Positions 1 through 64,000 of a DNA stretch of 64,000 nucleotides are shown in pieces. The translations under genes and the position numbers were made by a program. Numbering within the stretch: the stretch's first letter is position 1; each line of letters begins with the position of its first letter. The notes beneath the pieces were generated by a model. That model did no database searches. It was not told where the DNA came from and worked only from the letters and a program-made list of their open reading frames with translations. The stretch covers positions 1 to 64,000 of the forward strand of contig CALFNN010000039.1 in assembly GCA_937902925.1 (NCBI GenBank), read 5' to 3'. The DNA is from an uncultured Opitutaceae bacterium (lineage in GTDB: Bacteria; Verrucomicrobiota; Verrucomicrobiia; Opitutales; Opitutaceae).

Positions 1-349
1 CGCCGGCGACGGTCTCGATGGAGTCGGCGATGACCTCGCGGGAGACGAGCGAGTAACGCATGCCGGGCGTGCCCATACTGATGCCGTCGGAGACGGTGAT
101 GGTGCCGAAGATGACGCCTTTGCCGCCGGCGGCGTTGGCGCCAGCCTCGGCTTCGCGTGCGAGGGCGTCGATGTGCATGTTGCAGGGCGTGACCATCGAC
201 CACGTGGAGGCGATGCCGACGATCGGCTTCTTGAAATCCTCATCGGTGAATCCGACCGGGCGCAGCATCGAGCGCGCGCCAGCGCGGGCGGGACCGTCAA
301 CGATGACGGAGGAATGGGGGCGGAGCGGGTCGGGCTTGTGCGAGGACAT
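1..349 (-). CDS. ilvD: dihydroxy-acid dehydratase, N-terminal part (runs off left edge)
   Basis: This is the first 116 residues of dihydroxy-acid dehydratase, the Fe-S enzyme that converts 2,3-dihydroxy acids to the 2-keto acids of valine and isoleucine. The rest of the protein lies outside the window. The block [16 protein letters not shown] (residues 46-61) contains Cys56, which matches a cluster ligand of the family, and [15 protein letters not shown] (residues 87-101) is the next conserved block. The ATG is the natural start, giving the usual short lead-in before the conserved core. It is transcribed away from scpB; the 236 bases between them must hold both promoters, though I see no clear promoter boxes. 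Identity is certain at family level; the partial length is only the window edge. Confidence 0.95.
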
Positions 350-585
350 GGGAGGAAAGGGGAGCTGAGAGTTAAGAGCCGAGAGCCGGGAGTCCAGAGC
401 GGAGACGTGGCGCGGGGCACAGTGGTGTGACTTGTGACCGATGACATGGGATGAGTGGCCGGGCCGGGCAACAAGCCGAGGACTGGTGCTCGCCGGCTAC
501 AGGGCGCATGCCCGCGCCACCGCGGCGCGTTTTCTTGGTTGCGTGGACGGACGCGCCGGCCATCACTCGTCCGAACTTTACCTGC

Positions 586-1425
586 ATGGCGTTCAACCTG
601 AAAAAAGTGCTGAAGGCGTTGCTGCTTTCATCCAACCAGCCGCTCGCGATCAAGGACATCCAGGGCGTGTTTGCCCGGTTTCACGAGGCCGGCCTGTTGT
701 CGCTCGCCAGCACCGATGCGGGCCCGACGGCGGGCGACGAGACCAAGCCAGCCGAAGCGCCGGCGGCCGAGACGAGTGCGGGCGAGCCGGCGGAAATCAT
801 CGCCGAGGCGCCGCAGGATCCCGAACTTTATGCCGACGTGCCGTCGCTGGTGACGGGGACGCAGATCCGCGAGGCGGCGGACGAGATCGCGGCGGAGTTG
901 CGGGCGGCGGATGAAGGTCTGCTACTGATCGAAGGCTCGAGCGGCTACCGGGTCGTGACGCACCCGCGGTTTGCACGCTGGGTGCGGATCCTGCGGGCCG
1001 AGCCGCCGCCGGTGAAGCTGAGCCAGTCGTCGATCGAGACGCTGGCGGTCGTGGCCTACCGGCAGCCGGTCACGCGCGCCGAGATCGAGACGATCCGCGG
1101 CGTGTCAGCCGAGGCGGGCATCAACAAGCTGCTGGAACGCGAACTCATCTACATCGTCGGCCGGGCGGACGCGCCGGGCCGGCCGATTCAATACGGCACG
1201 ACGGACCAGTTTCTCGAGTTCGTCGGGGTCAAGTCGATCGACGAGCTACCGGCATCGGATGTGCTGTCCTCACGCCAGATCGACGAGTGGTTGAAAAGCT
1301 CGTCGAGTCCGCACCATCTGAGCGACACGGACATGGGCCTGTCCGACGAACAGTTGCCATTGAACGCCGGCCAGATGGAAACGAGCGGATCGGCGCCGGC
1401 CGCGGCAGCCGAGCCGCCCCATTGA
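586..1425 (+). CDS. scpB: SMC-ScpAB condensin subunit ScpB
   Basis: ScpB is the winged-helix subunit of the SMC-ScpA-ScpB complex that compacts and segregates the chromosome. The 279-residue protein has a first helical segment (residues 6-35), a degenerate Ala/Glu/Pro-rich stretch (about 41-90), and then the typical core with SGYRVVTHPRFARWV (119-133) and AVVAYRQPVTRAEIETIRGV (154-173). The ATG at 586 puts MAFNLKKVLKALLLSS at the N-terminus, as in the family. In-frame codons further upstream would add an unrelated arginine/proline-rich stretch. The low-complexity insert is unusual, since most ScpB proteins have a short linker there. scpA is not adjacent. Only one base separates the stop from pheA, so the two are probably co-transcribed. 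Confidence 0.93.
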   Translation: MAFNLKKVLKALLLSSNQPLAIKDIQGVFARFHEAGLLSLASTDAGPTAGDETKPAEAPAAETSAGEPAEIIAEAPQDPELYADVPSLVTGTQIREAADEIAAELRAADEGLLLIEGSSGYRVVTHPRFARWVRILRAEPPPVKLSQSSIETLAVVAYRQPVTRAEIETIRGVSAEAGINKLLERELIYIVGRADAPGRPIQYGTTDQFLEFVGVKSIDELPASDVLSSRQIDEWLKSSSSPHHLSDTDMGLSDEQLPLNAGQMETSGSAPAAAAEPPH

Positions 1426-1426
1426 C

Positions 1427-2506
1427 ATGGACCTCGAACCGATCCGCCAAAAAATCGACAAGCTGGACAGCGAGCTGGTCGAGCTCCTGAACGCACGCCT
1501 CGAGCTCGCCGCGCAAATCGGCAAGCTGAAGCGGAACGCCGGCGGCCAGATCTACGTCGCGGAACGCGAGGACGCGGTGATGCGCAAGGTGACGGGCCGG
1601 AACCAGGGGCCGATCAAGAACGAGGCGCTGCGCGCGATCTATCGCGAGATCATGTCGGCGGCCATCGCGCTCGAGAAGCCGCTGTTGATCGCCTATCTCG
1701 GGCCGGAGGCGAGCAACACGCATGCGGCGGCCATGAAGAAATTCGGGGCCAGCGTCGAATATCACGCGATGGCGACGGTCAGCGACATTTTCACCGCGAT
1801 CGAGAAGGCGGAGACGGACTATGCGGTCATCCCGATCGAGAACTCCACCGAGGGCTCGGTGCGCGAGGCGCTGGACAGCTTCGTCGAGAGCGACCTCAAG
1901 ATCGTGGCGCAGATCTACCTCGAGATCAGCCACGCGTTGATCTCGAACTCGCCGCTGGAGGAAATCCAGCGTGTCTACTCGAAGGACCAGGCGCTGGCGC
2001 AATGCCGGCACTGGCTGCAACGCCACCTGCCGAACGCGCAGCTGGTGGAGGCGTCGAGCACCTCGCGCGCGGTGCAGCTCGCGAAGGAGGAGCCGGGCAC
2101 GGCGGCGGTGGCGAGCGAACTGGCGGCGGAGTTCCACGGCGTGCCGGTGGTCGAGCAAAACATCCAGGACAAGGCCGACAACACGACGCGGTTCTTCGTG
2201 CTGGGCAAGGCGCCCTCCGGACCGGTGGGCGGCGGGAAGGACCTGACGAGCCTGCTGGTATCGCTCGGCGACGAGGCGGCCTCGCACTCGGGCGCGTTGC
2301 TGAAAATGCTGATGCCGCTCGCGGAGCGCGGGATCAATCTCTCGAAGATCGAGTCGCGCCCGAGCAAGAAACGGCCGTGGGATTATTATTTCTTCCTCGA
2401 CGTCACCGGCCACTACGAGGACGCCAACATGAAGCAGGCGCTGTCGGAGCTGAAGAAATTCTGCCCGTTGGTGAAGTGGCTCGGGAGTTATCCGTCAGTG
2501 AGTTGA
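1427..2506 (+). CDS. pheA: bifunctional chorismate mutase / prephenate dehydratase (P-protein)
   Basis: This enzyme converts chorismate to prephenate and then to phenylpyruvate in phenylalanine synthesis. The 359-residue protein has an AroQ-type chorismate mutase domain (about 1-88, starting LEPIRQKIDKLDSELVELLN). A prephenate dehydratase domain follows (about 90-270), with the catalytic DNTTRF motif near residue 250. The C-terminal ACT domain (about 275-359) carries the ESRPSKKRPW element that binds phenylalanine in this family, so feedback inhibition is likely. The length matches the usual P-protein. It starts one base after the scpB stop codon, which fixes the ATG and suggests translational coupling. 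The next gene on the right is convergent. Confidence 0.96.
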   Translation: MDLEPIRQKIDKLDSELVELLNARLELAAQIGKLKRNAGGQIYVAEREDAVMRKVTGRNQGPIKNEALRAIYREIMSAAIALEKPLLIAYLGPEASNTHAAAMKKFGASVEYHAMATVSDIFTAIEKAETDYAVIPIENSTEGSVREALDSFVESDLKIVAQIYLEISHALISNSPLEEIQRVYSKDQALAQCRHWLQRHLPNAQLVEASSTSRAVQLAKEEPGTAAVASELAAEFHGVPVVEQNIQDKADNTTRFFVLGKAPSGPVGGGKDLTSLLVSLGDEAASHSGALLKMLMPLAERGINLSKIESRPSKKRPWDYYFFLDVTGHYEDANMKQALSELKKFCPLVKWLGSYPSVS

Positions 2507-2509
2507 GGC

Positions 2510-2532
2510 GGGGCGGCGCGAAGGGCCGCCCC
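2510..2532. terminator. hairpin between convergent genes
   Basis: An 8-bp perfect stem (GGGGCGGC at 2510-2517 and GCCGCCCC at 2525-2532) with a 7-base loop lies between the stops of pheA (+) and the actin-like gene (-). No T-tract follows on either side, so it is a possible factor-dependent or weak bidirectional terminator rather than a classical intrinsic one. Confidence 0.4.
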
Positions 2533-2545
2533 AACCGATTCGGCT

Positions 2546-3700
2546 TTACCCCAGCAGCACCTGCCACTGGTTCTCGCGGGCGGAGCGGGCGGCCTTGAGG
2601 GCGCCGAGCGCGACGTAACGCTTGTAGTCCTGGCCGGCGAGTTTGACCTTGGGGGACTCGTAGCCGTCGTCGGTGAGACGCTTCTGGAGGACGGTATCGA
2701 TCCCTTTGATCTGCGAGCCGCCACCCGTGACGATGATGTTCTGGAGCAGCATGACGACGGAGTCCGACGAGGCGCGCTCGATCAACGACGTCAGCGCCGG
2801 ATAGAAACTGTCGATGAGCGCGTTGCAGGACCGGCCGATGACGTCGCCGAGCTCGATCGTGTGCCCCTTGCCGCCCATGATGACCTTTACCTCGAGCGGC
2901 TTGCGCGACGGGCCGGCGTAGGCGTGAGCCTCCTTGATTTCCCGGAGCGTGTGGCGCGAGAGGCCGTTGTTCGGGTAAGTGCGGTTGAGTTCGTCGTGCA
3001 TGAGCTCGTCGATCGCGTCGCCGGCAAACGGGATGCTGATCTGATCCTCCGCCGTGGGAAAATAGCCCTGCACGAGGCAGAGGTCGCTCGTGCCGCCGCC
3101 GATGTCGATGAAGAGCGAGTTGACGACCGGGTCGAGATAGCCGGACTGCCCGACACGGGCATCGTCGCGATAGCCGAGGGCCGCGAGAAACGGCTCGGGA
3201 ATCAGCAGGACGCGATCGAAGAGGCCGTGCGCCGCGCGGCGGATATCCTCGCGCGCCTGCTCGCCCGCGTTGGCGGGGACGCCGACCACGGCGCGAATCT
3301 CGGCGTGGCCGGCCGGGTCGGCGAGCGAGCGGATGTGCGCGATGAAGTCGCGCGCGGCGCCGGGATCGGCGACGACGCCGGCCGCGAGCGGCGCGACGAG
3401 GCGGACGTGGAGCATGTTGCGCAGGGCTTCCTCGCCGTAGAGAATGCGGGCGTTCCCCGCGATGATGCCGTCGACGATCCCATCCTTGACGTAGCCGACG
3501 AAGGACGGGACGACCTTGCTGACCGCGATATCGGAACCGCCGGCGGGGCCGGCGAGCAGGCAGGACTTGTTGGTGCCGAGATCGAAACCGACCAACACGG
3601 TTTTCGCCTTCGGGGACGGACTGCGGGGAGCCGGAGTCGCGGCGGGCGCGGGCAGGGACGAGGCGGGGGAAGCGGGCTTTTCGACGGTGGCGGTTGTCAT
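2546..3700 (-). CDS. MamK/MreB-like bacterial actin ATPase
   Basis: This 384-residue actin-fold ATPase has the three diagnostic nucleotide-binding blocks. They are phosphate-1 GFDLGTNKS (38-46), phosphate-2 FIDIGGGTSDLC (197-208) and the adenosine motif TGGGSQIKG (325-333). PEPF at 168-171 falls where the catalytic acidic residue of bacterial actins sits. The spacing of VVGVPA, IPEPFL, the second phosphate loop followed by a P..EDQ pattern, and LLQNI..TGGGS resembles MamK, the magnetosome filament actin, more than housekeeping MreB. No mreC or mreD is nearby. Residues 1-33 are a Pro/Ala/Ser-rich, probably disordered extension. The ATG at 3700 is chosen because upstream codons run antisense through the neighbouring gene. 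It is probably transcribed after the helical-protein gene at 3759-4235. Polymerisation is inferred from family membership; the cellular role is unknown. Confidence 0.85.
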   Translation of the reverse strand: MTTATVEKPASPASSLPAPAATPAPRSPSPKAKTVLVGFDLGTNKSCLLAGPAGGSDIAVSKVVPSFVGYVKDGIVDGIIAGNARILYGEEALRNMLHVRLVAPLAAGVVADPGAARDFIAHIRSLADPAGHAEIRAVVGVPANAGEQAREDIRRAAHGLFDRVLLIPEPFLAALGYRDDARVGQSGYLDPVVNSLFIDIGGGTSDLCLVQGYFPTAEDQISIPFAGDAIDELMHDELNRTYPNNGLSRHTLREIKEAHAYAGPSRKPLEVKVIMGGKGHTIELGDVIGRSCNALIDSFYPALTSLIERASSDSVVMLLQNIIVTGGGSQIKGIDTVLQKRLTDDGYESPKVKLAGQDYKRYVALGALKAARSARENQWQVLLG

Positions 3701-3758
3701 GACGGATGTTTTTGTGGTTGAGGAACGGACAGGGTGAAGCGGGAGGCCGGGGCGGATC

Positions 3759-4235
3759 TCAGGAGGCGCGCCGGCGGGTGCGATCGCCGCCAGCCGCCCG
3801 ATCCTGGGCGAGCATCTCATCGATAAAATCGGCGATGCCCGGCGTGGGGCCGGAACCGGCGGGGACCGCGGGCTCGGCGGCGGCGGCGGCCGGTGCCGGA
3901 GAAGCGACGGTGGCGCGGCGCGGTGCCGGCGGCCGCAAGCCGCCGAGATGCTCGGACAAGAGCGGCACGAGCAACTCGGCCAGCACCCGGGCGTTGAGCA
4001 CCCGTTCCTCCTCGGCGGCAAACAAGGCGCGCAACCGCGCGTCGGAGTCGGCGGCGGCTTCCGGGATCGCCCGAAGCGCGGCCAGGGCGCGGGAGAGCTC
4101 GGTGGATTGCACGCGCGCGGCCTCGAGGCTGTGACCGTTGGCGCGCAAGACGCACACGCGACGATAGACCAGCGCGACCTCGCCCCACGGCGAAGCATCA
4201 TCGAGTTTTTCGTGAACGGGAGAGGAAGCGCTCAA
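3759..4235 (-). CDS. hypothetical helical protein, probable partner of the actin-like gene
   Basis: I do not recognise a family for this 158-residue protein. Residues 15-95 are predicted to be mostly helical and charged (LEAARVQSTELSRALAALR, LFAAEEERVLNARVLAELL). Residues 100-130 are a Pro/Ala linker, and a short amphipathic segment GIADFIDEMLAQDRA sits near the C-terminus. There is no signal peptide or membrane segment, so it should be cytoplasmic. It lies 58 bases upstream of the MamK-like gene on the same strand, suggesting an operon and possibly a filament adaptor. The listed start is a TTG codon without a clear ribosome site, so the true start could be somewhat downstream. Confidence 0.6.
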   Translation of the reverse strand: MSASSPVHEKLDDASPWGEVALVYRRVCVLRANGHSLEAARVQSTELSRALAALRAIPEAAADSDARLRALFAAEEERVLNARVLAELLVPLLSEHLGGLRPPAPRRATVASPAPAAAAAEPAVPAGSGPTPGIADFIDEMLAQDRAAGGDRTRRRAS

Positions 4236-4302
4236 AGTGCGCCGGCGCTAGACCACGCGCACCCGTGTCAGTTCACGAAAATATTTTGCGGCTGCCGCCG
4301 GC

Positions 4303-4719
4303 TCACTTCAGCGCGTAATACAGCGCGATCACACCGAGCGCGAGCAAGCCGAGCGCGCCAAAAAAATAAAAAAAACAGCCTTTCTTGACGTCGCCCTTCA
4401 GCGCCTCCGGCGCCACGCGATATTCTTCCAGGATGGCGTCGGCCGCGGCGGCGACCTCGGGTGCCGCGGCTGCCGCCGGCGACTCAGGGGTCAAGGCGGG
4501 GACGGGCATTTCGGGCGCGACGGGTGGGGAAGGTGGAACCGCCGGGAGGAGCGGGCGAGCGACCGGAGCGAGGCTGACGGCGGGCGCCGCTGGCATCGAC
4601 GCGGGCGCAGGTTGCGTCAAAGGCTGGCCGGAAGCTTCCGCGATTTCGCGGTCGAGCCACGCGAGGTGCTCCTGCACAAGTGCTCGCTGGCGGCGGAGTT
4701 CCTGAAGGCGGTCTGGCAT
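4303..4719 (-). CDS. hypothetical tail-anchored membrane protein
   Basis: This 138-residue protein has a clear three-part plan. A short N-terminal coiled coil comes first (MPDRLQELRRQRALVQEHL, continuing to about residue 30). A long Pro/Ala/Val linker runs from about 34 to 93. The C-terminal part is a helix followed by one hydrophobic membrane span (FFYFFGALGLLALGVIALYY, about 116-136). Such a tail-anchored layout would display the coiled coil in the cytoplasm. The gene is in the same direction as the helical protein and the actin-like ATPase, 67 bases upstream of the former, so all three may form one unit. It also follows the rpmA terminator. Function is unknown; a membrane anchor for the filament is a speculation from context. 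Confidence 0.65.
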   Translation of the reverse strand: MPDRLQELRRQRALVQEHLAWLDREIAEASGQPLTQPAPASMPAAPAVSLAPVARPLLPAVPPSPPVAPEMPVPALTPESPAAAAAPEVAAAADAILEEYRVAPEALKGDVKKGCFFYFFGALGLLALGVIALYYALK

Positions 4720-4761
4720 GCGACGGGCAGACGGTCGCGCGCCGGGGCGGGGACACGCAAC

Positions 4762-4792
4762 AAACAAAAAGCGCCGGACTTGCGTCCGGCGC
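4762..4792 (-). terminator. intrinsic terminator after rpmA
   Basis: A perfect 9-bp stem (GCGCCGGAC at 4771-4779 with GTCCGGCGC at 4784-4792, loop TTGC) is followed on the minus strand by TTTTTGTTTG. It sits 31 bases after the rpmA stop and ends the rplU-rpmA message. Confidence 0.9.
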
Positions 4793-4823
4793 GGGAAGGA
4801 GCGGGGCCGAACCCGGCGGGTCG

Positions 4824-5069
4824 TCAGGCCGTGATGACGGCGACGCGGCGGCGGGCCTTGTCGAACTTGACGGTGCCGTCCTTGAGCGCAAAGAGCGTCC
4901 AATCGCGGCCGGTGCCGACATTCTTGCCGGCGTGAAGCTTGGTGCCGCGCTGGCGGACGAGGATATTGCCCGCGAGGACGGACTCGCCGCCAAATTTTTT
5001 CACGCCGAGCCGCTGCGAATGGCTCTCGCGTCCGTTGCTGGATGTTCCCTGACCTTTTTTATGCGCCAT
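4824..5069 (-). CDS. rpmA: 50S ribosomal protein L27
   Basis: L27 is a large-subunit ribosomal protein whose N-terminus reaches the peptidyl-transferase centre. The 81-residue sequence begins [20 protein letters not shown] and continues with [20 protein letters not shown] and [11 protein letters not shown], all hallmarks of the family, at normal length. The N-terminus starts directly at the mature-type sequence, with no Firmicutes-style cleaved leader. It follows rplU with a 12-base gap, the standard L21-L27 pair, and an intrinsic terminator closes the unit. Confidence 0.98.
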
Positions 5070-5081
5070 GGCAGTGTCTCC

Positions 5082-5396
5082 TTAAGCTTTGATGGATTCG
5101 ATCTTGATGACGGAAAGCTCCTGACGGTGGCCGCGTTTGCGCTCCATGCCCTTGCGCTTCTTCTTCTTGAACACGATGACCTTGTCGCCGCGCTTGTTCT
5201 CCAGGATCTTGGCCGAGACGATTGCGCCGGACAGGGTCGGCGTGCCGACCTTGAAATTTTCACCCTCGCCGGCCGCCAACACGTCCTTGATCTCGACGGT
5301 CGAGCCCTTTTCCGTGCCCGGATAGCGGTTGACGATAAGAATGTCGCCCTCGGCAACAGTGAACTGCTGACCCTGGGTTTTGATGGTGGCTTTCAT
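5082..5396 (-). CDS. rplU: 50S ribosomal protein L21
   Basis: L21 binds 23S rRNA in the large subunit. The 104-residue protein starts [18 protein letters not shown] and contains the lysine-rich [17 protein letters not shown] segment and C-terminal IKIESIKA typical of the family. In-frame codons upstream give unrelated sequence, so the ATG at 5396 is used. It is the first gene of the rplU-rpmA operon. A symmetric hairpin lies in its leader from 5 to 27 bases before the ATG and no Shine-Dalgarno sequence is visible, so leader-based control is possible. Confidence 0.98.
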
Positions 5397-5400
5397 GAAT

Positions 5401-5423
5401 AAAACCGCGGAATAAGCGGTTTT
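5401..5423 (-). promoter_or_regulatory. hairpin in the rplU leader
   Basis: AAAACCGC (5401-5408) pairs with GCGGTTTT (5416-5423) around a 7-base loop. In the rplU message the hairpin ends 4 bases before the start codon and would overlap the ribosome-binding region. It could act as an autoregulatory leader or attenuator. Ribosomal-protein leaders of this kind are known for L21 in other phyla, but I cannot match this one to a described class. Confidence 0.45.
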
Positions 5424-5474
5424 GCGGAAGCGAACGCAAGGATTTATTTGCCGCCGCGGCGCAAAATGCACCGC

Positions 5475-5492
5475 GGCGCCGAAGCCGGCGCC
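5475..5492 (-). terminator. possible terminator of the kinase gene
   Basis: A perfect 7-bp stem (GGCGCCG at 5475-5481, CGGCGCC at 5486-5492) lies 13 bases after the kinase stop on the minus strand. Only a short T run (TTTT) follows, a dozen bases later, so termination would be weak. Confidence 0.35.
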
Positions 5493-5505
5493 AAACGAGG
5501 CAAAA

Positions 5506-6459
5506 TCAAGCGTCGATATGGAACGGAGGCGTCGAGTCCTCGGCGGATTTCGTGACCGGCTCGGGAAATTCGGCGATGCCGGGGTGGGCGGCGTTGGCCG
5601 TGGCATACGGGATGGACCAGGCGAGCGCATCGCGCCAGCTCAGGCCGCGATCGAACCGGGCGTGCAGCAGGCAGGCGAGCATGACATCGCCCGAGCCCGT
5701 GGGCGACACCTCGCGGATGCGCGGCGCTGCGAAAAACTCGGGGGCGTTGTGATCGCCCATGAACCAGACCGGCGCGCCGCCATCGGTCACCGCCCAGCGC
5801 AGGGCGCGGAAACGATCGCGCAGCTTGAGCAGCAATTCGCGGGTGGAAAGCTTGAGGTCGTCGGGCGGGACGAGCGTCTCAAACTCGGCGCGATTGATGC
5901 GGATGAGCGCGGCAGCTTCGTTGGCGAACCAGGCGAGTGGCGCGCCATAGGTGTCGACGACCAGCGAGCCGCGCTCGGGCCACCGGTGGAAGACCTCGCG
6001 CAATACATCGAAGTCCGGCGATTCCCAGCCCGGCAGGCTGCCGCTGACGGCCAGCACCGTGCCGGAAGGCTGCGCGAGCAGGAACTCCGCGCAGGCGCGC
6101 AAGGCCGCGAGATCGGGCGGCACGTCGCGACCGAGAAACGTGGTCTCGGCATAGCCGCCGCCGCGCACGACCAGGCCGGTGCGCGTCGCGGCGCCGTTGG
6201 GAAACGCGCGGAAACCGAAATTGCGCGCCCGCAGCCAGGTCTCGCACTCCGCGCCGGCGGCGCCGCCGGCAAAGCAGAGGGCGGTGTTGGGCGCGCCGAG
6301 GCGGTTGAGCATCTTGGAAACGTTGATGCCCTTGCCGCCGACCTGAAACGACTCGCGCTCGGCGCGCTGGGTGCGGGCGGGCGCCCACGCGGCGAATTCC
6401 TGGGTGCGCTCGGCGAGCAGATTGCCCGTGAAGGTGAGGATGTGCGGGGCGGCGCTCAT
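5506..6459 (-). CDS. PfkB-family sugar kinase (1-phosphofructokinase-like)
   Basis: This is an ATP-dependent sugar or sugar-phosphate kinase of the ribokinase/PfkB family, 317 residues. The N-terminal signature [15 protein letters not shown] (41-55) and C-terminal SPTGSGDVM (252-260), with Asp258 as the catalytic base, resemble 1-phosphofructokinase and tagatose-6-phosphate kinase (FruK/LacC branch) rather than ribokinase. Its ATG overlaps the last four bases of the upstream MFS transporter (ATGA), so the two are translationally coupled and likely act on the same imported carbohydrate. No PTS component is nearby. The exact substrate cannot be read from the sequence. Confidence 0.85.
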
Positions 6460-7871
6460 CGTTTGTTCGGACGGTAGAAGACGTAGTTGACGAGAAAGTC
6501 GAGGCCGAGCACGCCGCTGAGCGTGCGAATATTCCGCATCGCGCCAAACACCTCGGTGAGCGGGCTGGCCTGCGGCTCGTGGACCTTGAGCAGCAGGAAG
6601 CAACCCGCGCCCGCGACGACGGGCTGGAGCACGAAACACCAGTGGTAGACGGCAAAGGCGTCCGGCCAGCGGCGCAACGCGGCGCCCAGCACCATGCCGC
6701 CGAGGATGGGCGCGATGGCGGCGGCAAACGAGGTGACGGCGAGGTTGAGGCCGATCGCGAGGCTCTTGGCCTCGAGCGGGATCAGCCGCAGCAGGATCGT
6801 GAACTGGCCGAGCACAAAACCCGCGCTCGCGATGGCGCCCATGCTGGTCATCCCGCCGAGCGCCCAGATGATGTAGACGATCGCGTGGCTGTGCGGCGTG
6901 AGGAAGCACCAGAGAAGATTCACGGCCTGCCACACCAGCAGCGACACGGCCATGACAGGACGGTTGCCGTAGCGGTCGAGCAGGCGGCCCCACGCCGGCA
7001 ACGCCAGGGCTCCGCCGAGCGCCGAGACGGTCGAGAGCAGCCCGACGTCGAACGCGGAGAGCCCGAGTTGCTCGAACATGAAGACGTGATAGAACGGCCC
7101 GAAGCAGTTCGCCGCAAACGACCACACGGCGCCGAACGCGATGAACCAAAGCAGCGAGGTGGAGCGGCGCAATACGTCGACCTGTTGCCGGAAGGAAAGC
7201 TCGGCGGCGGATTGTGGGCGGTGCGACCGGGTCGGGCTCACCCACTGCCATCGCAGCGAAAAGATCCGGAGGAAAATCGCGCCGACGATGATGCCCTGGA
7301 AGGCAGGGACGGCGTAGTTCCAGCGGGCCAGCACCCAGCCCGCGACGAGGAGAAAGGTGAGCGTGGAGATCTGCAGGACGCGGTTGCGCTGCCCGAAAAA
7401 CTTGCCACGAAGCCGCGCCGGCACCCAGTCCTGGATCCATGCGTTCCAGGTCACGCCGGCGACGGCGGCAAAACAACTGGTGACGAAAAACCACCCGATG
7501 AACCAGCGGGCCGCGGTCTCCGGCCGGTCCCGCGGGATCACGCCAAGCAGCGCGGCGAGCACCGCCCAGCTGAGCATGTGGAGGGTGGCGGCCGTGACGG
7601 TGAGGGTCTTGGGCGGCTTCAGGCGCGTCAAAAACGGCGTCACAAAGATCTGGAGGAAATTCCCGAAGAATGGCATGGCCGACAGCAGCCCGATGGCCGG
7701 CTTCGGCAACACCCAGCCCTTGGTGACGAGCGCAGTGAGGTAGACGTTCACCGGCAGCGACATCGTCACGACGGGCATCGCCATGATGCCCTCGGAAGTG
7801 CACAGCCGCAGCGAGCGGAGAAGATCCGACTTTCGCTCGACGGCGGCGACGCGCGCAGTGGTTGCGTTCAC
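6456..7871 (-). CDS. MFS transporter
   Basis: This 471-residue major facilitator superfamily permease has about 12 hydrophobic spans. The first follows a 30-residue cytoplasmic N-terminus (VTMSLPVNVYLTALVT). The second half has the signature WGRLLDRYGNRPVM, matching the conserved loop between the first two helices of each MFS repeat. It starts with GTG at 7871; no ATG lies close by. The stop overlaps the start of the PfkB-type kinase, so import followed by phosphorylation of a sugar is the simplest reading. The specific substrate is not evident. It diverges from the DNA glycosylase gene with only 26 bases between the starts. Confidence 0.85.
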   Translation of the reverse strand: MNATTARVAAVERKSDLLRSLRLCTSEGIMAMPVVTMSLPVNVYLTALVTKGWVLPKPAIGLLSAMPFFGNFLQIFVTPFLTRLKPPKTLTVTAATLHMLSWAVLAALLGVIPRDRPETAARWFIGWFFVTSCFAAVAGVTWNAWIQDWVPARLRGKFFGQRNRVLQISTLTFLLVAGWVLARWNYAVPAFQGIIVGAIFLRIFSLRWQWVSPTRSHRPQSAAELSFRQQVDVLRRSTSLLWFIAFGAVWSFAANCFGPFYHVFMFEQLGLSAFDVGLLSTVSALGGALALPAWGRLLDRYGNRPVMAVSLLVWQAVNLLWCFLTPHSHAIVYIIWALGGMTSMGAIASAGFVLGQFTILLRLIPLEAKSLAIGLNLAVTSFAAAIAPILGGMVLGAALRRWPDAFAVYHWCFVLQPVVAGAGCFLLLKVHEPQASPLTEVFGAMRNIRTLSGVLGLDFLVNYVFYRPNKR

Positions 7872-7897
7872 GATAGGTTTGAGGCGTATGAAAAGGG

Positions 7898-8491
7898 ATG
7901 GGGCGGATAATTAAAGCGAAAGCGCTGCAATCGACGAAAACGGTTGCGCTCGCGCGCGGCCTCCTGGGCCGCCACCTGGTGCGGCGACGGCCGGATGGCC
8001 GGGTGGAGGCGCGGCTCATCACGGAAGTTGAGGCGTATCACGGGGAGAGCGATCTGGCGTGCCATGCGAGGGCGGGTCGCACGCGCCGGACCGGGGTGCT
8101 GTATGCGGCGGGCGGCATCTGGTATGTCTATCTCTGCTATGGCATCCATGAGATGCTGAATCTCGTCGTGGGCCCGCGCGACCGGCCGGCGGCCATTCTC
8201 ATCCGCGGCGTCGAGGGGCTGAACGGCCCGGGTCGGGTCACGAAGGCGCTGGGCATCGACCGGAAACTGAACGCGGCGAAGGCGGGGCGGAACAGCGGTC
8301 TCTGGATCGAGGATCGCGGCGTCCGCGTGCCGCGCCGCCTCGTGCGGTCGACGCCGCGGATCGGCGTCGACTACGCCGGCCCGGTGTGGGCGAAGAAACT
8401 GTGGCGGTTTACGTTCGATCCGCCAGAAATTGCGAAATCGCCGCCTGCACCTCGGCGACGGAAATCGTCTCCAGTTCCAAACCGCGCCTGA
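7898..8491 (+). CDS. 3-methyladenine DNA glycosylase (AAG/MPG family)
   Basis: This glycosylase excises alkylated purines in base-excision repair. The 197-residue protein has the family landmarks LLGRHLVRR (23-31), EVEAYHGESDLACHA (43-57, holding the catalytic Glu), the YVYLCYGIHEMLN block (about 76-88), and NGPGRVTKALGI near residue 109. The C-terminus (from about residue 170) is a basic, Pro-rich tail. The last 83 bases overlap the end of the convergent glycosyltransferase gene, so the tail may be non-conserved and the overlap real. The ATG start lies 26 bases from the divergent MFS gene. Confidence 0.92.
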   Translation: MGRIIKAKALQSTKTVALARGLLGRHLVRRRPDGRVEARLITEVEAYHGESDLACHARAGRTRRTGVLYAAGGIWYVYLCYGIHEMLNLVVGPRDRPAAILIRGVEGLNGPGRVTKALGIDRKLNAAKAGRNSGLWIEDRGVRVPRRLVRSTPRIGVDYAGPVWAKKLWRFTFDPPEIAKSPPAPRRRKSSPVPNRA

Positions 8492-9293
8492 GCACCTGCA
8501 CGTGCGGCGCCGGCGGCGCCCACATGGCCGGGTCGGTCGGACCGAAGAGCAGGATGGACGGCACACTGCAGGCGGCCGCGAGATGACTGACGCCCGAATC
8601 GTGCCCGAGGAAAAGCTGGCAACGGACGAGTTGGGCGGCGAGGGCGGCCAGAGGAAGATTCCGCAACAGGCGCCCGTGGCCGGCGAGCAGGTCCGGGGCC
8701 TCCGCCGCGCCAGCGACGATGAGCAGTTCCGCGCCGTGGGCCGCGCGGAGCCACGCGCAGAGCTGGGCCCAACGGTCGAGCGGCCAGTTCTTCCGCGGCG
8801 CGCCGCTCCCGGGGTGAATCGCGACCAGCGGAGCGGGGCGCAGGCTCGCAGCACCCGGGCTCTCGAGCGGAAAGCAAAACATTTCGGTCGCAAGACCGAG
8901 GGCGCGCAGCGGCTCGCAGTAGTGAGCGGCGGCGGGCGCGCGGCCCGGGAGGGCGGACGCCGTGAGGAAGCGTTGAGCGTCACAGCAGGGAAAGTGGCCG
9001 GCAATCTCGTCGCCGGGGTCGGGCCAGAAATTAACGACGAGGTCGAATGTCGCGAGCCAGGCAGCGAAGTCCGGCGGTAGCGGCGCCGTCTCGTAAAGGG
9101 CCACCCAGCGCGCCTCGTGCTGCGAATGCACCGCATCGAGCAGCCCGCGGGAGCGGGCGAGTTCCGCGGCGGAGGCGTTGCCGGCGAGTTCGATCCGGGC
9201 ACCGGGCCAGCCGGCGCGCAGGAGCGCGAGCGCCGGCAGGGTGACGAGGAAGTCGCCGAGCGCCCCGCCTCTAAGGACGAGAATCTTTCGCAT
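8409..9293 (-). CDS. glycosyltransferase family 9 (heptosyltransferase-like)
   Basis: This 294-residue protein resembles ADP-heptose:LPS heptosyltransferases, which transfer heptose to the lipopolysaccharide core at the inner membrane face. Visible motifs are KILVLRGGALGDFLVTLPAL at the N-terminus, VAIHPGSGAPRKNWP in the second Rossmann half, and GHDSGVSHLAAACSVPSILLFGPTDP near the C-terminus (read in two parts), the nucleotide-sugar site. Its start overlaps the end of the upstream DUF3108 gene by 23 bases, so they are co-transcribed. Donor and acceptor are not determined by the sequence. It is slightly shorter than E. coli WaaC/WaaF. Confidence 0.87.
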   Translation of the reverse strand: MRKILVLRGGALGDFLVTLPALALLRAGWPGARIELAGNASAAELARSRGLLDAVHSQHEARWVALYETAPLPPDFAAWLATFDLVVNFWPDPGDEIAGHFPCCDAQRFLTASALPGRAPAAAHYCEPLRALGLATEMFCFPLESPGAASLRPAPLVAIHPGSGAPRKNWPLDRWAQLCAWLRAAHGAELLIVAGAAEAPDLLAGHGRLLRNLPLAALAAQLVRCQLFLGHDSGVSHLAAACSVPSILLFGPTDPAMWAPPAPHVQVLRRGLELETISVAEVQAAISQFLADRT

Positions 9294-10122
9294 CCGGCGC
9301 GGGGGGCTTTTCGTCCGCCACCTCGACCGGCTGCGGCGCCGTTTTCGTTACCGCCGTCGCGGCGGAATCGGCGGGCGGCTGGTAGGCGGTGAGCGTCGCG
9401 ACGCCGGTGCCAATCTTGAATTCCACCTCGAATTTCACGGGCAAATGGCGCTCGTCGTCCTGCTCGATCCACACGCGGACCGTGGATCCCTTGCGAAACA
9501 TTCCCTTCGGCTCGGTGTGGTCCATGCGCGGCTCGAGGACGAGGGCATCGAACGTGCCCAGCGAAGTGTAGACTTTTTCCATGCGCGCCGCGTGGATGGT
9601 GAGCTCGTAGAACTCGTCGTCGAACATCACGAGCGCGTCGCGCTTCTGGCCGACCTTGAGATCCCAGAACCGCGTTTGCACGAGGCTCGTGATCAGGTCC
9701 ATCGGGTCGCCGGGCGGCAGGGCGAGCGAACGGGGCGGCGCGGGGTCGTCGGGGACCGAGTAGAGCGCGTTTTTCGCAGCGTAGTCGAACGCCACGACGT
9801 GCTCGGAATGCCGGCGGTTTTGCTGGCTGGACTCCGTCAACGAAAGGAGCCGGCCGGTGCGCAGGTCGAAGACGGACTCGGCCCTGGCGTCGAAACGCAT
9901 CAGCAGCCGGGCGAGGCCGCTCGTCGCCGTGGTGGTGATGACGCGGAGCCGCGGCGCCGTGCCGGTGAGGTCCGACTTGGCGGTGATGTGAATCTCGCCG
10001 GCACCCATCAGGATCGCCCACGACACCTTGTAGGTGAAGGCCTCGCCGTCGCCGAGCGCCAGCCGCATGTCAGCCGCCGCCGGGAGTGCGGAGAGCAGGA
10101 ACAGGGCGAAAATAAAACGCAT
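9271..10122 (-). CDS. exported DUF3108 protein
   Basis: This 283-residue protein has a signal peptide (MRFIFALFLLSALPAAADM) and a DUF3108-type beta-rich body. Typical blocks are the opening LALGDGEAFTYKVSWAILMG, RMDHTEPKGMFRKGSTVRVW, and VWIEQDDERHLPVKFE. DUF3108 proteins are periplasmic or outer-membrane-associated and of unknown biochemical function. The last 25 residues are Pro/Lys-rich. The start codon of the glycosyltransferase lies inside its 3' end, which suggests an envelope-related operon. The family call is good; the role is not known. Confidence 0.82.
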   Translation of the reverse strand: MRFIFALFLLSALPAAADMRLALGDGEAFTYKVSWAILMGAGEIHITAKSDLTGTAPRLRVITTTATSGLARLLMRFDARAESVFDLRTGRLLSLTESSQQNRRHSEHVVAFDYAAKNALYSVPDDPAPPRSLALPPGDPMDLITSLVQTRFWDLKVGQKRDALVMFDDEFYELTIHAARMEKVYTSLGTFDALVLEPRMDHTEPKGMFRKGSTVRVWIEQDDERHLPVKFEVEFKIGTGVATLTAYQPPADSAATAVTKTAPQPVEVADEKPPAPDAKDSRP

Positions 10123-10167
10123 GAAACGGAGAAGAAAAATGATTCGAAGCGCGAGGGCGATGAAGAA

Positions 10168-11157
10168 CTAGGGCGACAGCGAAAGGTCGAGCTGGTTCGC
10201 GTGACCGAGCGCGAGCGCATCGACGCCGCGGGCGCGGAGCGTGGCGGCGAATTCGCGCGCGAAGCCGTGCATCGTGAGCACGCGCCCCGGCTGCACGAGC
10301 TCGACGAACCGGAGGAGGCCGGCGAAATCGGCGTGATCGGACAACGGAAACGCCGCCGTGCACCGATAACGGTAGATGGCGCCGGCATCGAGCGCCCAGC
10401 CGGTGATGGCCGCGGTGCGCACGGCGGGAATGCGGCTGAGCAGGCCGCTCGCGTGCGCCGGACAGATCACGACATGGCCGCCCACCTCGCGGGCGTCGAA
10501 TTCCCGATAGCTGGGAAACACGACGCCGAGCTGCTCATAAATTCGCGTGAGACGGAGCGTCTCCGCCTGCAGCATCACGGGGAGTCCCGCAGTGGCGAGC
10601 GCGCAGAGGACCTCCTGGCTTTTCCCCAGACTGTAGCAAAGCAGCGCGGGCGTCGCGCCGCCCGCCACCGTCTGCCGGCAGAACGCGACCAGCTGCGCGA
10701 TGACCTCGGTCTCCGGTGGAAAGACGTAGCGGGGGAGACCGAACGTCGTCTCCATGATCAGCGTGTCGGCCCGCGGCGTGGCGCATGGTTCCGCGGCGAG
10801 GCCGGGACGGAGTTTGAAGTCACCGGTGTAAAGCAATGACCCGTGCTCGGCCGATTCGAGGAGGATCTGGCTGGAACCGAGGATGTGGCCGGCGGGATGC
10901 AGCGTCGCGGTGACGCCGGACGCCAGCGCGTGCGGCCGGCCCCACGGCAGCTCGGTCACGATTCGCCGGCCCGGCATCCGGGCGTGGAGGAACCGCGCCG
11001 TCGCGGGCGTGCAGAGGATTTCCTGATGCCGCGCGATATGGTCGGAATGGGCGTGCGAGACAAACGAGCGCTCGGCGCGCGCCTGCGCATCGAGCCACCA
11101 GCCGATTTGCGGCAGGTGGAGACCCTTGCGGTAACGGACTTCCCACGGTGACGCCAT
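10168..11157 (-). CDS. metallo-beta-lactamase-fold nuclease (exonuclease/CPSF type)
   Basis: This 329-residue protein belongs to the metallo-beta-lactamase nucleases with a beta-CASP-like second half, related to DNA-ligase-associated exonucleases and mRNA 3'-end processing factors. The zinc-binding signature is SHAHSDH (residues 34-40). LHPAGHILGSSQ and YTGDF supply further metal ligands, and SDHADF near the C-terminus is a later motif. No ATP-dependent ligase or ligase-associated helicase is adjacent, so a DNA-repair role is not supported by context. Its start shares one base with the stop of the zinc-ribbon gene upstream (TGATG), a sign of coupling. Confidence 0.8.
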   Translation of the reverse strand: MASPWEVRYRKGLHLPQIGWWLDAQARAERSFVSHAHSDHIARHQEILCTPATARFLHARMPGRRIVTELPWGRPHALASGVTATLHPAGHILGSSQILLESAEHGSLLYTGDFKLRPGLAAEPCATPRADTLIMETTFGLPRYVFPPETEVIAQLVAFCRQTVAGGATPALLCYSLGKSQEVLCALATAGLPVMLQAETLRLTRIYEQLGVVFPSYREFDAREVGGHVVICPAHASGLLSRIPAVRTAAITGWALDAGAIYRYRCTAAFPLSDHADFAGLLRFVELVQPGRVLTMHGFAREFAATLRARGVDALALGHANQLDLSLSP

Positions 11158-11459
11158 CAGCGGAACACGACGAGTCCGGACGCGAGCAGCACGAGCAGGA
11201 GAAAGCCCGCGAGGAGGAAATACCACGGGAGGCCGAAGCGCGGACCCGGGCGACGGCGGGAAGTCGCGTCGTCCTCGAACGCCTCGTCTGGAAGATCGAG
11301 GCCGTCGTAGACCGAGGTGTCGCGCCAGCCGGTGCGTTCGTCGGCGCCGCATTCGGGACAGGCCGCGGCGTTCGGTGGAATCGCCGCGCCGCAGTTGGCG
11401 CATTCGTCGGGCGGAGGCAACGATCCGGCGTGGCTCACGGCGGGCGGGCGCTCAGGCAT
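11157..11459 (-). CDS. small zinc-ribbon membrane protein
   Basis: This 100-residue protein has an N-terminal zinc ribbon (CANCGAAIPPNAAACPECG, about residues 20-38, two CxxC pairs). An acidic linker follows, and then one C-terminal membrane span (WYFLLAGFLLLVLLASGLVV, about 79-98). It overlaps the end of the PerM-type permease gene by 8 bases and the start of the nuclease gene by one base, so it sits tightly inside the operon. Similar zinc-ribbon tail-anchored proteins are common in Verrucomicrobiota but have no assigned function. Confidence 0.75.
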   Translation of the reverse strand: MPERPPAVSHAGSLPPPDECANCGAAIPPNAAACPECGADERTGWRDTSVYDGLDLPDEAFEDDATSRRRPGPRFGLPWYFLLAGFLLLVLLASGLVVFR

Positions 11460-12600
11460 GCGGCGCGTCGAAGTATTTTTGTTTCGCGAGCCGCCAGGCC
11501 GTCACGAAAAACGCGGTGAGCGGGATCGCGAGGAGCATGCCGAGAATCCCGCCAAACGCCGTGCCCCAGAAGAAAATCGCAACGATGATCATGACCGGAT
11601 GGAGCCCGGTGCGCTCGCCCATGATCCGGGGCGTGAGCACCCAGGACTCGAGCGTCTGCACGGTGAGCTTCACGAGGAGGACGAGGACGACGAGATGCCA
11701 GCCACCGTCGACCTGCAGAAACGCCAGCGGCAGCGCGACGGTCAACCCGATGATCGTGCCGAGGTAGGGCACGATGTTGAGCAGGCCGAGGGCGAGGCCG
11801 ATGAAAAGCCCGAACTTCAGCCCGATGACCGTGAAGCCGAGCGCGAGGAACACGCCCATGAGCAACCCGATCAAGAGCTGGCCGCGAAAGAACGACTCGA
11901 CGATGCCGACGAACTCGCGCACGAGAAACACGATGTCACCCCGCGGACCGGGCTGGAGAAACGACAGGTGCCGCGGGAGATTTTTCGTGGGCTCGCCGCG
12001 GGCGAGGAGGAAGAAGAACAGGTAGACCGGGATGATCGCGACGTGGGTGACGAACGCGAAGACGCCGAGAACGCCGCCGCCGGCCGCGCGCAACGAGGGA
12101 AGGGCGTGGGCCAGCAGCGCCTTGGCCTCCGCGACAACGGTGTCGGCGAGCTGCCGCCAAATCGGGTTCTCGAGCTGACGTTGCCCGAGGGCGACCCACT
12201 GCGGGTAATGCGCGCTGACGTAGACTGTGGCGCGTTCCCAAAGCGTGGGAAGGTAGGCGACGAATTCGACCGTCTGGTCAACCAGCGGAGGAACGACGAT
12301 CAGCAACGCACCCGTGACCACCAGCGCAAACACCACGTAAAGCAACACGACCGCCAGAATCCGGCCGCGGCGGAATCGCTTCTCGAGCAGGGTGACAACC
12401 GGCCGGAGGATCAGCGCGAGCACGCCGGCGACGGCCAGCGGCCAGAGCACTCCCGAGAAAAAACCGACGAGCTGGCCCAACGCGTAGAAGGCCCCGACCA
12501 GCAGCGCGGCGGAGCCGACGAGGGCCAGCAGGGTCAGCGCAAACCCGGCGATCCGGCGCTGGGCGGGGTTGAGCAGCGGAGTGGAGGGAGGGTCGGACAT
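11452..12600 (-). CDS. PerM/AI-2E-family permease
   Basis: This 382-residue inner-membrane protein of the AI-2E/PerM family has about eight spans. Landmarks are the N-terminal helix pair (PAQRRIAGFALTLLALVGSA onward), a long periplasmic helical segment (about 100-170), the GLLNIVPYLGTIIG motif, and the C-terminal LTPRIMGERTGLHPVMIIVA block typical of the family. Family members move diverse small molecules or ions, and AI-2 export is proven for few of them. The ATG at 12600 gives a normal cytoplasmic N-terminus. It lies 82 bases downstream of the RND permease on the same strand. Confidence 0.85.
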   Translation of the reverse strand: MSDPPSTPLLNPAQRRIAGFALTLLALVGSAALLVGAFYALGQLVGFFSGVLWPLAVAGVLALILRPVVTLLEKRFRRGRILAVVLLYVVFALVVTGALLIVVPPLVDQTVEFVAYLPTLWERATVYVSAHYPQWVALGQRQLENPIWRQLADTVVAEAKALLAHALPSLRAAGGGVLGVFAFVTHVAIIPVYLFFFLLARGEPTKNLPRHLSFLQPGPRGDIVFLVREFVGIVESFFRGQLLIGLLMGVFLALGFTVIGLKFGLFIGLALGLLNIVPYLGTIIGLTVALPLAFLQVDGGWHLVVLVLLVKLTVQTLESWVLTPRIMGERTGLHPVMIIVAIFFWGTAFGGILGMLLAIPLTAFFVTAWRLAKQKYFDAPHA

Positions 12601-12682
12601 GGGAACGTTGCGAGACGACAGAAGTCGGCGGGGAGAGGCCAGTCTGAAAGCGCGAGCCGCCGCGGCCGCAACGGCGCGTCCG

Positions 12683-15034
12683 CTATTTTCGCATCGCAAA
12701 CGGCGCGGCCGTGCGGCCGGTGTGGTGACGCCAGAACCAGCGGGCCATCGCCGGGAGCAGGATGATGGCGCCAAGCATGTTCACGAGGAACATGAACGTG
12801 AGCAGCAGGCCCATGTCCGCCTGAAACTTGAGACTCGAAAACAACCACGTGCTCACGCCGATGGCGAGGGTCAGGCCGGTGAAGACGACCGCGGCGCCGG
12901 TGTCCTTGAACGCGCTGAACATCGCGTCCTCGAAATACTCGCCGGCCGCGAGGGCGGCGTGCAGCCGCGCGAACAGATAAATGCCGTAGTCGACGCCGAT
13001 GCCGACGCCGAGCGCGACGACGGGCAGCGTCGAGGTCTTGAGGCCGATGTCCATGTAGACCATCAAGGTGTAGGCGAGGTAGCTGACGATCGCGAGCGGC
13101 ACGACAATGCACAGCGTGGCGCGCAGCGAACGGAACGTGATCAGGCAGAGTGCGATCACGGCGCCAAACACCCAGAGCACGATCGGGGTTTGCGCCGCCT
13201 GCACGACCTCGTTGGTGGCGGCCATGACGCCGGCGTTGCCGCTTGCGAGGAGGAACTTCGCCTTGGGCGAGGGATGGGCCGCGGCGAACGCCTTCACCGC
13301 GTCGGTCACGGTGCGAAGGGTCTCGGCCTTGTGGTCCGTGAGAAAAATCATGATCGGCATCACGCTGGCATCGGCATTGAGGAGGCCGGTCGAGGTTTCG
13401 ATGGGCGAAACCGCCTGGGCGAGCACCTGGGGGTTGCGCGGGAGGATGCGCCACTTGAGCGAGCCCTCGCTGTAGCCGGAATTGATGATCTTGGCCACCG
13501 CCGGCAGCGAGATGACCGACTGGACCCCGGGCACGGTGCGGATCTTCCCCTCGAACTGGTCCATCAACGTGACGACGTCATAGTCGACGCAGCCATTGGG
13601 GACCGTCTCGACGATGACCGAGAGGAGATCGACCCCGATACTGAACTTCGCGGTGATGGCGCGCGAATCCTGATTGTAGCGGGAGTTGGGCCGGAGCTCG
13701 GGGACGCCGGCCTGGGTGTCGCCGATGCGCACGTCCCCGGCCTTCCACGCGGCCCATCCACCAAGGACGAAACACCCGGCGATAACGCACAGCGACGGGA
13801 CGGGTTTCATTTCCCTCGCCAGTCGCGACCACAATCGATCGGTTAGCGCGCGACGGCCGGCCACCCATTCGCCGTAGGATGCGGGCAGCCGCAGATACGA
13901 AAGCAGGATGGGCAGGAGAAAGAAATTTGTGATGACGATCACGCTGACGCCGAGGCTCGCGATGATGGCGAGCTCGCGGATGGTCTCGATCTTGATCACG
14001 AGCATCGTGATGAAGCCCACGGTGTCGGTCAGGAGGGCGACAACGCCCGGGACGATGAGCCGCATAAAGGCGTGGCGGGCGGCGGTCGGGCCATCGTGGC
14101 CCTGGAACATCTCGTTGCGGAAGGTGGAGATTTTCTGGACGCCGTGGCTGACCCCGATGGCAAAAACCAGGAACGGCACCAGGATCGAGAACGGATCGAT
14201 GCCGTAGCCAAGCGCGGTGAGCCCACCGAGCTGCCAGACGACCGCGACCAGCGAGCAGAGCACCGGGGCGAAAGCGAGTTTCCATCGTCCGGCATAGTTC
14301 CAGACGAGCAGACCGGTGACGACAATCGACGCAGCGAACAAGATAAGGACGCCACGGGCGCCGTCGCTGATGTCGCCGATGACCTTGGCAAAACCGATGA
14401 TCCTCACCTCGATCGCGCCATTGCTCCGGCCCTCGACGCGGCGGCGGATGGCCTCGAGGCCGTCGGCCACGCGGGTGTAGTCGACGGGCTGGCCGGTGTG
14501 TGGGTCGATCTCGAGCACCTGGGCGCTGACCATCGCGCCGGAAAAATCGTTGGCGACGAGCTGGCCGAGCTTGCCGGACTTGATGATGTTTTCGCGGACG
14601 CGGGCGAAACTTTCCGGGGTCGGCTTGAAGTCGGCGGGGATGACGTTGCCGCCGGTGAAGCCGTCGGCGACGACCTCGATATAGCGGACGTTGGGCGTGA
14701 ACAACGACTGCACCTGGGCGCGGTCGACCGCGGGGAGAAACGTGACGTCGTCGGTCACGCGCTTGAGTTCGGCGAAAAACGCGGGAGTGAAGATGTTGCC
14801 GTCCCGCGCCATCAGGGCGACGAGAATGCGGTTCGCACCGCCGAACTGGGACTGATATTTCGTGAACGTGCGGATATAGGGATGGTCGAGCGGGAGGGAT
14901 TTATTGAAGCTCGCGTCGACGCGCAGCCGGGTGGCGAACATCGCCATCACCGCGGTGAGCGCGGCAAAACCGATGACCAGCGGCGTGCGGAGCCGAAAAA
15001 TCCACGTCGCAAATTTTTCGAGGCGGGGGTTCAC
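12683..15034 (-). CDS. RND/MMPL-family permease
   Basis: This 783-residue RND-superfamily permease of the MMPL/hopanoid-transporter type has two repeats. Each is one span, a large periplasmic domain and five spans. The first repeat covers roughly 1-395 and the second 415-783. Transmembrane motifs such as GIGVDYGIYLFARLHAAL in the second half and SHGVQKISTFRNEMFQG in the first correspond to the proton-relay helices. No membrane-fusion protein is present. The gene follows a YCF48-like protein with a 4-base gap and belongs to a DUF1302-DUF1329-YCF48-RND unit. The likely job is proton-driven movement of a hydrophobic compound between the inner membrane and periplasm; the substrate is unknown. Confidence 0.87.
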   Translation of the reverse strand: MNPRLEKFATWIFRLRTPLVIGFAALTAVMAMFATRLRVDASFNKSLPLDHPYIRTFTKYQSQFGGANRILVALMARDGNIFTPAFFAELKRVTDDVTFLPAVDRAQVQSLFTPNVRYIEVVADGFTGGNVIPADFKPTPESFARVRENIIKSGKLGQLVANDFSGAMVSAQVLEIDPHTGQPVDYTRVADGLEAIRRRVEGRSNGAIEVRIIGFAKVIGDISDGARGVLILFAASIVVTGLLVWNYAGRWKLAFAPVLCSLVAVVWQLGGLTALGYGIDPFSILVPFLVFAIGVSHGVQKISTFRNEMFQGHDGPTAARHAFMRLIVPGVVALLTDTVGFITMLVIKIETIRELAIIASLGVSVIVITNFFLLPILLSYLRLPASYGEWVAGRRALTDRLWSRLAREMKPVPSLCVIAGCFVLGGWAAWKAGDVRIGDTQAGVPELRPNSRYNQDSRAITAKFSIGVDLLSVIVETVPNGCVDYDVVTLMDQFEGKIRTVPGVQSVISLPAVAKIINSGYSEGSLKWRILPRNPQVLAQAVSPIETSTGLLNADASVMPIMIFLTDHKAETLRTVTDAVKAFAAAHPSPKAKFLLASGNAGVMAATNEVVQAAQTPIVLWVFGAVIALCLITFRSLRATLCIVVPLAIVSYLAYTLMVYMDIGLKTSTLPVVALGVGIGVDYGIYLFARLHAALAAGEYFEDAMFSAFKDTGAAVVFTGLTLAIGVSTWLFSSLKFQADMGLLLTFMFLVNMLGAIILLPAMARWFWRHHTGRTAAPFAMRK

Positions 15035-15038
15035 GGAT

Positions 15039-15974
15039 TCAAGGTGCGGGGAGCAAGGTGGCGCCGGCCTCGCCGAGGGCCAGAATGGTGCCTGCCGGAG
15101 TTTCCAGCAACTCGGCCACGGCGGTCAGGAGCGGCGCGGCCCATGGCACGACCGTCCTGCCATAGTCGCGGCTGACGAGAAGGACGCGTGCCTGGCCCGC
15201 GAAGACGAGGATGTTGCCGCGGAGTTGAAGCGCGGTGGCCAGCAGCGCGGGTTGGCCGGTGGTGACGGAAGCCCACGTGGCGCCATCGTCCGTCGAGCGA
15301 TAGACCCGGCCCTGGAGTCCGTAGGCGACGAGGGTCCGGCGATCGAGCGGCAGCACGCCGTAGAACGAGCCATCGTAGGGCACCGGAAGCCGGACCCAAG
15401 TCGTGCCGCCGTCGCCGGAACGAAGGATCGTGCCGCGTTCCCCGGCAATATAGAGCGTGCCCGCCGGACCGAGCGAGAGGCGGTTGAGGTGGTTGTCCTC
15501 GTCGATGATTTTCCGGCGAGTCCACGTCGCCCCTCCGTCGCCGGTCGAGAGATAAAGGCCGTAGGCGCCGACGGCGATGACGTGTTGCGCATCGGGGGCG
15601 ACGACGTCGAGAAACGAGTCCGTGAGGTTCGCGCCCTGCCATTGCTTGCTCCACGTGCGCCCGGCGTCGGTCGTGGCAAGAATGAGAGCGTCGTGCCCGA
15701 CGGCCCAGCCATGGCGGGCGTCGGGGGCAAAGGCGACGCCGGTGAGCGCGGCACGGGCGGCGACGGCGGCGGATTCCCAGGAAAGCCCGTTGTCCGACGA
15801 GCGCAGGATCGTGCCACGTTCGCCGACTGCGACCAGGTCGTGGCCGACGACGGCTCCGTCGAGCAGGAGCATGCGGGGTGGCGGAGCCGCGCCGTGGACG
15901 GGACGGACGACCCCGCCGGCAAGCGAGAGGATGACGAGCGCCGCGAAGAATCCGTTGGAGGAGGCGCGGCTCAT
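15039..15974 (-). CDS. exported YCF48-like beta-propeller protein
   Basis: This 311-residue protein has a signal peptide (about 1-29, ending VHGAA). Six to seven BNR/YCF48-type blades follow, each with a pattern such as GTILRSSDNGLSWES, ILATTDAGRTWSKQW, YLSTGDGGATWTRR, and VYRSTDDGATWAS. YCF48 proteins assist photosystem II assembly in cyanobacteria. In non-phototrophs the fold recurs beside RND permeases with DUF1302 and DUF1329 proteins, where it probably serves as a periplasmic assembly or docking factor. It sits between the DUF1329 gene (77 bases) and the RND gene (4 bases). Confidence 0.83.
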   Translation of the reverse strand: MSRASSNGFFAALVILSLAGGVVRPVHGAAPPPRMLLLDGAVVGHDLVAVGERGTILRSSDNGLSWESAAVAARAALTGVAFAPDARHGWAVGHDALILATTDAGRTWSKQWQGANLTDSFLDVVAPDAQHVIAVGAYGLYLSTGDGGATWTRRKIIDEDNHLNRLSLGPAGTLYIAGERGTILRSGDGGTTWVRLPVPYDGSFYGVLPLDRRTLVAYGLQGRVYRSTDDGATWASVTTGQPALLATALQLRGNILVFAGQARVLLVSRDYGRTVVPWAAPLLTAVAELLETPAGTILALGEAGATLLPAP

Positions 15975-16051
15975 ACGGGCGGCGAAGTTCGTGCGGGACG
16001 CTTCGCGGCGCTCAGCGCGACGGAAACGAAATCACGGCGCACGCCATCGTG

Positions 16052-17404
16052 TCACCGGAGGCCGTCGCGGCTGAGTGCCGCGGGGGTGAAATCGGCGGGC
16101 GTCCGCTTGACGTTGAAGTCATACATCGCGTTTTCGTTGTCGAGGCCGAGGGCGAGGTAACGGCCGTTCAGTAGGTCGGTGATGACCTCGAGCGTGCTCC
16201 AAAAAACCTGCGCATCGTAGTAGTTGATGCAATGGGCCTCCGATACGCGCCACATCTCGCCGCGCGCGTCGTATTGGTCGGCGACGAGAATCTGCCAGCT
16301 GTCCTCGTCGATATAGAAGGTGCGGCGCGCATAGAGGTGGGAGAGGCCGGGCTTGACCGTGGCGTCGACGACCCAGACGCGGTGGAGTTCGTAGCGCGCG
16401 AGGTCCTGGTTGATGTGGAGCGGCTTGAGGATGTCGGAGTTTTTAAGTTTATCGCTGTGCAACCGGTAGGAGTTGTAGGGCACGATCATCTCCTTTTTTC
16501 CGACCAGCTTCCAGTCGTAGCGGTCCGGCGCGCCGTTAAACATATCGAACTGGTCGCTGGTGCGCTGGCCGTCGGCGGCGGTGCCGGGGTTGTCGTAGGC
16601 GACGTTCGGCGCGCGGGTGACGCGGCGGCGCCCGGCGTTGTAGACCCACGCGCGCCGCGGCTCCTTCACCTGGTCCATGGTCTCCTGGGCGAGGAGAATC
16701 GTGCCGGCGAGGCGGGCCGGGGCGAGAACCGTCTGCTTGAAAAAGATGAACGTGTTCGAGTCCTCGAGTTCCTTCGCGGTGATGTCGGGGCGCGTGTAGT
16801 TGAACAGGAATTCGTCCTCGAACTTCACGAGCTGGTAGCCGCCGCCGCGTTCGACGGCGGCCTGGTCGATGTGGCGGACGGCCGCCACGCCGCGGTAACG
16901 GCTGAGGAAATTCCAGAGGACTTCGAGGCCGTTCTGCGGGATCGGGAACGGCACGCCGAGGATGGCACCGCTGAAGCCGTTGCCGTTCGAGACCAATTGG
17001 GCGGTCGTGGCGTTGGCGCGGGTGGCATCGTAGACGCGCTGGGGATTCGACGCGCTGCGATGCGTGGGATAGACGATGAGCTTGTAGTCCGGGTAGGCCC
17101 TGAGCAGCGCGAGATTGCCGGCCGTGAGCCGGGCCTCGTATTGCGCGGCGTTCGCGGCGGTGATCGTGTAAAGCGGCTGGTCGCCGGCGTAGGGATCGGG
17201 ATGGTGGTCGCCGACCTTGTAGCCGGCGGGCGGCGTGGTGATGCCGCCGGTCCATGCCGGGATGGAGCCGTCGGCGTTGCCGGCGCGCTCGGCGCCCAGC
17301 GGGGTGAGATCCTGGCCGAGGCGCGCGGCGTCAGCGGCGCTGACCGCGGCACGGGCGGCAGCGGCGGCGAGCAGGGAGGCAAGAACGAGGGAAATTTTTT
17401 TCAT
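16052..17404 (-). CDS. exported DUF1329 (LolA-fold-like) protein
   Basis: This 450-residue protein starts with a signal peptide (MKKISLVLASLLAAAAARA). The DUF1329 body begins LGQDLTPLGAERAGNADGSIP and includes AWTGGITTPPAGY, TRAPNVAYDNPGTAADG and YELHRVWVVDATVKPG. The family is related in fold to the LolA lipoprotein carrier and has outer-membrane lipoprotein-sorting-like beta sheets, although no member here is a Lol protein. Length matches proteobacterial homologues. It is the second gene of the DUF1302-DUF1329-YCF48-RND unit, 52 bases after DUF1302. A periplasmic lipid-shuttle role is inference from fold and context. Confidence 0.86.
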   Translation of the reverse strand: MKKISLVLASLLAAAAARAAVSAADAARLGQDLTPLGAERAGNADGSIPAWTGGITTPPAGYKVGDHHPDPYAGDQPLYTITAANAAQYEARLTAGNLALLRAYPDYKLIVYPTHRSASNPQRVYDATRANATTAQLVSNGNGFSGAILGVPFPIPQNGLEVLWNFLSRYRGVAAVRHIDQAAVERGGGYQLVKFEDEFLFNYTRPDITAKELEDSNTFIFFKQTVLAPARLAGTILLAQETMDQVKEPRRAWVYNAGRRRVTRAPNVAYDNPGTAADGQRTSDQFDMFNGAPDRYDWKLVGKKEMIVPYNSYRLHSDKLKNSDILKPLHINQDLARYELHRVWVVDATVKPGLSHLYARRTFYIDEDSWQILVADQYDARGEMWRVSEAHCINYYDAQVFWSTLEVITDLLNGRYLALGLDNENAMYDFNVKRTPADFTPAALSRDGLR

Positions 17405-17456
17405 ACGCAGAGAGGCCGGGGCGGCGGGGACTTCGGGAGGGAAAACCGGATCCGGC

Positions 17457-19427
17457 TCAGAAGGAGTATTTCACGGTCGAGGCGAAGTAGTCGCGATCAC
17501 CAAGGAGATTGAAGCGGCCGGCGCCGAAGAAATCCACGTAGCGAAGCTCGAGCGACCACGCGTTGCGGTAGGTGAACTCGACGGAGAGGTTCAGGCTTTT
17601 GCGGTCATGCACGTAGTTCCCGAGCGGCAGGGGCGTGTTGCCCCTGACGTCGTGGCTGAAGACGAGGGTCGGGGAAATATTCACACCCTGAAAGACGCTG
17701 TTATAGTCGAGACGGCCCAACACCTGATAGCCCCAGGAAAACTTGTCGGCAAAGGCGTCGAGCGGCGTGACCGGAACCGTGGGCGATCCGGCGGCGGCCA
17801 TCGCCGCGGCGCTGGCGCTGCTGAAGGTGCCGGGGCCGTCGTAACGCAGCGCGTCCTTGCCGGGCAGATTGACCCAGACGCCCCCGACTTCACCCAGCAG
17901 CGTGAACTGCTGCGAGCCCAGCGTCGGGCCGAAGACGCGCGTGACCGTGGTCTGCGCAGTCACGACGTCGTGGCGCCGGTAACCGGAAACCTCGCGGCCG
18001 TATTGCCCGAGGTAGCTGCCAACCTGATTGGTCGGCGGGCCGAATGCGGGGTTGAGCGAAGAGAGCGTTGCGAAGAGCAGTTCCACGTCGTCGATCTGAA
18101 GCGGGACGTTGTTCTTGTAGGAAACCTCGCCCTGCCAGGAAATGCCGCTGCGGCCGATCGAGGTATTGAAGCTCACGCCGAACAGGTCGATGCCCTCGGG
18201 ATATTCGGCGAAGTAGCGACCGGTGGCGGCTGCGGTCAGGAGCGCGATCTGCTTGGCGCCGGCGATGGCCCCCTGCACGCTGGCGGAATTGAGCGTGGCA
18301 ATGTCCGTGGCGGTGAGCGTCTGGGGCGCGACCTGGGACTTCACGATGAGCGCGAAGATCGCGGCGGCCTGCGCGGGCGCCGCGGCGGCGGGCACGCCGC
18401 CCTTGATGAACGCCAGCGTGAGCGGACCGGTGAGATCGGAATTGATCGGCGTGGTCGGCGTGCGCGCACTGAGGACGGGGGAACGGCTGCTGTAGCGGGC
18501 GAAATAGAGGCCGAAGTCGGTGTCGTGCAGCGCGGGCGCGAGAACGTGAGCGGAAAGGCCGTATTGGTTGAAGTTGGAGGCATCGCGATCCTTGTCGCGG
18601 GGAATCGTGCCGAGGGTGCCGTTGTCCGGCAGGCTGCCGAAACCGAGGAAGACGTTGCTGCCGCCGCGGCTCGCAAAATCGTTCGTCGAGAAAAGGCTCC
18701 CGGCCGGCTCGAGCTCGTTGCGGCGGAACTCGAGCAACCAGAACGGCTCGAGCGTGACCGTGTCGGTGATCCCGATGGAGGCCTTGACCATGTTGACGGG
18801 CAGGAACGCCTCCTTCAATTCCGCGCCGGGCGTGCGCAGCTTGGAAAGGTCGACGGCGTTGACGACATTGTTGCCGTTGGGGAGGAACGTGCTCTCGCCA
18901 AGGCTGAGCACCTGGCGCCCGATGCGCACGTCGATCGGGACGCCGGAGCCGAGCGTGAATTTCCCGCGGGCATACATGTCGAGCCACTCGGCGCCCTGCA
19001 CGACGCGCTCCCTGGCCTGATCGGACAATGGCGTGCGACGGGTGTCGTTGGCGGAGCCGTCGGTAAACCAATAGCCGCGGATGAGGGCGCCAAAGTCGCC
19101 GTAATGCAGTTCGAGATCGTGCGACCCCTTCAGGAGCGACGAGACGATACCCTTGCCGTAGTTGAGATTGCCGTCGTCGGTATTGACCGACGTCTGCAGG
19201 CCGGGCACGCCGTCGAACGTGCTGGTCACGCCGTAGTAGGTGGGGCTGGGATTGTTGAGCCGGTCGAGGATGCCGTAGGAGATGGTCGAGTCGAAACTGC
19301 CCTTCACCTGGCCGAGTTCGAACTGAAAGGCGCACAACGGCAGCGTCGACCACGCAAACGTGGCGAGGCAGACGAGGAGCGGGCGCACCCGCGGAACCGT
19401 GCAGGCGGGGAGCGGAGAGTTGTTCAT
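17457..19427 (-). CDS. DUF1302 outer-membrane beta-barrel protein
   Basis: This 656-residue exported protein has a signal peptide (about 1-34). The DUF1302 start [20 protein letters not shown] comes immediately after cleavage. The body is rich in alternating hydrophobic beta strands and ends in the aromatic TVKYSF, the C-terminal Phe typical of BAM substrates. DIRIGRQ-like text ([20 protein letters not shown], about 160-179) is a family landmark. It heads the unit, and the 220-base divergent gap to uvrA should contain its promoter, but I see no clear boxes. Inferred role: outer-membrane end of a cross-envelope transport path with DUF1329, YCF48 and RND proteins. Confidence 0.86.
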
Positions 19428-19647
19428 GAGATTTTTGAAACAGCGGAAATATCCAGGCGAAGATGATTTCTTGGTCTCGGCGGATCTGCCGCCGGCGCCT
19501 CCGGCGCGGCGGATCGGGGTTACCGGGAACGAAACGGCGCGGTGCAGAGTGGAGCAAGGCCAATGTGGCCCCGCGCAGCAGAACGCCAAAAAATGCGCAT
19601 CGAGCTTTGACGCCGGCGGCCTTTCGGCAAGGTTGCGAGTTCGATCC

Positions 19648-22605
19648 ATGCAGGCCGCGACTCACATTCACATCAAAGGCGCCCGCGAGCACAACCTGAA
19701 GAACCTCGAGTTGCGGTTGCCGCGGGGCAGGCTCGTGGTGATCACGGGCCCGAGCGGGTCCGGGAAGTCGTCGCTGGCGTTCGACACGATCTATGCCGAG
19801 GGCTATCGGAAATACATGGAGTCGCTGAGCGCGCAGGCGCGGCAGGTGCTCGACCAGCTCAAGCGGCCGGATGTCGACTTCATCCACGGGCTCTCGCCAG
19901 TGCTGGCGATCGAGCAGCGCACGGGCCAGGGCGGGCCGCGCAGCACGATCGCGACCGCCACCGAGATCGCCGACTACGCGCAACTGCTGTGGGCGCTGTG
20001 CGGCGAGCAGCACTGCCCGAAGGATGGCGGGCGCGTCGTGCAGCGCTCGCTCGACGACAATGTGCAACGCGTCCTCACGGAGTGCGCCGGCGAGCGCGTG
20101 ATGCTGCTCGCGCCGTTCATGCGGGCCAAACCGAGCGTGCTGCGCGACGAGCTGCCCCGGCTGCGCCAGCGGGGGTTTCAACGCGTGCGGCTCGACGGCG
20201 AAATCAAGGGGCTGGACGAGCCGAAGCTGATTCCGACGGGCGCGAAGGAGATCGCGGTCGAGCTCGTGATCGACCGCCTTGTGGCGAATGCGGACCAACG
20301 GAGCCGGCTCGCCGATTCGCTCGAGCTGGCGTTTCGCGAAGGCAAGGACCGCGTGGTCGTGCTCGCGCAGCAGGCCGCCGAGGCGCCGTGGCGCGAACTG
20401 TCGCTCAGCCAGTCGCTCGCGTGCGAAGTGTGCGGCGAGGTGTTCGACAAGCTCACGCCGCGGCATTTTTCGTTCCGGCATCGTGAGGGCGCGTGCCCGA
20501 CGTGCGACGGTCTCGGGCGGAAACTGCGTTTCGCGCCGGAACTGGTCGTCGCCGATCCCGAAAAATCCGTGCGCGAGGGCGCCCTCAAGCCGTGGCGCAT
20601 CGGCGGAAAAAATCTGATCATCAAGCACAACGCCCTGCTCAAGCAGCTCGCCGAGCAACTCCCGTTCGACATGGACGTGCCCTGGCGCGACCTGCCCGAG
20701 GACACGCGCCGGACGATCCTGCACGGGGCGGGCGAGCGGCTGTTCGCCTTCAAGCTGCGGCGGATGCGGGAGGCCAAGGCGGCGCCATTTCCGGGCGTGA
20801 TCGCCGACCTCGAGGAAAGCTGGCGGCACACCGCGAGCGAGGGATTTCAGGCGCGGCTGACGACCTTCATGATTGCCGGGGAGTGTCCCGAGTGCCACGG
20901 CACGCGGCTCAATGCCCGTAGCGGGGCGGTGGTGATGAAGATCGCAGGCGCCAAAGCTCAAACGGCGGGCGCAGAATCCGGGGCGCCGCCCGGCTCCGAG
21001 CCCCCGACTCCCGGCCCGCCGCGGACTTTTCCGCAATTCATGGCGCGCGACATCGGCGAGGCGCATGCGTTCGCGCGGGAGGTGGTCGGCGTGCACGGCG
21101 ACAACGACGCCGTGCGCGATGTCGTCACCGGGATCGAGCAGCGGCTGCACTTTCTCCTCGAGACCGGGCTCGGCTATCTGACGCTCGAGCGGGATTTCGC
21201 GACGCTCTCCGGCGGCGAGGCGCAGCGCGTGCGACTGGCCACGCAGCTCGGCATGGGTCTCGTGGGCGTCATCTACGTCCTCGACGAGCCGAGCATCGGG
21301 TTGCATCCGCACGACAACCAGAAGCTGCTCGACACGCTCGTCGCCCTGCGCGACCGCGGCAATACCGTGCTGGTCGTCGAGCATGATGAGGACACGATGC
21401 GGCTCGCGGACGAAATCGTCGAACTCGGCCCCGAGGCGGGCGTCGAGGGCGGCCAGATTCTCTTTCAGGGCACCCCGGCGGGCTGCGCGGCGCTTTCGAT
21501 CAAACAGTCGCGAACCGGTCCCTATCTGGCACGCAAGCTCTCGGTTGTTCGCGACGCCAGCAGGAAGGAACCCGACGGCGCCTGGCTCACCGTGCGGGAG
21601 GCGCGGGCCAACAATCTGCGCGGGATCGACGCGAGATTCCCGGTTGGGTTGCTCACCTGCGTCACGGGCGTGAGCGGTTCCGGCAAGAGCACGCTCGTGA
21701 ACGACGTGCTGGCCGCGGCCGCGGCCCGGAAGCTGAACGGCGCCAAGTCCATCCCCGGCCAGCACCGGCACATCGAAAATCTCGATTTCTTCGAAAAGCT
21801 GGTGCAGGTCGACCAGGAACCCATCGGGCGCAGCCCGCGGTCGAACCCCGCGACCTACGTCGATCTGCTCACGCTGCTCCGCGACCTCTACGCGCAAGTG
21901 CCGCTCGCGAAAGTCCGCGGCTACAAGGCGAGCCGGTTTTCGTTCAACGTGCGGGGCGGACGCTGCGAACGCTGCCAGGGCGACGGGGCGATCAAGCTCG
22001 ACATGCAGTTCATGGCGGACGCCTACGCGCCGTGCCCGAGTTGTGGCGGCCGGCGGTTCAACCGCGAAACGCTGGAGATTTTGTTTCACGGCAAATCCAT
22101 CGCCGACGTGCTCGATCTCACCGTGCGCGAGGCCATCACGCTTTTCCGGCACATCCCGCGGGTGATCGACAAGCTCGCGACCCTCGACGCCGTCGGGCTC
22201 GGCTACCTCACGCTCGGGCAATCGGCGACGACGCTTTCGGGTGGCGAGGCGCAGCGGATCAAGCTCTCGCTCGAGCTCAGCAAGCGGCAGCAGGGCTCGA
22301 CACTTTACATCCTGGATGAACCCACCACGGGGCTGCACTGGGTCGACATCCAGAAGTTGATGGATTTGCTTTTCAAACTGCGCGATCAGGGCAACACGGT
22401 GATCGTGATCGAGCACAACCTCGATGTGATCAATCTCGCCGACTGGCTGATCGACCTCGGCCCGGGCGGCGGGCGCGATGGTGGCGAGCTGGTGTTTGCG
22501 GGGCCGCGGGCTGATATCGAGGCCTGCGCCCCGTCGTTGACCGGCGCCGCGCTTAAACGCTGGCGCCTGGCAGGCCGGGAAGGTGCGGTTCCGGGGCAGC
22601 GGTGA
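19648..22605 (+). CDS. uvrA: UvrABC system protein A
   Basis: UvrA is the damage-sensing ATPase of nucleotide-excision repair. The 985-residue protein has both ABC modules. Walker [10 protein letters not shown] lies at 34-42 and the second, GVSGSGKST, near 674. LSGGEAQR signatures sit near 520 and 863. It keeps the UvrB-binding domain and the zinc modules (CEVC...CPTC near 258-282, CERC...CPSC near 772-796). The second module's [13 protein letters not shown] differs slightly from the common [12 protein letters not shown]. An insert rich in Ala/Gly/Pro occupies about residues 433-463, before the first signature helix, where E. coli UvrA has a shorter connection. The ATG is chosen where homology begins ([15 protein letters not shown]). 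Confidence 0.96.
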
Positions 22606-22667
22606 CTGCAGGGGAGGGCCGCGGCGACCTTGCCAAGGTCGTCCGGCCGGCCCAACCTGTCGGGGCC

Positions 22668-23102
22668 ATGAAGCTCCGTCCCGCTTTCTCCCTGCTCGTC
22701 ATCTCGGGTGCGATCCTTGCGGCCTCGGCCGCCGAGTCGACCCCTCCCGTTTCTCCCGCCCCGGCACCCACGCCGAAAGCGGAGGATCGTCCGGTCTTCG
22801 GCCCCTACGAAGCCATCGTCTTCGACCATGACACGCTGCAAGGCGTGAAGGTCGACGCCGAGGGCGCAATCTACCTGATGTTCAAGCCGGAGAAGCGCGG
22901 CGCCACCGTGAAGATCAGGATCTCCATGGCCGAGGGCGCCGAATACCGGAAGTGGTTCAACGGCGAGGATGAGCTGGTTGCGCTCGAAAACGGTCATCGC
23001 GAACCGGACACTTGGACCGACCAGGTCAAGACCTCCGCCAACTACATCGAATACCGCGATGGCGACCATCTCTTCCTGCATCTGAAGAAGATCAAGTCGT
23101 GA
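22668..23102 (+). CDS. hypothetical exported protein
   Basis: I do not recognise this 144-residue protein. It has a signal peptide (MKLRPAFSLLVISGAILAAS, cleavage near residue 22), a Pro-rich linker (about 24-38), and a compact beta-type domain. That domain contains YEAIVFDHDTLQGVKVDAEG, IYLMFKPEKRGATVKIRISM and a C-terminal NYIEYRDGDHLFLHLKKIKS. It lies between uvrA and a Bax-like glucosaminidase, only 7 bases before the latter, so the two exported proteins are probably co-expressed. The start ATG places the signal peptide correctly. Confidence 0.65.
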   Translation: MKLRPAFSLLVISGAILAASAAESTPPVSPAPAPTPKAEDRPVFGPYEAIVFDHDTLQGVKVDAEGAIYLMFKPEKRGATVKIRISMAEGAEYRKWFNGEDELVALENGHREPDTWTDQVKTSANYIEYRDGDHLFLHLKKIKS

Positions 23103-23109
23103 CGACGTC

Positions 23110-23910
23110 GTGAGCTTCGTGGGCGCAGCCTTGGGGCCACCGGCCCGCTGGTTGCGACGCTCCCGCCGGGCGCGTTGGGTGCTGGCGGGAACAATCACGC
23201 TGGGTGTGATGGGTGGACTCGCGGTGGTCTCTTCCAAACGCCCGCCGCCACCGTTGCCGGATGGTTCGGGGCCCGGCACTCCGCAGGAAAAGAAGGCGGC
23301 GTTCATCGATTACCTCGTGCCCTACGTGCGCGGGGTAAACGCCGCCATTCTGGCCGATCGGCGGCGGCTGCTTTCGATTCGCCAGGATGTCGCCCGCGGC
23401 GGATCGCCCGGAATGTTCGACGCCCGGTGGTTGAAGAAAATCGTGGCCGACTACGAAATGGAATTGCCGGCGGAGATCGATCCGGCGTTTCTCGATCATC
23501 TCCTGCTGCGCGTCGATATTGTCCCGGCTTCGCTGGTGCTGGCGCAGGCGGCGGAGGAATCCGGGTGGGGGAGTTCGCGATTCGCGCAGCATGGCAACAA
23601 TCTCTTCGGCATGCGCGCCTACAACGGCACCGGATTCGTGCCGCGGGAGCGGGAGGCTGGGGAAAAGTTTCGCGTCGCCATCTACCCCTCCGTGCGCGAG
23701 TCGATCGCCGACTACGTCAGCAATCTTAACACCGGCGAAAATTACATCGAGTTGCGCGCGGAGCGTCGCGCGTTGCGGCAGCGTGGCCAAGCGCTGACTG
23801 GTCAAGCGCTCGCTGCGCGGCTCGGCGGCTACTCGCGTCGCGGCGCGGAATACGTCGAGACAATCCTGGCGATCATCCGCGGCAACCGCCTCGGACGATT
23901 CGACTCGTAG
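23110..23910 (+). CDS. Bax-like glucosaminidase-domain protein
   Basis: This 266-residue protein is membrane-anchored by one N-terminal span (about 24-41). It carries a glucosaminidase domain of the FlgJ/Bax type, which cleaves peptidoglycan glycan strands. The catalytic motif AQAAEESGWGSSRFAQ spans 145-160, with Glu150 as the acid and GNNLFGM just after. The fold context (VDIVPASLVLAQAA; YPSVRESIADYVSNLNT) matches E. coli Bax. It starts with GTG 7 bases after the preceding gene. The linker between the span and the domain is Pro-rich. A role in cell-wall remodelling is a family-level inference. Confidence 0.83.
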   Translation: MSFVGAALGPPARWLRRSRRARWVLAGTITLGVMGGLAVVSSKRPPPPLPDGSGPGTPQEKKAAFIDYLVPYVRGVNAAILADRRRLLSIRQDVARGGSPGMFDARWLKKIVADYEMELPAEIDPAFLDHLLLRVDIVPASLVLAQAAEESGWGSSRFAQHGNNLFGMRAYNGTGFVPREREAGEKFRVAIYPSVRESIADYVSNLNTGENYIELRAERRALRQRGQALTGQALAARLGGYSRRGAEYVETILAIIRGNRLGRFDS

Positions 23911-23987
23911 CCGCGCCCTTCGAAAAGATGGTTTTATAACCGGTTGGTGCCGTGGGGTTGTTTCCCGAGAGGGAGGCACTTGCATTT

Positions 23988-23999
23988 CACTAACTAGTG
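23988..23999. promoter_or_regulatory. dyad in AT-rich gap before the histidine kinase
   Basis: CACTA (23988-23992) and TAGTG (23995-23999) form a short inverted repeat in an AT-rich stretch of the 196-base gap, about 110 bases before the kinase start. TTGCAT lies just upstream (23980-23985). It is a candidate promoter/operator only. Confidence 0.2.
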
Positions 24000-24106
24000 C
24001 TTTCAATTTGCCTCATTCCGGCGGCGCGGCGGCCCCAAGTCCGATGGTGGCAGGCGCGTTTTACAGGTCACTCTCGACGCCGGTCTTCGCCAGTAACGAC
24101 CTCGCG

Positions 24107-25651
24107 ATGAAAATCCTCCACCTCGAAGACAATCCGCACGATGCCGAATTGGTCCGGCTCGGGATACTTGAAGAATGGCCTGATTGCGCCATCGACAACG
24201 TCTGCCAGCGCGGAGACTACCTCGCCCGGCTGGCCGCCGGCGATCACGATCTGATTGTATCCGATTTTAATCTCGGCGGGTTCAACGGCTTGGAGGCATT
24301 GAAACTTGCCCGCGAGAATGCGCCGACGATCCCGTTTATTTTTCTTTCGGGCACCATCGGCGAAGAGCGGGCCATCGAGGCGCTGCGCTCCGGCGCCAGC
24401 GATTACGTGTTGAAGGACCGCCCCAAACGCCTGGTGCCTGCAATCAAGCGGGCGCTGGAGGATGCGGTGCACGTCCGGGAGCGGAAGACCGCGGAGGAAC
24501 AACTGCTCCGGGTGCAACGGCTGGAGAACATCGGGATGCTCGCCGCGGGAATCGCCCACGACTTCAACAATATTCTCGCGCCGGTCGTCATGGGCTCGAC
24601 GCTCCTGCGCGACCGGCTCACTGAGCCGGCGGACCAGAAGATCCTTGCGGCCATCGAGAAGAGCGCCGAGCGGGGCACGGGACTTGTGCGACAGATCCTC
24701 GGGTTTGCCCAGGGCGTCACCGGCGAGGCCCACCTTGTCCAGCCAAAGCACCTCGTGCGCGACCTGGTGGCCGTGCTCCACCAGACGCTGCCGAAGGCGA
24801 TCCAGATCGAGGACGAAATCGAGCCCGACCTCTGGCCAATCAAGGCCAACCCGACCCAGCTTCATCAAGTATTGCTCAACCTCTGCGTCAACGCGCGCGA
24901 CGCGATGCCCGATGGCGGCACGCTGCGGTTGCGTGTCGCCAACCGGGCGCTTGACGATGTCAGCGCGGCGGGAATCCCCGGCGGCCGCGCCGGCTCCTAT
25001 GTGTCGTTCGAGGTGACCGACACCGGCACGGGCATCCCGCCGGACGTGTTGCAGCGAATCTGGGAGCCCTTTTTCACCACCAAGCTTGCCGGGCTCGGAA
25101 CGGGGCTTGGTCTTCCCACGGTCCGCGGCATCGTCGACAACCATCACGGCGTGATCACGCTGAACAGTCGCGTGGGCCACGGCACGACGTTTCAAGTCTT
25201 CCTCCCGGCTGCCCCGGGTGTCGCGCTGGCGATCGAGGGTGCGGGCGGCTTTTCCGCCGCCCGTGGCCATGGGGAACTCGTGCTGGTCGTCGACGACGAC
25301 GACAACGTGCGCGACGTCACCAGCGCGATGCTGTCACGCCACGGCTACCGCGTGCTCGCGGCCGCCAATGGCACCGAAGCGGTGGCGCTCTTTGCACCGC
25401 GGAGCCTGGAGGTTCAAGTCGTGGTCACCGACCTCAGCATGCCGCACCTCGACGGCGTGGCGTTCGCACGGGTGGTGCGGAGCCTGAACCCCTCGACGCG
25501 CATCGTCGCGATCACCGGATTGGCGGATGCAGCGGAGCGGTTGCGCGGGCAATCGCAGTTCGCGCTTTGCCTGACGAAACCGTTTACCGCCGAGAAGTTG
25601 CTCCATGCACTGCATGAAATGCTGACGACCCCGGCGCCGGCGGCAGCTTAG
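24107..25651 (+). CDS. hybrid histidine kinase (REC-HisKA-HATPase-REC)
   Basis: This 514-residue cytoplasmic sensor kinase has no membrane segment. The order is a receiver domain (1-120; phosphoacceptor Asp53, Lys103), then HisKA with AAGIAHDFNNILAP (146-159, His151). The HATPase domain follows, with an N box at LLNLCVNARDAMPDGG (256-271), DTGTGIP (305-311) and GTGLGLPTVRGIV (331-343). A second receiver comes last (about 391-505; Asp442, Lys491). The NN-rich H box is that of the family seen in NtrB-like hybrid kinases. The ATG at 24107 begins directly with the receiver sequence MKILHLEDNP; in-frame codons upstream give an unrelated stretch. The signal is presumably delivered by phosphotransfer from another kinase. 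A stand-alone receiver follows 134 bases later. Confidence 0.9.
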   Translation: MKILHLEDNPHDAELVRLGILEEWPDCAIDNVCQRGDYLARLAAGDHDLIVSDFNLGGFNGLEALKLARENAPTIPFIFLSGTIGEERAIEALRSGASDYVLKDRPKRLVPAIKRALEDAVHVRERKTAEEQLLRVQRLENIGMLAAGIAHDFNNILAPVVMGSTLLRDRLTEPADQKILAAIEKSAERGTGLVRQILGFAQGVTGEAHLVQPKHLVRDLVAVLHQTLPKAIQIEDEIEPDLWPIKANPTQLHQVLLNLCVNARDAMPDGGTLRLRVANRALDDVSAAGIPGGRAGSYVSFEVTDTGTGIPPDVLQRIWEPFFTTKLAGLGTGLGLPTVRGIVDNHHGVITLNSRVGHGTTFQVFLPAAPGVALAIEGAGGFSAARGHGELVLVVDDDDNVRDVTSAMLSRHGYRVLAAANGTEAVALFAPRSLEVQVVVTDLSMPHLDGVAFARVVRSLNPSTRIVAITGLADAAERLRGQSQFALCLTKPFTAEKLLHALHEMLTTPAPAAA

Positions 25652-25785
25652 CGACGACCGAAGGCGGCGGACTTTGCGGCGGTCGGCGGCGGGCTGGATT
25701 CGACTGCCGTCTCCCACGCGTCAACGTTTGGTGAAAAATAGCCGGACCCCTTGGCGGGCGCGCTGGACTCTGGCAGGCTCGCCCC

Positions 25786-26247
25786 ATGCGCGAACCATCG
25801 CCCGGTGCCCTTCCGGCCATGCCTGCCGTTCTCGTGCTCGAAGACGACGAGGCGTATCGCACGCTCGTCGCCGATGTCCTGACCCTCGCCGGCTTCGAAG
25901 TCTGCACCGCGCCCAACGGCAGCCGTGTTTCCGCCATCCTCCGGGAGCGTCCCATCGATCTTGTCATCACCGATCTCGCGATGCCGCGTCGCGACGGCCT
26001 GGCGACCCTGACCGCGCTGCGGCAGACTCATCCGTGGCTCCCGGTGATCGCGATGTCGGGCGACCTGCGGCTCAATCCCCAGTTGGATTTCGCGGTGAAG
26101 GAGAAGCTCGGCGCCGGCCGCGTGTTTGCCAAGCCGTTCAAGATGGACGCGCTGATCGCCGCGGCCCGCCAGGCGCTCGCCGCCGCCAACGTCCGCACCG
26201 TATGCGCGGAGCAAGGCGAGATCGCACCTCAGGCGGCGGTGGGCTAG
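25786..26247 (+). CDS. single-domain response regulator
   Basis: This 153-residue receiver protein has no output domain. It carries the acidic pocket LVLEDDEAY (16-24), phosphoacceptor Asp63 in ITDLAMPRRDG, the switch Ser91 (AMSGD) and Lys116 (FAKPFK). The start may be the listed ATG or the one giving MPAVLVLEDD, 11 codons later. It follows the hybrid kinase on the same strand and may act as its diffusible partner, like CheY/DivK-type proteins. The C-terminal tail (from about 132) has no recognisable domain. Confidence 0.85.
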   Translation: MREPSPGALPAMPAVLVLEDDEAYRTLVADVLTLAGFEVCTAPNGSRVSAILRERPIDLVITDLAMPRRDGLATLTALRQTHPWLPVIAMSGDLRLNPQLDFAVKEKLGAGRVFAKPFKMDALIAAARQALAAANVRTVCAEQGEIAPQAAVG

Positions 26248-26356
26248 GGAGAACGGCGGCCACCGGCTGACTGGACGGCAGAGATCGAGGTTTCGGGAGT
26301 TGCCGGGGGAGCGGCGGGGCGCTGTTCTTGAGGTGAACCCCCGTTTGTTACCCCAA

Positions 26357-27255
26357 ATGAATTCCCGCTTCAGTTGGCGTGTCGTTGCCGCGCTGTCGTT
26401 TTTTCCGGCGGGCGCGCGGGCAGCGCATCCGTTCCTGTGCACCGACTCCTACGGCAACGCGGTCAGCGCGGTGTCGGCGGACGGGAGAATCCTTTGGCGT
26501 CATGTGTGCCAGCACCCGCAGGATTGCTGGGTGCTCGCCAACGGGCCTACCTGTTTTGTCACGCGGGCGGCGCACTGGAGATGACACCCGATGACAAGGT
26601 CTGGTGGGAATACAAGGCGGGCCCGAACACCGAGGTCCATGCGTGCCAGCCGCTGCCTGACGGACGCGTCCTGGTGGTTGAAAACGGCCCGTGCCGCATC
26701 CTCGAGATCGATCGCGCCGGCCGGATCGCCAAGGAAATAAAGCTCCGGCCGCCGCCTGCCACGGTCGCGCGGCATGACCAGTTCCGCGGCACACGCAAGA
26801 CCGCCGGCGGGCACTATCTGCTTTGCCGGAAGGGCGAGCATCAAGTCGACGAGCTCGATGGCGACGGCAAGGTTCTGCGCTCGATTCCCGTTCCCGGCGA
26901 CGTCCACGAGTGCCTGCTGTTGCCGGACGGGCACCTCCTGATTGCGTGCGGCGAGGGGCACAAGGTCGAGGAGCTCGACGCGGAGCTGAAGGTCGTCTGG
27001 GAAATCAACGAACACGATCTGCCGGGGAATCCGCTGCAGTTGATGACCGGCTTCCAGCGGCTGCCGAACGGGAACACGATTTTCTGCAATTATCTCGGCC
27101 ATGGCCATCTCGGCCAGCAGCCGCATTTCTTCGAGATCACCCGCGCCAAGCAGATCGTGTGGGAGTTCGCCGACCACGAGCACTTCAAGACGGTCAACCA
27201 GCTCCAATTGCTGGACCTGCCGGGCGACCCGGCCAAAGGTGAAATCCTGCGGTAA
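26357..27255 (+). pseudogene. exported PQQ/arylsulfotransferase-like beta-propeller protein, frameshifted
   Basis: This is a secreted repeat protein that recalls PQQ-type propeller or arylsulfotransferase-like families. The N-terminal part (from the ATG at 26357, signal peptide MNSRFSWRVVAALSFF...) reads ...WRHVCQHPQDCWVLANG in one frame and stops shortly after 26570. The body, from ...YLFCHAGGALEMTPDDKVWWEY to 27255, reads in the next frame. The two join sensibly near 26545-26548 if one base were added there, so a single 1-base deletion (or a sequencing error) explains the break. Blade-like repeats recur (HVCQHPQDCWVLANG, HACQPLPDGRVLVV, HECLLLPDGHLLIA). The gene lies 78 bases before the DUF1080 gene. 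Confidence 0.6.
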
Positions 27256-27333
27256 AGCGGAGGCGAAAATCGCGGACCTCGCGCGGCGCGGCAAACTCCG
27301 CTAAATCCCGTTCAACTTATCTTCGCCAAAAAC

Positions 27334-27906
27334 ATGAAAACATTCCATCGCTCGCTCACCGCCGGCCTTTTTCTCCTCGCCCTTGCCGCCCGTGCGGCGG
27401 ACGACTTTACGCCCGAACCGGGATTCGTCAGCCTGTTCAACGGCCGGGACCTCACGGGCTGGTGTTACTCGGGGACGGACAAATTCGACGGCAAGATGGA
27501 GAGTTCGGACGCCCGTTACTCGGCAGCCAACGGTGCGCTGGTCGTGCATCCGAAAATTCCACGCCAGGTGGAGAAGATCTGGACCGTGCAGGAATTTCCC
27601 AGGGACTTCGTGCTGCGCCTCGAGTTTCGCGCCACCTACAACGCCGACAGCGGCATTTATCTCCGCGCGCCCCAGCTTCAGTGCCGGGACTATCTGGTGG
27701 CCGGCCCCTACAAGCAGCTCACGAAATACCGGCCGCAGGATTGGAATGAGATCGAGGTCAGGGTGAAGGACAATGTCGCGGTCTGCACGTGCAACGGCGA
27801 GGTGCTGGAAGCCGCGCTCAAACTGCCCGCGACCGGACCGATTGGCCTCGAGGGCGACCGCGGCATGATGGAATACCGCCACATTCGCCTCAAGGAGCTC
27901 CCCTGA
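27334..27906 (+). CDS. exported DUF1080 (3-keto-disaccharide hydrolase domain) protein
   Basis: This 190-residue protein has a signal peptide (about 1-21, ending ARAADD). It consists of a single DUF1080 domain, the concanavalin-like fold recently linked to 3-keto-glycoside hydrolysis. Typical landmarks are FVSLFNGRDLTGWCYSGTD (31-49), LRLEFRATYNADSGIYLRAP, DWNEIEVRVKDN and GPIGLEGDRGMMEYRHIRLK. Planctomycetes and Verrucomicrobiota carry many such secreted proteins, often in carbohydrate-use clusters. The domain call is strong. Neighbours are other exported proteins but no 3-dehydrogenase of the usual pathway, so the substrate is open. Confidence 0.87.
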   Translation: MKTFHRSLTAGLFLLALAARAADDFTPEPGFVSLFNGRDLTGWCYSGTDKFDGKMESSDARYSAANGALVVHPKIPRQVEKIWTVQEFPRDFVLRLEFRATYNADSGIYLRAPQLQCRDYLVAGPYKQLTKYRPQDWNEIEVRVKDNVAVCTCNGEVLEAALKLPATGPIGLEGDRGMMEYRHIRLKELP

Positions 27907-28018
27907 GACGCGGGTCACCCCGAGACCACCGCCGGATTCGCTTGAAAGTGTTGCCCTGAACGGCCGCGGGAGTTTTGGTGGACGGACCCCGCGGCGCCCG
28001 TCGCGCCGCACCATTCCC

Positions 28019-29827
28019 ATGAAGCGTCTCTGCATCTTTTCGGCCTTGTTGCTCGGTGGTTGCGCGTCGGCACCGGTGGTGGTGAAACCGAAGCCGGCGC
28101 TGGCGATCGACACCCCCATGGCGGCGCCCGAGTGGGCCCGACTCGAGCGGCAGGTCCTCGCGGAGAATGTCCCCGCGTGCCTCGAGTTTGAGAAGAAATA
28201 TTACGACGACCGCGGCTACCTGCAGTGCTTCATTCGCTGGGGGGCGGACGACGGCCCGGACGATGCGTTTGAGAATTTCGCCAACTGGCCCGAACTGCAT
28301 GCGCTCGGCGCGAGCGACGATATCATCCAGACGTGCCTGTTTACCTGGAACGGGATGCTGCGCCAATACACCGAGGCGAAAACGGTCGAGACGCCCATCA
28401 CGCGGCAGGGAATGTATTACAAGGATTTTTGCGTGCAGGCCGACTGGATGCACCACGGCGAGGCGCTGCGGACGTTCAACCGCCTCGGCCTCTCGGTCCC
28501 GACGCTGCCGATTTACCAGGAACGCGCGCGGCGGTTTGCTGCACTCTACATGGGCGACGATCCGGAGGCGCCGAATTACGACCCGAAATTGAAGCTCATC
28601 CGCTCGATGCTCAACGGCAGTCGCGGCCCGATGCTGCGCAAGGCCACGGCCCTCGACTGGGTCGGCGATCCGTTCGATCCGGCGCCCTTCGAGCGCGGCC
28701 ACGGCGAGAGCACCTTCGCCCAGTTTCTCGCCCACTATCAGGAATACGGCGACGTCGTCGGCGATCATTTCCTCAATCTCGTGGCGACGACGCTCCCGAC
28801 CGACGCCTACCTGCTCGCCAACGAGGCGAAATACAAGCGGTGGCTCGTCGACTACATGGACGCGTGGCTCGCCCGCATGAAGGCGAACGGGGGCGTCATT
28901 CCCAGCTACGTGGCGCTCGACGGCAAGATTGGCGGGTTCGAGAACAAATGGTGGGGCAACGCCTACGGCTGGGGCTTCAGCCCGGTGAATCCCGTCACGG
29001 GCCGCCGCGAAAATCGCAACCGGATCCCGCGCGCGCTCGTCGGTTTCAACGATGCCCTGCTCGTGACCGGCGACCAGAAATACGTGGACGCGTGGCGGAC
29101 GATGGCCGAGGCGATCAACTCGCACGCGCGCTCGGTTGACGGCCGCAAGGAGTATCCGACGATGTTCGGGGCCGACGGCTGGTATGGCTGGCAACGGACG
29201 CCGTGGAATGTCGGGGCCGTCGAGCTGTGGTATTGGTCGCAACGCGCAGACGACCTCGCGCGGGTCGGTGACAATGGATGGGTGAATTTTATCGAAGGGA
29301 CGAATCCGGGTTACCCGGAAACGGCGCTGCGACGCGACCTCGCGAGCATCGCCCGGAAAGTCGCGCAGTTTCGCGCGGATCACCGTCCGCCGGAAAAGCT
29401 GCTGGCGGACAACATGCTGGAGATGAACCCGGCGGCGACCGCCGCGCTGCTGGAACTGATGTGGGGAGCGTTACCGCCCGGTCGCGACGGCGGGCTGCTC
29501 AATGCCCGGGTGAGGTATTTCGACCCGGAGCACCACCGGGCGGGAATTCCGGCCGACGTGGGGGCGTTGGTATCGGAGCTCGGCGACAAACGGGCGGTCG
29601 TCACGCTCGTGAATCTCAATTCGACGGAGGCGCGCACGGTCATCGTGCAAGGTGGCGCCTATGGCGAACACCAGTTCGAAACGGTGGAATGCAACGGGAA
29701 AACCGAACCGGTCAACTCGCCCGATTTCACCGTGCGCCTTGCGCCCGGTGCAGGCGCCCGTCTCACCCTGGCGATGCGGCGCTATACGAATGCGCCGACG
29801 GTGCAGTTTCCCTGGGATCGAAAATAA
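28019..29827 (+). CDS. large lipoprotein with alpha/alpha-toroid-like body, unknown function
   Basis: I do not recognise this 602-residue protein's family. It has a lipoprotein signal (LLLGGC, lipobox Cys15). Helix-rich repeats with many Trp/Tyr residues run from about 60 to 480 and look like an (alpha/alpha)-toroid of the kind used by glycoside hydrolases and polysaccharide lyases (for example NKWWGNAYGWGFSPVNPVTG and TMFGADGWYGWQRTPWNVGA). A C-terminal beta domain follows (about 500-600; ALVSELGDKRAVVTLVNLNS). Position next to the DUF1080 and propeller proteins suggests extracellular carbohydrate work. That is inference; no catalytic pair is assigned. Confidence 0.7.
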   Translation: MKRLCIFSALLLGGCASAPVVVKPKPALAIDTPMAAPEWARLERQVLAENVPACLEFEKKYYDDRGYLQCFIRWGADDGPDDAFENFANWPELHALGASDDIIQTCLFTWNGMLRQYTEAKTVETPITRQGMYYKDFCVQADWMHHGEALRTFNRLGLSVPTLPIYQERARRFAALYMGDDPEAPNYDPKLKLIRSMLNGSRGPMLRKATALDWVGDPFDPAPFERGHGESTFAQFLAHYQEYGDVVGDHFLNLVATTLPTDAYLLANEAKYKRWLVDYMDAWLARMKANGGVIPSYVALDGKIGGFENKWWGNAYGWGFSPVNPVTGRRENRNRIPRALVGFNDALLVTGDQKYVDAWRTMAEAINSHARSVDGRKEYPTMFGADGWYGWQRTPWNVGAVELWYWSQRADDLARVGDNGWVNFIEGTNPGYPETALRRDLASIARKVAQFRADHRPPEKLLADNMLEMNPAATAALLELMWGALPPGRDGGLLNARVRYFDPEHHRAGIPADVGALVSELGDKRAVVTLVNLNSTEARTVIVQGGAYGEHQFETVECNGKTEPVNSPDFTVRLAPGAGARLTLAMRRYTNAPTVQFPWDRK

Positions 29828-29884
29828 CCAGGGCGTCGCTGCAGCGACGCCCTTGGTGACAACTTGAAGGCGCAGCGCTGCGCC
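29828..29884. repeat. two tandem palindromes between convergent genes
   Basis: The 110-base gap holds a perfect 24-nt palindrome (29830-29853; half-site AGGGCGTCGCTG). Flanking CCA/TTGG nearly extend it, covering 29828-29856. A perfect 16-nt palindrome follows (29869-29884, GGCGCAGCGCTGCGCC). Neither has a T-tract. They could be a bidirectional transcription stop or members of a REP-like repeat family. The shared GCGCTG/CAGCG core links the two. Confidence 0.5.
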
Positions 29885-29937
29885 CATTTCAGGCAGTCTG
29901 GCAAGACGCAGTCGGTGCCGCGCCCGACCGCGGTTGC

Positions 29938-30768
29938 TCAGAAACCGCCGCCTTCTTCGCCGCCCCCGCCCCCGCCGCCACCGCCGCCCCGGCCACCGCC
30001 GCCAAAGCCGCCACCGCCTCCGCCCCCGAAGCCACCACCACCACCACCGCCTCGGCCACCGCCGAAGCCGCCGCGTTCGCTGGAAAACTCCACGGCGTAG
30101 GTAGTTTCGACGTAGACGGGTTTACCATCTTTCATCGGCGGCTCAAAGCTCATCAGGGCGACCGCCTCGATCGCCGCGCCGGCGAGTTCCTTGTGCTTGG
30201 CCGCACCCTCGGGAACGGTCGGGTTGAGCGCCAGGCCCTCGGGGGAGACAACAAATTTTACTTGGACCTTTTCGTCGATATCGGAGCGCGCCAGCGACCC
30301 CGGAAGGCGTCCACGCGCGGGGCGTTTGACCTTCAGTTTCTTGGCGGGGAAATCCTTTTCGCTAACCGCCGTTTCGGGCAGCGCGGCAACGAACACCTTT
30401 CGTTTGGCGACGGCGTTGATCGTCATCTCAAACGGAGCAGTGAACCGAAACGGGACGCTGACCCGCATGTCGGTCGGCGCGCCATCGACCGTGCCCGCTT
30501 GAAAATGCCAGTTTGTGATCGCCGCCATCGCGGCCTTGCCGAAGGCGCGGTGCGTGGCCATCGCCAGTTGCGGATCCGCCACCGAGCCGTCAGCCTTGAC
30601 GGTAATGTCGACTTCGGCCGAACCGGGCACCGGGTTGTCGGTGAGCTCCGCGGGATAGCCCGGCGAAGCAGCGGAAACAAGTTTGGGCGAGACTCGCTGG
30701 GCGAGCAACGTGGTGGAGCCCAGCGCGACGCACGCGACGAGGCCGAATGACAGCAGCGTTTTTTTCAT
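29938..30768 (-). CDS. exported protein with two TonB-C-like domains and a glycine-rich tail
   Basis: This 276-residue protein has a signal peptide (MKKTLLSFGLVACVALGSTT, cleavage near LLAQ). Two TonB C-terminal-like domains follow (about 33-110 with GSAEVDITVKADGSV and AITNWHFQAG; about 150-230 with EKVQVKFVVSPEGL and VALMSFEPP). The last 46 residues (231-276) are almost all Gly with interspersed Phe/Arg and end EEGGGF. It lacks the membrane anchor and the Pro-rich rod of a true TonB, so energy transduction is unlikely. Start: ATG at 30768; a second ATG 4 codons upstream (MLLPMKK) is also possible. It is convergent with the lipoprotein gene. Confidence 0.72.
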   Translation of the reverse strand: MKKTLLSFGLVACVALGSTTLLAQRVSPKLVSAASPGYPAELTDNPVPGSAEVDITVKADGSVADPQLAMATHRAFGKAAMAAITNWHFQAGTVDGAPTDMRVSVPFRFTAPFEMTINAVAKRKVFVAALPETAVSEKDFPAKKLKVKRPARGRLPGSLARSDIDEKVQVKFVVSPEGLALNPTVPEGAAKHKELAGAAIEAVALMSFEPPMKDGKPVYVETTYAVEFSSERGGFGGGRGGGGGGGFGGGGGGGFGGGGRGGGGGGGGGGEEGGGF

Positions 30769-30988
30769 GGGGAGGAGCATGGAAGATTTTGGGGGGGCGG
30801 GTGAGCGGAGTTTTGGAAGAATGAGGATGGGGGCAAGACTGCGTTGCTGGACGCAGCGCCGGCCGTTTCGGTGCACGCGAATCGCCGGGCCCCGCGTGAA
30901 CGACGTTTCTGCCACCGCGCCGCGAATCACCGTTGCATCCAGCGGTCTAAACCGACCAATTTTCTCTCGCCTTGATCGGCACCCACCC

Positions 30989-31918
30989 ATGCATGTCGTG
31001 AAACTGCGCCCCGCCATACTTGTTTTCGTCCTCGCGTTGCTCGGTGCGATGCGACCCCTGTCCGCCGCGGAGCCGCCCGTGATCAATCTCTGGCCGGAAG
31101 GCGTGCCCGGGTTGAAACCCGATGCCTCGCCGGAAAAGGATGTCGGCGGCGGGAAGTTCACGAACATTCATTATCCCACGCTGACCCTCTACGCGCCTCC
31201 GACGGGCAGGGCGAACGGCACGGCGGTCATCCTGGCCTCGGGCGGCGGCTATATCCGCGTGGCGATCGGGCCGAACGGCGGCGAGATCACGCATTGGCTG
31301 AACTCGCTCGGGGTCACCGTGTTCGTCTTGAAATACCGGAACGTGGAATACGGGCACCCGGCACCGCTGCGCGATGCGCTCCGCGCGGTGCGCATGGTGC
31401 GGTCGCGGGCGGCGGAGTTCGGCATCAAGCCGGATCGCATTGGCATGCTGGGCGGCTCGGCCGGCGCCCATCTGACCGCGTCCGCCGGCACGCTCTACGA
31501 CGCGCCGGAGGGACGCACCGGCGCGGAACTCGACAAGGTGAGCGGCCGGCCGGATTTCATGGTCCTGATTTTCCCGGTGATCACGATGGAGGATCCCTAC
31601 GTTCATGTGCCTTCGCGGCGTGCGCTATTGGGCGATCACCCGAGCGACGAGCTGAAACATCATCTTTCGGTCGACGAGCAGGTGACCAAGGACACGCCAC
31701 CGACCTTCCTCGTGCACTCTTCCGCCGACACGACTTCGCCCGTCGAGAACAGCCTGCTGTTCTATCAGGCGATGCGTCGCGCGAAGGCGCCGATCGAGAT
31801 GCACCTCTATCCGGTCGGGCCGCACGGGTCGGGCTTGGATCCGAAACTTGGGCCGATCTCGGAGTGGCCGAAGAACTGCGAGGCGTGGATGCGTTTCAAC
31901 GGCTGGCTGCCGAAGTGA
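30989..31918 (+). CDS. secreted alpha/beta-hydrolase esterase (acetyl-xylan esterase-like)
   Basis: This 309-residue alpha/beta hydrolase has a signal peptide (about 1-27, ending PLSAAE). The nucleophile elbow is GMLGGSAGAHL with Ser157, and the triad completes with Asp247 (HSSADTTSP) and His279 (VGPHGSG). VILASGGGYIRVA (80-92) is the oxyanion-hole strand. The layout matches secreted acetyl-xylan esterase-like and bifunctional carbohydrate esterases that de-acetylate plant polysaccharides. Upstream, CGGT-CTAA-ACCG (30943-30954) is a small palindrome that might serve as an operator. It diverges from the TonB-C gene. Substrate is not shown. Confidence 0.85.
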   Translation: MHVVKLRPAILVFVLALLGAMRPLSAAEPPVINLWPEGVPGLKPDASPEKDVGGGKFTNIHYPTLTLYAPPTGRANGTAVILASGGGYIRVAIGPNGGEITHWLNSLGVTVFVLKYRNVEYGHPAPLRDALRAVRMVRSRAAEFGIKPDRIGMLGGSAGAHLTASAGTLYDAPEGRTGAELDKVSGRPDFMVLIFPVITMEDPYVHVPSRRALLGDHPSDELKHHLSVDEQVTKDTPPTFLVHSSADTTSPVENSLLFYQAMRRAKAPIEMHLYPVGPHGSGLDPKLGPISEWPKNCEAWMRFNGWLPK

Positions 31919-31945
31919 GGGCAACGCGGGCGCTGCGCCGCCGTT

Positions 31946-32899
31946 TCAGCCCGCGCCGATGAGCCAGCCCGCGGCGAAGACCAGCGCGCCGCCGAAACCG
32001 ACCTGGAACGTCGCCGAGAACAGCGGCGTGTCCATGTAACGCCAGCGAATCCACGAGATCGCGGCGAGTTCGACCACCACGACCGCCATCGCGATCACCG
32101 TCGCAAGGTGGAAGCTCCCGATGAGGTAGGGCAGGGTGTGACCGAGGCCGCCGATCGCGGTCATCAAACCGCAGACGAGCCCCCGCAACCACGGCACGCC
32201 GCGGCCGCTGAGCTTGCCGTCGTCGGACAAAGCCTCGGCGAACCCCATGCTGATCCCGGCGCCGACCGACGCCGCAAGTCCGACCTTGAAAGTGTCGGCC
32301 GTGTTGCTCGTCGCGAAGGCCGCGGCAAACAATGGCGCGAGCGTCGAGACGGAGCCATCCATGAGACCGGCGAGGCCCGGTTGCACAAAGCGCAGCACAA
32401 AGAGCCGGCGGGCGGCGGCGGCCTCGACGTCGAGTTCGCCCGCCGCGGCCTGCTCGCGGTTGATTTTTTCCGCGGTGACCTCATGCCGCTGCTCCTCGTG
32501 GGCCAGGTCGCCGAGCAACTGGCGGATCGCGGCGTCCGACGACCGCGCCGCCGCGACCTCGTAAAAGCGCCGCGCCTCCATCTCCATGAGGGCCGCCTCC
32601 TGGCGGGCTTTTTCCGGTCGCAGGATTCGCGAATGCCACGACGGCCGGCGCACCACGAAGCCGCGCACGTCCTGCCGGCGGATGAGCGGGATGTGTTCAC
32701 CGAATCGCCGGCGGTAAAGCTCGATCAGGCGGTGGCGGTGGCCGTCCTCCTCGCCGGCCATTTTCGTAAACAGCTCCGTCGTCGCCGGGAAATCGGCCCG
32801 GAGCGTCTCCGCAAAATCGCGATAGATGTGCGCGTCCTCCTCCTCGGCGGCAATGGCGAGCGCCAGCACCTGGGCTTCGGTGAGGTCGCGAAAGTGCAT
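31946..32899 (-). CDS. mbfA: MbfA-type iron exporter (rubrerythrin/ferritin-like domain fused to VIT1)
   Basis: This 317-residue fusion protein has an N-terminal di-iron ferritin/rubrerythrin domain (about 1-150) with Glu19-20, EEDGH (50-54) and EEQRH (135-139). A VIT1/CCC1 membrane domain follows (about 170-317) with [15 protein letters not shown] and [14 protein letters not shown]. This Er-VIT arrangement is the membrane-bound ferritin of Bradyrhizobium and Agrobacterium, which exports iron and protects against peroxide. The ATG at 32899 starts at the domain's first helix. It sits between a convergent esterase and yebC. An Irr- or Fur-type operator is not obvious. Confidence 0.9.
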
Positions 32900-32943
32900 C
32901 GGAGAAGACGGCGTCGGTCGCGGCAACCCGCACTTGTCCGCGG

Positions 32944-33675
32944 CTACTTCACCGCGGCCCAGACGCGCTGCACGTCGTCGTGATCCTCGAGTTCCTGGAG
33001 AAATTCGCCGACCTCGGCGCGGGCGGTTTCGTCGAGCTCGGGATAAGTTTTGGCGAGGTAGCCGATTTCCGCCGCGATCACCGACCAGCCGTGCTGTTTC
33101 AGCCAGGTGGACACGGCGTGGACGGCGGTGCGCTCGGTGATGAACTTGGCCCCGGCGGCGTTTTCCGGAATATCGTCGTTTTGGGCGTGGGTGAGCGGCT
33201 CGAAATCGTTCGCGCCCGCCTCGATCGCCGCGCCCTCGATGTCCGTGGCGGCGTCGGGATGATGCGCCTCGACGAGGCCGACATGTTCGAAAAGGAACTT
33301 GTTGCTGCCGCCCTGCCCGAGGACGCCCTGGCGAAACAGCTGGCGGATTTCGGGGGCCGTGCGCTGGTGGTTGTCCGTGTAGACCTCGACAATGACGGGG
33401 ACCTTGTTCGGCGCGTAGCCCTCGAACACGATGTGCTCCATCGCGACTTTGTCGCCCCCGATGCCGGCGCCCTTGGCGATGGCTCGCTCGATGGCGTCGC
33501 GCGTGACGCTGGCCTTCTTGGCTTTTTCCAGCACGGCGAAGAGCCGCGCGTTGCCCTCGGGGTCGGGCCCGCCGAGCTTGGCGGCGACGGTGATTTCCTT
33601 GACCAGTTTGCCGACGACCTGACCTTTCTTGAGGTTGACGATCGCGCGTTTCGCGTGGAGCCATTGACGTCCCAT
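32944..33675 (-). CDS. yebC: YebC/PmpR-family DNA-binding protein
   Basis: This 243-residue protein of the YebC family acts as a transcription regulator and, in recent work on some members, as a translation factor that helps ribosomes through proline runs. Visible family blocks are the N-terminal lysine-rich helix ([20 protein letters not shown]), [20 protein letters not shown], the IAKGAG core at 67-72 and the EGYAP...VIVE strand. It begins [10 protein letters not shown], a variant of the more usual MAGHSKW-type start, and ends slightly differently from E. coli YebC. It lies 44 bases upstream of mbfA on the same strand. Confidence 0.92.
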
Positions 33676-33726
33676 CGCGCGAGCTTGCAGGGCGGCGAGG
33701 CCCGGGGGCAACGCCGAAGTGTCGGA

Positions 33727-33804
33727 TTAGTGGTCGCAGTTGCTGCTATGACAGAGCCAGCACATGGCGAGGATGATGACGCAAAAAATCGCGATGAGAA
33801 ACAT
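33727..33804 (-). CDS. candidate 25-residue membrane peptide
   Basis: A short reading frame encodes [15 protein letters not shown] followed by [10 protein letters not shown]. It is one hydrophobic span with three Cys residues and a polar, His/Asn/Cys-rich C-terminus, which is what a real small membrane protein looks like. The frame stays open upstream without an ATG, so the start is the one listed. It lies between yebC and dinB and is on the yebC strand. I cannot tell whether it is expressed; a conserved start and stop in relatives would settle this. Confidence 0.35.
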
Positions 33805-33881
33805 GGCAGCCGGACAGGGGGTAGACTGACGAAAACCGAACGGTAAAGACGGAACGGATGCCGCCGCCGCTTGGCCAGCAC

Positions 33882-33908
33882 AAAAACCCGCGCCAGCGGG
33901 ATTTTTTT
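33882..33908. terminator. bidirectional-type hairpin between divergent genes
   Basis: CCCGC (33887-33891) pairs with GCGGG (33896-33900). Five A precede the stem and ATTTTTTT follows it, so it looks like an intrinsic terminator on both strands. Yet it lies between divergent units, 41 bases before the dinB start, where no gene needs ending. It may belong to a small RNA or act as an attenuator. Confidence 0.5.
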
Positions 33909-33949
33909 GCCTTTGCACCGGCCCGCGCTTTTTGCGGCCATCGCAGCGG

Positions 33950-35131
33950 ATGCCACCGGTGCTGCCCACGATCGTTCACCTCGACGCCGACGCGTTCTTC
34001 GTCTCGTGCGAGCTGGCCCTGAAGCCCGAGTTGCGCGGAACCAAATGCGCGGTGGGCGGGCGGGAGCGCGGCATCATTTCGTCGGCGAGCTATGAGGCAC
34101 GGGCGGGCGGCGTCTATACACCGATGCCGACGCAGCGCGCACTGAAAGTCTGCCCGGACCTGATCATGCTGCCGCATACCGCGGGCCTCTACAGCAAGGT
34201 GTCGCGCCAGATGTTCGACCTGTGCGAAACGCTGACGCCGCTGGTGCAGCGCAATTCGATCGACGAAGGCTACCTCGACCTCGGTCCGTGCGGGTTCCAG
34301 ACGACGGTGGAGATCGAGGCCCGGGTGCGCGTCTTGCAAAAGCGGATCGACACGGAGCTGGAGATTCCCGCGTCGTTCGGGATCGCGGCCAATAAACTCG
34401 TGGCCCAGATCGCCTCCAAGCTGCGGAAGCCGCGGGGATTCGTCCTCGTGCCGCCGGGAACGGAGGCGGAGTTCCTCGCCCCGCTGGCGATCGGCCGGCT
34501 GCCGGGGATCGGGGTCAAGACCGAGGCCAGGCTCAAGGCCGGCGGAATTCGCACCGTGACCGATCTGCTGGCGCGGACGGAGCGTGAGTTGCAGGCGATC
34601 TTCGGGAACGGCTGGCGGGACGTGATGGCGATGGCGCGCGGGGAAGACGACCGGCCGGTCGAGACCGATCGCGATGACGCGAAGAGTTATTCGCAGCAGG
34701 AGACGTTTTTCGAGGATGTCGGCGACTTCGCCGAGATCGAACGGGTGGCCAAACGGATGGTCGACGATCTCCTGGCGAAAGTCCGCGAGGACCGCAAACG
34801 GGTGCGCACACTGACGGTGAAGGTGCGCTATCCCGACTTCACCCAGGAGTCGCATGGCCTGAGCCTGGAGACCGCGACCGACCTCGAGGGGCCGTTTTAT
34901 GCGCTCGTGGCGCCGCTGCTGCGGGCGGCCTGGAAAAAGAAACGGCCGTTGCGCCTCGTGAGCGTGCGTTTTTCCACCGTGGAGGACGGCGCCGAGCAAC
35001 TGGAGATGTTTGGCCAGGCGGATGAAAAACGCCGGCGGCTGGCGGCGGTCCTCGATCGCCTGAACGACCGCGGAGGCGCCGCAGTCGTGCAACACGGGCA
35101 TCAGCTTGCCAAAAAACCGAACGCGCCCTAA
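33950..35131 (+). CDS. dinB: DNA polymerase IV (Y family)
   Basis: This is a translesion DNA polymerase of 393 residues. The catalytic acidic residues are in VHLDADAFF (Asp12) and SIDEGYLD (Asp105, Glu106). SSASYEARAGGVYTPMP gives the nucleotide-pocket loop, and LPGIGVKTEARLKAGGI is the helix-hairpin-helix of the thumb. The little-finger domain continues to the end, and the C-terminal tail QLEMFGQADE resembles the beta-clamp-binding pentapeptide. The ATG at 33950 is preferred over an in-frame TTG six codons upstream because homology begins here. No recognisable LexA site lies before it, though the region is short. Confidence 0.93.
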   Translation: MPPVLPTIVHLDADAFFVSCELALKPELRGTKCAVGGRERGIISSASYEARAGGVYTPMPTQRALKVCPDLIMLPHTAGLYSKVSRQMFDLCETLTPLVQRNSIDEGYLDLGPCGFQTTVEIEARVRVLQKRIDTELEIPASFGIAANKLVAQIASKLRKPRGFVLVPPGTEAEFLAPLAIGRLPGIGVKTEARLKAGGIRTVTDLLARTERELQAIFGNGWRDVMAMARGEDDRPVETDRDDAKSYSQQETFFEDVGDFAEIERVAKRMVDDLLAKVREDRKRVRTLTVKVRYPDFTQESHGLSLETATDLEGPFYALVAPLLRAAWKKKRPLRLVSVRFSTVEDGAEQLEMFGQADEKRRRLAAVLDRLNDRGGAAVVQHGHQLAKKPNAP

Positions 35132-35147
35132 TTCCAGCCGCTGACCC

Positions 35148-35708
35148 ATGCCGATTTACGAGTATTACTGTCCGGAGAATCACACGATCTACCAGTTTTT
35201 CGCCAAGACGCTGGCGCAAGGACAGTCGGTGCCGCGTTGCCCGGACAATCCGAAATACCGGATGCGGAAACTGGTGTCGGCGTTTGCCGTTGCCAAGGGT
35301 GGCCGCAAGGACGAGGCCGCCGAAGCGAAACCCGCGGCGGATGCCGGCGACCCGGCCGACGACGCGCGGATGGAGGCGGCGATGGGCGCGATGGAAAAGG
35401 AATTTGCGAGCGTCGACGAAAACGACCCGCGCGCGATGGGGCGGATGATGCGGCGGATGTCGGAGCTTACCGGGGAAAAGATCGACGGTGAAATGGAAGA
35501 AGTCGTGCGCAAGCTCGAGGAGGGCGCCGATCCCGATTCACTCGAGGAGGACCTCGGCGGCGAGGCGCCGTGCAGCATGGAGGATCCCTACGACGGGGGG
35601 ATGGGCGGCGAGCCGCCGCCGGCGAAGGACCCGAAGGAGCCGCGACACCGCTTCAAGGTGCGGCGAACCGCCCCGCGGCGCGATCCGCAGCTTTACGATT
35701 ACGAGTGA
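35148..35708 (+). CDS. FmdB-family zinc-ribbon protein with degenerate ribbon
   Basis: This 186-residue protein opens with the FmdB signature MPIYEYYC, but the usual two CxxC pairs are incomplete. Cys8 is followed by PENH and Cys31 by PDN, each losing its second Cys. The remainder is acidic and low complexity, with a helical stretch (about 76-125, DDARMEAAMGAMEKEF onward) and a basic C-terminus. FmdB proteins are proposed regulators, with poor functional evidence. It follows dinB by 16 bases on the same strand. Whether zinc still binds, perhaps through His12, is uncertain. Confidence 0.7.
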   Translation: MPIYEYYCPENHTIYQFFAKTLAQGQSVPRCPDNPKYRMRKLVSAFAVAKGGRKDEAAEAKPAADAGDPADDARMEAAMGAMEKEFASVDENDPRAMGRMMRRMSELTGEKIDGEMEEVVRKLEEGADPDSLEEDLGGEAPCSMEDPYDGGMGGEPPPAKDPKEPRHRFKVRRTAPRRDPQLYDYE

Positions 35709-35777
35709 GAACGAAGAGGGTCGGGGCGGCACTAAGGGCTTGGTCAATCGCGTTCGTTCGTGTCCATTCACGGTGCA

Positions 35778-36575
35778 ATGCCCGCCCCCGATCTCGTTAA
35801 ACGCATCGAATCCGCCCAACGCGCCGTGCTGGCGCAGACCGAACTGCTCCACCGCGAGTTTGGCCGGGCCGAGAGCAAGTGGAAGAGCGATGGCACGCGC
35901 GTGACCGCCGTGGACGTCGCCATCTCGGAGAATATTTTCCGGGACCTGCAGGCGCAATTTCCGACGGACCAGTATTTCAGCGAGGAACTCGCGGAGACCG
36001 GCGCCCCCCTGCCGGTGACGGCGCGTTTTTCCTGGGTGCTCGACCCGATCGACGGCACGAACAATTTCGCGCTCGGCATCCCGCACTGCGCGATCGCGCT
36101 CGCGCTCTGCGAGGCGGGCGAGCCGGTTTACGGCGTCGTCTACGACCTCAGCCGGCGCACCCTGATGCACGGTGGCCCGGGCTTCGGGGTGCAGGATGGC
36201 GACCGCGAGGTGCGGGTCAGCACGGCGCCCATGAGCAAGGAGACGCTCGTGGGCTTTCACAGCCCGTTCGACAAGTCCCTGCTGCCGATGGCGAGCGGCG
36301 TGATTTCGCAGTTCAAGATTCGCGGTCTCGGCAGCGCCACGCTCCACCTTGCCTACGTCGCGGCGGGCATGCTCGACGGCTGCGTCGACTACAATGTGAA
36401 GATCTGGGACCTCGCGGCCGCGATCCCGCTGGTGCGCGCGGGCGGCGGCGCGGTGCACTTCCTCAACGGCGAGCAACTGCCGATGCGGCAATTCAACCTG
36501 AAGATGGGCCGGATCGTCTACGTGGCCGGCAGTCCGGCAATGTGCGCCCGGCTGCGGGAGTTGATGAAGTGCTGA
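35778..36575 (+). CDS. inositol-monophosphatase-family phosphatase
   Basis: This 265-residue metal-dependent sugar or inositol phosphatase belongs to the IMPase/FBPase superfamily. Motifs are the EELAE segment (YFSEELAETGAP, metal ligand Glu), DPIDGTNNFALG (metal-binding aspartates) and WDLAAAIPLVRAGGGAV near the C-terminus. The family covers inositol-1-phosphatase, CysQ and histidinol-phosphatase, and the sequence alone does not settle the substrate. The ATG at 35778 is used; a GTG six codons upstream is an alternative. It is in the same direction as dinB and fmdB and convergent with the SulP gene. Confidence 0.87.
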   Translation: MPAPDLVKRIESAQRAVLAQTELLHREFGRAESKWKSDGTRVTAVDVAISENIFRDLQAQFPTDQYFSEELAETGAPLPVTARFSWVLDPIDGTNNFALGIPHCAIALALCEAGEPVYGVVYDLSRRTLMHGGPGFGVQDGDREVRVSTAPMSKETLVGFHSPFDKSLLPMASGVISQFKIRGLGSATLHLAYVAAGMLDGCVDYNVKIWDLAAAIPLVRAGGGAVHFLNGEQLPMRQFNLKMGRIVYVAGSPAMCARLRELMKC

Positions 36576-36588
36576 GCGCGGTGGGGCC

Positions 36589-38835
36589 CTAGGACTCGTA
36601 GCTCACCCGCAGTTCGTCATCGGTGCGGCGCAGCCGGATCGCCAGCGCGCGCGCGAGGCGGGCAAACATTTTCACACCCACCAGCGGGTGGCCGCGCGAC
36701 ACCTCGTTGAAGCGGGCCCGGGAGATGGCGAAGAGCTGGACATCGGTGGTGGCGATCGCGTCGGCCGACCGGTTATGCCGGTCGAGGAACGCCATCTCGC
36801 CGAAAAAATGGCCGCGGCCGAACGCCGCGAGGTTGTGATGGCCGCCGTTCTTGAGCGGCAGCACGATGCGGACGTTGCCGCGGCGAATCAGGAACAACTC
36901 GTCACTCACATCGCCGGTCTGGAAAATACGCTGGCCGGCCGCGACCGTCCGTTCACCGACGCAGGCGCGGACCGTCGCAAGGGTCTGGTCGCCGGCAAAT
37001 TCACGGAAGAGCTCAAACTCCTCGAGCGCGAGAGGCGGTTCCTCCGCGCCCCGCGGCGGGAACTCGCTGGCGAGGATCTGGTTCTCGACCCATTCGAGGG
37101 CATCGTCGAGCGAGGCGAACTGACGGACGTTGCGCGCCGAGTTCGTCACGCCGACGCCGGCGAAATAAGCCGCCAGATCGCGGCCCCCGGTGCGCAGGCT
37201 CGGCGGCAGGCGGCTGAAGATCAGGTAGCCGCCGTTGTCACGCAGCATCGTTTCAAACTGTTTCAGGAGGTGGGCGGCGGTGTAATCGAGGGACTGCACC
37301 CGCCGCAGGTCGAGAATGAGGAAACGGCATTTTTTCAGATCCGGCGCGAGTTCGGTGAACAACTGGTCGGTCGTGCCGAAGAAGAGGCTGCCCTGCAGCT
37401 CGCACACCGTGGTCTGGCTGCCGAGTCTCTCGAGCACGACCTGCTCCTCGGGCAGGCGGTGCTGCGTGGAGGTGATCTGCGTGCCGGAGATCTTGCGCCA
37501 GACGACGGAGCCGCGGATCTGTTCGCGGATGAAAAGCAGGATGGCGAGGGCGAGCCCGGCGCCCGACGCCGCAATGAGATTGGCCGTGACGGCGATCACG
37601 ACCACCGCGGCAATCACGCAAAAATCCAGCACGGTCGCGCGCTGCCGCAGGAGCTGAAAGCTGCTCCAATCGAACATCCGGAAAGCGACGACGAACAGAA
37701 TCCCGGCGAGCGCGGCGACAGGCACCCAGGCGATCAGGCCGCCGAGGACGAGGAAGACGGCGAGCACAAACACGCCCTCGCAGACCCCGGAGAGCCGCGT
37801 GCCACCGCCGCTGTCGACGTTGACCAGCGTGGCGCCCATCATCCCGGCGCCCGGCATGCCGGCGAGCAGGGCGGAGGCGAGGTTGCCGGCGCCCTGGCCG
37901 ATCAGCGTGCGATTCGAGTCGTGCCGGGTTCGCGTGATGGCATCGACCACGACGCATGTTTTCAGGGTGTCGATGGAAAGCAGCACCGACAGCGTGACGG
38001 CTGGCACGAGGATCAGTTGGAGGTCCGGGAGCCGGAGGGAAACGGCGGCGGACCATTGCCGGGCCAGCGTGGCAAAAACGGGGCCGACACCCCCGCCGAG
38101 CGGCCCGAGCACCAGTTTGCTCCGGGCCAGGTCGAGCAACTCCGGCCGGAAAACGGCGATGCCGAAATAGGCGACGATTCCCGCCAGCAATCCAACGATC
38201 GTGGCGGGCACGGCCTTCGTAAGCCGGGGGCCGGCGAGGACTCCGGCGATCGTGACGACACCGACAACCACGGCCGGCCACTGCCAGAGATGGGGTGAAA
38301 AGGTGCCGTTCCAAGCCGGCACGTTTTGCGCGAGACCGAGGAACTTCGGCACCTGGCTCAGGAAGATCGACACGCCGACACCGCTGAGATAACCCGAGAC
38401 CACCGGGTAGGGAATGTATTTGATCAGGCGACCGCCGCCGACCGCCCCGTAGAGAAATTGCAACGCTCCCGCGAGCAGCGCCACGAGCGTCAGCAACACG
38501 GCGATCCGTCCGGGATCGACCGGGGCATTGGCGCCGCCACCGCCGGCCATCTGGGTGGCGAATGCCGCCAGCACCGCGGCAGCCGGGGCGCACGGCGCGG
38601 AGATGAGGCGCGGCGCGCCGCCGATCAGCGGGACTACCAGGCCAATGGCGATCGCACCGACAATCCCGGCACGAACACCGTGTGCGACATACTCCGGACC
38701 CAGCAGGGCGAAGACGGCGACGCCGTAGGCGATCGACGACGGCAACGCCACCAGCATCGAGGCGAACCCGCCCCAGATGTCGCCCGCCAGGCCATGACGG
38801 GACGAATCCGGGGATGGGGGCGGCGGAGCGGTCAT
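36589..38835 (-). CDS. SulP anion transporter fused to STAS and cyclic-nucleotide-binding domains
   Basis: This 748-residue protein has a SulP transmembrane domain (about 15-440) with landmarks ALPSSIAYGVAVFALLGPEY, APCAPAAAVLA and GAGMMGATLVNVDSGGGTRL. A STAS domain follows (about 466-585; LILDLRRVQSLDYTAAHLL). The C-terminal cNMP-binding domain (about 612-735) has an intact phosphate-binding cassette with FGEMAFLD and Arg689. Bacterial SulP proteins often carry STAS, but the added cNMP domain suggests cyclic-nucleotide control of transport or of docking. Anion specificity (sulfate, bicarbonate, dicarboxylate) is not evident. It is convergent with the phosphatase gene, and 31 bases separate it from the polyphosphate enzyme upstream. 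Confidence 0.9.
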   Translation of the reverse strand: MTAPPPPSPDSSRHGLAGDIWGGFASMLVALPSSIAYGVAVFALLGPEYVAHGVRAGIVGAIAIGLVVPLIGGAPRLISAPCAPAAAVLAAFATQMAGGGGANAPVDPGRIAVLLTLVALLAGALQFLYGAVGGGRLIKYIPYPVVSGYLSGVGVSIFLSQVPKFLGLAQNVPAWNGTFSPHLWQWPAVVVGVVTIAGVLAGPRLTKAVPATIVGLLAGIVAYFGIAVFRPELLDLARSKLVLGPLGGGVGPVFATLARQWSAAVSLRLPDLQLILVPAVTLSVLLSIDTLKTCVVVDAITRTRHDSNRTLIGQGAGNLASALLAGMPGAGMMGATLVNVDSGGGTRLSGVCEGVFVLAVFLVLGGLIAWVPVAALAGILFVVAFRMFDWSSFQLLRQRATVLDFCVIAAVVVIAVTANLIAASGAGLALAILLFIREQIRGSVVWRKISGTQITSTQHRLPEEQVVLERLGSQTTVCELQGSLFFGTTDQLFTELAPDLKKCRFLILDLRRVQSLDYTAAHLLKQFETMLRDNGGYLIFSRLPPSLRTGGRDLAAYFAGVGVTNSARNVRQFASLDDALEWVENQILASEFPPRGAEEPPLALEEFELFREFAGDQTLATVRACVGERTVAAGQRIFQTGDVSDELFLIRRGNVRIVLPLKNGGHHNLAAFGRGHFFGEMAFLDRHNRSADAIATTDVQLFAISRARFNEVSRGHPLVGVKMFARLARALAIRLRRTDDELRVSYES

Positions 38836-38866
38836 GAAGCGGGCGAGGATGGGTTTCGCCGGGCGG

Positions 38867-40330
38867 CTAGAGCACCGCCTCCAGGCGTTTCACCACGGTT
38901 TTGAGAATTTGCACGCGGGCAAACTTCTTGTCGTTGCCGGCGACCAGCGTCCACGGCGCGACACCGGTGCTGCACTTGGCGATCATCTCATCGACGGCGA
39001 CCTTGTATTCGTCCCACTTGGCGCGATTCCGCCAGTCCTCGGTGGTGATCTTGTATCGCTTGTAGGCGACGGCCTGCCGCTCCTTGAAACGGCGAAGTTG
39101 CTCGGCGCGGCCCAGATGGATCCAGAACTTGGCCAGCACGACGCCGTGCTCGGCCAGCTGTTCCTCAAAGTCGTTGATCTCGTGAAAAGCGCGGCTCCAG
39201 TCGGCCACGGCCGTGAGGCCCTCGACGCGCTCCACCAAAACGCGGCCATACCACGAACGGTCGAAGATGGTCGTGAACCCGGCTCGCGGCAGGCGCCGCC
39301 AGAATCGCCAGAGATAATGCTGCGCGCGCTCCTCGTCGGTTGGCGCCGCAATGCCGACGACGCGATAGAGGCGCGGGTCGACGGCCTGCACCACGCGGCG
39401 GATCGCGCTGCCTTTGCCGGCGGCATCCCAGCCCTCGAAGGCGAGGACCATCGAGCGCTTCTGCTCAAACGCGGCCCACGCAAGTTTGCCCAGCCGCAGT
39501 TGCTGCGCCGCGAGCGCCCGGTCGTATTCCGCGTCGGTCAGCCGCGGGGTGAGATCGACGTGGTCGAGGATCGAGTCGGCGTCGCGGCGCGGTCGTTTGG
39601 ACCCCGCCACCGACTTCGTGGCGGGCCGGGCGGGCTGATCCAGCCGCTGGCGCAGCGCCTTCAGCAAGAGCGTTCCCGCGGTCAGCTCGCGGTAGCGGCG
39701 GTCGGTCGCCTCGATCACCCGCCAGGGTGCGTCGGCCGTGTCCGTGCGACGCAGCGCGCGTTCGGAAACCTTCGTGAACTGCCGGTAGCGTTTGAAATGC
39801 TTCCAGTCGTCCGGCGCCAGGCGGCCTTCGCGTTCGAGTTTGTGCAGTCGCTTTTTCTGTTCCTTCCGCGGCAGGTGGAGCCAGAGCTTCACGAGGAGCG
39901 CGCCGTCGGCGGCGAGCATCCGCTCGAAGGCGACGATCCGGTCAAGGGCGGTATCGAACCGGTGGCGCTTCATCGTCCCGAGCACCCGGTCGACGATCGG
40001 CGCGGAATACCAGGAACCGAAGAAAATCCCGATGCGTCCGCGGCCGGGCATCGCCCGCCAAAAACGCCAGTAGGGTGGCCGCTCGCGCTCCTCGTCGCTA
40101 CCGGCCCAGAACGCGTGGGTGCTGACCCCGCGCGGATCCAGCCACTCGTTCAGGCGCTGGACGAGCTCGCCCTTGCCGGCCCCATCGGCGCCGGAGACAA
40201 TCACGATGACGGGAAACTTCCGGTCGCGCAGCTCGAGATGCGCGCGCATCAGATCGCCGCGGAGTCCCGGGAGCCGGGCGGCGTAGGTGGCATGGGGGGT
40301 GGTGTGGCCCAGTTCGGCGGCTTCAAACAT
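38867..40330 (-). CDS. pap: polyphosphate:AMP phosphotransferase (two-domain PPK2 type)
   Basis: This 487-residue protein has two tandem PPK2 domains (about 15-225 and 260-487). Each has its own P-loop (SGADGAGKGELV, 46-57; FEGWDAAGKGSAI, 298-310). The second domain also has the Walker-B/lid motif FDRSWYGRVLVERVEG. Such double-domain enzymes transfer phosphate from polyphosphate to AMP. The first domain's motifs (GSWYSAPIVDRVLG) look less canonical and may be structural. The start ATG at 40330 gives a normal short N-terminus. It is upstream of the SulP gene on the same strand. Confidence 0.9.
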   Translation of the reverse strand: MFEAAELGHTTPHATYAARLPGLRGDLMRAHLELRDRKFPVIVIVSGADGAGKGELVQRLNEWLDPRGVSTHAFWAGSDEERERPPYWRFWRAMPGRGRIGIFFGSWYSAPIVDRVLGTMKRHRFDTALDRIVAFERMLAADGALLVKLWLHLPRKEQKKRLHKLEREGRLAPDDWKHFKRYRQFTKVSERALRRTDTADAPWRVIEATDRRYRELTAGTLLLKALRQRLDQPARPATKSVAGSKRPRRDADSILDHVDLTPRLTDAEYDRALAAQQLRLGKLAWAAFEQKRSMVLAFEGWDAAGKGSAIRRVVQAVDPRLYRVVGIAAPTDEERAQHYLWRFWRRLPRAGFTTIFDRSWYGRVLVERVEGLTAVADWSRAFHEINDFEEQLAEHGVVLAKFWIHLGRAEQLRRFKERQAVAYKRYKITTEDWRNRAKWDEYKVAVDEMIAKCSTGVAPWTLVAGNDKKFARVQILKTVVKRLEAVL

Positions 40331-40549
40331 GGCGAGTCCTTTCTTTTCGCGTGAGATGCGATGATGGCGACGATCGATGGACCCGCAACAGCGCCGTAAG
40401 TGGGCAATCCGGAACGAGCGGGCGGTTGATTTGCGCCGCATCATGCCGAAAAGTTCGGCGAAATGCTCCGCGTTTATTGGCCAGACGCCGAATGGTCGTG
40501 CCTGGCTTCATCGCGGTCGGAGGAGGGCTTCCGTCCGAACCGCCGGCGA

Positions 40550-41908
40550 TCAGACCTGATACGTCTTCAGCGGCACGGGGTCGAACACCCGGGACTTCGG
40601 GGCCTGCGTCGCGAGCTGCTCCGCGAACCACGCCCGCGCCGCCGGATCGCCGTGCGTGAGCACGATGCTCCGGGCGCCGGTCTGCACGGCGAACTCGAGC
40701 AGTTCCTCGCGATCGGCGTGGCCGCTGAGCTCGAAGCGCTCGATGTGCGCCTTGATCTTCGCCTTCACGTGGGCGGCTTCGAATAGAAACGTGTCGCCCG
40801 GCTTCGAGGCGAGCAGGCTGCCGCCCGGGGTGTCGGGATCGCAGTAGCCGACAAACCCGATCGTGTTGCGGGCGTGGGCGACGAGACCGGAAGCGAGCGT
40901 GTAGCTCGGGGTCTTCTCGACCATCATGCCGGAGCTGACGATATAGAGCGCGTTCTGCTGCGGATCCTCGCCGGCGTTGAGCTTGCGCGGCGTCGGCTTG
41001 ATCTTGAGATCCTTGACGATCGTCCGGTTGAACTGGATGTGCCGGGTCTTGCGGGTGATCTCGTCGAAATAGTCCGCCAGATCCATGCCGAGGCCCGAGG
41101 CATAGATGGGGCACTCGACCAGCCGGCCGAACTTCCGCGCGTCGTGAACGATGGCGAGAATTTCCTGCATGCGGCCAAGCGCGAACACCGGGACGAGGAA
41201 GGAGCCACCGCGCTGGATCGTGTCGTTGATCGACGCGACGAGCCGGGCGACCTCGTTCACGCGTTCCTTGCCGAGCGGGCGTTCGGTGGTGCCGCGGGTG
41301 GTTTCGGTCACGAGCGTGTCGAAATGACCCGCGGGAAATTTCGCGCCCGGCAGCGTGCGCTGGTTCTCGAACAGGACATCCCCGGTGAAAAAAATCGCGC
41401 GATGCTTGTGGCGGATCTCGATCGCGGCGGCGCCGGCGACGTGGCCGGCCGGGTGCAGTGTCACCTCGATGTCATCCCTGGCCCCGCGAAAGTGCTTGGC
41501 GTGGCCGAACGGCAAGCCGGTGAATCGCTTGCCGCAGCGGTCGACCTCGTCGTGCGTGAAGAGCGGGTAGTCGGGGATGTTCTCCTCCTCTTTCTGGCGG
41601 AGCATGACGTTGGCGGAGTTGTGGAGCATCCGCTCGATCAGCATGCGACTCGACGTGGTCATGATGACGGGCGTATTCGGGTGCTCCCGCATGACGACGG
41701 GCAGGCTGCCGATGTGGTCGAGATGGCAATGCGTGACGATGATGAGGTCGAGCGTCAGACCACGAAGCGGCTTCAAGTCGGGGGCGGCGGCACGGCCGAC
41801 TTTCTTCGGGTTCAGGCCGCAATCGACCAGGATGTTGAGGTCGCCGAGCTGGACGAACAGCGAATTGGCACCGATGCCGCCATCGCGGTTCAGGTCTGTG
41901 AGCTTCAT
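40550..41908 (-). CDS. beta-CASP metallo-beta-lactamase-fold RNase (CPSF-73-like)
   Basis: This 452-residue protein is of the metallo-beta-lactamase/beta-CASP type with an RNA-specificity C-terminus. Zinc ligands are in HCHLDH (60-65), TLHPAGHVAGA and FTGDVL. The beta-CASP motif region has VPVFALGRMQEI and SSGMM. The C-terminal RMMBL part reads FELSGHADREELL and VLTHGD. It is likely an endo- or exoribonuclease. The ATG at 41908 is used because a TTG five codons earlier adds nothing homologous. It is the second protein of this superfamily in the window (the other is at 10168-11157), and 219 bases separate it from the polyphosphate enzyme. Confidence 0.88.
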   Translation of the reverse strand: MKLTDLNRDGGIGANSLFVQLGDLNILVDCGLNPKKVGRAAAPDLKPLRGLTLDLIIVTHCHLDHIGSLPVVMREHPNTPVIMTTSSRMLIERMLHNSANVMLRQKEEENIPDYPLFTHDEVDRCGKRFTGLPFGHAKHFRGARDDIEVTLHPAGHVAGAAAIEIRHKHRAIFFTGDVLFENQRTLPGAKFPAGHFDTLVTETTRGTTERPLGKERVNEVARLVASINDTIQRGGSFLVPVFALGRMQEILAIVHDARKFGRLVECPIYASGLGMDLADYFDEITRKTRHIQFNRTIVKDLKIKPTPRKLNAGEDPQQNALYIVSSGMMVEKTPSYTLASGLVAHARNTIGFVGYCDPDTPGGSLLASKPGDTFLFEAAHVKAKIKAHIERFELSGHADREELLEFAVQTGARSIVLTHGDPAARAWFAEQLATQAPKSRVFDPVPLKTYQV

Positions 41909-41966
41909 GAACCGGACAGCCAAACGCAGAACGCCGGGAAGAACGAGAACGAATTTACGCGGTGGA

Positions 41967-42353
41967 TCAGGGCGGGGGAATCACGAGGTCGAACGGCGGC
42001 AGCATCACGTGGACCTTGTGCCCGAGCTCGTCGACCCCATGAAAGCTGCCGTGGGCGCACGCGTTCTGGCCGGTCACGTGATAGCTGTTGTAGGAAAACT
42101 CCTCGCCGGGCGCGAGGCGCGGGGTCTCGCCGACGATCTTGTCGCCCTCGATCACGAGGCGGGTGCCGTCCCCGTGCACGACCACCCATTTGCGACCAAG
42201 CAGCGTGACGGTGCGATCGGAACCGTTTTGGATGGTCACAAAGTAGACGAACGCGTGGGGCTTGTCCGCGGGCAGGCTGGCTCCGCCGTGATGATAGTGG
42301 AGCTTGTCGAGACGGGCGGTGAGGCCGGGCAATTCGCTGGAGGTGCAGGACAC
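41967..42353 (-). CDS. apaG: ApaG (DUF525) protein
   Basis: This small ApaG-domain protein of 128 residues has an immunoglobulin-like beta fold. Family blocks are HAFVYFVTIQNGSDRTVTLL, LGRKWVVVHGDG, PRLAPGEEFSYNSYH and HGSFHGVDELG. ApaG is linked to Co2+/Mg2+ tolerance in some enterobacteria, but its molecular role is unclear. The GTG at 42353 is preferred because homology begins soon after. It diverges from purH, 104 bases apart, and follows the beta-CASP gene in the reverse direction. Confidence 0.87.
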   Translation of the reverse strand: MSCTSSELPGLTARLDKLHYHHGGASLPADKPHAFVYFVTIQNGSDRTVTLLGRKWVVVHGDGTRLVIEGDKIVGETPRLAPGEEFSYNSYHVTGQNACAHGSFHGVDELGHKVHVMLPPFDLVIPPP

Positions 42354-42457
42354 GCCGCTAACAGACGCGGGAAAGCGCGCGCGGCAAGCTTCGACGCGCG
42401 ACGTGCGCGGCTTTCGCCTTGCCGCCGGCCGGAGCGGTCCGCACAAAATCGCGCCGC

Positions 42458-44005
42458 ATGGCCAAACTCGCGCTCCTCTCCGTCTCCGACAAACAGGGAC
42501 TCGTCGAATTTGCCAGTGCTCTCGTCCGGACGCACGGTTACACGCTGCTTTCGACCGGTGGCACGGCCAAACTGCTCGCCGAGCGCGGGCTGCCGGTGAC
42601 GGAGGTCAGCCAGCACACCGGCTTCCCCGAGATCATGGAGGGCCGGGTCAAGACGCTGCATCCGAAAATCCACGGCGGCCTCCTGTGCCGGCGCGACAAG
42701 CCCGACCATCTGGCGCAGGCGAAGCAGAACGCGATCGAGCTGATCGACCTGGTCGTGGTGAACCTTTATCCGTTCGAGCAGACCGTGGCGAAGCCGGGCG
42801 TGCCTTTCGAGGAGGCGATCGAGAACATCGACATCGGCGGACCGTCGATGCTGCGCAGCGCGGCAAAGAATCACGGCGACGTGACGGTCGTGTGCGATCC
42901 GGCGGACTACTCCGCGGTGCTCGGGGCGTTCGCCGAGCCGGCGCAACTCCCGGAGCTGCGCCGGAAGCTGGCGTTGAAAGTATTCCAACGCACCGCGAGC
43001 TACGACGCGGCGATCGCACGCTACCTGGAGGCGCAGGCGGCGGCGCCGGACCTCGAGGCGCTCGCGGGGTTTCCGGCGACGCTCACGCTGGCGTGGAAGA
43101 AAGCGCAGGCGCTGCGCTACGGGGAGAACCCGCACCAGAAAGCGGCGCTCTACGGCACGTTTCACGAGCATTTCGCGCAGCTCCAGGGGAAGGAACTTTC
43201 CTACAACAACATCCTGGATATCACGTCGGCGACCTACCTCATCGGCGAATTCGAGCGGCCGACGGTGGCGATTCTCAAGCACACGAATCCCTGCGGCGTG
43301 GCCAGTGCGGATTCGCTCGGCGAGGCGTGGGACCAGGCCTACGCGACCGACCGGCAGGCGCCGTTCGGTGGGATCATCATCGTGAACCAGACGCTGGACG
43401 GCGCGCTGGCGAAGACGATCGCGGAGATCTTCACCGAGGTCATCATCGCGCCGCGGTTCAGCGACGAGGCGCTGGCGATTTTTTCGAAGAAGAAAAACCT
43501 GCGCCTCATGATCGCCAAGGGCGGCATCGGCGCGGACGCGTTGCAGGAGATCCGATCCGTGGTCGGCGGCGTGCTGGTGCAGGATCGCGACCGGACGCTC
43601 GGCAACGTCGCCGAATTCAAGGTGGTGACGAAACGGCAGCCCACGGCGGCCGAGCGTGCGGCCATGATGTTCGGCTGGAAGGTCGGCAAGCACGTGAAGT
43701 CGAACTCCATCGTTTACTGTCGTGGCGAGCAGACGCTCGGCATCGGGGCCGGCCAGATGGCGCGGGTCGACAGTTCGCGGATCGCGGTCTGGAAGGCCGG
43801 CGAGGCAAAGCTCGACCTGCGCGGGTCGGTGGTGGCGAGCGAGGCGCTGTTTCCCTTTGCGGACGGACTCATCGCGGCGGCCGACGCCGGCGCGGTGGCG
43901 GCGATTCAACCGGGCGGCTCGGTGCGGGATGCCGAGGTCATCGCGGCCGCGGACGAACGGGGGATGGCGATGATCTTCACCGGCTCCCGGCATTTCAAAC
44001 ACTGA
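42458..44005 (+). CDS. purH: bifunctional AICAR formyltransferase / IMP cyclohydrolase
   Basis: PurH carries out the last two steps of inosinate synthesis. The 515-residue protein has an N-terminal IMP cyclohydrolase (MGS-like) domain (about 1-195) starting [16 protein letters not shown], with [10 protein letters not shown] and [19 protein letters not shown]. The C-terminal AICAR formyltransferase domain (about 200-515) has [14 protein letters not shown], the catalytic [10 protein letters not shown] motif and [18 protein letters not shown]. Length and order match the family. The ATG at 42458 fixes a normal start. It diverges from apaG. Confidence 0.97.
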
Positions 44006-44013
44006 CGAGAGCG

Positions 44014-44715
44014 TCAGACGAAGTGCAGGTGCGGGTAGAGCACCCACGCCGCGAGCCGGGTCAGTCCGGAAAACAGCGGGCTGATCAACCACGGGATGAC
44101 CAGCAGGCCGGCGTAGCGGGCGACCGGCCCGTGGGTCGCCGTGAGATACTTCCGGGCCGACTCCGTGGACAGAAGGAAAACGGGAATGCCATTGCCGTCG
44201 AGCGGGGCGAGCGGCACGAGGTTGAGCGCGCCGAGCAGCAGGTTCAGCGCGACGGCGACGCTGAGGATGTTCGCAAGCAGCGGCCACAAGCCGCCAGCAG
44301 TCGCCGCCGCCAGCTGGCCGCCGAAGAGAGTGGCGGGCGCCGTAAAAACATCGCACGCCAAACCCAGGCGGATCAGAAGCCCTGCAAACAGGGCGATGGC
44401 CAGGTTGGCCCCCGGCCCGGCCATCAGCATGACCGCGGCCTTGTGGGGATTGCGATGAGCCCACTGCGGATTGAACGGCGCGCTCGCCCAGCCGAACATC
44501 CAATGGGCCAGGAGCCACGAAAGCACCGGCGCGGCGATCATGCCAAGCGGTTCGCGGCGGACGTGCGGCCACGGGTTGAGCGAAACCTGGCCGCCGCGAG
44601 CGGCGGTTTTGTCGCCGAGCCGCAAACTCGTCCAGGCATGCGATGCCTCATGGCAGACCGTGGACCCGACGAACACGCCATACCAAATCAAGCCGATTCC
44701 CGCATCGAGGTGCAT
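44014..44715 (-). CDS. site-2-type zinc metalloprotease (M50-like)
   Basis: This 233-residue polytopic membrane protein has the zinc-binding HEASH motif at 22-26 in the first span. The second ligand motif NLVPLAPLDGNG (165-176, Asp173) is typical of site-2 proteases. About five to six spans follow. Such proteins cut membrane-bound substrates such as anti-sigma factors, but this branch (short, without PDZ) includes many orphans. The ATG at 44715 is used; an upstream in-frame stretch is not homologous. It is convergent with purH and diverges from the peptidase gene. Confidence 0.82.
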   Translation of the reverse strand: MHLDAGIGLIWYGVFVGSTVCHEASHAWTSLRLGDKTAARGGQVSLNPWPHVRREPLGMIAAPVLSWLLAHWMFGWASAPFNPQWAHRNPHKAAVMLMAGPGANLAIALFAGLLIRLGLACDVFTAPATLFGGQLAAATAGGLWPLLANILSVAVALNLLLGALNLVPLAPLDGNGIPVFLLSTESARKYLTATHGPVARYAGLLVIPWLISPLFSGLTRLAAWVLYPHLHFV

Positions 44716-44820
44716 GACGCGCACAATGGTGGCGCGGGGCCGGATCGCAACGAGGGAGGAAGACGGGCGTCGCCTTATTTTCCGGTGGCGGGCGGGGTGG
44801 GATTGTCCCACGGTTGGCGG

Positions 44821-46194
44821 ATGTTCGACCCTGTTGAAAAACTAAAGGAATTCATCCGCCAGCCCAGCGTCTCGACCGACCCGAAGTTCCATGCCGGAAT
44901 GAAAGGCGCGCAGGAATTCGTGGCCGGGCTGCTCGGTTCGCTGGGCTTTGCCGTCGAGGTGATGAAGACGGATTTGCACCCGATCATTCTCGCGACGCGC
45001 GGCGGCGACGCCACGTGGCCGCACGTGATGATCTACGGGCACTACGACGTGCAGCCGGCGGATCCGCTCAATCTCTGGAAAACCCCGGCGTTCGAGCCGA
45101 CGATCGTGGGCAATCGCATCTACGGTCGCGGCGCCGCGGACAACAAGGGCCCGCTGATGACCAACATCGCCGCGGTCGGCCGGCTGCTCGAGGAAACCCC
45201 GAAACTGCCGCTACGCATCACGTTTCTCATCGAAGGCGAGGAGGAGATGGGCAGCCCCAGTTTCCCGAAATTCCTCGCGGCGGAAAAGGCGCGATTCCAG
45301 GCGGCGGACTTCGTCTATCTGTCGGATACGGCGCTGCCGACGCCCGAGCAGGTGGTCATCACCTGCGGGCTGCGGGGTCTGGCGTTGTTCGATCTTCACG
45401 TGACCGGCGCCAAGGGCGACCTGCACTCGGGTTTGCACGGCGGCGTGCTGCACAATCCGATTCAGGCGCTCGCGGAGATCATCGCGACGCTGCACGATCC
45501 GGACGGACGGGTGAACGTGCCCGGCTTCTACGACGCCGTGCTCGACGTGCATCCGTGGGAGCGCGAGGAGTTGAAGAAACTCGGCGCGGACGAGAAAGCC
45601 TACAAGGAGTTCCTCGGCATCGACACGTTCTACACGACGCCGGGGTTTTCGCCGTTCGAGGCGCTCCGGTTCCAGCCGACGCTCGAGTTCAACGGCATCG
45701 GCGGCGGTTATCAGGGGGAGGGGACGAAGACCGTCATCCCGAGCACGGCCTTCGCAAAGATCAGCTGCCGGCTGGTGCCGAACCAGCAGCCCGACCGGAT
45801 CAAGCGTCTCGTGCAGGAGGCGATCCTCGCACGCGCGCCAAAGGGTGTGAAGATTGCGTTCGTCGACCAGCACAAGGGCGATCCGTATGTGGTCGTGCCG
45901 CCGGATCGTTCGAACACGCCGAAGGACCAGTCGCCGGTGCTGGCGCGGGCGTTTCGCGCGACGGACAAGGCCGTCACCGAAATCTGGGGCCGGCCGCCAC
46001 TGTATCTGCGCGAAGGCGGCAGCGTGCCGATCATCGCCGATATCAAGCGGCAGACGGGGCTCGATTCCGTGATGCTCGGGCTGTTTCTCCCCGAGGACAA
46101 CCTGCACGCACCCAACGAGAGCTTTAACCTGGACGTGATGCAGAAGGGGATCGAGACGACGCGCCGGATTCTCGCCGCGGTCGCGACGAAGTAA
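44821..46194 (+). CDS. M20-family metallopeptidase (dipeptidase-like)
   Basis: This 457-residue di-zinc peptidase of the M20 family has the active-site set in order. It has YGHYDVQPAD (His74, Asp76), GRGAADNKGPL (Asp107), EGEEEMGS (Glu140-Glu141) and, in the C-terminal catalytic part, HAPNESF. A dimerisation domain (about 190-320) separates the two halves. Substrates are di- or oligopeptides or N-acyl amino acids. The start is the ATG in MFDPVEKLKEFIRQPSVSTD; the open frame upstream is antisense to the protease gene and is not coding. An intrinsic terminator follows. Confidence 0.9.
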   Translation: MFDPVEKLKEFIRQPSVSTDPKFHAGMKGAQEFVAGLLGSLGFAVEVMKTDLHPIILATRGGDATWPHVMIYGHYDVQPADPLNLWKTPAFEPTIVGNRIYGRGAADNKGPLMTNIAAVGRLLEETPKLPLRITFLIEGEEEMGSPSFPKFLAAEKARFQAADFVYLSDTALPTPEQVVITCGLRGLALFDLHVTGAKGDLHSGLHGGVLHNPIQALAEIIATLHDPDGRVNVPGFYDAVLDVHPWEREELKKLGADEKAYKEFLGIDTFYTTPGFSPFEALRFQPTLEFNGIGGGYQGEGTKTVIPSTAFAKISCRLVPNQQPDRIKRLVQEAILARAPKGVKIAFVDQHKGDPYVVVPPDRSNTPKDQSPVLARAFRATDKAVTEIWGRPPLYLREGGSVPIIADIKRQTGLDSVMLGLFLPEDNLHAPNESFNLDVMQKGIETTRRILAAVATK

Positions 46195-46220
46195 GATCGC
46201 ACGCCAATATTTCGAAAATA

Positions 46221-46249
46221 AAAACGCCCCGGAAAATCCGGGGCGTTTT
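46221..46249. terminator. bidirectional intrinsic terminator
   Basis: A perfect 13-bp inverted repeat (AAAACGCCCCGGA at 46221-46233 and TCCGGGGCGTTTT at 46237-46249, loop AAA) lies between the convergent M20 peptidase and Pal genes. A-run and T-run flanks make it an intrinsic terminator on both strands. Confidence 0.93.
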
Positions 46250-46281
46250 GCTGAATTTACAAAGCGGAAGAGCGACGGCGA

Positions 46282-46842
46282 TTACTTGGCCTTGGAAATC
46301 ACGAGATCGACGCGACGATCCTTCGCCCACGCAGCATCGCCACCTTCCTTGACCGCATCGAGGCTGCCCTTGGAATTCGACTCGAGCCGGTCGGCGGCGA
46401 CGCCGAGCGAGATCAGATATTTTTTCGCGGCGCCCGCCCGGCGATCGCCCAGTGCCAGATTGTATTCCGCAGTGCCACGCCAGTCGCAATGGCCCTCGAG
46501 CAGCAGGCGCTGCGCCGGATTATCATCGAGATATTTCTTGGCCGCCTGGAGCTTCGCGCGCTCACCGGCCTTGATGTCGGACGCGTTGAAATCGAAGTAG
46601 ACCGACTCGAGCTTGCCGCGAAGCTGGCCGTTGGGGTCGAATTCATCGACGGGGCGCGGAGTCAACCCGTTGTCCAAACCGGGGTTGGTCGGGATGTCGG
46701 TCGGGTTGATCGTCCCGCTGCCGTTCTGCATGCCCATGGCGGTGACACTGGGATCCGGTCGCGTGGGTTTCTTGGTGCAGCCCGCGAAAACGAGCGCGGT
46801 GCCGGCGAGAGCGAGGCAAAGTTTCTTCGAGAGAAGTTTCAT
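46282..46842 (-). CDS. pal: OmpA/Pal-family peptidoglycan-associated lipoprotein
   Basis: This 186-residue lipoprotein has signal MKLLSKKLCLALAGTALVFA with a lipobox Cys (FAGC). The OmpA/MotB C-terminal domain (about 75-186) contains VYFDFNASDIKAGERAKLQA, EGHCDWRGTAEYNLALGDRR and RRVDLVISKAK. It binds peptidoglycan and tethers the outer membrane. It is not in a tol operon here. The gene lies 70 bases from a response-regulator gene in the same direction. The call is at the family level; other Pal-like paralogues probably exist elsewhere in the genome. Confidence 0.88.
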   Translation of the reverse strand: MKLLSKKLCLALAGTALVFAGCTKKPTRPDPSVTAMGMQNGSGTINPTDIPTNPGLDNGLTPRPVDEFDPNGQLRGKLESVYFDFNASDIKAGERAKLQAAKKYLDDNPAQRLLLEGHCDWRGTAEYNLALGDRRAGAAKKYLISLGVAADRLESNSKGSLDAVKEGGDAAWAKDRRVDLVISKAK

Positions 46843-46912
46843 GGATGGCAGGCGGAAGGAAAAAAGACGTGTGAAACCCTATTGGGCAAACGTCACCGGC
46901 GTCGCAAGGTTT

Positions 46913-47560
46913 TTAGACGGTCTTTTTGGGCTCGATCAAGCCGACCTCGAGGGCGTAGCGCGTGAGGCTCGCGACGTCGTGGAGGTTGAGCTTGCGCATC
47001 AGGTTGGTCCGATGGTTGTCCACGGTCTTCACGCTGATCCCGAGCTTGGCGGCGATTTCCTTGGTGCTATGGCTTTCGGCGACGAGCTGGAGAATCTCGC
47101 GCTCGCGATCGGTGAGAAAATCGGGCGCGCTGCTGCTGGCCGGGTTTGCGACGACATTGCGGAGCAGGGCGGCGACGGCGGGTCCGAAGTAGGTGCCGCC
47201 GTTGGCGACGGTCTCGAGGCCCTTCTTGAACTCGAACAGCCCGGCGGTTTTCTCCACGAAGCCGTGGGCGCCGGCCTCGAGCATCTCCCGCACGAGCACG
47301 GGGTTTTCGTGGCCCGAGAAAATAAGCACGCGCATCTGGGGGAGTTTTTTACTGATGCGGCGGAGGATATCGACGCCGTTGAGCCCGGGCAGCTTGGCAT
47401 CGAGGACACAGACGTCGGGATTGGTTTCGAGGCACATGGTGACGGCGCTCTGGCCGTCGCCCGCCTCACCCACGAGCTGGTAGTTGGCGTCCAGTCGAAG
47501 AATCTCGACCAGCATTTCCCGGATGGCAGTTTGGTCTTCGATGATGACGAGGCGTTTCAT
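46913..47560 (-). CDS. NarL/FixJ-family response regulator
   Basis: This 215-residue response regulator has an N-terminal receiver (Asp54 in [12 protein letters not shown] switch lysine) and a C-terminal LuxR-type helix-turn-helix (about 147-212; [30 protein letters not shown]). It is a DNA-binding transcription factor activated by phosphorylation. Its start is 25 bases after the 3' end of tRNA-Lys on the same strand, so it may be transcribed with the tRNA. No partner kinase is adjacent. Confidence 0.9.
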
Positions 47561-47585
47561 TGGATGGTGTAAGAAAAAGACCGGA

Positions 47586-47660
47586 TGGTGGGCTGGCTGG
47601 GATTCGAACCCAGAACCAATTGCTTAAAAGGCAACTGCTCTACCGTTGAGCTACCAACCC
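47586..47660 (-). tRNA. tRNA-Lys (anticodon TTT)
   Basis: A complete cloverleaf is readable. The acceptor stem GGGTTGG pairs with CCAGCCC. The D arm is present, and the anticodon stem GTTGC/GCAAT holds loop CTTTTAA (anticodon TTT, lysine). The T arm is CTGGG TTCGAAT CCCAG, the discriminator base is A, and CCA is encoded (47586-47588). The gene is 72 nt without CCA. The NarL-type regulator starts 25 bases downstream. Confidence 0.97.
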
Positions 47661-47681
47661 CCGTTCCGCGAGGAAGGGCAG

Positions 47682-47711
47682 AAAATGGGTTTCCGTGACA
47701 GGGGTTTGCAA
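47682..47711 (-). promoter_or_regulatory. candidate promoter of tRNA-Lys
   Basis: On the minus strand TTGCAA (47706-47711) is followed, after 18 bases, by CATTTT (47682-47687), about 20 bases before the tRNA start. The spacing fits a sigma-70-type promoter but the -10 is poor. Confidence 0.3.
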
Positions 47712-47741
47712 GAATTTTCGCCCCGGATCGGAGCACAGCGA

Positions 47742-47788
47742 TTGACCGCGCGATGCGGACAGGCTAGGAGATAGGCTCTTTCTACAAT
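47742..47788 (+). promoter_or_regulatory. candidate promoter region of the ECF sigma gene
   Basis: TTGACC (47742-47747) with TAGGAG 17 bases later gives one weak candidate. A good -10 box, TACAAT (47783-47788), lies closer to the gene without a clear -35. Both sit upstream of the sigma factor's ATG. Confidence 0.3.
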
Positions 47789-47834
47789 CTTGGGAACAAT
47801 TCAAAAATACACCCATCAGAGCGAGGCAGAACGC

Positions 47835-48440
47835 ATGTCCTCCAAAGCTCAGGAAGTGGCCTTCGACCGGGTGCTCGTGGATCGCTTTAAAAACGGCGAC
47901 CAGACGGCTTTCGACGAGATGGTCACGCGCTACTGGGACCGGATCTTCTCCATGGTGCATCAACTACTGCGCAATCAGCAGGATGCCGAGGAGGTGACCC
48001 AGGACGCTTTTATCCGCGCCCATCGTGGGCTCGCGAACTTTCGCGGCGAGTCGGCCTTTTCGACCTGGCTTTACCAGATCGCCACCAACCTCGCCCGGAA
48101 CCGTTATTGGTATTGGTGGCGCCGCAAACGCGACAAGTCGGTCTCGTTCGACGCCCCTGTCAGCACCGAAAATGACATGACGCTCGCGGACATCATCCCG
48201 GCCGAGGTCGAGTCGCCCGACGATATCACCGTCACGCAGGAGTTCGTCTCCCGCATCGGCCAGGGCATGGAGCGGCTCAGCGCGAAGCACCGGGAGATCC
48301 TGGTCCTGCGCAACATAAAAAATCTTTCCTACGAGGAGATCGCCAGCATACTCAAGATCTCCGTGGGCACTGTCAAAAGCCGCATCGCCCGGGCCCGTGA
48401 AAGCCTGCGGGCGAAGCTCGGTGAAGACTTCAAGACCTGA
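47835..48440 (+). CDS. ECF-family RNA polymerase sigma factor (RpoE-like)
   Basis: This 201-residue ECF sigma factor has region 2 (about 20-95) with YWDRIFSMVHQLLRNQQDAE and FSTWLYQIATNLARNRYW. Region 4 (about 140-195) has LSAKHREILVLRNIKNLSYE and VGTVKSRIARARESLR, the DNA-binding helix. It redirects RNA polymerase to a regulon specific to envelope or stress signals. The ATG at 47835 is used; an in-frame TTG 15 codons upstream is unlikely. The anti-sigma-like gene starts 29 bases later on the same strand. The sigma may well control its own promoter, but the sites above look sigma-70-like. Confidence 0.92.
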   Translation: MSSKAQEVAFDRVLVDRFKNGDQTAFDEMVTRYWDRIFSMVHQLLRNQQDAEEVTQDAFIRAHRGLANFRGESAFSTWLYQIATNLARNRYWYWWRRKRDKSVSFDAPVSTENDMTLADIIPAEVESPDDITVTQEFVSRIGQGMERLSAKHREILVLRNIKNLSYEEIASILKISVGTVKSRIARARESLRAKLGEDFKT

Positions 48441-48469
48441 CCGACTACAACACCGCAACACCGACCGCC

Positions 48470-49201
48470 ATGAAAGACTCTGAATTCATCGAGCTGCTGA
48501 ACCTTTACCTCGACCACGAAATCTCCGCGGAAGACGCGGCGCGAATCGAAGCCGAGGTGCAGCAAAACCCCGCCCGCCGCCAACTTTACCGTCAATACTG
48601 CCGCCTGCAGAAAGCCTGCACGATGCTGGCGAAGGATTATGTCGGGCAGGCCGAGAGCACCGGTTCTCCCGCCGACCGCCGCATCGTGGCGTTCGCCCCG
48701 CAGCGTTCCTGGGGCGCCAGTGTTTATGTCGGTGGGCTGGCCGTCGCCGCCGCCTGCGTGGCGCTGTTTGTCGTGAACCGCTCGCAAGAGGAGGTGGCGC
48801 CCGCCCTTGCCGCGAGTTCCCTTGCAGTTCAACAGCCGGCCTCCGTGCCGGCGGCGCAGGGTCAGCTGGCCTCGGTGGATCAGGGCATGACGCAGGTGAT
48901 CGCCCATGCCGTCACGGTGCCGGCGTCGCGGGCGGAGTTGCAGCCGGTGTTCAGCGCCCGGGCGCTGGTGCTGCGCAAGGACGATCCGGCGGCCGACGCC
49001 GGGCTGGCGGCCGCAAACACCGTGATGCTGCGCAATCAATTCAACTGGATGAAGAGCATCGAGCTTTCGCCGATCCAACGGATGACGGTCGACGATCTGC
49101 GCTTCGACACGAAGGCGGACCAGAAAATCAACCCGCGCGTCTATGGACCCGGACGGATCCAGGACGACGCCAAGCAGGCGGCCTTTCAGTTTCAGCGCTG
49201 A
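48470..49201 (+). CDS. probable anti-sigma factor, single-pass membrane protein
   Basis: This 243-residue protein has an N-terminal cytoplasmic domain (1-80), one membrane span (about 83-102, SVYVGGLAVAAACVALFVVN) and a periplasmic part (103-243) without known domains. The N-terminus (FIELLNLYLDHEISAEDAAR) resembles anti-sigma domains. The zinc-binding set is incomplete: His16 with Cys44 and Cys50 (spacing C-x5-C, not the classic HxxxCxxC). It follows the ECF sigma gene directly, so function as its membrane-tethered partner is likely. It is convergent with ruvA. Confidence 0.75.
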   Translation: MKDSEFIELLNLYLDHEISAEDAARIEAEVQQNPARRQLYRQYCRLQKACTMLAKDYVGQAESTGSPADRRIVAFAPQRSWGASVYVGGLAVAAACVALFVVNRSQEEVAPALAASSLAVQQPASVPAAQGQLASVDQGMTQVIAHAVTVPASRAELQPVFSARALVLRKDDPAADAGLAAANTVMLRNQFNWMKSIELSPIQRMTVDDLRFDTKADQKINPRVYGPGRIQDDAKQAAFQFQR

Positions 49202-49203
49202 GG

Positions 49204-49806
49204 CTAGTTTAACGCTTTTTTGATCAGCGCCTCGGTCGTCGCCTTCGCACCGAGCGCGAGCGCCGCACGCCGCACCGCCTGATCGGCGTCGGCCGCCTTG
49301 TAGCCGAGGGCGACGAGCGCGGCCACCGCGTCGCGGTGGGCGCTGTCGCCGGCAGCCGCCGGTGCGGTCGCGTCCCCGGAAACGGCCAGCGCCGAGTCGC
49401 CCGCGCCGAGCTTGGCGCGCAACTCCACGACCAGACGTTCCGCGGTCTTCTTGCCGATGCCGGGAACCTTCGCGAGCGCGCCGACGTCGCCGGCACGAAT
49501 CGCGCCCTCGAGCAGCGGAAGCGAGAGCCGGCTCATGATGCCGAGCGCGCCCTTCGGGCCAACGCCGGTGACGTTCTCGATCAGCAACCGGAAAAAATCC
49601 CGCTCGGCCGCCGTGATGAAACCGTAGAGCGTCTGCGCGTCCTCGCGATAGATCACCAGTGTGTGCAGTTTCACGCTCGCGCCGGGCGCGGGCAACCGCT
49701 CGGCCGTGGTGAGCGGCACGTTTACCTCGTAGCCGAATCCGTTCAACTCGACGATCGCTTGCAGCGGCGTCGCGGCAGCCAGGGTGCCTTGGATGGAGGT
49801 GATCAT
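49204..49806 (-). CDS. ruvA: Holliday junction DNA helicase subunit RuvA
   Basis: RuvA binds four-way DNA junctions and loads RuvB in recombination repair. The 200-residue protein has the OB-fold N-terminus (MITSIQGTLAAATPLQAIVE), the junction-binding HhH region (LIENVTGVGPKGALGIMSRL and KVPGIGKKTAERLVVELRAK) and the C-terminal RuvB-binding domain (AVAALVALGYKAADADQAVR). It is the third gene of the dapA-dapB-ruvA unit on the minus strand, 27 bases after dapB. ruvB and ruvC are not in the window. Confidence 0.97.
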   Translation of the reverse strand: MITSIQGTLAAATPLQAIVELNGFGYEVNVPLTTAERLPAPGASVKLHTLVIYREDAQTLYGFITAAERDFFRLLIENVTGVGPKGALGIMSRLSLPLLEGAIRAGDVGALAKVPGIGKKTAERLVVELRAKLGAGDSALAVSGDATAPAAAGDSAHRDAVAALVALGYKAADADQAVRRAALALGAKATTEALIKKALN

Positions 49807-49833
49807 CGCGCGGAAGAGCCGGTCGCCGCCGCG

Positions 49834-50565
49834 TTATTTCAGACCCAGCACATCCTGCATGTCGTAAACGCCGGGCTGCTGGCTGGCCACCCATTGCGCA
49901 GCCCGGAGGGCGCCGCGGGCGAAAATGGCACGATCGCTCGCGCGATGCGTGAGTTCGATGCGCTCGCCCAGGGCGGCAAACATCACGGTGTGATCGCCAA
50001 CCACGTCGCCGCCGCGCAATGAATGCATGCCGACCTCGGTCGAGGTGCGCTCGCCCGTGATGCCTTCGCGACCGTGACGCAGGGCGTCCGCCGTGAGCTG
50101 GCGCTCCTGGAGGATGATTTCCAGCAGACGCGCAGCCGTGCCACTGGGTGCGTCTTTTTTGAAGCGATGGTGCATCTCGATGACCTCGGCGTCGTAGTCG
50201 GAACCGAGCACGGCGGCAGCCCGCCGGGTGAGGGCGAAGAGCAGATTGACTCCGACCGAGAAATTACCGGCCCACACACACGGGATCTTGGCGGCAAGCG
50301 CGAGCAGGTCCATCTTCTCCGCCGCCGGGTGCCCGGTCGTGCCGATGACGAGGGGTTTCTTTTGGGCCACCGCAAACGAGATCATCGCCCGGGTGGCGCT
50401 ATGGGAACTGAAGTCGACGATCACGTCGCATCGCTGCGCGACGGCGGCAAAGTCGTCACCCACATCGACCGTGCCGCCGACCGTCAGCCCCAATTTGGCG
50501 GCGGCACCGATCAGTTCCAAGCCCATGCGCCCCTTGGCGCCGTTGATGAGAATACTGAGAGGCAT
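49834..50565 (-). CDS. dapB: 4-hydroxy-tetrahydrodipicolinate reductase
   Basis: DapB reduces 4-hydroxy-tetrahydrodipicolinate in lysine and diaminopimelate synthesis. The 243-residue protein has the N-terminal Rossmann motif INGAKGRMG and DFSSHSATRAM (about 52-62). VIGTTGHPA, WAGNFSVGVN and EMHHRFKKDAPSGTA follow, the last containing the catalytic HHxxK. It lies 9 bases downstream of dapA on the same strand, so the two consecutive steps are co-transcribed. Confidence 0.97.
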   Translation of the reverse strand: MPLSILINGAKGRMGLELIGAAAKLGLTVGGTVDVGDDFAAVAQRCDVIVDFSSHSATRAMISFAVAQKKPLVIGTTGHPAAEKMDLLALAAKIPCVWAGNFSVGVNLLFALTRRAAAVLGSDYDAEVIEMHHRFKKDAPSGTAARLLEIILQERQLTADALRHGREGITGERTSTEVGMHSLRGGDVVGDHTVMFAALGERIELTHRASDRAIFARGALRAAQWVASQQPGVYDMQDVLGLK

Positions 50566-50574
50566 GGCGCGGGA

Positions 50575-51459
50575 TCAGCGGAGGCGGGCGAGGGCGGCGG
50601 TGAGAATCTTCGCGCTGGTCGCGGTCATCGGGCAGAGCGGCGAGCGCACCTCGGCGGATGCGATGATCCCGGCGCGGGCCATGGCGGCCTTGATCGGGAC
50701 CGGGTTCGGTTCGATAAAGAGCGCCTTGAGGCAAGGGTAGAGCTTCCGGTGGAGCTTGGCGGCCTTCGCATAATCGTTCGCCCGCGCGAGCCGCACCAGT
50801 TGCGAGATTTCCCGCACGAGAAGATTTGAGGCCACGCTGATGACGCCCTCCGCGCCGACGGCCATGAACGGAAGCGTGAGCGAATCGTCGCCGCTCAGGA
50901 CCGTGAGGTCGGCACCCATGGCCTGCTTCAATTGGTCGACGCGGTCGACGCTGCCGCCCGCCTCCTTGATCCAGCGGACATGCGAAAACTTCGCGCGCAG
51001 GCGCTCCACGACAGGCACACCGATCTCGACTCCACACCGGCCGGGAATGGAGTAGAGGATGATCGGCCGGTCCGTGGCGCCGGCGACCGCGGCGAAGTGG
51101 TGGAAGAGGCCCTCCTGGCTCGGCTTGTTGTAATAGGGCGCCACGACCAGCATCGCGTCGGCCCCTGCATCGTGGGAGAGCCGTGTGAGCTCGACGGCTT
51201 CGGCGGTCGAGTTGGAGCCGGTGCCGGCGATGACCGGCACGCGGCCGCGCGCCTCGGCGATCACGGCACGGATCACGTCCAGATGCTCCTCGTGCGAAAG
51301 CGTGGGCGACTCGCCCGTGGTGCCGACGGGGACCAGCCCATCGATGCCGCCCTTGATCTGGTATGCGACGAGCTTTTTCAAGCTGGCATAGTCGACCTGG
51401 CCCTGGAGAAAGGGCGTGACAAGCGCGGTGATCGTGCCGGTGAGCGGGCGGAGTTTCAT
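50575..51459 (-). CDS. dapA: 4-hydroxy-tetrahydrodipicolinate synthase
   Basis: DapA condenses pyruvate with aspartate-semialdehyde, the first committed step of lysine synthesis. The 294-residue TIM-barrel protein has GTTGESPTL (47-55), LVVAPYYNKPSQEG (104-117), LYSIPGRCG (135-143, Tyr136) and the Schiff-base lysine Lys165 in VRWIKEAGG. The ATG at 51459 matches the family start. Its divergent neighbour is pilT, 69 bases away, with both promoters in that gap. Confidence 0.97.
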   Translation of the reverse strand: MKLRPLTGTITALVTPFLQGQVDYASLKKLVAYQIKGGIDGLVPVGTTGESPTLSHEEHLDVIRAVIAEARGRVPVIAGTGSNSTAEAVELTRLSHDAGADAMLVVAPYYNKPSQEGLFHHFAAVAGATDRPIILYSIPGRCGVEIGVPVVERLRAKFSHVRWIKEAGGSVDRVDQLKQAMGADLTVLSGDDSLTLPFMAVGAEGVISVASNLLVREISQLVRLARANDYAKAAKLHRKLYPCLKALFIEPNPVPIKAAMARAGIIASAEVRSPLCPMTATSAKILTAALARLR

Positions 51460-51528
51460 GGATGCGGCCAAAGTTGCCTTGCGGAACACAGCAGGGCGAA
51501 ATAAAGAATCCGCAACGCTTTTTTACCC

Positions 51529-52632
51529 ATGACCACCGTCACACCAGCCACCGAAATCATCAACGACCTGCTGAAGCTCGCCGTCGACAGCGGGGTGAGT
51601 GACATCATCATCAAATCCAACAAGCCCGGCTATGTCCGCCTTGCGGGCAAGCTCAAGCCGGTCGACATGGACCCGATCACCTGCCCGGAGGCGCAGGCGT
51701 TCGTCGACGAGCACGTGCCGCGGATTTTCAAGCAGAAATGGGACGACGACGGGCAGGTGGATTTCGCCTACGCCTTCGAGGGCATCGGGCGCTTCCGCGT
51801 CAACGCGTTTCACCAGCGCGGACTCGTCAGCATCGTCATGCGGCACATCAAGAGCACGGTGCCGAGCTTTGAGCAACTCGGCCTCGGCGCGACCGCCGAC
51901 GCGCTCATCAAGCTGGTGCAGGCGAAGGACGGCATCCTCCTCATCTGCGGCGCCACCGGTTCGGGCAAGAGTTCCACGATGGCGGCGATGATGAACTGGG
52001 TGAACCAGAACATGGACAAGCACATCGTCACGATCGAGGACCCGATCGAATACACGTTTCAGGACGACAAGTGCCTGTTCCAGCAGCGCGAGATCGGACT
52101 CGACGTTCCCAACTTCGAGTTGGCGATCAAGGCGGTCCTGCGGCAGAATCCCGACATCATCCTCATCGGCGAAATGCGCGATCGCGAGACGTTCGAGACT
52201 GCGATCAGCGCGGCCGAGACCGGGCACCTGGTTTTCTCCACGATGCACGCCGCCACGGTGTCGCAGTCGCTCACGCGGTTGTTCGAATTCTTCCCGGCGG
52301 AGGAAGTGGTGCAGGCCCGCCGCGCGATCTCGGGCTCGCTGCGCGGGTTCGTCTGCCAGAAACTCATTCCGACGATCGACGGCAACAGCCGCCAGCCGGT
52401 GAACGAAATCCTCAACGCGGACGCGACCGTGAAAGGCCTGATCCTCGAGGGGCAAAACGAAAAGATCCAGGGCCTGCTCGAGAGCAACTCGGATTCCGCG
52501 ACGTTTTCCTTCAACAAGGATATTTACCGCCTGATCAAGGCCGGCCGGATCAGCAAACAGGACGGACTGAAGTTCTCGCCGAATCCGCAACAGCTCGAGA
52601 TGAACCTCAAGGGCATTTTCATCAAATCGTAG
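51529..52632 (+). CDS. pilT: type IV pilus retraction ATPase (PilT/PilU family)
   Basis: This 367-residue hexameric ATPase powers pilus retraction. It has Walker A ICGATGSGKSST (139-150), the Asp box ITIEDPIEY-like HIVTIEDPIEYTF, Walker B PDIILIGEMRDRET and the His box TGHLVFSTMHAA. The P-loop opens GATGSGKS rather than the more usual GPTGSGKS, as in PilU. No pilin or assembly gene is adjacent. It is followed after 3 bases by an unrecognised exported Pro-rich protein, and they are probably co-transcribed. Confidence 0.94.
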   Translation: MTTVTPATEIINDLLKLAVDSGVSDIIIKSNKPGYVRLAGKLKPVDMDPITCPEAQAFVDEHVPRIFKQKWDDDGQVDFAYAFEGIGRFRVNAFHQRGLVSIVMRHIKSTVPSFEQLGLGATADALIKLVQAKDGILLICGATGSGKSSTMAAMMNWVNQNMDKHIVTIEDPIEYTFQDDKCLFQQREIGLDVPNFELAIKAVLRQNPDIILIGEMRDRETFETAISAAETGHLVFSTMHAATVSQSLTRLFEFFPAEEVVQARRAISGSLRGFVCQKLIPTIDGNSRQPVNEILNADATVKGLILEGQNEKIQGLLESNSDSATFSFNKDIYRLIKAGRISKQDGLKFSPNPQQLEMNLKGIFIKS

Positions 52633-52635
52633 ACC

Positions 52636-53541
52636 GTGGTCCGCCTCGCGCCAGTATCGATGTTCGCCCTCGCCAGCGCGGTCGCGCTGGGCGCGGATGG
52701 TCCGCCGCCGGAAAAATCTCCCGCGGCTCCGGGCGATGATGCGATCACGGTCGCGAAGCGCGAATTCGAAGCCGTCAAGGAAGCCCGCAATGCGCTGTCG
52801 ATGTCACCGAGCGGAGCGCTTCCGACCATCGCCACGCCGGAATTGCATGTGGAGACCGAGAGCCCGACGGCGGCTGCCGGTCATTCGCTGCCGGGAAAGC
52901 GCGACACCAAAACAAAGTCGACGAACTGGCTCGTCGATGGCGTCATGAAAAACACGGATCGTGGTGCGCGGGATCCGGCCGGCAACGTGCTCGACAATGA
53001 CACCACAACCGATGGCATCGCGCCCGATCCGGACGCAAAACCCGAAACCAATCGCGGGGATCGTGGCCGGGACGGGCAGGACAGGACGGCGAACAAGCCG
53101 GTGGATCCGGTGGCCAATCCGCTGAGCCAATTCATGGCGGGGTGGATGACGCCGCAGGACTACACGCTACTCCGGCCCGGGATGAACGGCGATGTTCCCG
53201 CCGATCGCGGGTCGCGTGACTCCCCCTTGTTGCCTGGGACTGCCGCGAGCCCGAGCGCAGTCGATTTCAGCGGGAGCAATCTCGCCTCGGTGCTCGCCGG
53301 CATCGGCGGGGCCGCGGATGCGCCGGTGACTCCCCGCGACAACCCGTTCCTGCAATCGTTCGTCCCGCCGTCCCCCCAGTCGCTGTTGCCGGCGGCCCCA
53401 CCTCCCGCGGTTTCCCAGCCGTCAGCGATTTCGCCGGCCATCAATCCGCCCGTCCAGGCACCGCCGGCTCAGTTCGCCGTGCCGGATTTCGCGAAACCGT
53501 CGGACGACGCGAAGTATTTCAAACAGCTCAAGCGCTTTTAG
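52636..53541 (+). CDS. hypothetical exported proline-rich protein in the pilT operon
   Basis: I do not recognise this 301-residue protein. It starts with GTG, 3 bases after the pilT stop. The N-terminus has a short hydrophobic segment (APVSMFALASAVALG) that may be a signal peptide. The rest is disordered-looking, rich in Pro, Asp and Ser, with acidic blocks (about 100-160) and a Pro-rich section (about 228-285) ending ...DDAKYFKQLKRF. No domain repeats stand out. Its tight link to pilT suggests a pilus-related or envelope role, but this is only context. Confidence 0.55.
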   Translation: MVRLAPVSMFALASAVALGADGPPPEKSPAAPGDDAITVAKREFEAVKEARNALSMSPSGALPTIATPELHVETESPTAAAGHSLPGKRDTKTKSTNWLVDGVMKNTDRGARDPAGNVLDNDTTTDGIAPDPDAKPETNRGDRGRDGQDRTANKPVDPVANPLSQFMAGWMTPQDYTLLRPGMNGDVPADRGSRDSPLLPGTAASPSAVDFSGSNLASVLAGIGGAADAPVTPRDNPFLQSFVPPSPQSLLPAAPPPAVSQPSAISPAINPPVQAPPAQFAVPDFAKPSDDAKYFKQLKRF

Positions 53542-53587
53542 GGCTTGGATTCCGCGGAGGCGGGCGATTGTCTCGCGTGTTTCCACC

Positions 53588-54505
53588 ATGGCATTGGCAT
53601 TTTTATTTGCAGGACAGGGCGCCCAAAAAATGGGCATGGGACGGTCCTTGTGTGAACATTCACCGGCGGCCCGCGCACTTTACGACCAAGCGGCGCAGGT
53701 GCTCGGCTGGGATCTGGCGAAGGTGAGTTTCGAGGGCCCGGAGGCGGAATTGACGCAGACCAAGGTTTGCCAGCCGGCGCTTTTCGTCCACGGACTGGCT
53801 GTGGCGGCGGCGCAACGCGAACTCGGCCGGCTGCCGGCGGGTGAGCCGCATTTTGCGCTGGGGCTGAGCCTCGGGGAGGTGACGGCGTATTGTGCCGCCG
53901 GCGTCTTCGACTTTTCGACCGGGCTGCGGATCGTCGCCGAGCGTGGCCGGCTGATGCAGCAGGCTTGTGAACAGGCCAGCGGCGGAATGGCCGCGATCAT
54001 CGGGGAGGAGCCGGCAAAGGTGGCGGATCTCTGCCGTGAATTCGACATCGAGACCGCGAACTTCAATGCGCCCGGCCAGATCGTCGTCTCGGGCGAGAAA
54101 GCGAAGGTCGAGGCGGCCGTGGCCGGCGCGAAGGCACGCGGCATGAAAAAAGTCATCCCGCTGGTCGTCGCCGGCGCGTATCACTCGCGGTTGATGGAGC
54201 CGGCGCGGGCGGCGTTCGCGGCCTATCTCGAAGGCGTGACGTTTGCCGCGCCGAAGTTTGGCGTTTTCACCAACACCACCGGGCAGGCGGTCTCCGATCC
54301 GGCGGCGATCAAGTCCGCGTTGGTCGGGCAAGTCGTGTCGTCCGTGCGCTGGGAGGAATGCCTGCGCAACGCCGCCGCGGCCGGCGCCGCGGAATTTTGG
54401 GAGTTTGGCCCCGGCGGCGTGCTCGCCGGGCTGGCCCGGCGCACGGACAAGACGTGGCGCGTGAAGAGTTTTTCCGAGTTCGCCGACCTGACGGCCGCCG
54501 CCTGA
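53588..54505 (+). CDS. fabD: malonyl-CoA:ACP transacylase
   Basis: FabD loads malonyl groups onto acyl carrier protein for fatty-acid synthesis. The 305-residue protein begins FLFAGQGAQKMGMGRSL, with the AGQGAQ motif. The nucleophile elbow is GLSLGE at 92-97 (Ser94); most FabD enzymes have GHSLGE, so the preceding His is replaced by Leu here. The catalytic His199 is in GAYHSRLM, and VTNT-like FTNTTG follows. Length is normal. It is 4 bases upstream of lepA, an arrangement that looks like one transcription unit with lepB. Confidence 0.95.
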   Translation: MALAFLFAGQGAQKMGMGRSLCEHSPAARALYDQAAQVLGWDLAKVSFEGPEAELTQTKVCQPALFVHGLAVAAAQRELGRLPAGEPHFALGLSLGEVTAYCAAGVFDFSTGLRIVAERGRLMQQACEQASGGMAAIIGEEPAKVADLCREFDIETANFNAPGQIVVSGEKAKVEAAVAGAKARGMKKVIPLVVAGAYHSRLMEPARAAFAAYLEGVTFAAPKFGVFTNTTGQAVSDPAAIKSALVGQVVSSVRWEECLRNAAAAGAAEFWEFGPGGVLAGLARRTDKTWRVKSFSEFADLTAAA

Positions 54506-54509
54506 CCCG

Positions 54510-56306
54510 ATGCCCGCCAAACTCACCCGCAATTTCTGCATCATCGCGCACGTCGACCACGGCAAGACCACGCTCTCGGACCGGATCCTCGAGCACACCA
54601 ACACGGTCGCGATGCGCGTGATGACCGACCAGCACCTCGACTCGATGGATCTCGAGAAGGAGCGTGGCATCACGATCAAGTCGCACCCGGTCACGATGAC
54701 GTATCCCGCGAAGGACGGGAAGATCTACAAGCTGAACCTCATGGACACGCCTGGGCACGTGGACTTCTCATATGAAGTTTCGCGCAGCCTCGCGGCCTGC
54801 GAGGGCGCCGTGCTCTTGATCGACGCGGCGCAGGGCGTCGAAGCCCAGACCGTCGCCAACGCCCACCTGGCGTTCGCGCAAAAATTGAAGGTGATCCCGG
54901 TCATCAACAAGATCGACCTCCCGAGCGCGAACCTCGAACTCTGCCTCAAGCAACTCGAGGACATTCTCACGATTCCGGCCGAGGAGGCCATCCTCGCCAG
55001 CGGCAAGGCGGGCATTGGAATCGAGGATATTCTCGAGGCGGTCGTGCTGCGCGTGCCGCCACCGCGCTGGACCGAGTATCCGCAGGCGCGGGCGCTGGTC
55101 TTCGATTCGCTTTACGATTCTTACCGGGGCGTGATCGCCTACGTCCGCATGTTTTCCGGGACGATCAAGGCGGGTGACATGATGATGTTGATGAGCACGG
55201 GCCAGCGCTCCGAGGTAAAGGAAGTCGGCGTGTTCATGCCGAAGATGACCAAGATCGCCTCGCTCGGCGCGGGCGACGTCGGCTACATCGTTTCCAACGT
55301 CAAGGACACCTCCGAGATCAAGACCGGCGACACTATCACGCTCGCGCACAAGCCCGCCACCGAGATGCTGCCGGGTTACAAGGAAGTCCGCCCGATGGTG
55401 TTTTGCGGGCTTTATCCGGTCGACACGTCCGACTACGAAAAACTCAAGGCCGCGCTCGGCCGGCTGCGGCTCAACGACGCAGCGTTTGTCTATTCGTCGG
55501 AAAGTTCGGTGGCGCTCGGTTTTGGTTTCCGTTGCGGCTTCCTCGGGCTTCTCCACATGGAGATCATCCAGGAGCGCATCCGGCGTGAGCACGACGTGGA
55601 CATCATCTCGACCTATCCGAGCGTCGTTTACCACGTGATCAAGCACGGCGGCGTCCAGATCGAGGTCGACAACCCCGTGAATCTGCCGGACCCCGGCGAG
55701 ATCGTCGAAATCCGCGAACCCACGATCAAGGCGGCGATCCACATCCCGAACGACGCCATGGGGGACATCATGGCGCTCGTCATGGAAAAACGTGGCACGG
55801 TCGACCACACCGACACGCTCGACGCCGCGCGCGTCATGTTGACCTGCATTTTGCCGCTCAACGAAATCCTGGTCGATTTCAACGACCGGTTGAAAAGCAT
55901 CACGCACGGCTACGGCTCGATGGACTACGAACTCGGAGAGTATCGCACGTCGGACCTCGTGAAGATGGAGATCCTCGTCAACAACGATCCGGTCGACGCG
56001 TTCGCCAGCATTGTGCACCGCGACAAGGCCGAGGGGAAGGGACGCGCGCTCTGCGAAAAACTCGCGGAAATCATCCCGCCGCAGATGTTCAAGGTCGCCA
56101 TCCAGGCCGCCATCGGGGGCAAGATCATCGCCCGCGACAACGTGAAGGAAATGCGAAAGGACGTGACGGCGAAATGCTATGGCGGTGACATCAGCCGCAA
56201 GCGCAAGCTGCTCGACAAACAAAAAGAGGGCAAAAAGAAGATGAAACAATTCGGTCGCGTCTCCATTCCATCCGATGCCTTCATCAAGGTGCTGAAAACA
56301 AACTGA
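54510..56306 (+). CDS. lepA: elongation factor 4 (LepA)
   Basis: This ribosome-associated GTPase, linked to translation fidelity and back-translocation, has 598 residues. It carries the GTP-binding motifs IAHVDHGKTTLSDRI (G1), ERGITIKS (switch), MDTPGHVDF (G3) and VINKIDLPSA (G4). The conserved downstream blocks FRCGFLGLLHMEI and the C-terminal KKRKLLDKQKEGKKKMKQFG stretch (read in parts) are LepA-specific. It is followed after 9 bases by lepB, as in many bacteria. Confidence 0.98.
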   Translation: MPAKLTRNFCIIAHVDHGKTTLSDRILEHTNTVAMRVMTDQHLDSMDLEKERGITIKSHPVTMTYPAKDGKIYKLNLMDTPGHVDFSYEVSRSLAACEGAVLLIDAAQGVEAQTVANAHLAFAQKLKVIPVINKIDLPSANLELCLKQLEDILTIPAEEAILASGKAGIGIEDILEAVVLRVPPPRWTEYPQARALVFDSLYDSYRGVIAYVRMFSGTIKAGDMMMLMSTGQRSEVKEVGVFMPKMTKIASLGAGDVGYIVSNVKDTSEIKTGDTITLAHKPATEMLPGYKEVRPMVFCGLYPVDTSDYEKLKAALGRLRLNDAAFVYSSESSVALGFGFRCGFLGLLHMEIIQERIRREHDVDIISTYPSVVYHVIKHGGVQIEVDNPVNLPDPGEIVEIREPTIKAAIHIPNDAMGDIMALVMEKRGTVDHTDTLDAARVMLTCILPLNEILVDFNDRLKSITHGYGSMDYELGEYRTSDLVKMEILVNNDPVDAFASIVHRDKAEGKGRALCEKLAEIIPPQMFKVAIQAAIGGKIIARDNVKEMRKDVTAKCYGGDISRKRKLLDKQKEGKKKMKQFGRVSIPSDAFIKVLKTN

Positions 56307-56315
56307 CCCTCCGCC

Positions 56316-57647
56316 GTGCGCACCGAACTATCGCTGATCAGCTGGGCCGGAAAGAAGCTGCTCGCGTTCGTCGGCCTCGCCGACGCCGAGCAAAAGATGC
56401 GCGACAACGCGGCGAACTGGCTCGAGCTCGCCGGCAAGGTTTACCATTTCCGCCGCGACCTGCTGCCCGCCGCCCAGGTCTCCGAACTGCAGGCGAACAT
56501 GGCCGCGGTGCGGGAACTCCTCCACGAGCGCGCCGGCGCGGAGAAGCTCAAGCTCGCGATCGAGTCGCTCGAGGGGGTGCTGCGGCGCACCGGCGGATCC
56601 ATTTATCCAAAGAGCGGGCTGGTGGAGAACGTCGATTTTTTTCTCGTGGCGGCGATCGTGATTCTCGGCATCCGCACTTATTTCGTCCAGCCGTTCAAGA
56701 TTCCGACCAACTCGATGTGGCCGACCTACAATGGCATGACGCCGGAGGTCTTTCGCGAGGCGGCGGACGAGCCGGGGGTGCTTGCGCAGGCCGCGCGGCT
56801 GGTGATGTTCGGCGCAGTGCCGAAACGGATCACGGCGCCGGCCGACGGGGAAGTCTGGGTGCCGCTGGTCGGCGGGGAAGGCAGTGCGTTCGTGCCGTAT
56901 CGCACGGTGTCCGGCAGAACCTGGCTGGTTTTCCCGACCACCCTGAAGGAATACACGCTCCTGGTCGGCCGCGAGCCGGTGACGGTGCGGGTGCCCGAGG
57001 ATTTCGATTTCGAATGGGCGGTGCGCGACGCCTTTTTCCCCAACGCGACGCCGAGCCGCGAACCGGCGCGGTTCGATCTCGGCCGCGTGCTGGCCCAGGG
57101 CAAAGGGGCCGTTTCCGCCGACGACGGCCATGTCCGTTTGATCCCCACCGGAAAACATGTGCGGCAGGGTGAGCATGTGCTGGCGTTCGACATTCTCACG
57201 GGCGACCAGTTGTTCGTGGATCGGATGAGCTATCATTTCGTCCGCCCGGGCGTCGGCAGCGGTTTTGTTTTCCGGACCGGCAATATCGAGGGCATCGCCC
57301 GGCTTTACGGCGATCAATACTACATCAAACGCCTCGTCGGCGTGCCGGGCGACGAGATTCAGGTTAAGGACTTTCGAATCTACCGCAACGGAGCGCCGAT
57401 CACCGGGGCCGAGACGTTCGAAAAAAACGCCCGGCGCGACGGAAACTATGTCGGCTATCGCAACCAAGGCCTGTTGAGCGTCGGCCAGAAAGTGCACGTT
57501 CCCGAGCACAGCTATTTCGCGATGGGCGATAATTCATCGAACAGCGCGGACGGTCGCTATTGGGGATTCGTTCCAGCCAAGGACGTGGTCGGCCGGCCCA
57601 TATTTGTGTATTTCCCGTTCACGAGCCACTGGGGTCCCGCTCGCTAG
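56316..57647 (+). CDS. lepB: signal peptidase I, large variant
   Basis: This membrane serine-lysine protease releases signal peptides from exported proteins. At 443 residues it is longer than E. coli LepB (324). The catalytic Ser133 sits in PTNSMWPT, after one membrane span (about 107-125), and Lys338 is in YYIKRLVGVPGD. About 205 residues separate them, against about 55 in E. coli, so a periplasmic insert of roughly 150 residues is present. The N-terminal 100 residues are a helical, mostly cytoplasmic extension (coiled-coil-like). GDNSSNSADGRYWG near the C-terminus is the last family motif. The gene starts with GTG behind lepA. Confidence 0.94.
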   Translation: MRTELSLISWAGKKLLAFVGLADAEQKMRDNAANWLELAGKVYHFRRDLLPAAQVSELQANMAAVRELLHERAGAEKLKLAIESLEGVLRRTGGSIYPKSGLVENVDFFLVAAIVILGIRTYFVQPFKIPTNSMWPTYNGMTPEVFREAADEPGVLAQAARLVMFGAVPKRITAPADGEVWVPLVGGEGSAFVPYRTVSGRTWLVFPTTLKEYTLLVGREPVTVRVPEDFDFEWAVRDAFFPNATPSREPARFDLGRVLAQGKGAVSADDGHVRLIPTGKHVRQGEHVLAFDILTGDQLFVDRMSYHFVRPGVGSGFVFRTGNIEGIARLYGDQYYIKRLVGVPGDEIQVKDFRIYRNGAPITGAETFEKNARRDGNYVGYRNQGLLSVGQKVHVPEHSYFAMGDNSSNSADGRYWGFVPAKDVVGRPIFVYFPFTSHWGPAR

Positions 57648-57679
57648 TATTCCTTATAGGTGAATGATGCACAATGAAC

Positions 57680-57699
57680 ATTATGTTAAATAACGTAAT
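57680..57699 (+). promoter_or_regulatory. AT-rich dyad upstream of malQ
   Basis: ATTATGTTA-AA-TAACGTAAT (57680-57699) is a near-perfect inverted repeat with one G/T mismatch. It lies in the AT-rich part of the 131-base gap, about 80 bases before the malQ start. It is the most AT-rich spot in the region and may be a regulator operator or core promoter. No regulator is identified. Confidence 0.35.
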
Positions 57700-57778
57700 T
57701 ATGGGATTGCCGGGCTCGCGTTGAAGGCACCTTTAGCCGGCCCTTGGCACGAAACGAGCGCTCGCACGGCACGCCAAG

Positions 57779-59341
57779 ATGGACCACTCCACTTCGTTTC
57801 TCTCCAACGCCGCCGAGCATCAGCCGCTATTTTCGTGGCTGAAGGATCGTGCTGTCGGCGTCCTGCTTCATCCTACCGCCTTGCCGAGTGAATTCGGAGT
57901 CGGAACGTTCGATAGTTCCGCCCACGACTTCCTCCAGTTTCTCGCACACGCCGGAGTGAAATACTGGCAGCTCTGCCCTCTGGGACCTACGGGCTTTGGC
58001 GATTCGCCCTACCAGTGTTTTTCCTCTTTCGCCGGAAACGCGTATCTCATCGATCCCGCGCCGCTCGTGGCGGCGGGATTGCTGGCAGACGATTCGCTGG
58101 TCCCGCTCCGGGCGCTTGCCGCCAACCGCGTCGAATACGGATCGCTCTACCGGCTAAAATGGCCGCTGCTTTTTGCCGCTCACGCTGCCTGGCGCAAGAA
58201 TCCCAAGCGTGCGCTGCCCTACGGCGACTTTGCTGTTTTTCGGGAGCAAAACGCGAGCTGGCTGGCCAGCTACGCCCTGTTCTCCGCCCTGAAGGATAAT
58301 TTTGCGGGCCAGCCCTGGTGGGAGTGGCCGGCCGCCGTCCGGTCGTTCGCCGTGGCGGAAAAATCTCCGCTTCGCCGCAAACTCGCGATCCGCGTCGAGG
58401 CTTACGAATTCGTCCAATACCTGTTTTTCGGCCAGTGGACCCGGCTTCGCGCCCGCGCCGCCGAGCTGGAGATCGGCATCATTGGCGACACCCCGATTTT
58501 TTGCGCGCTCGACAGCGCCGATGTCTGGACGAGCCCGCAACTCTTCCAACTCGACCGCAAAACCCTCCGGCCAACTTTCGTTGCCGGCGTGCCGCCCGAC
58601 TATTTCTCCGCGGACGGACAACTCTGGGGCAATCCACTCTACGACTGGCCGGCCCACGCCGCCGAGGGTTACGCGTGGTGGCTGGCCCGTCTCCGCGCCA
58701 ATCTCGCCCTTTACGATGTCGTGCGCATCGATCACTTCCGTGGCTTCGACTCCTATTGGTCGATCCCGGCGTCGGCCCCGACGGCGCGGACTGGCACGTG
58801 GGAACGTGGACCCGGCCTCGCGTTTTTCGAAGCCGTCCGCGCCGCCTTGCCCGGAGTAAGATTGATCGCCGAGGATCTTGGCGAAATGACGCCGTCCGTC
58901 TCCGCGTTGCTTGCGGCCACGGGCCTGCCCGGCATGGCGGTCCTGCAATTCGCGTTCGGTGGCGATGCCAAAAACGTCTACCTGCCCCACAATCAGCGCG
59001 CCAACAGCGTCGTCTATCCCGGCACACACGACAACGACACGACGCTCGGCTGGTATGCGGGCGCCGACGAAAAAACCCGGGATCATGTTCGCCGCTACCT
59101 GCGCGTCACCGGCCAGGAAGCCGGCTGGGATTTTATCCGCTCCGCTTACGCGTCGGTTGCCAATCTCGCGGTCCTCTCCCTGCCCGACCTGCTCAGCCTT
59201 GGGTCCGCGGCGCGGTTCAATTCCCCCGGCACGAGCCAGGGCAACTGGACGTGGCGCTACCGGCCCGAGCAGTTGCGCGGTCTCGACCAGGGCACCGCGC
59301 CTTATCTTCGGGAACTCGCCGCACTCTACGGCCGGGCGTGA
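57779..59341 (+). CDS. malQ: 4-alpha-glucanotransferase
   Basis: This glycoside-hydrolase-family-77 enzyme (amylomaltase) rearranges maltodextrins and glycogen. The 520-residue protein has GVLLHPTALPSEFGVGTF near the N-terminus, GDTPIFCALDSADVW, the nucleophile motif VRIDHFRGF (Asp318), the acid/base IAEDLGE (Glu365) and GTHDNDTT (Asp418). Length is normal for the bacterial enzyme. It stands alone, with no glycogen genes adjacent. The AT-rich dyad upstream suggests a regulated promoter. It is convergent with the OleB-like gene, with only 6 bases between the stops. Confidence 0.96.
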   Translation: MDHSTSFLSNAAEHQPLFSWLKDRAVGVLLHPTALPSEFGVGTFDSSAHDFLQFLAHAGVKYWQLCPLGPTGFGDSPYQCFSSFAGNAYLIDPAPLVAAGLLADDSLVPLRALAANRVEYGSLYRLKWPLLFAAHAAWRKNPKRALPYGDFAVFREQNASWLASYALFSALKDNFAGQPWWEWPAAVRSFAVAEKSPLRRKLAIRVEAYEFVQYLFFGQWTRLRARAAELEIGIIGDTPIFCALDSADVWTSPQLFQLDRKTLRPTFVAGVPPDYFSADGQLWGNPLYDWPAHAAEGYAWWLARLRANLALYDVVRIDHFRGFDSYWSIPASAPTARTGTWERGPGLAFFEAVRAALPGVRLIAEDLGEMTPSVSALLAATGLPGMAVLQFAFGGDAKNVYLPHNQRANSVVYPGTHDNDTTLGWYAGADEKTRDHVRRYLRVTGQEAGWDFIRSAYASVANLAVLSLPDLLSLGSAARFNSPGTSQGNWTWRYRPEQLRGLDQGTAPYLRELAALYGRA

Positions 59342-59347
59342 GGCGCC

Positions 59348-60241
59348 TCAGGTCTTGGTAAGAAACCCGGCAATGCGCGGCAGCGCCTCGGCGCGGGCAT
59401 CTTCCAGCACGTAGTGCCCGGCATCGCCGATGCGGTCGACTTCGGCTTGCGGGAAAAACTCGCGCCAGCGGGCAAGGAACGAATCGTCGAAACAGAAATC
59501 CCGCCCCCCCCAGACAATCAGCGCCGGCCGGTCGCGGAATTGAGCGAGTCCGGCCTCCGTCTTCGCCAACGCATTCCAACTCCGATGCGCCGGTCCCAGC
59601 GGAATATCCTGCACAAACGCGCTCACGGCCACGCGATCCGCCCACGAGCCATAGGGAAAAAGAAAGCCGCGCCTCTCCGCGGTTGTCAGCGCGCGGCGAT
59701 TCATCGCCATCCATGTCGCCGGCCAGGCGAAGCCGTTTCCTCCGCGCACCAGCAGCGGGCCGAGCGCCGGGAGCTTGCACAGCGCGATCCGGGTCGGGAT
59801 GCGCTTCGCCGCGAACGCGGCGGTGTTCAGGATGACGAGCCGCCCCACTCGCTCCGGACGCCGCGCCGCAAACCCAAAACCGATCGCCCCGCCCCAATCG
59901 TGGACAACCAGGTGCACGCGTCGCAGCCGCAGCGAATCGACGAGCGCCGCGATATCGTCGATCCGGGTCGCCAGCGTGTAATCGTAACCCGATGGTTTTT
60001 CCGACAAGCCCATGCCGATGTGGTCGGGGGCGATGCACCGCATCGCTGGCGAAAGTTCGCGCACGAGCCGCCGGTAGTAATACGACCACGTGGGATTGCC
60101 GTGCAGCAGCAACACCGCCTCGTCGGACCGCGGCCCCTCGTCGACGTAACTCATCCGGGCGCCGCCCGGGGTCGCGAATGCCCGTGGTGCAAACGGATAT
60201 TCACGTGCCAGCCAGCCGGGAATTGCCGTTGGCGTCACCAT
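59348..60241 (-). CDS. OleB-like alpha/beta hydrolase
   Basis: This 297-residue alpha/beta hydrolase is of the haloalkane-dehalogenase branch. It has LLHGNPTWSYYYR (45-57), the Asp nucleophile in HDWGGAIGF (Asp115), WGGRDFCFDD (Asp248) and the catalytic His276 (GDAGHYVLEDA). OleB has exactly this Asp-type triad and acts on beta-lactones in long-chain olefin synthesis. The upstream OleA-like gene overlaps by 7 bases, which strongly supports an Ole function over a simple dehalogenase or epoxide hydrolase. oleC and oleD are not seen, so the final product is uncertain. Confidence 0.78.
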   Translation of the reverse strand: MVTPTAIPGWLAREYPFAPRAFATPGGARMSYVDEGPRSDEAVLLLHGNPTWSYYYRRLVRELSPAMRCIAPDHIGMGLSEKPSGYDYTLATRIDDIAALVDSLRLRRVHLVVHDWGGAIGFGFAARRPERVGRLVILNTAAFAAKRIPTRIALCKLPALGPLLVRGGNGFAWPATWMAMNRRALTTAERRGFLFPYGSWADRVAVSAFVQDIPLGPAHRSWNALAKTEAGLAQFRDRPALIVWGGRDFCFDDSFLARWREFFPQAEVDRIGDAGHYVLEDARAEALPRIAGFLTKT

Positions 60242-61260
60242 TCGAGCGCGAGCATCAGGCAGTTGAGCCCGCTGCCGATGCCGAGCAGGCCGACGCGATC
60301 GCCGTCGCGCACCGCCCCAGCCTCAACCGCCGCTGCCAGCGTGGCGGGAAGCGCAACCGAGCCGGTGTTACCGAGCGTTTCGAACGTCGAGAAATCCCTC
60401 GCCAGATCGAGCCCGAGCGTTTCGTAGAGTTTGCGCCGATGGGTGCTGCCCACCTGATGACAGATGAAGCGGGCAAACTCATCGCCCTGTTCCGCGGCGA
60501 ATTCACGCCACGTTTCCTGGGCGAGGCCGACGCCAGCCACGAGCAGTTGCTCCGAGTCGGTCTGCATCGCGAGGGCATCGGCGCCATGCGTGTCGCCCTG
60601 GCAAAGTTCACTGAACCGCGTCGCCGCCCGCGCCACTCCGCCAAGCAACCGATGCGGTCGACCGGCCGCCAGCGAACGATGGCAGACCATGACGCCCACG
60701 GCGCCCGAGCCGATCGTCAGGTTGGCGAAATATGGTTTGATTTCATTCCGGGTGAGCGGCCGGTCGAGCAGCGTGCGCAATGTCTGCTCGACGAGCGGCC
60801 GGCCGTTTTCTCCCGCCACGACCATGGCGCAACGAATCTGGCCGGACTCGATCAAGCCCGCGGCCACGGTCAGCGAGTTCAACAATCCGAGGCAGGCGTT
60901 GGAGACATCGAAAATCTGCGCCGTGGCGGGCAGCCCGATTTTCCGGTGGGCAAACGACGCGGTCGCGGGTTCCAGCATGTCGCGGCTCACCGCGGCGTGG
61001 ATGAACAGCTCGACTTGCTCCGCCCTGAGCGCCGACTTCGCGAGCACGGCGCGCCCCGCCGCGGCACTCGCATCGGACGGCCTGGTGCCGGCCGGCCACA
61101 TCCGTCGCTCGCGGATCCCGGTCATGAGTTCCAGCCGTCCCGCCGGCAGCTTCAGGCGTTCGTAGAGCGGGCGGAGTTGGTCCTCGATACGAGCCGAAGT
61201 CCAAATCTCCTCCGGCAGCGCGACCGCGAGCGATTCGATGCAGACGTGCTCGAATTTCAT
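60235..61260 (-). CDS. OleA-like thiolase-fold acyl-condensing enzyme (KAS III family)
   Basis: This 341-residue enzyme of the KAS III/OleA branch has triad Cys123 (FDVSNACLG), His268 (ICHQV) and Asn298 (GNTGS). The OleA-specific glutamate that helps condense two acyl-CoAs matches the Glu in VSRDMLEPATAS (Glu97 here). The end GIGSGLNCLML is typical of OleA. OleA joins two fatty acyl-CoAs head to head. The start ATG gives MKFEHVCIESLAVALP, close to OleA proteins. It follows a FabI-like gene by 10 bases and overlaps oleB. A FabH-like role cannot be excluded. Confidence 0.8.
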   Translation of the reverse strand: MKFEHVCIESLAVALPEEIWTSARIEDQLRPLYERLKLPAGRLELMTGIRERRMWPAGTRPSDASAAAGRAVLAKSALRAEQVELFIHAAVSRDMLEPATASFAHRKIGLPATAQIFDVSNACLGLLNSLTVAAGLIESGQIRCAMVVAGENGRPLVEQTLRTLLDRPLTRNEIKPYFANLTIGSGAVGVMVCHRSLAAGRPHRLLGGVARAATRFSELCQGDTHGADALAMQTDSEQLLVAGVGLAQETWREFAAEQGDEFARFICHQVGSTHRRKLYETLGLDLARDFSTFETLGNTGSVALPATLAAAVEAGAVRDGDRVGLLGIGSGLNCLMLALEW

Positions 61261-61270
61261 TCGTGGCGGC

Positions 61271-62083
61271 TCACTTCTCCAGCCGCGTCGCGAGCCGGAT
61301 GATTTCCTTGTCGAAATAATTCGAACCCAGCCCGGCATCGACCACGAGCGTGGCGCCGTTGATGCCACTGCTGCGTTCGCTCAGCAGGAACACCACGGCG
61401 TCCGCCACCTCGCGTGTCTCGAGGTTTTTCTTCCGGAACGTCAACTTTTCCGCGTAGAGATAACTTTCGAGGTAGCCGGGAATCCCCGCCGATGCGCTGG
61501 TCTTGAGCGGACCCGCGCCGACGGCGGTGAACCGCACGGCGCTGTCGGCGCTGAACGACTTCGCCAGAAACCGCACGCTCGACTCCAGCGCCGCCTTGAT
61601 CGGGCCCATGTAGCCGTAGTTGTCGGGCGTCACGAGCAGCGAGGAAATCCCGATGGTCACGACCGACGCGCCCGGCGCAAAATGCGGCTTGAACGCCCGC
61701 GCAACCTCGATGAGCGAAAACGCCGAGACGGCGGTGGCCTGCAAAAAATCCTTCCGCTTCGTTTCGTGGAACGCCTTGAAGCCGTCGCTGTAGTTCGCAA
61801 ACGCGATCGAGTGGACGATCCCGTGCAACGGCGCGAGACCGGCCGCCGCAATCTCCCCGGCGAGCTTTTCCGCCGCGCCCTCCTGCTCCACGTCGCAAAT
61901 GAACACGGATTTACCCGCCAGCAGGGCTTCGAGCGATTTCCGGCGCGCTTCCGAGCGCACGCTGTAAACGACCCGCGCACCCTGCTCCTCCAGCGACGTC
62001 GCCACCGCCCACGCGACGCTCTTGCGGTTGGCGACGCCGAAGACGAGAAACGTCTTGTCGGTGAGGCGGAGAAAATCGGGCAT
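61271..62083 (-). CDS. fabI: enoyl-ACP reductase, FabI type
   Basis: This 270-residue short-chain reductase matches FabI, which reduces the double bond of enoyl-ACP. The N-terminal NAD motif is FGVANRKSVAWA (15-26). The catalytic pair is Tyr156 and Lys163 in NYGYMGPIKAA, the same spacing as in E. coli FabI (Tyr-x6-Lys). TIGISSLLVTPDNYGYMGP covers the active-site loop. It sits between FabZ-like and OleA-like genes, so it may supply saturated acyl chains to the condensing enzyme as well as or instead of general lipid synthesis. Confidence 0.86.
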   Translation of the reverse strand: MPDFLRLTDKTFLVFGVANRKSVAWAVATSLEEQGARVVYSVRSEARRKSLEALLAGKSVFICDVEQEGAAEKLAGEIAAAGLAPLHGIVHSIAFANYSDGFKAFHETKRKDFLQATAVSAFSLIEVARAFKPHFAPGASVVTIGISSLLVTPDNYGYMGPIKAALESSVRFLAKSFSADSAVRFTAVGAGPLKTSASAGIPGYLESYLYAEKLTFRKKNLETREVADAVVFLLSERSSGINGATLVVDAGLGSNYFDKEIIRLATRLEK

Positions 62084-62110
62084 GGTGTGGGGACGGCGGC
62101 TGACGTTGGC

Positions 62111-62557
62111 TTACTTCTGGCCTTCCGGCGTCTTCCACGCCACGGAGAAATCCAGGTGCATCACGCGGGTGCCGTCCTCTTTCTTCATCGCACCGCTCAG
62201 CATCGTGAATCCGCCCAGCGCGTCCTTGCGCTTGACCTCGATCATCACGGTGTCCCCGGGATAAACCGGACTGCGGAACCGCACGTCGCTGATTTTGGCG
62301 ATGAGCGGCACGCCCTCCCCGGGCGCCGCGCCGGCTGCGCGGGCCCGCGCCGACATGTAGCAGGCGGCCGCCTGGAACACTGCTTCGCACAGGAGCACGC
62401 CGGGCGTAATCGGCGCGCCCGGATAATGGCCTTGGTAGAAATCCTCCTCGGCCCGCCAGGTGCGCCGCGCCACGAGGCCGTCCTCGGCCTGGCTCACGAT
62501 CTCGTCGACGAAGAGAAACGGCGGACGGTGCGGGATGAGGTCGGTGACTTGGCTCAT
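62111..62557 (-). CDS. 3-hydroxyacyl-ACP dehydratase, FabZ-like
   Basis: This 148-residue hot-dog-fold dehydratase opens with the FabZ motif IPHRPPFLFVDEI. The catalytic pair is His44 in GHYPGAPITPGVL and Glu58 in CEAVFQ. It removes water from 3-hydroxyacyl-ACP. The substrate-tunnel end and the C-terminus (from about 110) look slightly different from housekeeping FabZ, so a pathway-specific paralogue is possible. It lies 27 bases before fabI and 4 bases after the FAD oxidoreductase gene, in the same direction. Confidence 0.83.
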   Translation of the reverse strand: MSQVTDLIPHRPPFLFVDEIVSQAEDGLVARRTWRAEEDFYQGHYPGAPITPGVLLCEAVFQAAACYMSARARAAGAAPGEGVPLIAKISDVRFRSPVYPGDTVMIEVKRKDALGGFTMLSGAMKKEDGTRVMHLDFSVAWKTPEGQK

Positions 62558-62561
62558 GGGG

Positions 62562-63995
62562 TCAGGCCGGCGAGGCGGCGGGCGCGGTTTGTTTCAGGGC
62601 AAAGAGCGCCTTGTCGATCTTGTTCGCGACGATGACGCCGTAATTGATCGTGCCGAGCCAGCCCGACATGATGATGCCGACCGAGCCTGCGTGAAACAGC
62701 CCGGGCAGTTGCTCGGGCAGATCCGTCGAGACTTTCAGCCCTTCGAACTTCGTGCCGAAGGAGGTGCCACCCGCGTGCGTCGTATAGCGCTCGATCGTCC
62801 GCGGCGTCGCCGCCTCGCGCCAGTCGATCTTGGCGCCGACGCCGGGGATGTATTTTTCCAGCGCGGTGACCGATTCGTCGATCAGGCGCTGTTTCTCCCG
62901 CTCGTAGTCGGCCTCCGAAAGTTGCTTCCAGTCGCCATACAATCCGTTGAGCGAGACAACGACCGTGTAGCGATCGGAACCGGGCCGCGTCTCGGGATAG
63001 TAGACCGAAAATGTCCGGCTCGTCGTCCGGAAATCGGTCAGCTCCTGGCTGCTGAAGTGCGGGTTGCCCGACGTAAAGACGAGGTCGCCGATGTGCGGAA
63101 TGCTCTCACCCTTGCGGATGCCGAGGTAAACCTGGCACGAACTGGAGTTGATCCGCACGGCGTGCGCCGCCGCGGCGTAGTCCGGGGGGAAATTCGCTTC
63201 ACCCGCGAGGCGGAAGACGGTGTTCTTGATGCTCGCATTCGAGAGCACCGCCTTCGCCCGCACGATCCGGCCGTTCGTGCCGACGATGCCGCAGGCCACC
63301 TTGCGGCCGTCGCGTTCCTCGACGAGGATTTTTTCCACGAGCACCTTCTTGCGGACCTCGGCGCCGTTCTTCCGGAGCTCCGCGACCATTTTCTCGATGA
63401 GGAGGTCGGAACCGCCCCGGAACGTGTAGACGCCCGCGCCCATGAAATTCGAGAAGACAATGCCGTAGGTGATGGCGGGGTCGTCGAGCGTGGAGCCGTT
63501 GGCGTAGGCGATCGGCTCCATGAGCAGCCGCTTCACGTCGTCCCGGCCCGGAAAGAACCGCTCGAGCATCTCGCCGGTGGTCTCGGGATTGTTGTCGTAG
63601 AAATTCATCGACCGGAGGTAGCCGTAGAATTGCTCCACCACGGCGCGGTCGAGTCCGAATTTCTCCACCAGCACACGAGTGTAATCCTCGCGGGTGAACG
63701 TCGTCCACACGTCCATCTGGGGGTTCACGAAGCGAATGTCCTTCAGCTGGACGATCGAGTCGGCGATTTCCTTGGTCCAGTATTTGCGGCACGACTTGAT
63801 CATCCCGATCGGGAATCCGTGGAGCGAAATGTCGAAGATGTGGCCGCCCTTGCGCGTGAACCACGTGGCCAGCCCGCCGAATTGATAGTGATGCTCGAGC
63901 AGCAGCACGCGGTGGCCGGCCTTCGCGAGGACATTTGCCCCGGTCAGGCCACCGAGACCGCTGCCGATGACGATCACGTCATACTCGTCGGCCAC
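62562..63995 (-). CDS. FAD-dependent oxidoreductase (phytoene-desaturase/retinol-saturase-like family)
   Basis: This 477-residue flavoprotein of the CrtI/RetSat-like amine-oxidase group has the FAD-binding [20 protein letters not shown] motif at the N-terminus (8-27). [14 protein letters not shown] follows, and the C-terminal FAD motif is [20 protein letters not shown]. It starts with GTG five bases before the window edge, and an earlier start outside is possible. It stands first in the visible operon with FabZ-, FabI-, OleA- and OleB-like genes, so it may desaturate or reduce a long-chain intermediate. That is inference; the family includes many untested members. Confidence 0.75.
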
Positions 63996-64000
63996 ACCCT

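Follow-up and report, generated by a model that had tools for sequence, protein, structure and literature searches.

Three open reading frames (ORFs) lie in a row on the minus strand at positions 2546–4719 of the window, the whole 64,000-nucleotide stretch of DNA that was analysed. A check of the ORFs confirmed that all three are real and that their coordinates in a first-pass annotation, which had read them as an actin, an adaptor and a membrane anchor, are right. The locus and its upstream landmarks comprise the following features:

2546..3700, minus strand: beeR, encoding a BeeR-family actin of 384 amino acids from an ATG start (NCBIfam NF053558; PDB 8r2n_A)
3599..3700, minus strand: N-terminal extension of BeeR, residues 1–34, Pro/Ala rich, a family hallmark recognized by alignment
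3759..4235, minus strand: partner gene adjoining beeR upstream, 158 amino acids from a TTG start, with homologues upstream of other beeR genes
3936..4190, minus strand: three-helix N-terminal domain of the partner, residues 16–100, AlphaFold block pLDDT 84–98, recognizable across clades
3837..3935, minus strand: hypervariable Pro/Ala linker of the partner, residues 101–133, without secondary structure in the AlphaFold model
3789..3836, minus strand: acidic amphipathic C-terminal helix of the partner, residues 134–149, core IADFIDEML, modelled as a helix by AlphaFold and conserved in a comparison of partners
4303..4719, minus strand: tail-anchored coiled-coil membrane protein of 138 amino acids from an ATG start, a neighbour outside the module by its distribution in family genomes
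4824..5069, minus strand: upstream landmark from the ORF list, which we take to be rpmA (ribosomal protein L27)
5082..5396, minus strand: upstream landmark from the ORF list, presumably rplU (ribosomal protein L21)

The TTG start of the partner comes after an in-frame TAG, and 58 bp separate its stop codon from the ATG of beeR.

Judged by its sequence, the actin is a member of a known family, BeeR, published in 2025, and hence is not new. Its score on the NCBIfam BeeR model NF053558 is 583.6 bits, above the curated cut-off of 530, and a PDB search places it close to 8r2n_A (E 8e-197), the three-stranded tubular actin BeeR of Opitutus terrae (Bergeron et al. 2025, PMC11929497). The extension before the actin core measures 34–35 residues, within the family range of 30–50, and its O. 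terrae counterpart is reported to be disordered (PMC11929497). The nucleotide motifs are intact, as had been noted: G38, D40, G42, T43, D199, G201, G203 and G326–G328 are invariant in 23 aligned sequences. MamK is the next-nearest named actin family after BeeR among the NCBIfam models, but the actin reaches only 206.3 bits against a MamK cut-off of 400, and we reject membership of that family. MreB membership is likewise rejected: in the actin-family tree, a 100/100 branch has 13 MreB rows on one side and 23 BeeR sequences with one MamK fragment opposite, which leaves the actin outside the MreB clade. The description of the actin as MamK-like thus holds as regards its relationship to MamK and its separation from MreB, whereas the family that it fits best is BeeR. 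The likeness to the MreB/MreC/MreD system extends to the actin fold; mreC is absent at the locus, as the first-pass annotation had it, and the ordinary mreB of the source genome and an adjoining mreC match lie together elsewhere, on contig C103. The search of the genome for magnetosome genes consisted of the MamK model.

The most upstream of the three genes stands apart from the other two. Its product has a hydrophobic C-terminal segment (Kyte–Doolittle maximum 2.33), in keeping with the tail anchor ascribed to it, and the reading of the locus as one cassette of filament, adaptor and tail-anchored membrane anchor draws on two observations: in 16 of 71 family loci the gene is on the same strand as beeR and no more than 2.5 kb upstream, and the protein is weakly associated with BeeR, occurring in 56/68 BeeR genomes versus 81/132 others (Fisher p 0.002, uncorrected for relatedness). 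However, among the 137 of 200 family genomes that encode the protein, 81 lack BeeR, 40 BeeR genomes carry the gene away from beeR, and it was recognized at only 9 of 74 beeR loci in a sample of the window's order. It follows rplU–rpmA directly in all 16 places read away from beeR (12 genomes without BeeR and 4 with BeeR elsewhere). The distribution largely refutes the three-gene cassette, which we regard as very improbable. The membrane-anchor part of the first-pass reading thus fails the refuting condition set out with it, conservation of the genes together in relatives; we reject a place for the tail-anchored protein in the module, and its gene is a bystander.

beeR and the partner gene, in turn, are mostly inherited as one unit. 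In the window's order, 67 of 74 beeR loci have a partner homologue as the gene directly upstream, and three contig ends and one masked locus are among the seven misses. The count is 63 of 71 in the family sample (66 of 71 when three diverged partners are added) and 65 of 80 among named loci, in locus sets that overlap one another and by profiles derived partly from the same loci that they count. By genome, 68 of 372 have both, six have BeeR only, six have the partner only and 292 have neither. For comparison across clades, a profile trained solely on the 17 window-type partners recovered the adjoining gene at 13 of the 14 loci in a second group and at 19 of the 30 in a third. Each of its 54 matches in 8465 ORFs fell at the upstream gene; two of them, at L084 and L086, overlap the BeeR frame and were for that reason flagged by the distance rule. 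The linkage is more than chance, because single-clade profiles find the upstream gene elsewhere and almost nothing else in these 8465 ORFs. The earlier suggestion that the actin and the small helical protein go together, as filament and adaptor, thus survives in relatives the linkage test proposed along with it. Among the gene clusters listed for the 74 loci, the partner was split into clusters of 32, 17 and 14 loci; leaving aside BeeR, the frames that overlap it and the partner, the most widespread cluster is a convergent gene, present in 34 loci. At locus L066, where BeeR and 8r2n agree at 386/386 residues, the partner gene is also directly upstream, so that in O. terrae it adjoins the very beeR gene whose structure was solved.

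In some genomes the two genes are duplicated as matched pairs or have decayed together. In the three two-BeeR genomes G698, G718 and G747 of the family sample, each BeeR subtype is accompanied by its own partner subtype (6/6 loci). One genome (G310) retains remnants of both genes, another (G775) has both fragmented, and in a third (G770) a single frame fuses the start of the partner with the end of BeeR; some broken genes may be assembly errors. Two further genomes have an intact partner next to a damaged BeeR, one missing its middle (G647, with the C-terminal motif of the partner present) and one broken into two frames (G762). Inheritance as a single transcription unit would also yield linkage, co-decay and matched duplicates, and the partner might be tied to beeR by operon position only; it would then not bind the actin but control expression or serve some unrelated function. 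In keeping with this, several clades keep BeeR without an adjoining partner: a clade of ten named loci, a clade of three, L099 and L215. No partner was detectable in 12 of 12 whole genomes with a partner-less locus and no second BeeR seen, and one two-BeeR genome (G825) has a locus with a partner (L200) and one without (L193). Among the clusters listed for the ten-locus clade, no replacement neighbour appears; those present in at least five loci overlap, by position, the BeeR frame or its antisense, and a four-locus cluster lies at the end of BeeR. Against operon position as the sole tie, the pair persists in differing surroundings, with only 10 of 74 beeR loci beside rplU–rpmA, and one genome (G394) keeps both genes on separate contigs, its partner retaining the C-terminal motif. 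We consider this explanation unlikely.

In the partner, a variable linker joins a three-helix N-terminal domain to a C-terminal helix that is conserved, acidic and amphipathic. In an AlphaFold model of the partner alone, block pLDDT is 58–61 for linker residues 101–130 and 85–87 for the C-terminal helix; across partners, linker length ranges from 0 to 224 residues by a rough script cut. What had been described as a Pro/Ala tail is indeed rich in these residues, but it is a linker, with the conserved helix (residues 134–149) following it. Over 67 partners, the helix has a mean hydrophobic moment of 1.76 versus 0.85 for shuffled sequences (p <= 0.05 in 52 of 67) and a mean net charge of −4.0, and in many window-type partners a basic tail comes after it. 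The C terminus of the window partner does not span the membrane (hydropathy maximum 1.17), and only 1 of 67 partners reaches a maximum of at least 1.6. A scan of 57 partners found no known family in Pfam or NCBIfam; four Pfam and two NCBIfam families were listed at E 0.01, each matched by a single partner. A profile search of PDB sequences returned 0 matches at E 1, and Foldseek, with the viral structure library left out, gave no match with E < 4.1. FliT was rejected as a relative of the fold, as its Z of 7.3 and rmsd of 8.0 over 79 residues are too weak for a helical bundle. By these sequence searches, the partner represents a family absent from Pfam, NCBIfam and the PDB.

We consider it somewhat probable, on balance, that the locus is a two-gene cytoskeletal unit in which a BeeR filament is served by a dedicated adaptor that binds it. 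The C-terminal helix would act as a short linear motif that binds BeeR, either as subunits or as filaments, and the filament would be tied by the flexible linker to the load of the N-terminal domain, be it cargo, nucleoid or a membrane protein; alternatively, the partner or its linker may tune filament turnover, by analogy with MamJ and MamK. In a fused AlphaFold model that joins partner and BeeR through the intervening stop, the helix has pLDDT 67 (141–150) and 51 (151–160), with an alignment in which rows that held only the partner had been trimmed to its N-terminal portion, some imprecisely. Docking of the helix on a single BeeR subunit is thus unsupported, because these values lie below the 85–87 of the partner alone. 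This lack of confident docking in the model is compatible with a reversed arrangement, in which the N-terminal domain would bind BeeR and the C-terminal helix would bind membrane, a division protein or cargo; the basic tails of many window-type partners would also fit. However, two order-sample genomes of one genus (G470 and G481) keep the N-terminal domain without a trace of BeeR and, by eye, lack the C-terminal motif, and usual membrane-binding helices are not as strongly acidic as one with a mean charge of −4.0. We hold the reversed arrangement to be improbable, with the argument from motif loss drawn from these two genomes.

Two known types of actin system invite comparison with the proposed unit of BeeR and its adaptor. 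The basic tail at the end of some partners and a weak match of BeeR to PHROG 691, a phage partition actin family (E 3.5e-8), speak for a DNA-segregation module of the ParM/ParR kind, in which the partner would be the DNA-binding adaptor. Against it, the partner has no match among the families of Pfam, NCBIfam or the PDB, DNA-binding ones included; we judge such a module highly unlikely. The second comparison is with MamK. In magnetotactic bacteria, mamJ and mg-1g50 lie immediately upstream of mamK genes (PMC10653835), and the conserved ends of MamJ flank a hypervariable middle (PMC10653835, PMC11628618). The BeeR partner resembles these in the position of its gene (67/74 loci) and in its hypervariable middle between conserved ends; the adaptors are likened by gene layout, not by sequence. 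In contrast to the partner, MamJ has a membrane-spanning C terminus, and BeeR misses the MamK cut-off (206 versus 400 bits). A bolder proposal, which we think rather unlikely, is that BeeR and its partner form a MamK/MamJ-like positioning system of the Opitutales and of related Verrucomicrobiota, serving a cargo or a compartment as yet unrecognized, in which the acidic helix would grip the three-stranded tubule, the three-helix domain would carry cargo and the paralogous pairs of the three genomes would serve separate cargos.

What is new here is the partner, the actin family having already been published. The O. terrae work treats the actin alone, and its main text gives no neighbours, partner, operon or function for BeeR (PMC11929497); to that account we add the upstream partner gene. 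The literature matches listed, with thin coverage of subscription journals, include no BeeR partner. The first-pass statement that the module could not be matched to a described one is valid for the partner only, because the actin matches BeeR. A neighbour that is conserved and in most cases inherited along with beeR offers a first concrete handle on BeeR function and a first candidate partner.

The comparison also touches two statements of the BeeR paper. One concerns the distribution of BeeR, which is patchy here: of 387 genomes sampled across the phylum, 18 have matches at BeeR level, every one in the window's order. Some named BeeR records outside this sample carry other Verrucomicrobiota labels. 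The other concerns the residues credited with the three-stranded lattice, several of which are changed in most of the 40 loci outside two Opitutaceae-type groups. In the third group (for example L095), the residues at positions 242 and 246 are mostly acidic, and L385 is mostly missing. Relative to the O. terrae filament contacts, the window BeeR is identical at six of 12 named positions (E149, E153, R157, R242, N246 and L385) and changed at I277 (M), L284 (I), T307 (S) and Q310 (E); at the two remaining printed positions, 252 and 380, the O. terrae sequence itself has H and Q, rather than the residues named.

On the minus strand of the window, genes that we take from their sequences to be rplU and rpmA are followed by a gene for a tail-anchored coiled-coil membrane protein, a gene for a small helical protein and an actin gene, which faces a presumed pheA-like gene:

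4303–4719, minus strand: tail-anchored protein, an ORF after rplU and rpmA
3759–4235, minus strand: helical protein (here termed the partner), an ORF between the tail-anchored gene and the actin gene
2546–3700, minus strand: actin (BeeR), an ORF, the last of the minus-strand series
1427–2506, convergent to the actin gene: pheA-like gene

The 6.0-Mb host genome, in which the window is contig C39, is in 105 contigs and carries an ordinary mreB with an adjoining mreC match on contig C103. From sequence, we lean slightly towards reading the last two genes of the series as a unit in which BeeR would form the filament and the partner would serve as its dedicated adaptor, the two acting together.

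By sequence, the window actin is assigned to BeeR, a family already known: it scores 583.6 bits against the BeeR model NF053558 (NCBIfam; cut-off 530), 206.3 bits against the MamK model, below the cut-off of 400, and 51.4 bits against the best MreB model. Its top PDB match (E 8e-197) is 8r2n from O. terrae, a tubular filament of three strands (PMC11929497); that paper states the function of BeeR as unknown, and its main text names no neighbouring gene. In a tree of 23 BeeR sequences, 13 MreB sequences and one MamK fragment, a branch with 100/100 support separates MreB from BeeR plus MamK, so the actin does not group inside the MreB clade, the placement that the first-pass annotation had set against its own proposal. 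Where MamK belongs within this tree is uncertain, because it is one long branch whose split from BeeR has 64/85 support.

The partner is linked to beeR by position. At the order level, we compared 74 loci, the window itself and 73 further stretches of DNA around beeR. The window protein as sole query found matches in 30 of them at E < 1 and in 21 (window counted in) at E < 0.001; a family profile built from upstream ORFs found the partner in 67, always immediately upstream and on the same strand. Because these ORFs had been chosen partly by position, the search was repeated across groups. A profile trained on 17 window-type partners (group A) recovered 13/14 group B and 19/30 group C loci, one trained on group B recovered 7/17 of A and 29/30 of C, and one trained on group C recovered 1/17 of A and 12/14 of B. 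Over 8465 ORFs, almost all matches were the gene adjoining beeR, with one stray match for the B profile (E 0.0055). The seven order loci without a partner comprise three contig ends (L101, L103 and L107), one masked locus (L137) and three real misses by the family profile (L081, L096 and L099). A named-record set, the best 80 of 157 stretches encoding a relative in another collection, gave 64 partners by profile and 65 with L176, which was added by eye and later matched by profile too, as the contig of genome G710; L164 sits at a contig edge. In the family sample, the partner lies directly upstream at 63 of 71 BeeR loci by profile and, with G710, G733 and a second G698 locus on closer inspection, at 66; it is on a different contig from BeeR in G804 and was not detected at the family loci of G633, G731, G744 and G801. 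Across these three sets, which share contigs and have overlapping counts, the link between helical protein and actin proposed in the first-pass annotation holds.

The two genes also co-occur genome-wide. Among 372 order genomes, 68 have both, 6 BeeR only, 6 the partner only and 292 neither (Fisher p 8e-60, ignoring kinship and with a profile that includes rows from these genomes); for the 200 family genomes the corresponding counts are 62, 6, 5 and 127. Among the nominal BeeR-only order genomes, G119 has a weak partner (L083), G523 has a cut one, G482 stops at a contig edge and G397 is masked; the genome-wide profile search found no partner in G395 and G633. As for partner-only genomes, both genes survive as remnants in G310, an intact partner adjoins a BeeR without its middle in G647, BeeR of G610 is truncated by a contig end and G445 meets a contig edge. 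The other two, G470 and G481 (one genus), have the N-terminal partner domain only, without BeeR and, by eye, without the C-terminal motif. The five family cases are G310, G647, G813 (BeeR fragmented at a contig end), G735 (contig edge) and G770, in which an open frame (L239:4425-4955) fusing the partner's N-terminal part to BeeR's C-terminal part is probably a deletion remnant. In G394, the genes are on separate contigs and the partner keeps its C-terminal motif.

Three family genomes carry two BeeRs of differing subtype, and at 6/6 of these loci the partner is nearest to the partner subtype belonging with that BeeR subtype (the G718-C190 match spans 32 residues only). A fourth genome with two BeeRs, G825, has a partner at L200 and none at L193; together with G647 and G762, it made us slightly less inclined to the two-gene reading. 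In genus g16 (G310, G647, G762 and G775; loci L218, L219, L247 and L248), BeeR is partial or broken in all four genomes and the partner is broken too in G310 and G775; assembly errors could account for the breaks.

Mapped on a rapidly built tree of 87 BeeR sequences, presence of the adjacent partner needs 4 changes (shuffled mean 14.1; 0/500 shuffles as low). It is missing from two clades, one with ten loci and the other with three, and from L099 and L215, the last probably being the BeeR contig of G394, with its partner elsewhere in that genome. Complete searches of 19 genomes, which cover 20 loci (13 lacking an adjacent partner and 7 having one), detected no partner in the 12 genomes that hold partner-less loci, G825 excepted, and found one in each of the other 7. 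An old pair that was lost a few times is the simplest reading; possibly, partner-less loci hold a diverged partner below detection.

An AlphaFold model of the partner alone (57 aligned sequences) predicts with confidence a three-helix domain (helices 16–32, 36–55 and 64–100; block pLDDT 84–98), joined by a linker of low confidence to a C-terminal helix (134–149; block pLDDT 85–87). This linker is rich in Pro and Ala in the window partner and acidic in several loci of family f83. The C-terminal helices of 67 partners are amphipathic (mean moment 1.76 versus 0.85 shuffled; p ≤ 0.05 in 52/67) and acidic (mean charge −4.0, range −7 to 0); between 1 and 38 residues follow the helix window used. Hydropathy gave no membrane segment in the window partner, and 1/67 partners reaches 1.6. 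Among 57 partners scanned, any given Pfam or NCBIfam family matched at most one, and a PDB profile search was empty; the partner is new to these databases. At L221 and L222 (G470 and G481), the stand-alone N-terminal domain adjoins what is presumably a coaBC-like gene, and these domains may reveal the domain's own job.

Layout, motif and co-inheritance suggest a filament-plus-adaptor function. Published work on MamK places mamJ and mg-1g50 immediately upstream of mamK genes and describes MamJ as tethering magnetosomes and tuning filament turnover (PMC10653835, PMC5059902, PMC11628618); MamK with MamJ or Mg-1g50 is the nearest described parallel, an adaptor gene just upstream of an actin gene. 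In contrast to MamJ, which has a C-terminal membrane helix, the BeeR partner lacks one, and the likeness is therefore in working, not in membership. When partner and BeeR were modelled as one continuous read-through chain (L154; alignment of 68 rows), the C-terminal helix had block pLDDT of 67 and 51, which counts slightly against docking of the helix, in a single chain where a site spanning two subunits cannot form. The partner is a testable candidate binder for an orphan bacterial actin, and it is present in O. terrae, whose filament was solved.

The first-pass annotation had added the tail-anchored protein as a membrane anchor, a part that falls away. This protein, present in the window and at loci L228–L233 and L258–L273, is a real, uncharacterised family (nine aligned); the window copy has no Pfam or NCBIfam match above cut-off. 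It occurs in 137/200 family genomes (56/68 with BeeR and 81/132 without; a weak positive tie, p 0.002), and its gene lies within 2.5 kb upstream at 16/71 family BeeR loci. Away from beeR, its gene comes right after rplU and rpmA, in the same orientation, in 16/16 places read (12 genomes without BeeR and 4 with BeeR elsewhere, of 121 such genomes). In the order sample, 10/74 BeeR loci are beside rplU–rpmA and 9/74 hold the tail-anchored gene. Given the 81 BeeR-less genomes and the rplU–rpmA position, it is a bystander that belongs to that neighbourhood, not to BeeR.

The BeeR lattice may vary. Among 20 window-type loci, R242 and N246 are each conserved in 17 and L385 in 18. Once the two Opitutaceae-type groups are set aside, 40 loci remain (mostly f83, and including L095, L100 and L112); of these, 34 have E at position 242, all 40 have E or D at 246 and 35 lack position 385. 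The suggested status of the three-stranded lattice as a family feature (PMC11929497) rests in part on residues that these loci do not share; with cross-strand residues of the tubule turned acidic and the C-terminal leucine gone in most, the lattice may differ outside the two groups.

BeeR-level matches (>490 bits; next best 91 bits) occur in 18/387 genomes of a phylum sample, all 18 from the window's order, Opitutales to judge by the named records; BeeR is present in 74/372 order and 68/200 family genomes. The best 80 named records come from Opitutaceae, Pelagicoccus and various uncultured Verrucomicrobiota, some labelled Verrucomicrobiales or Limisphaerales. Five BeeR contigs (L138, L188, L194, L197 and L202) are in bins labelled Gammaproteobacteria, Akkermansia, Proteobacteria or Klebsiella; their BeeRs cluster with those from Verrucomicrobiota-labelled bins, and the five bins are likely mislabelled or contaminated.
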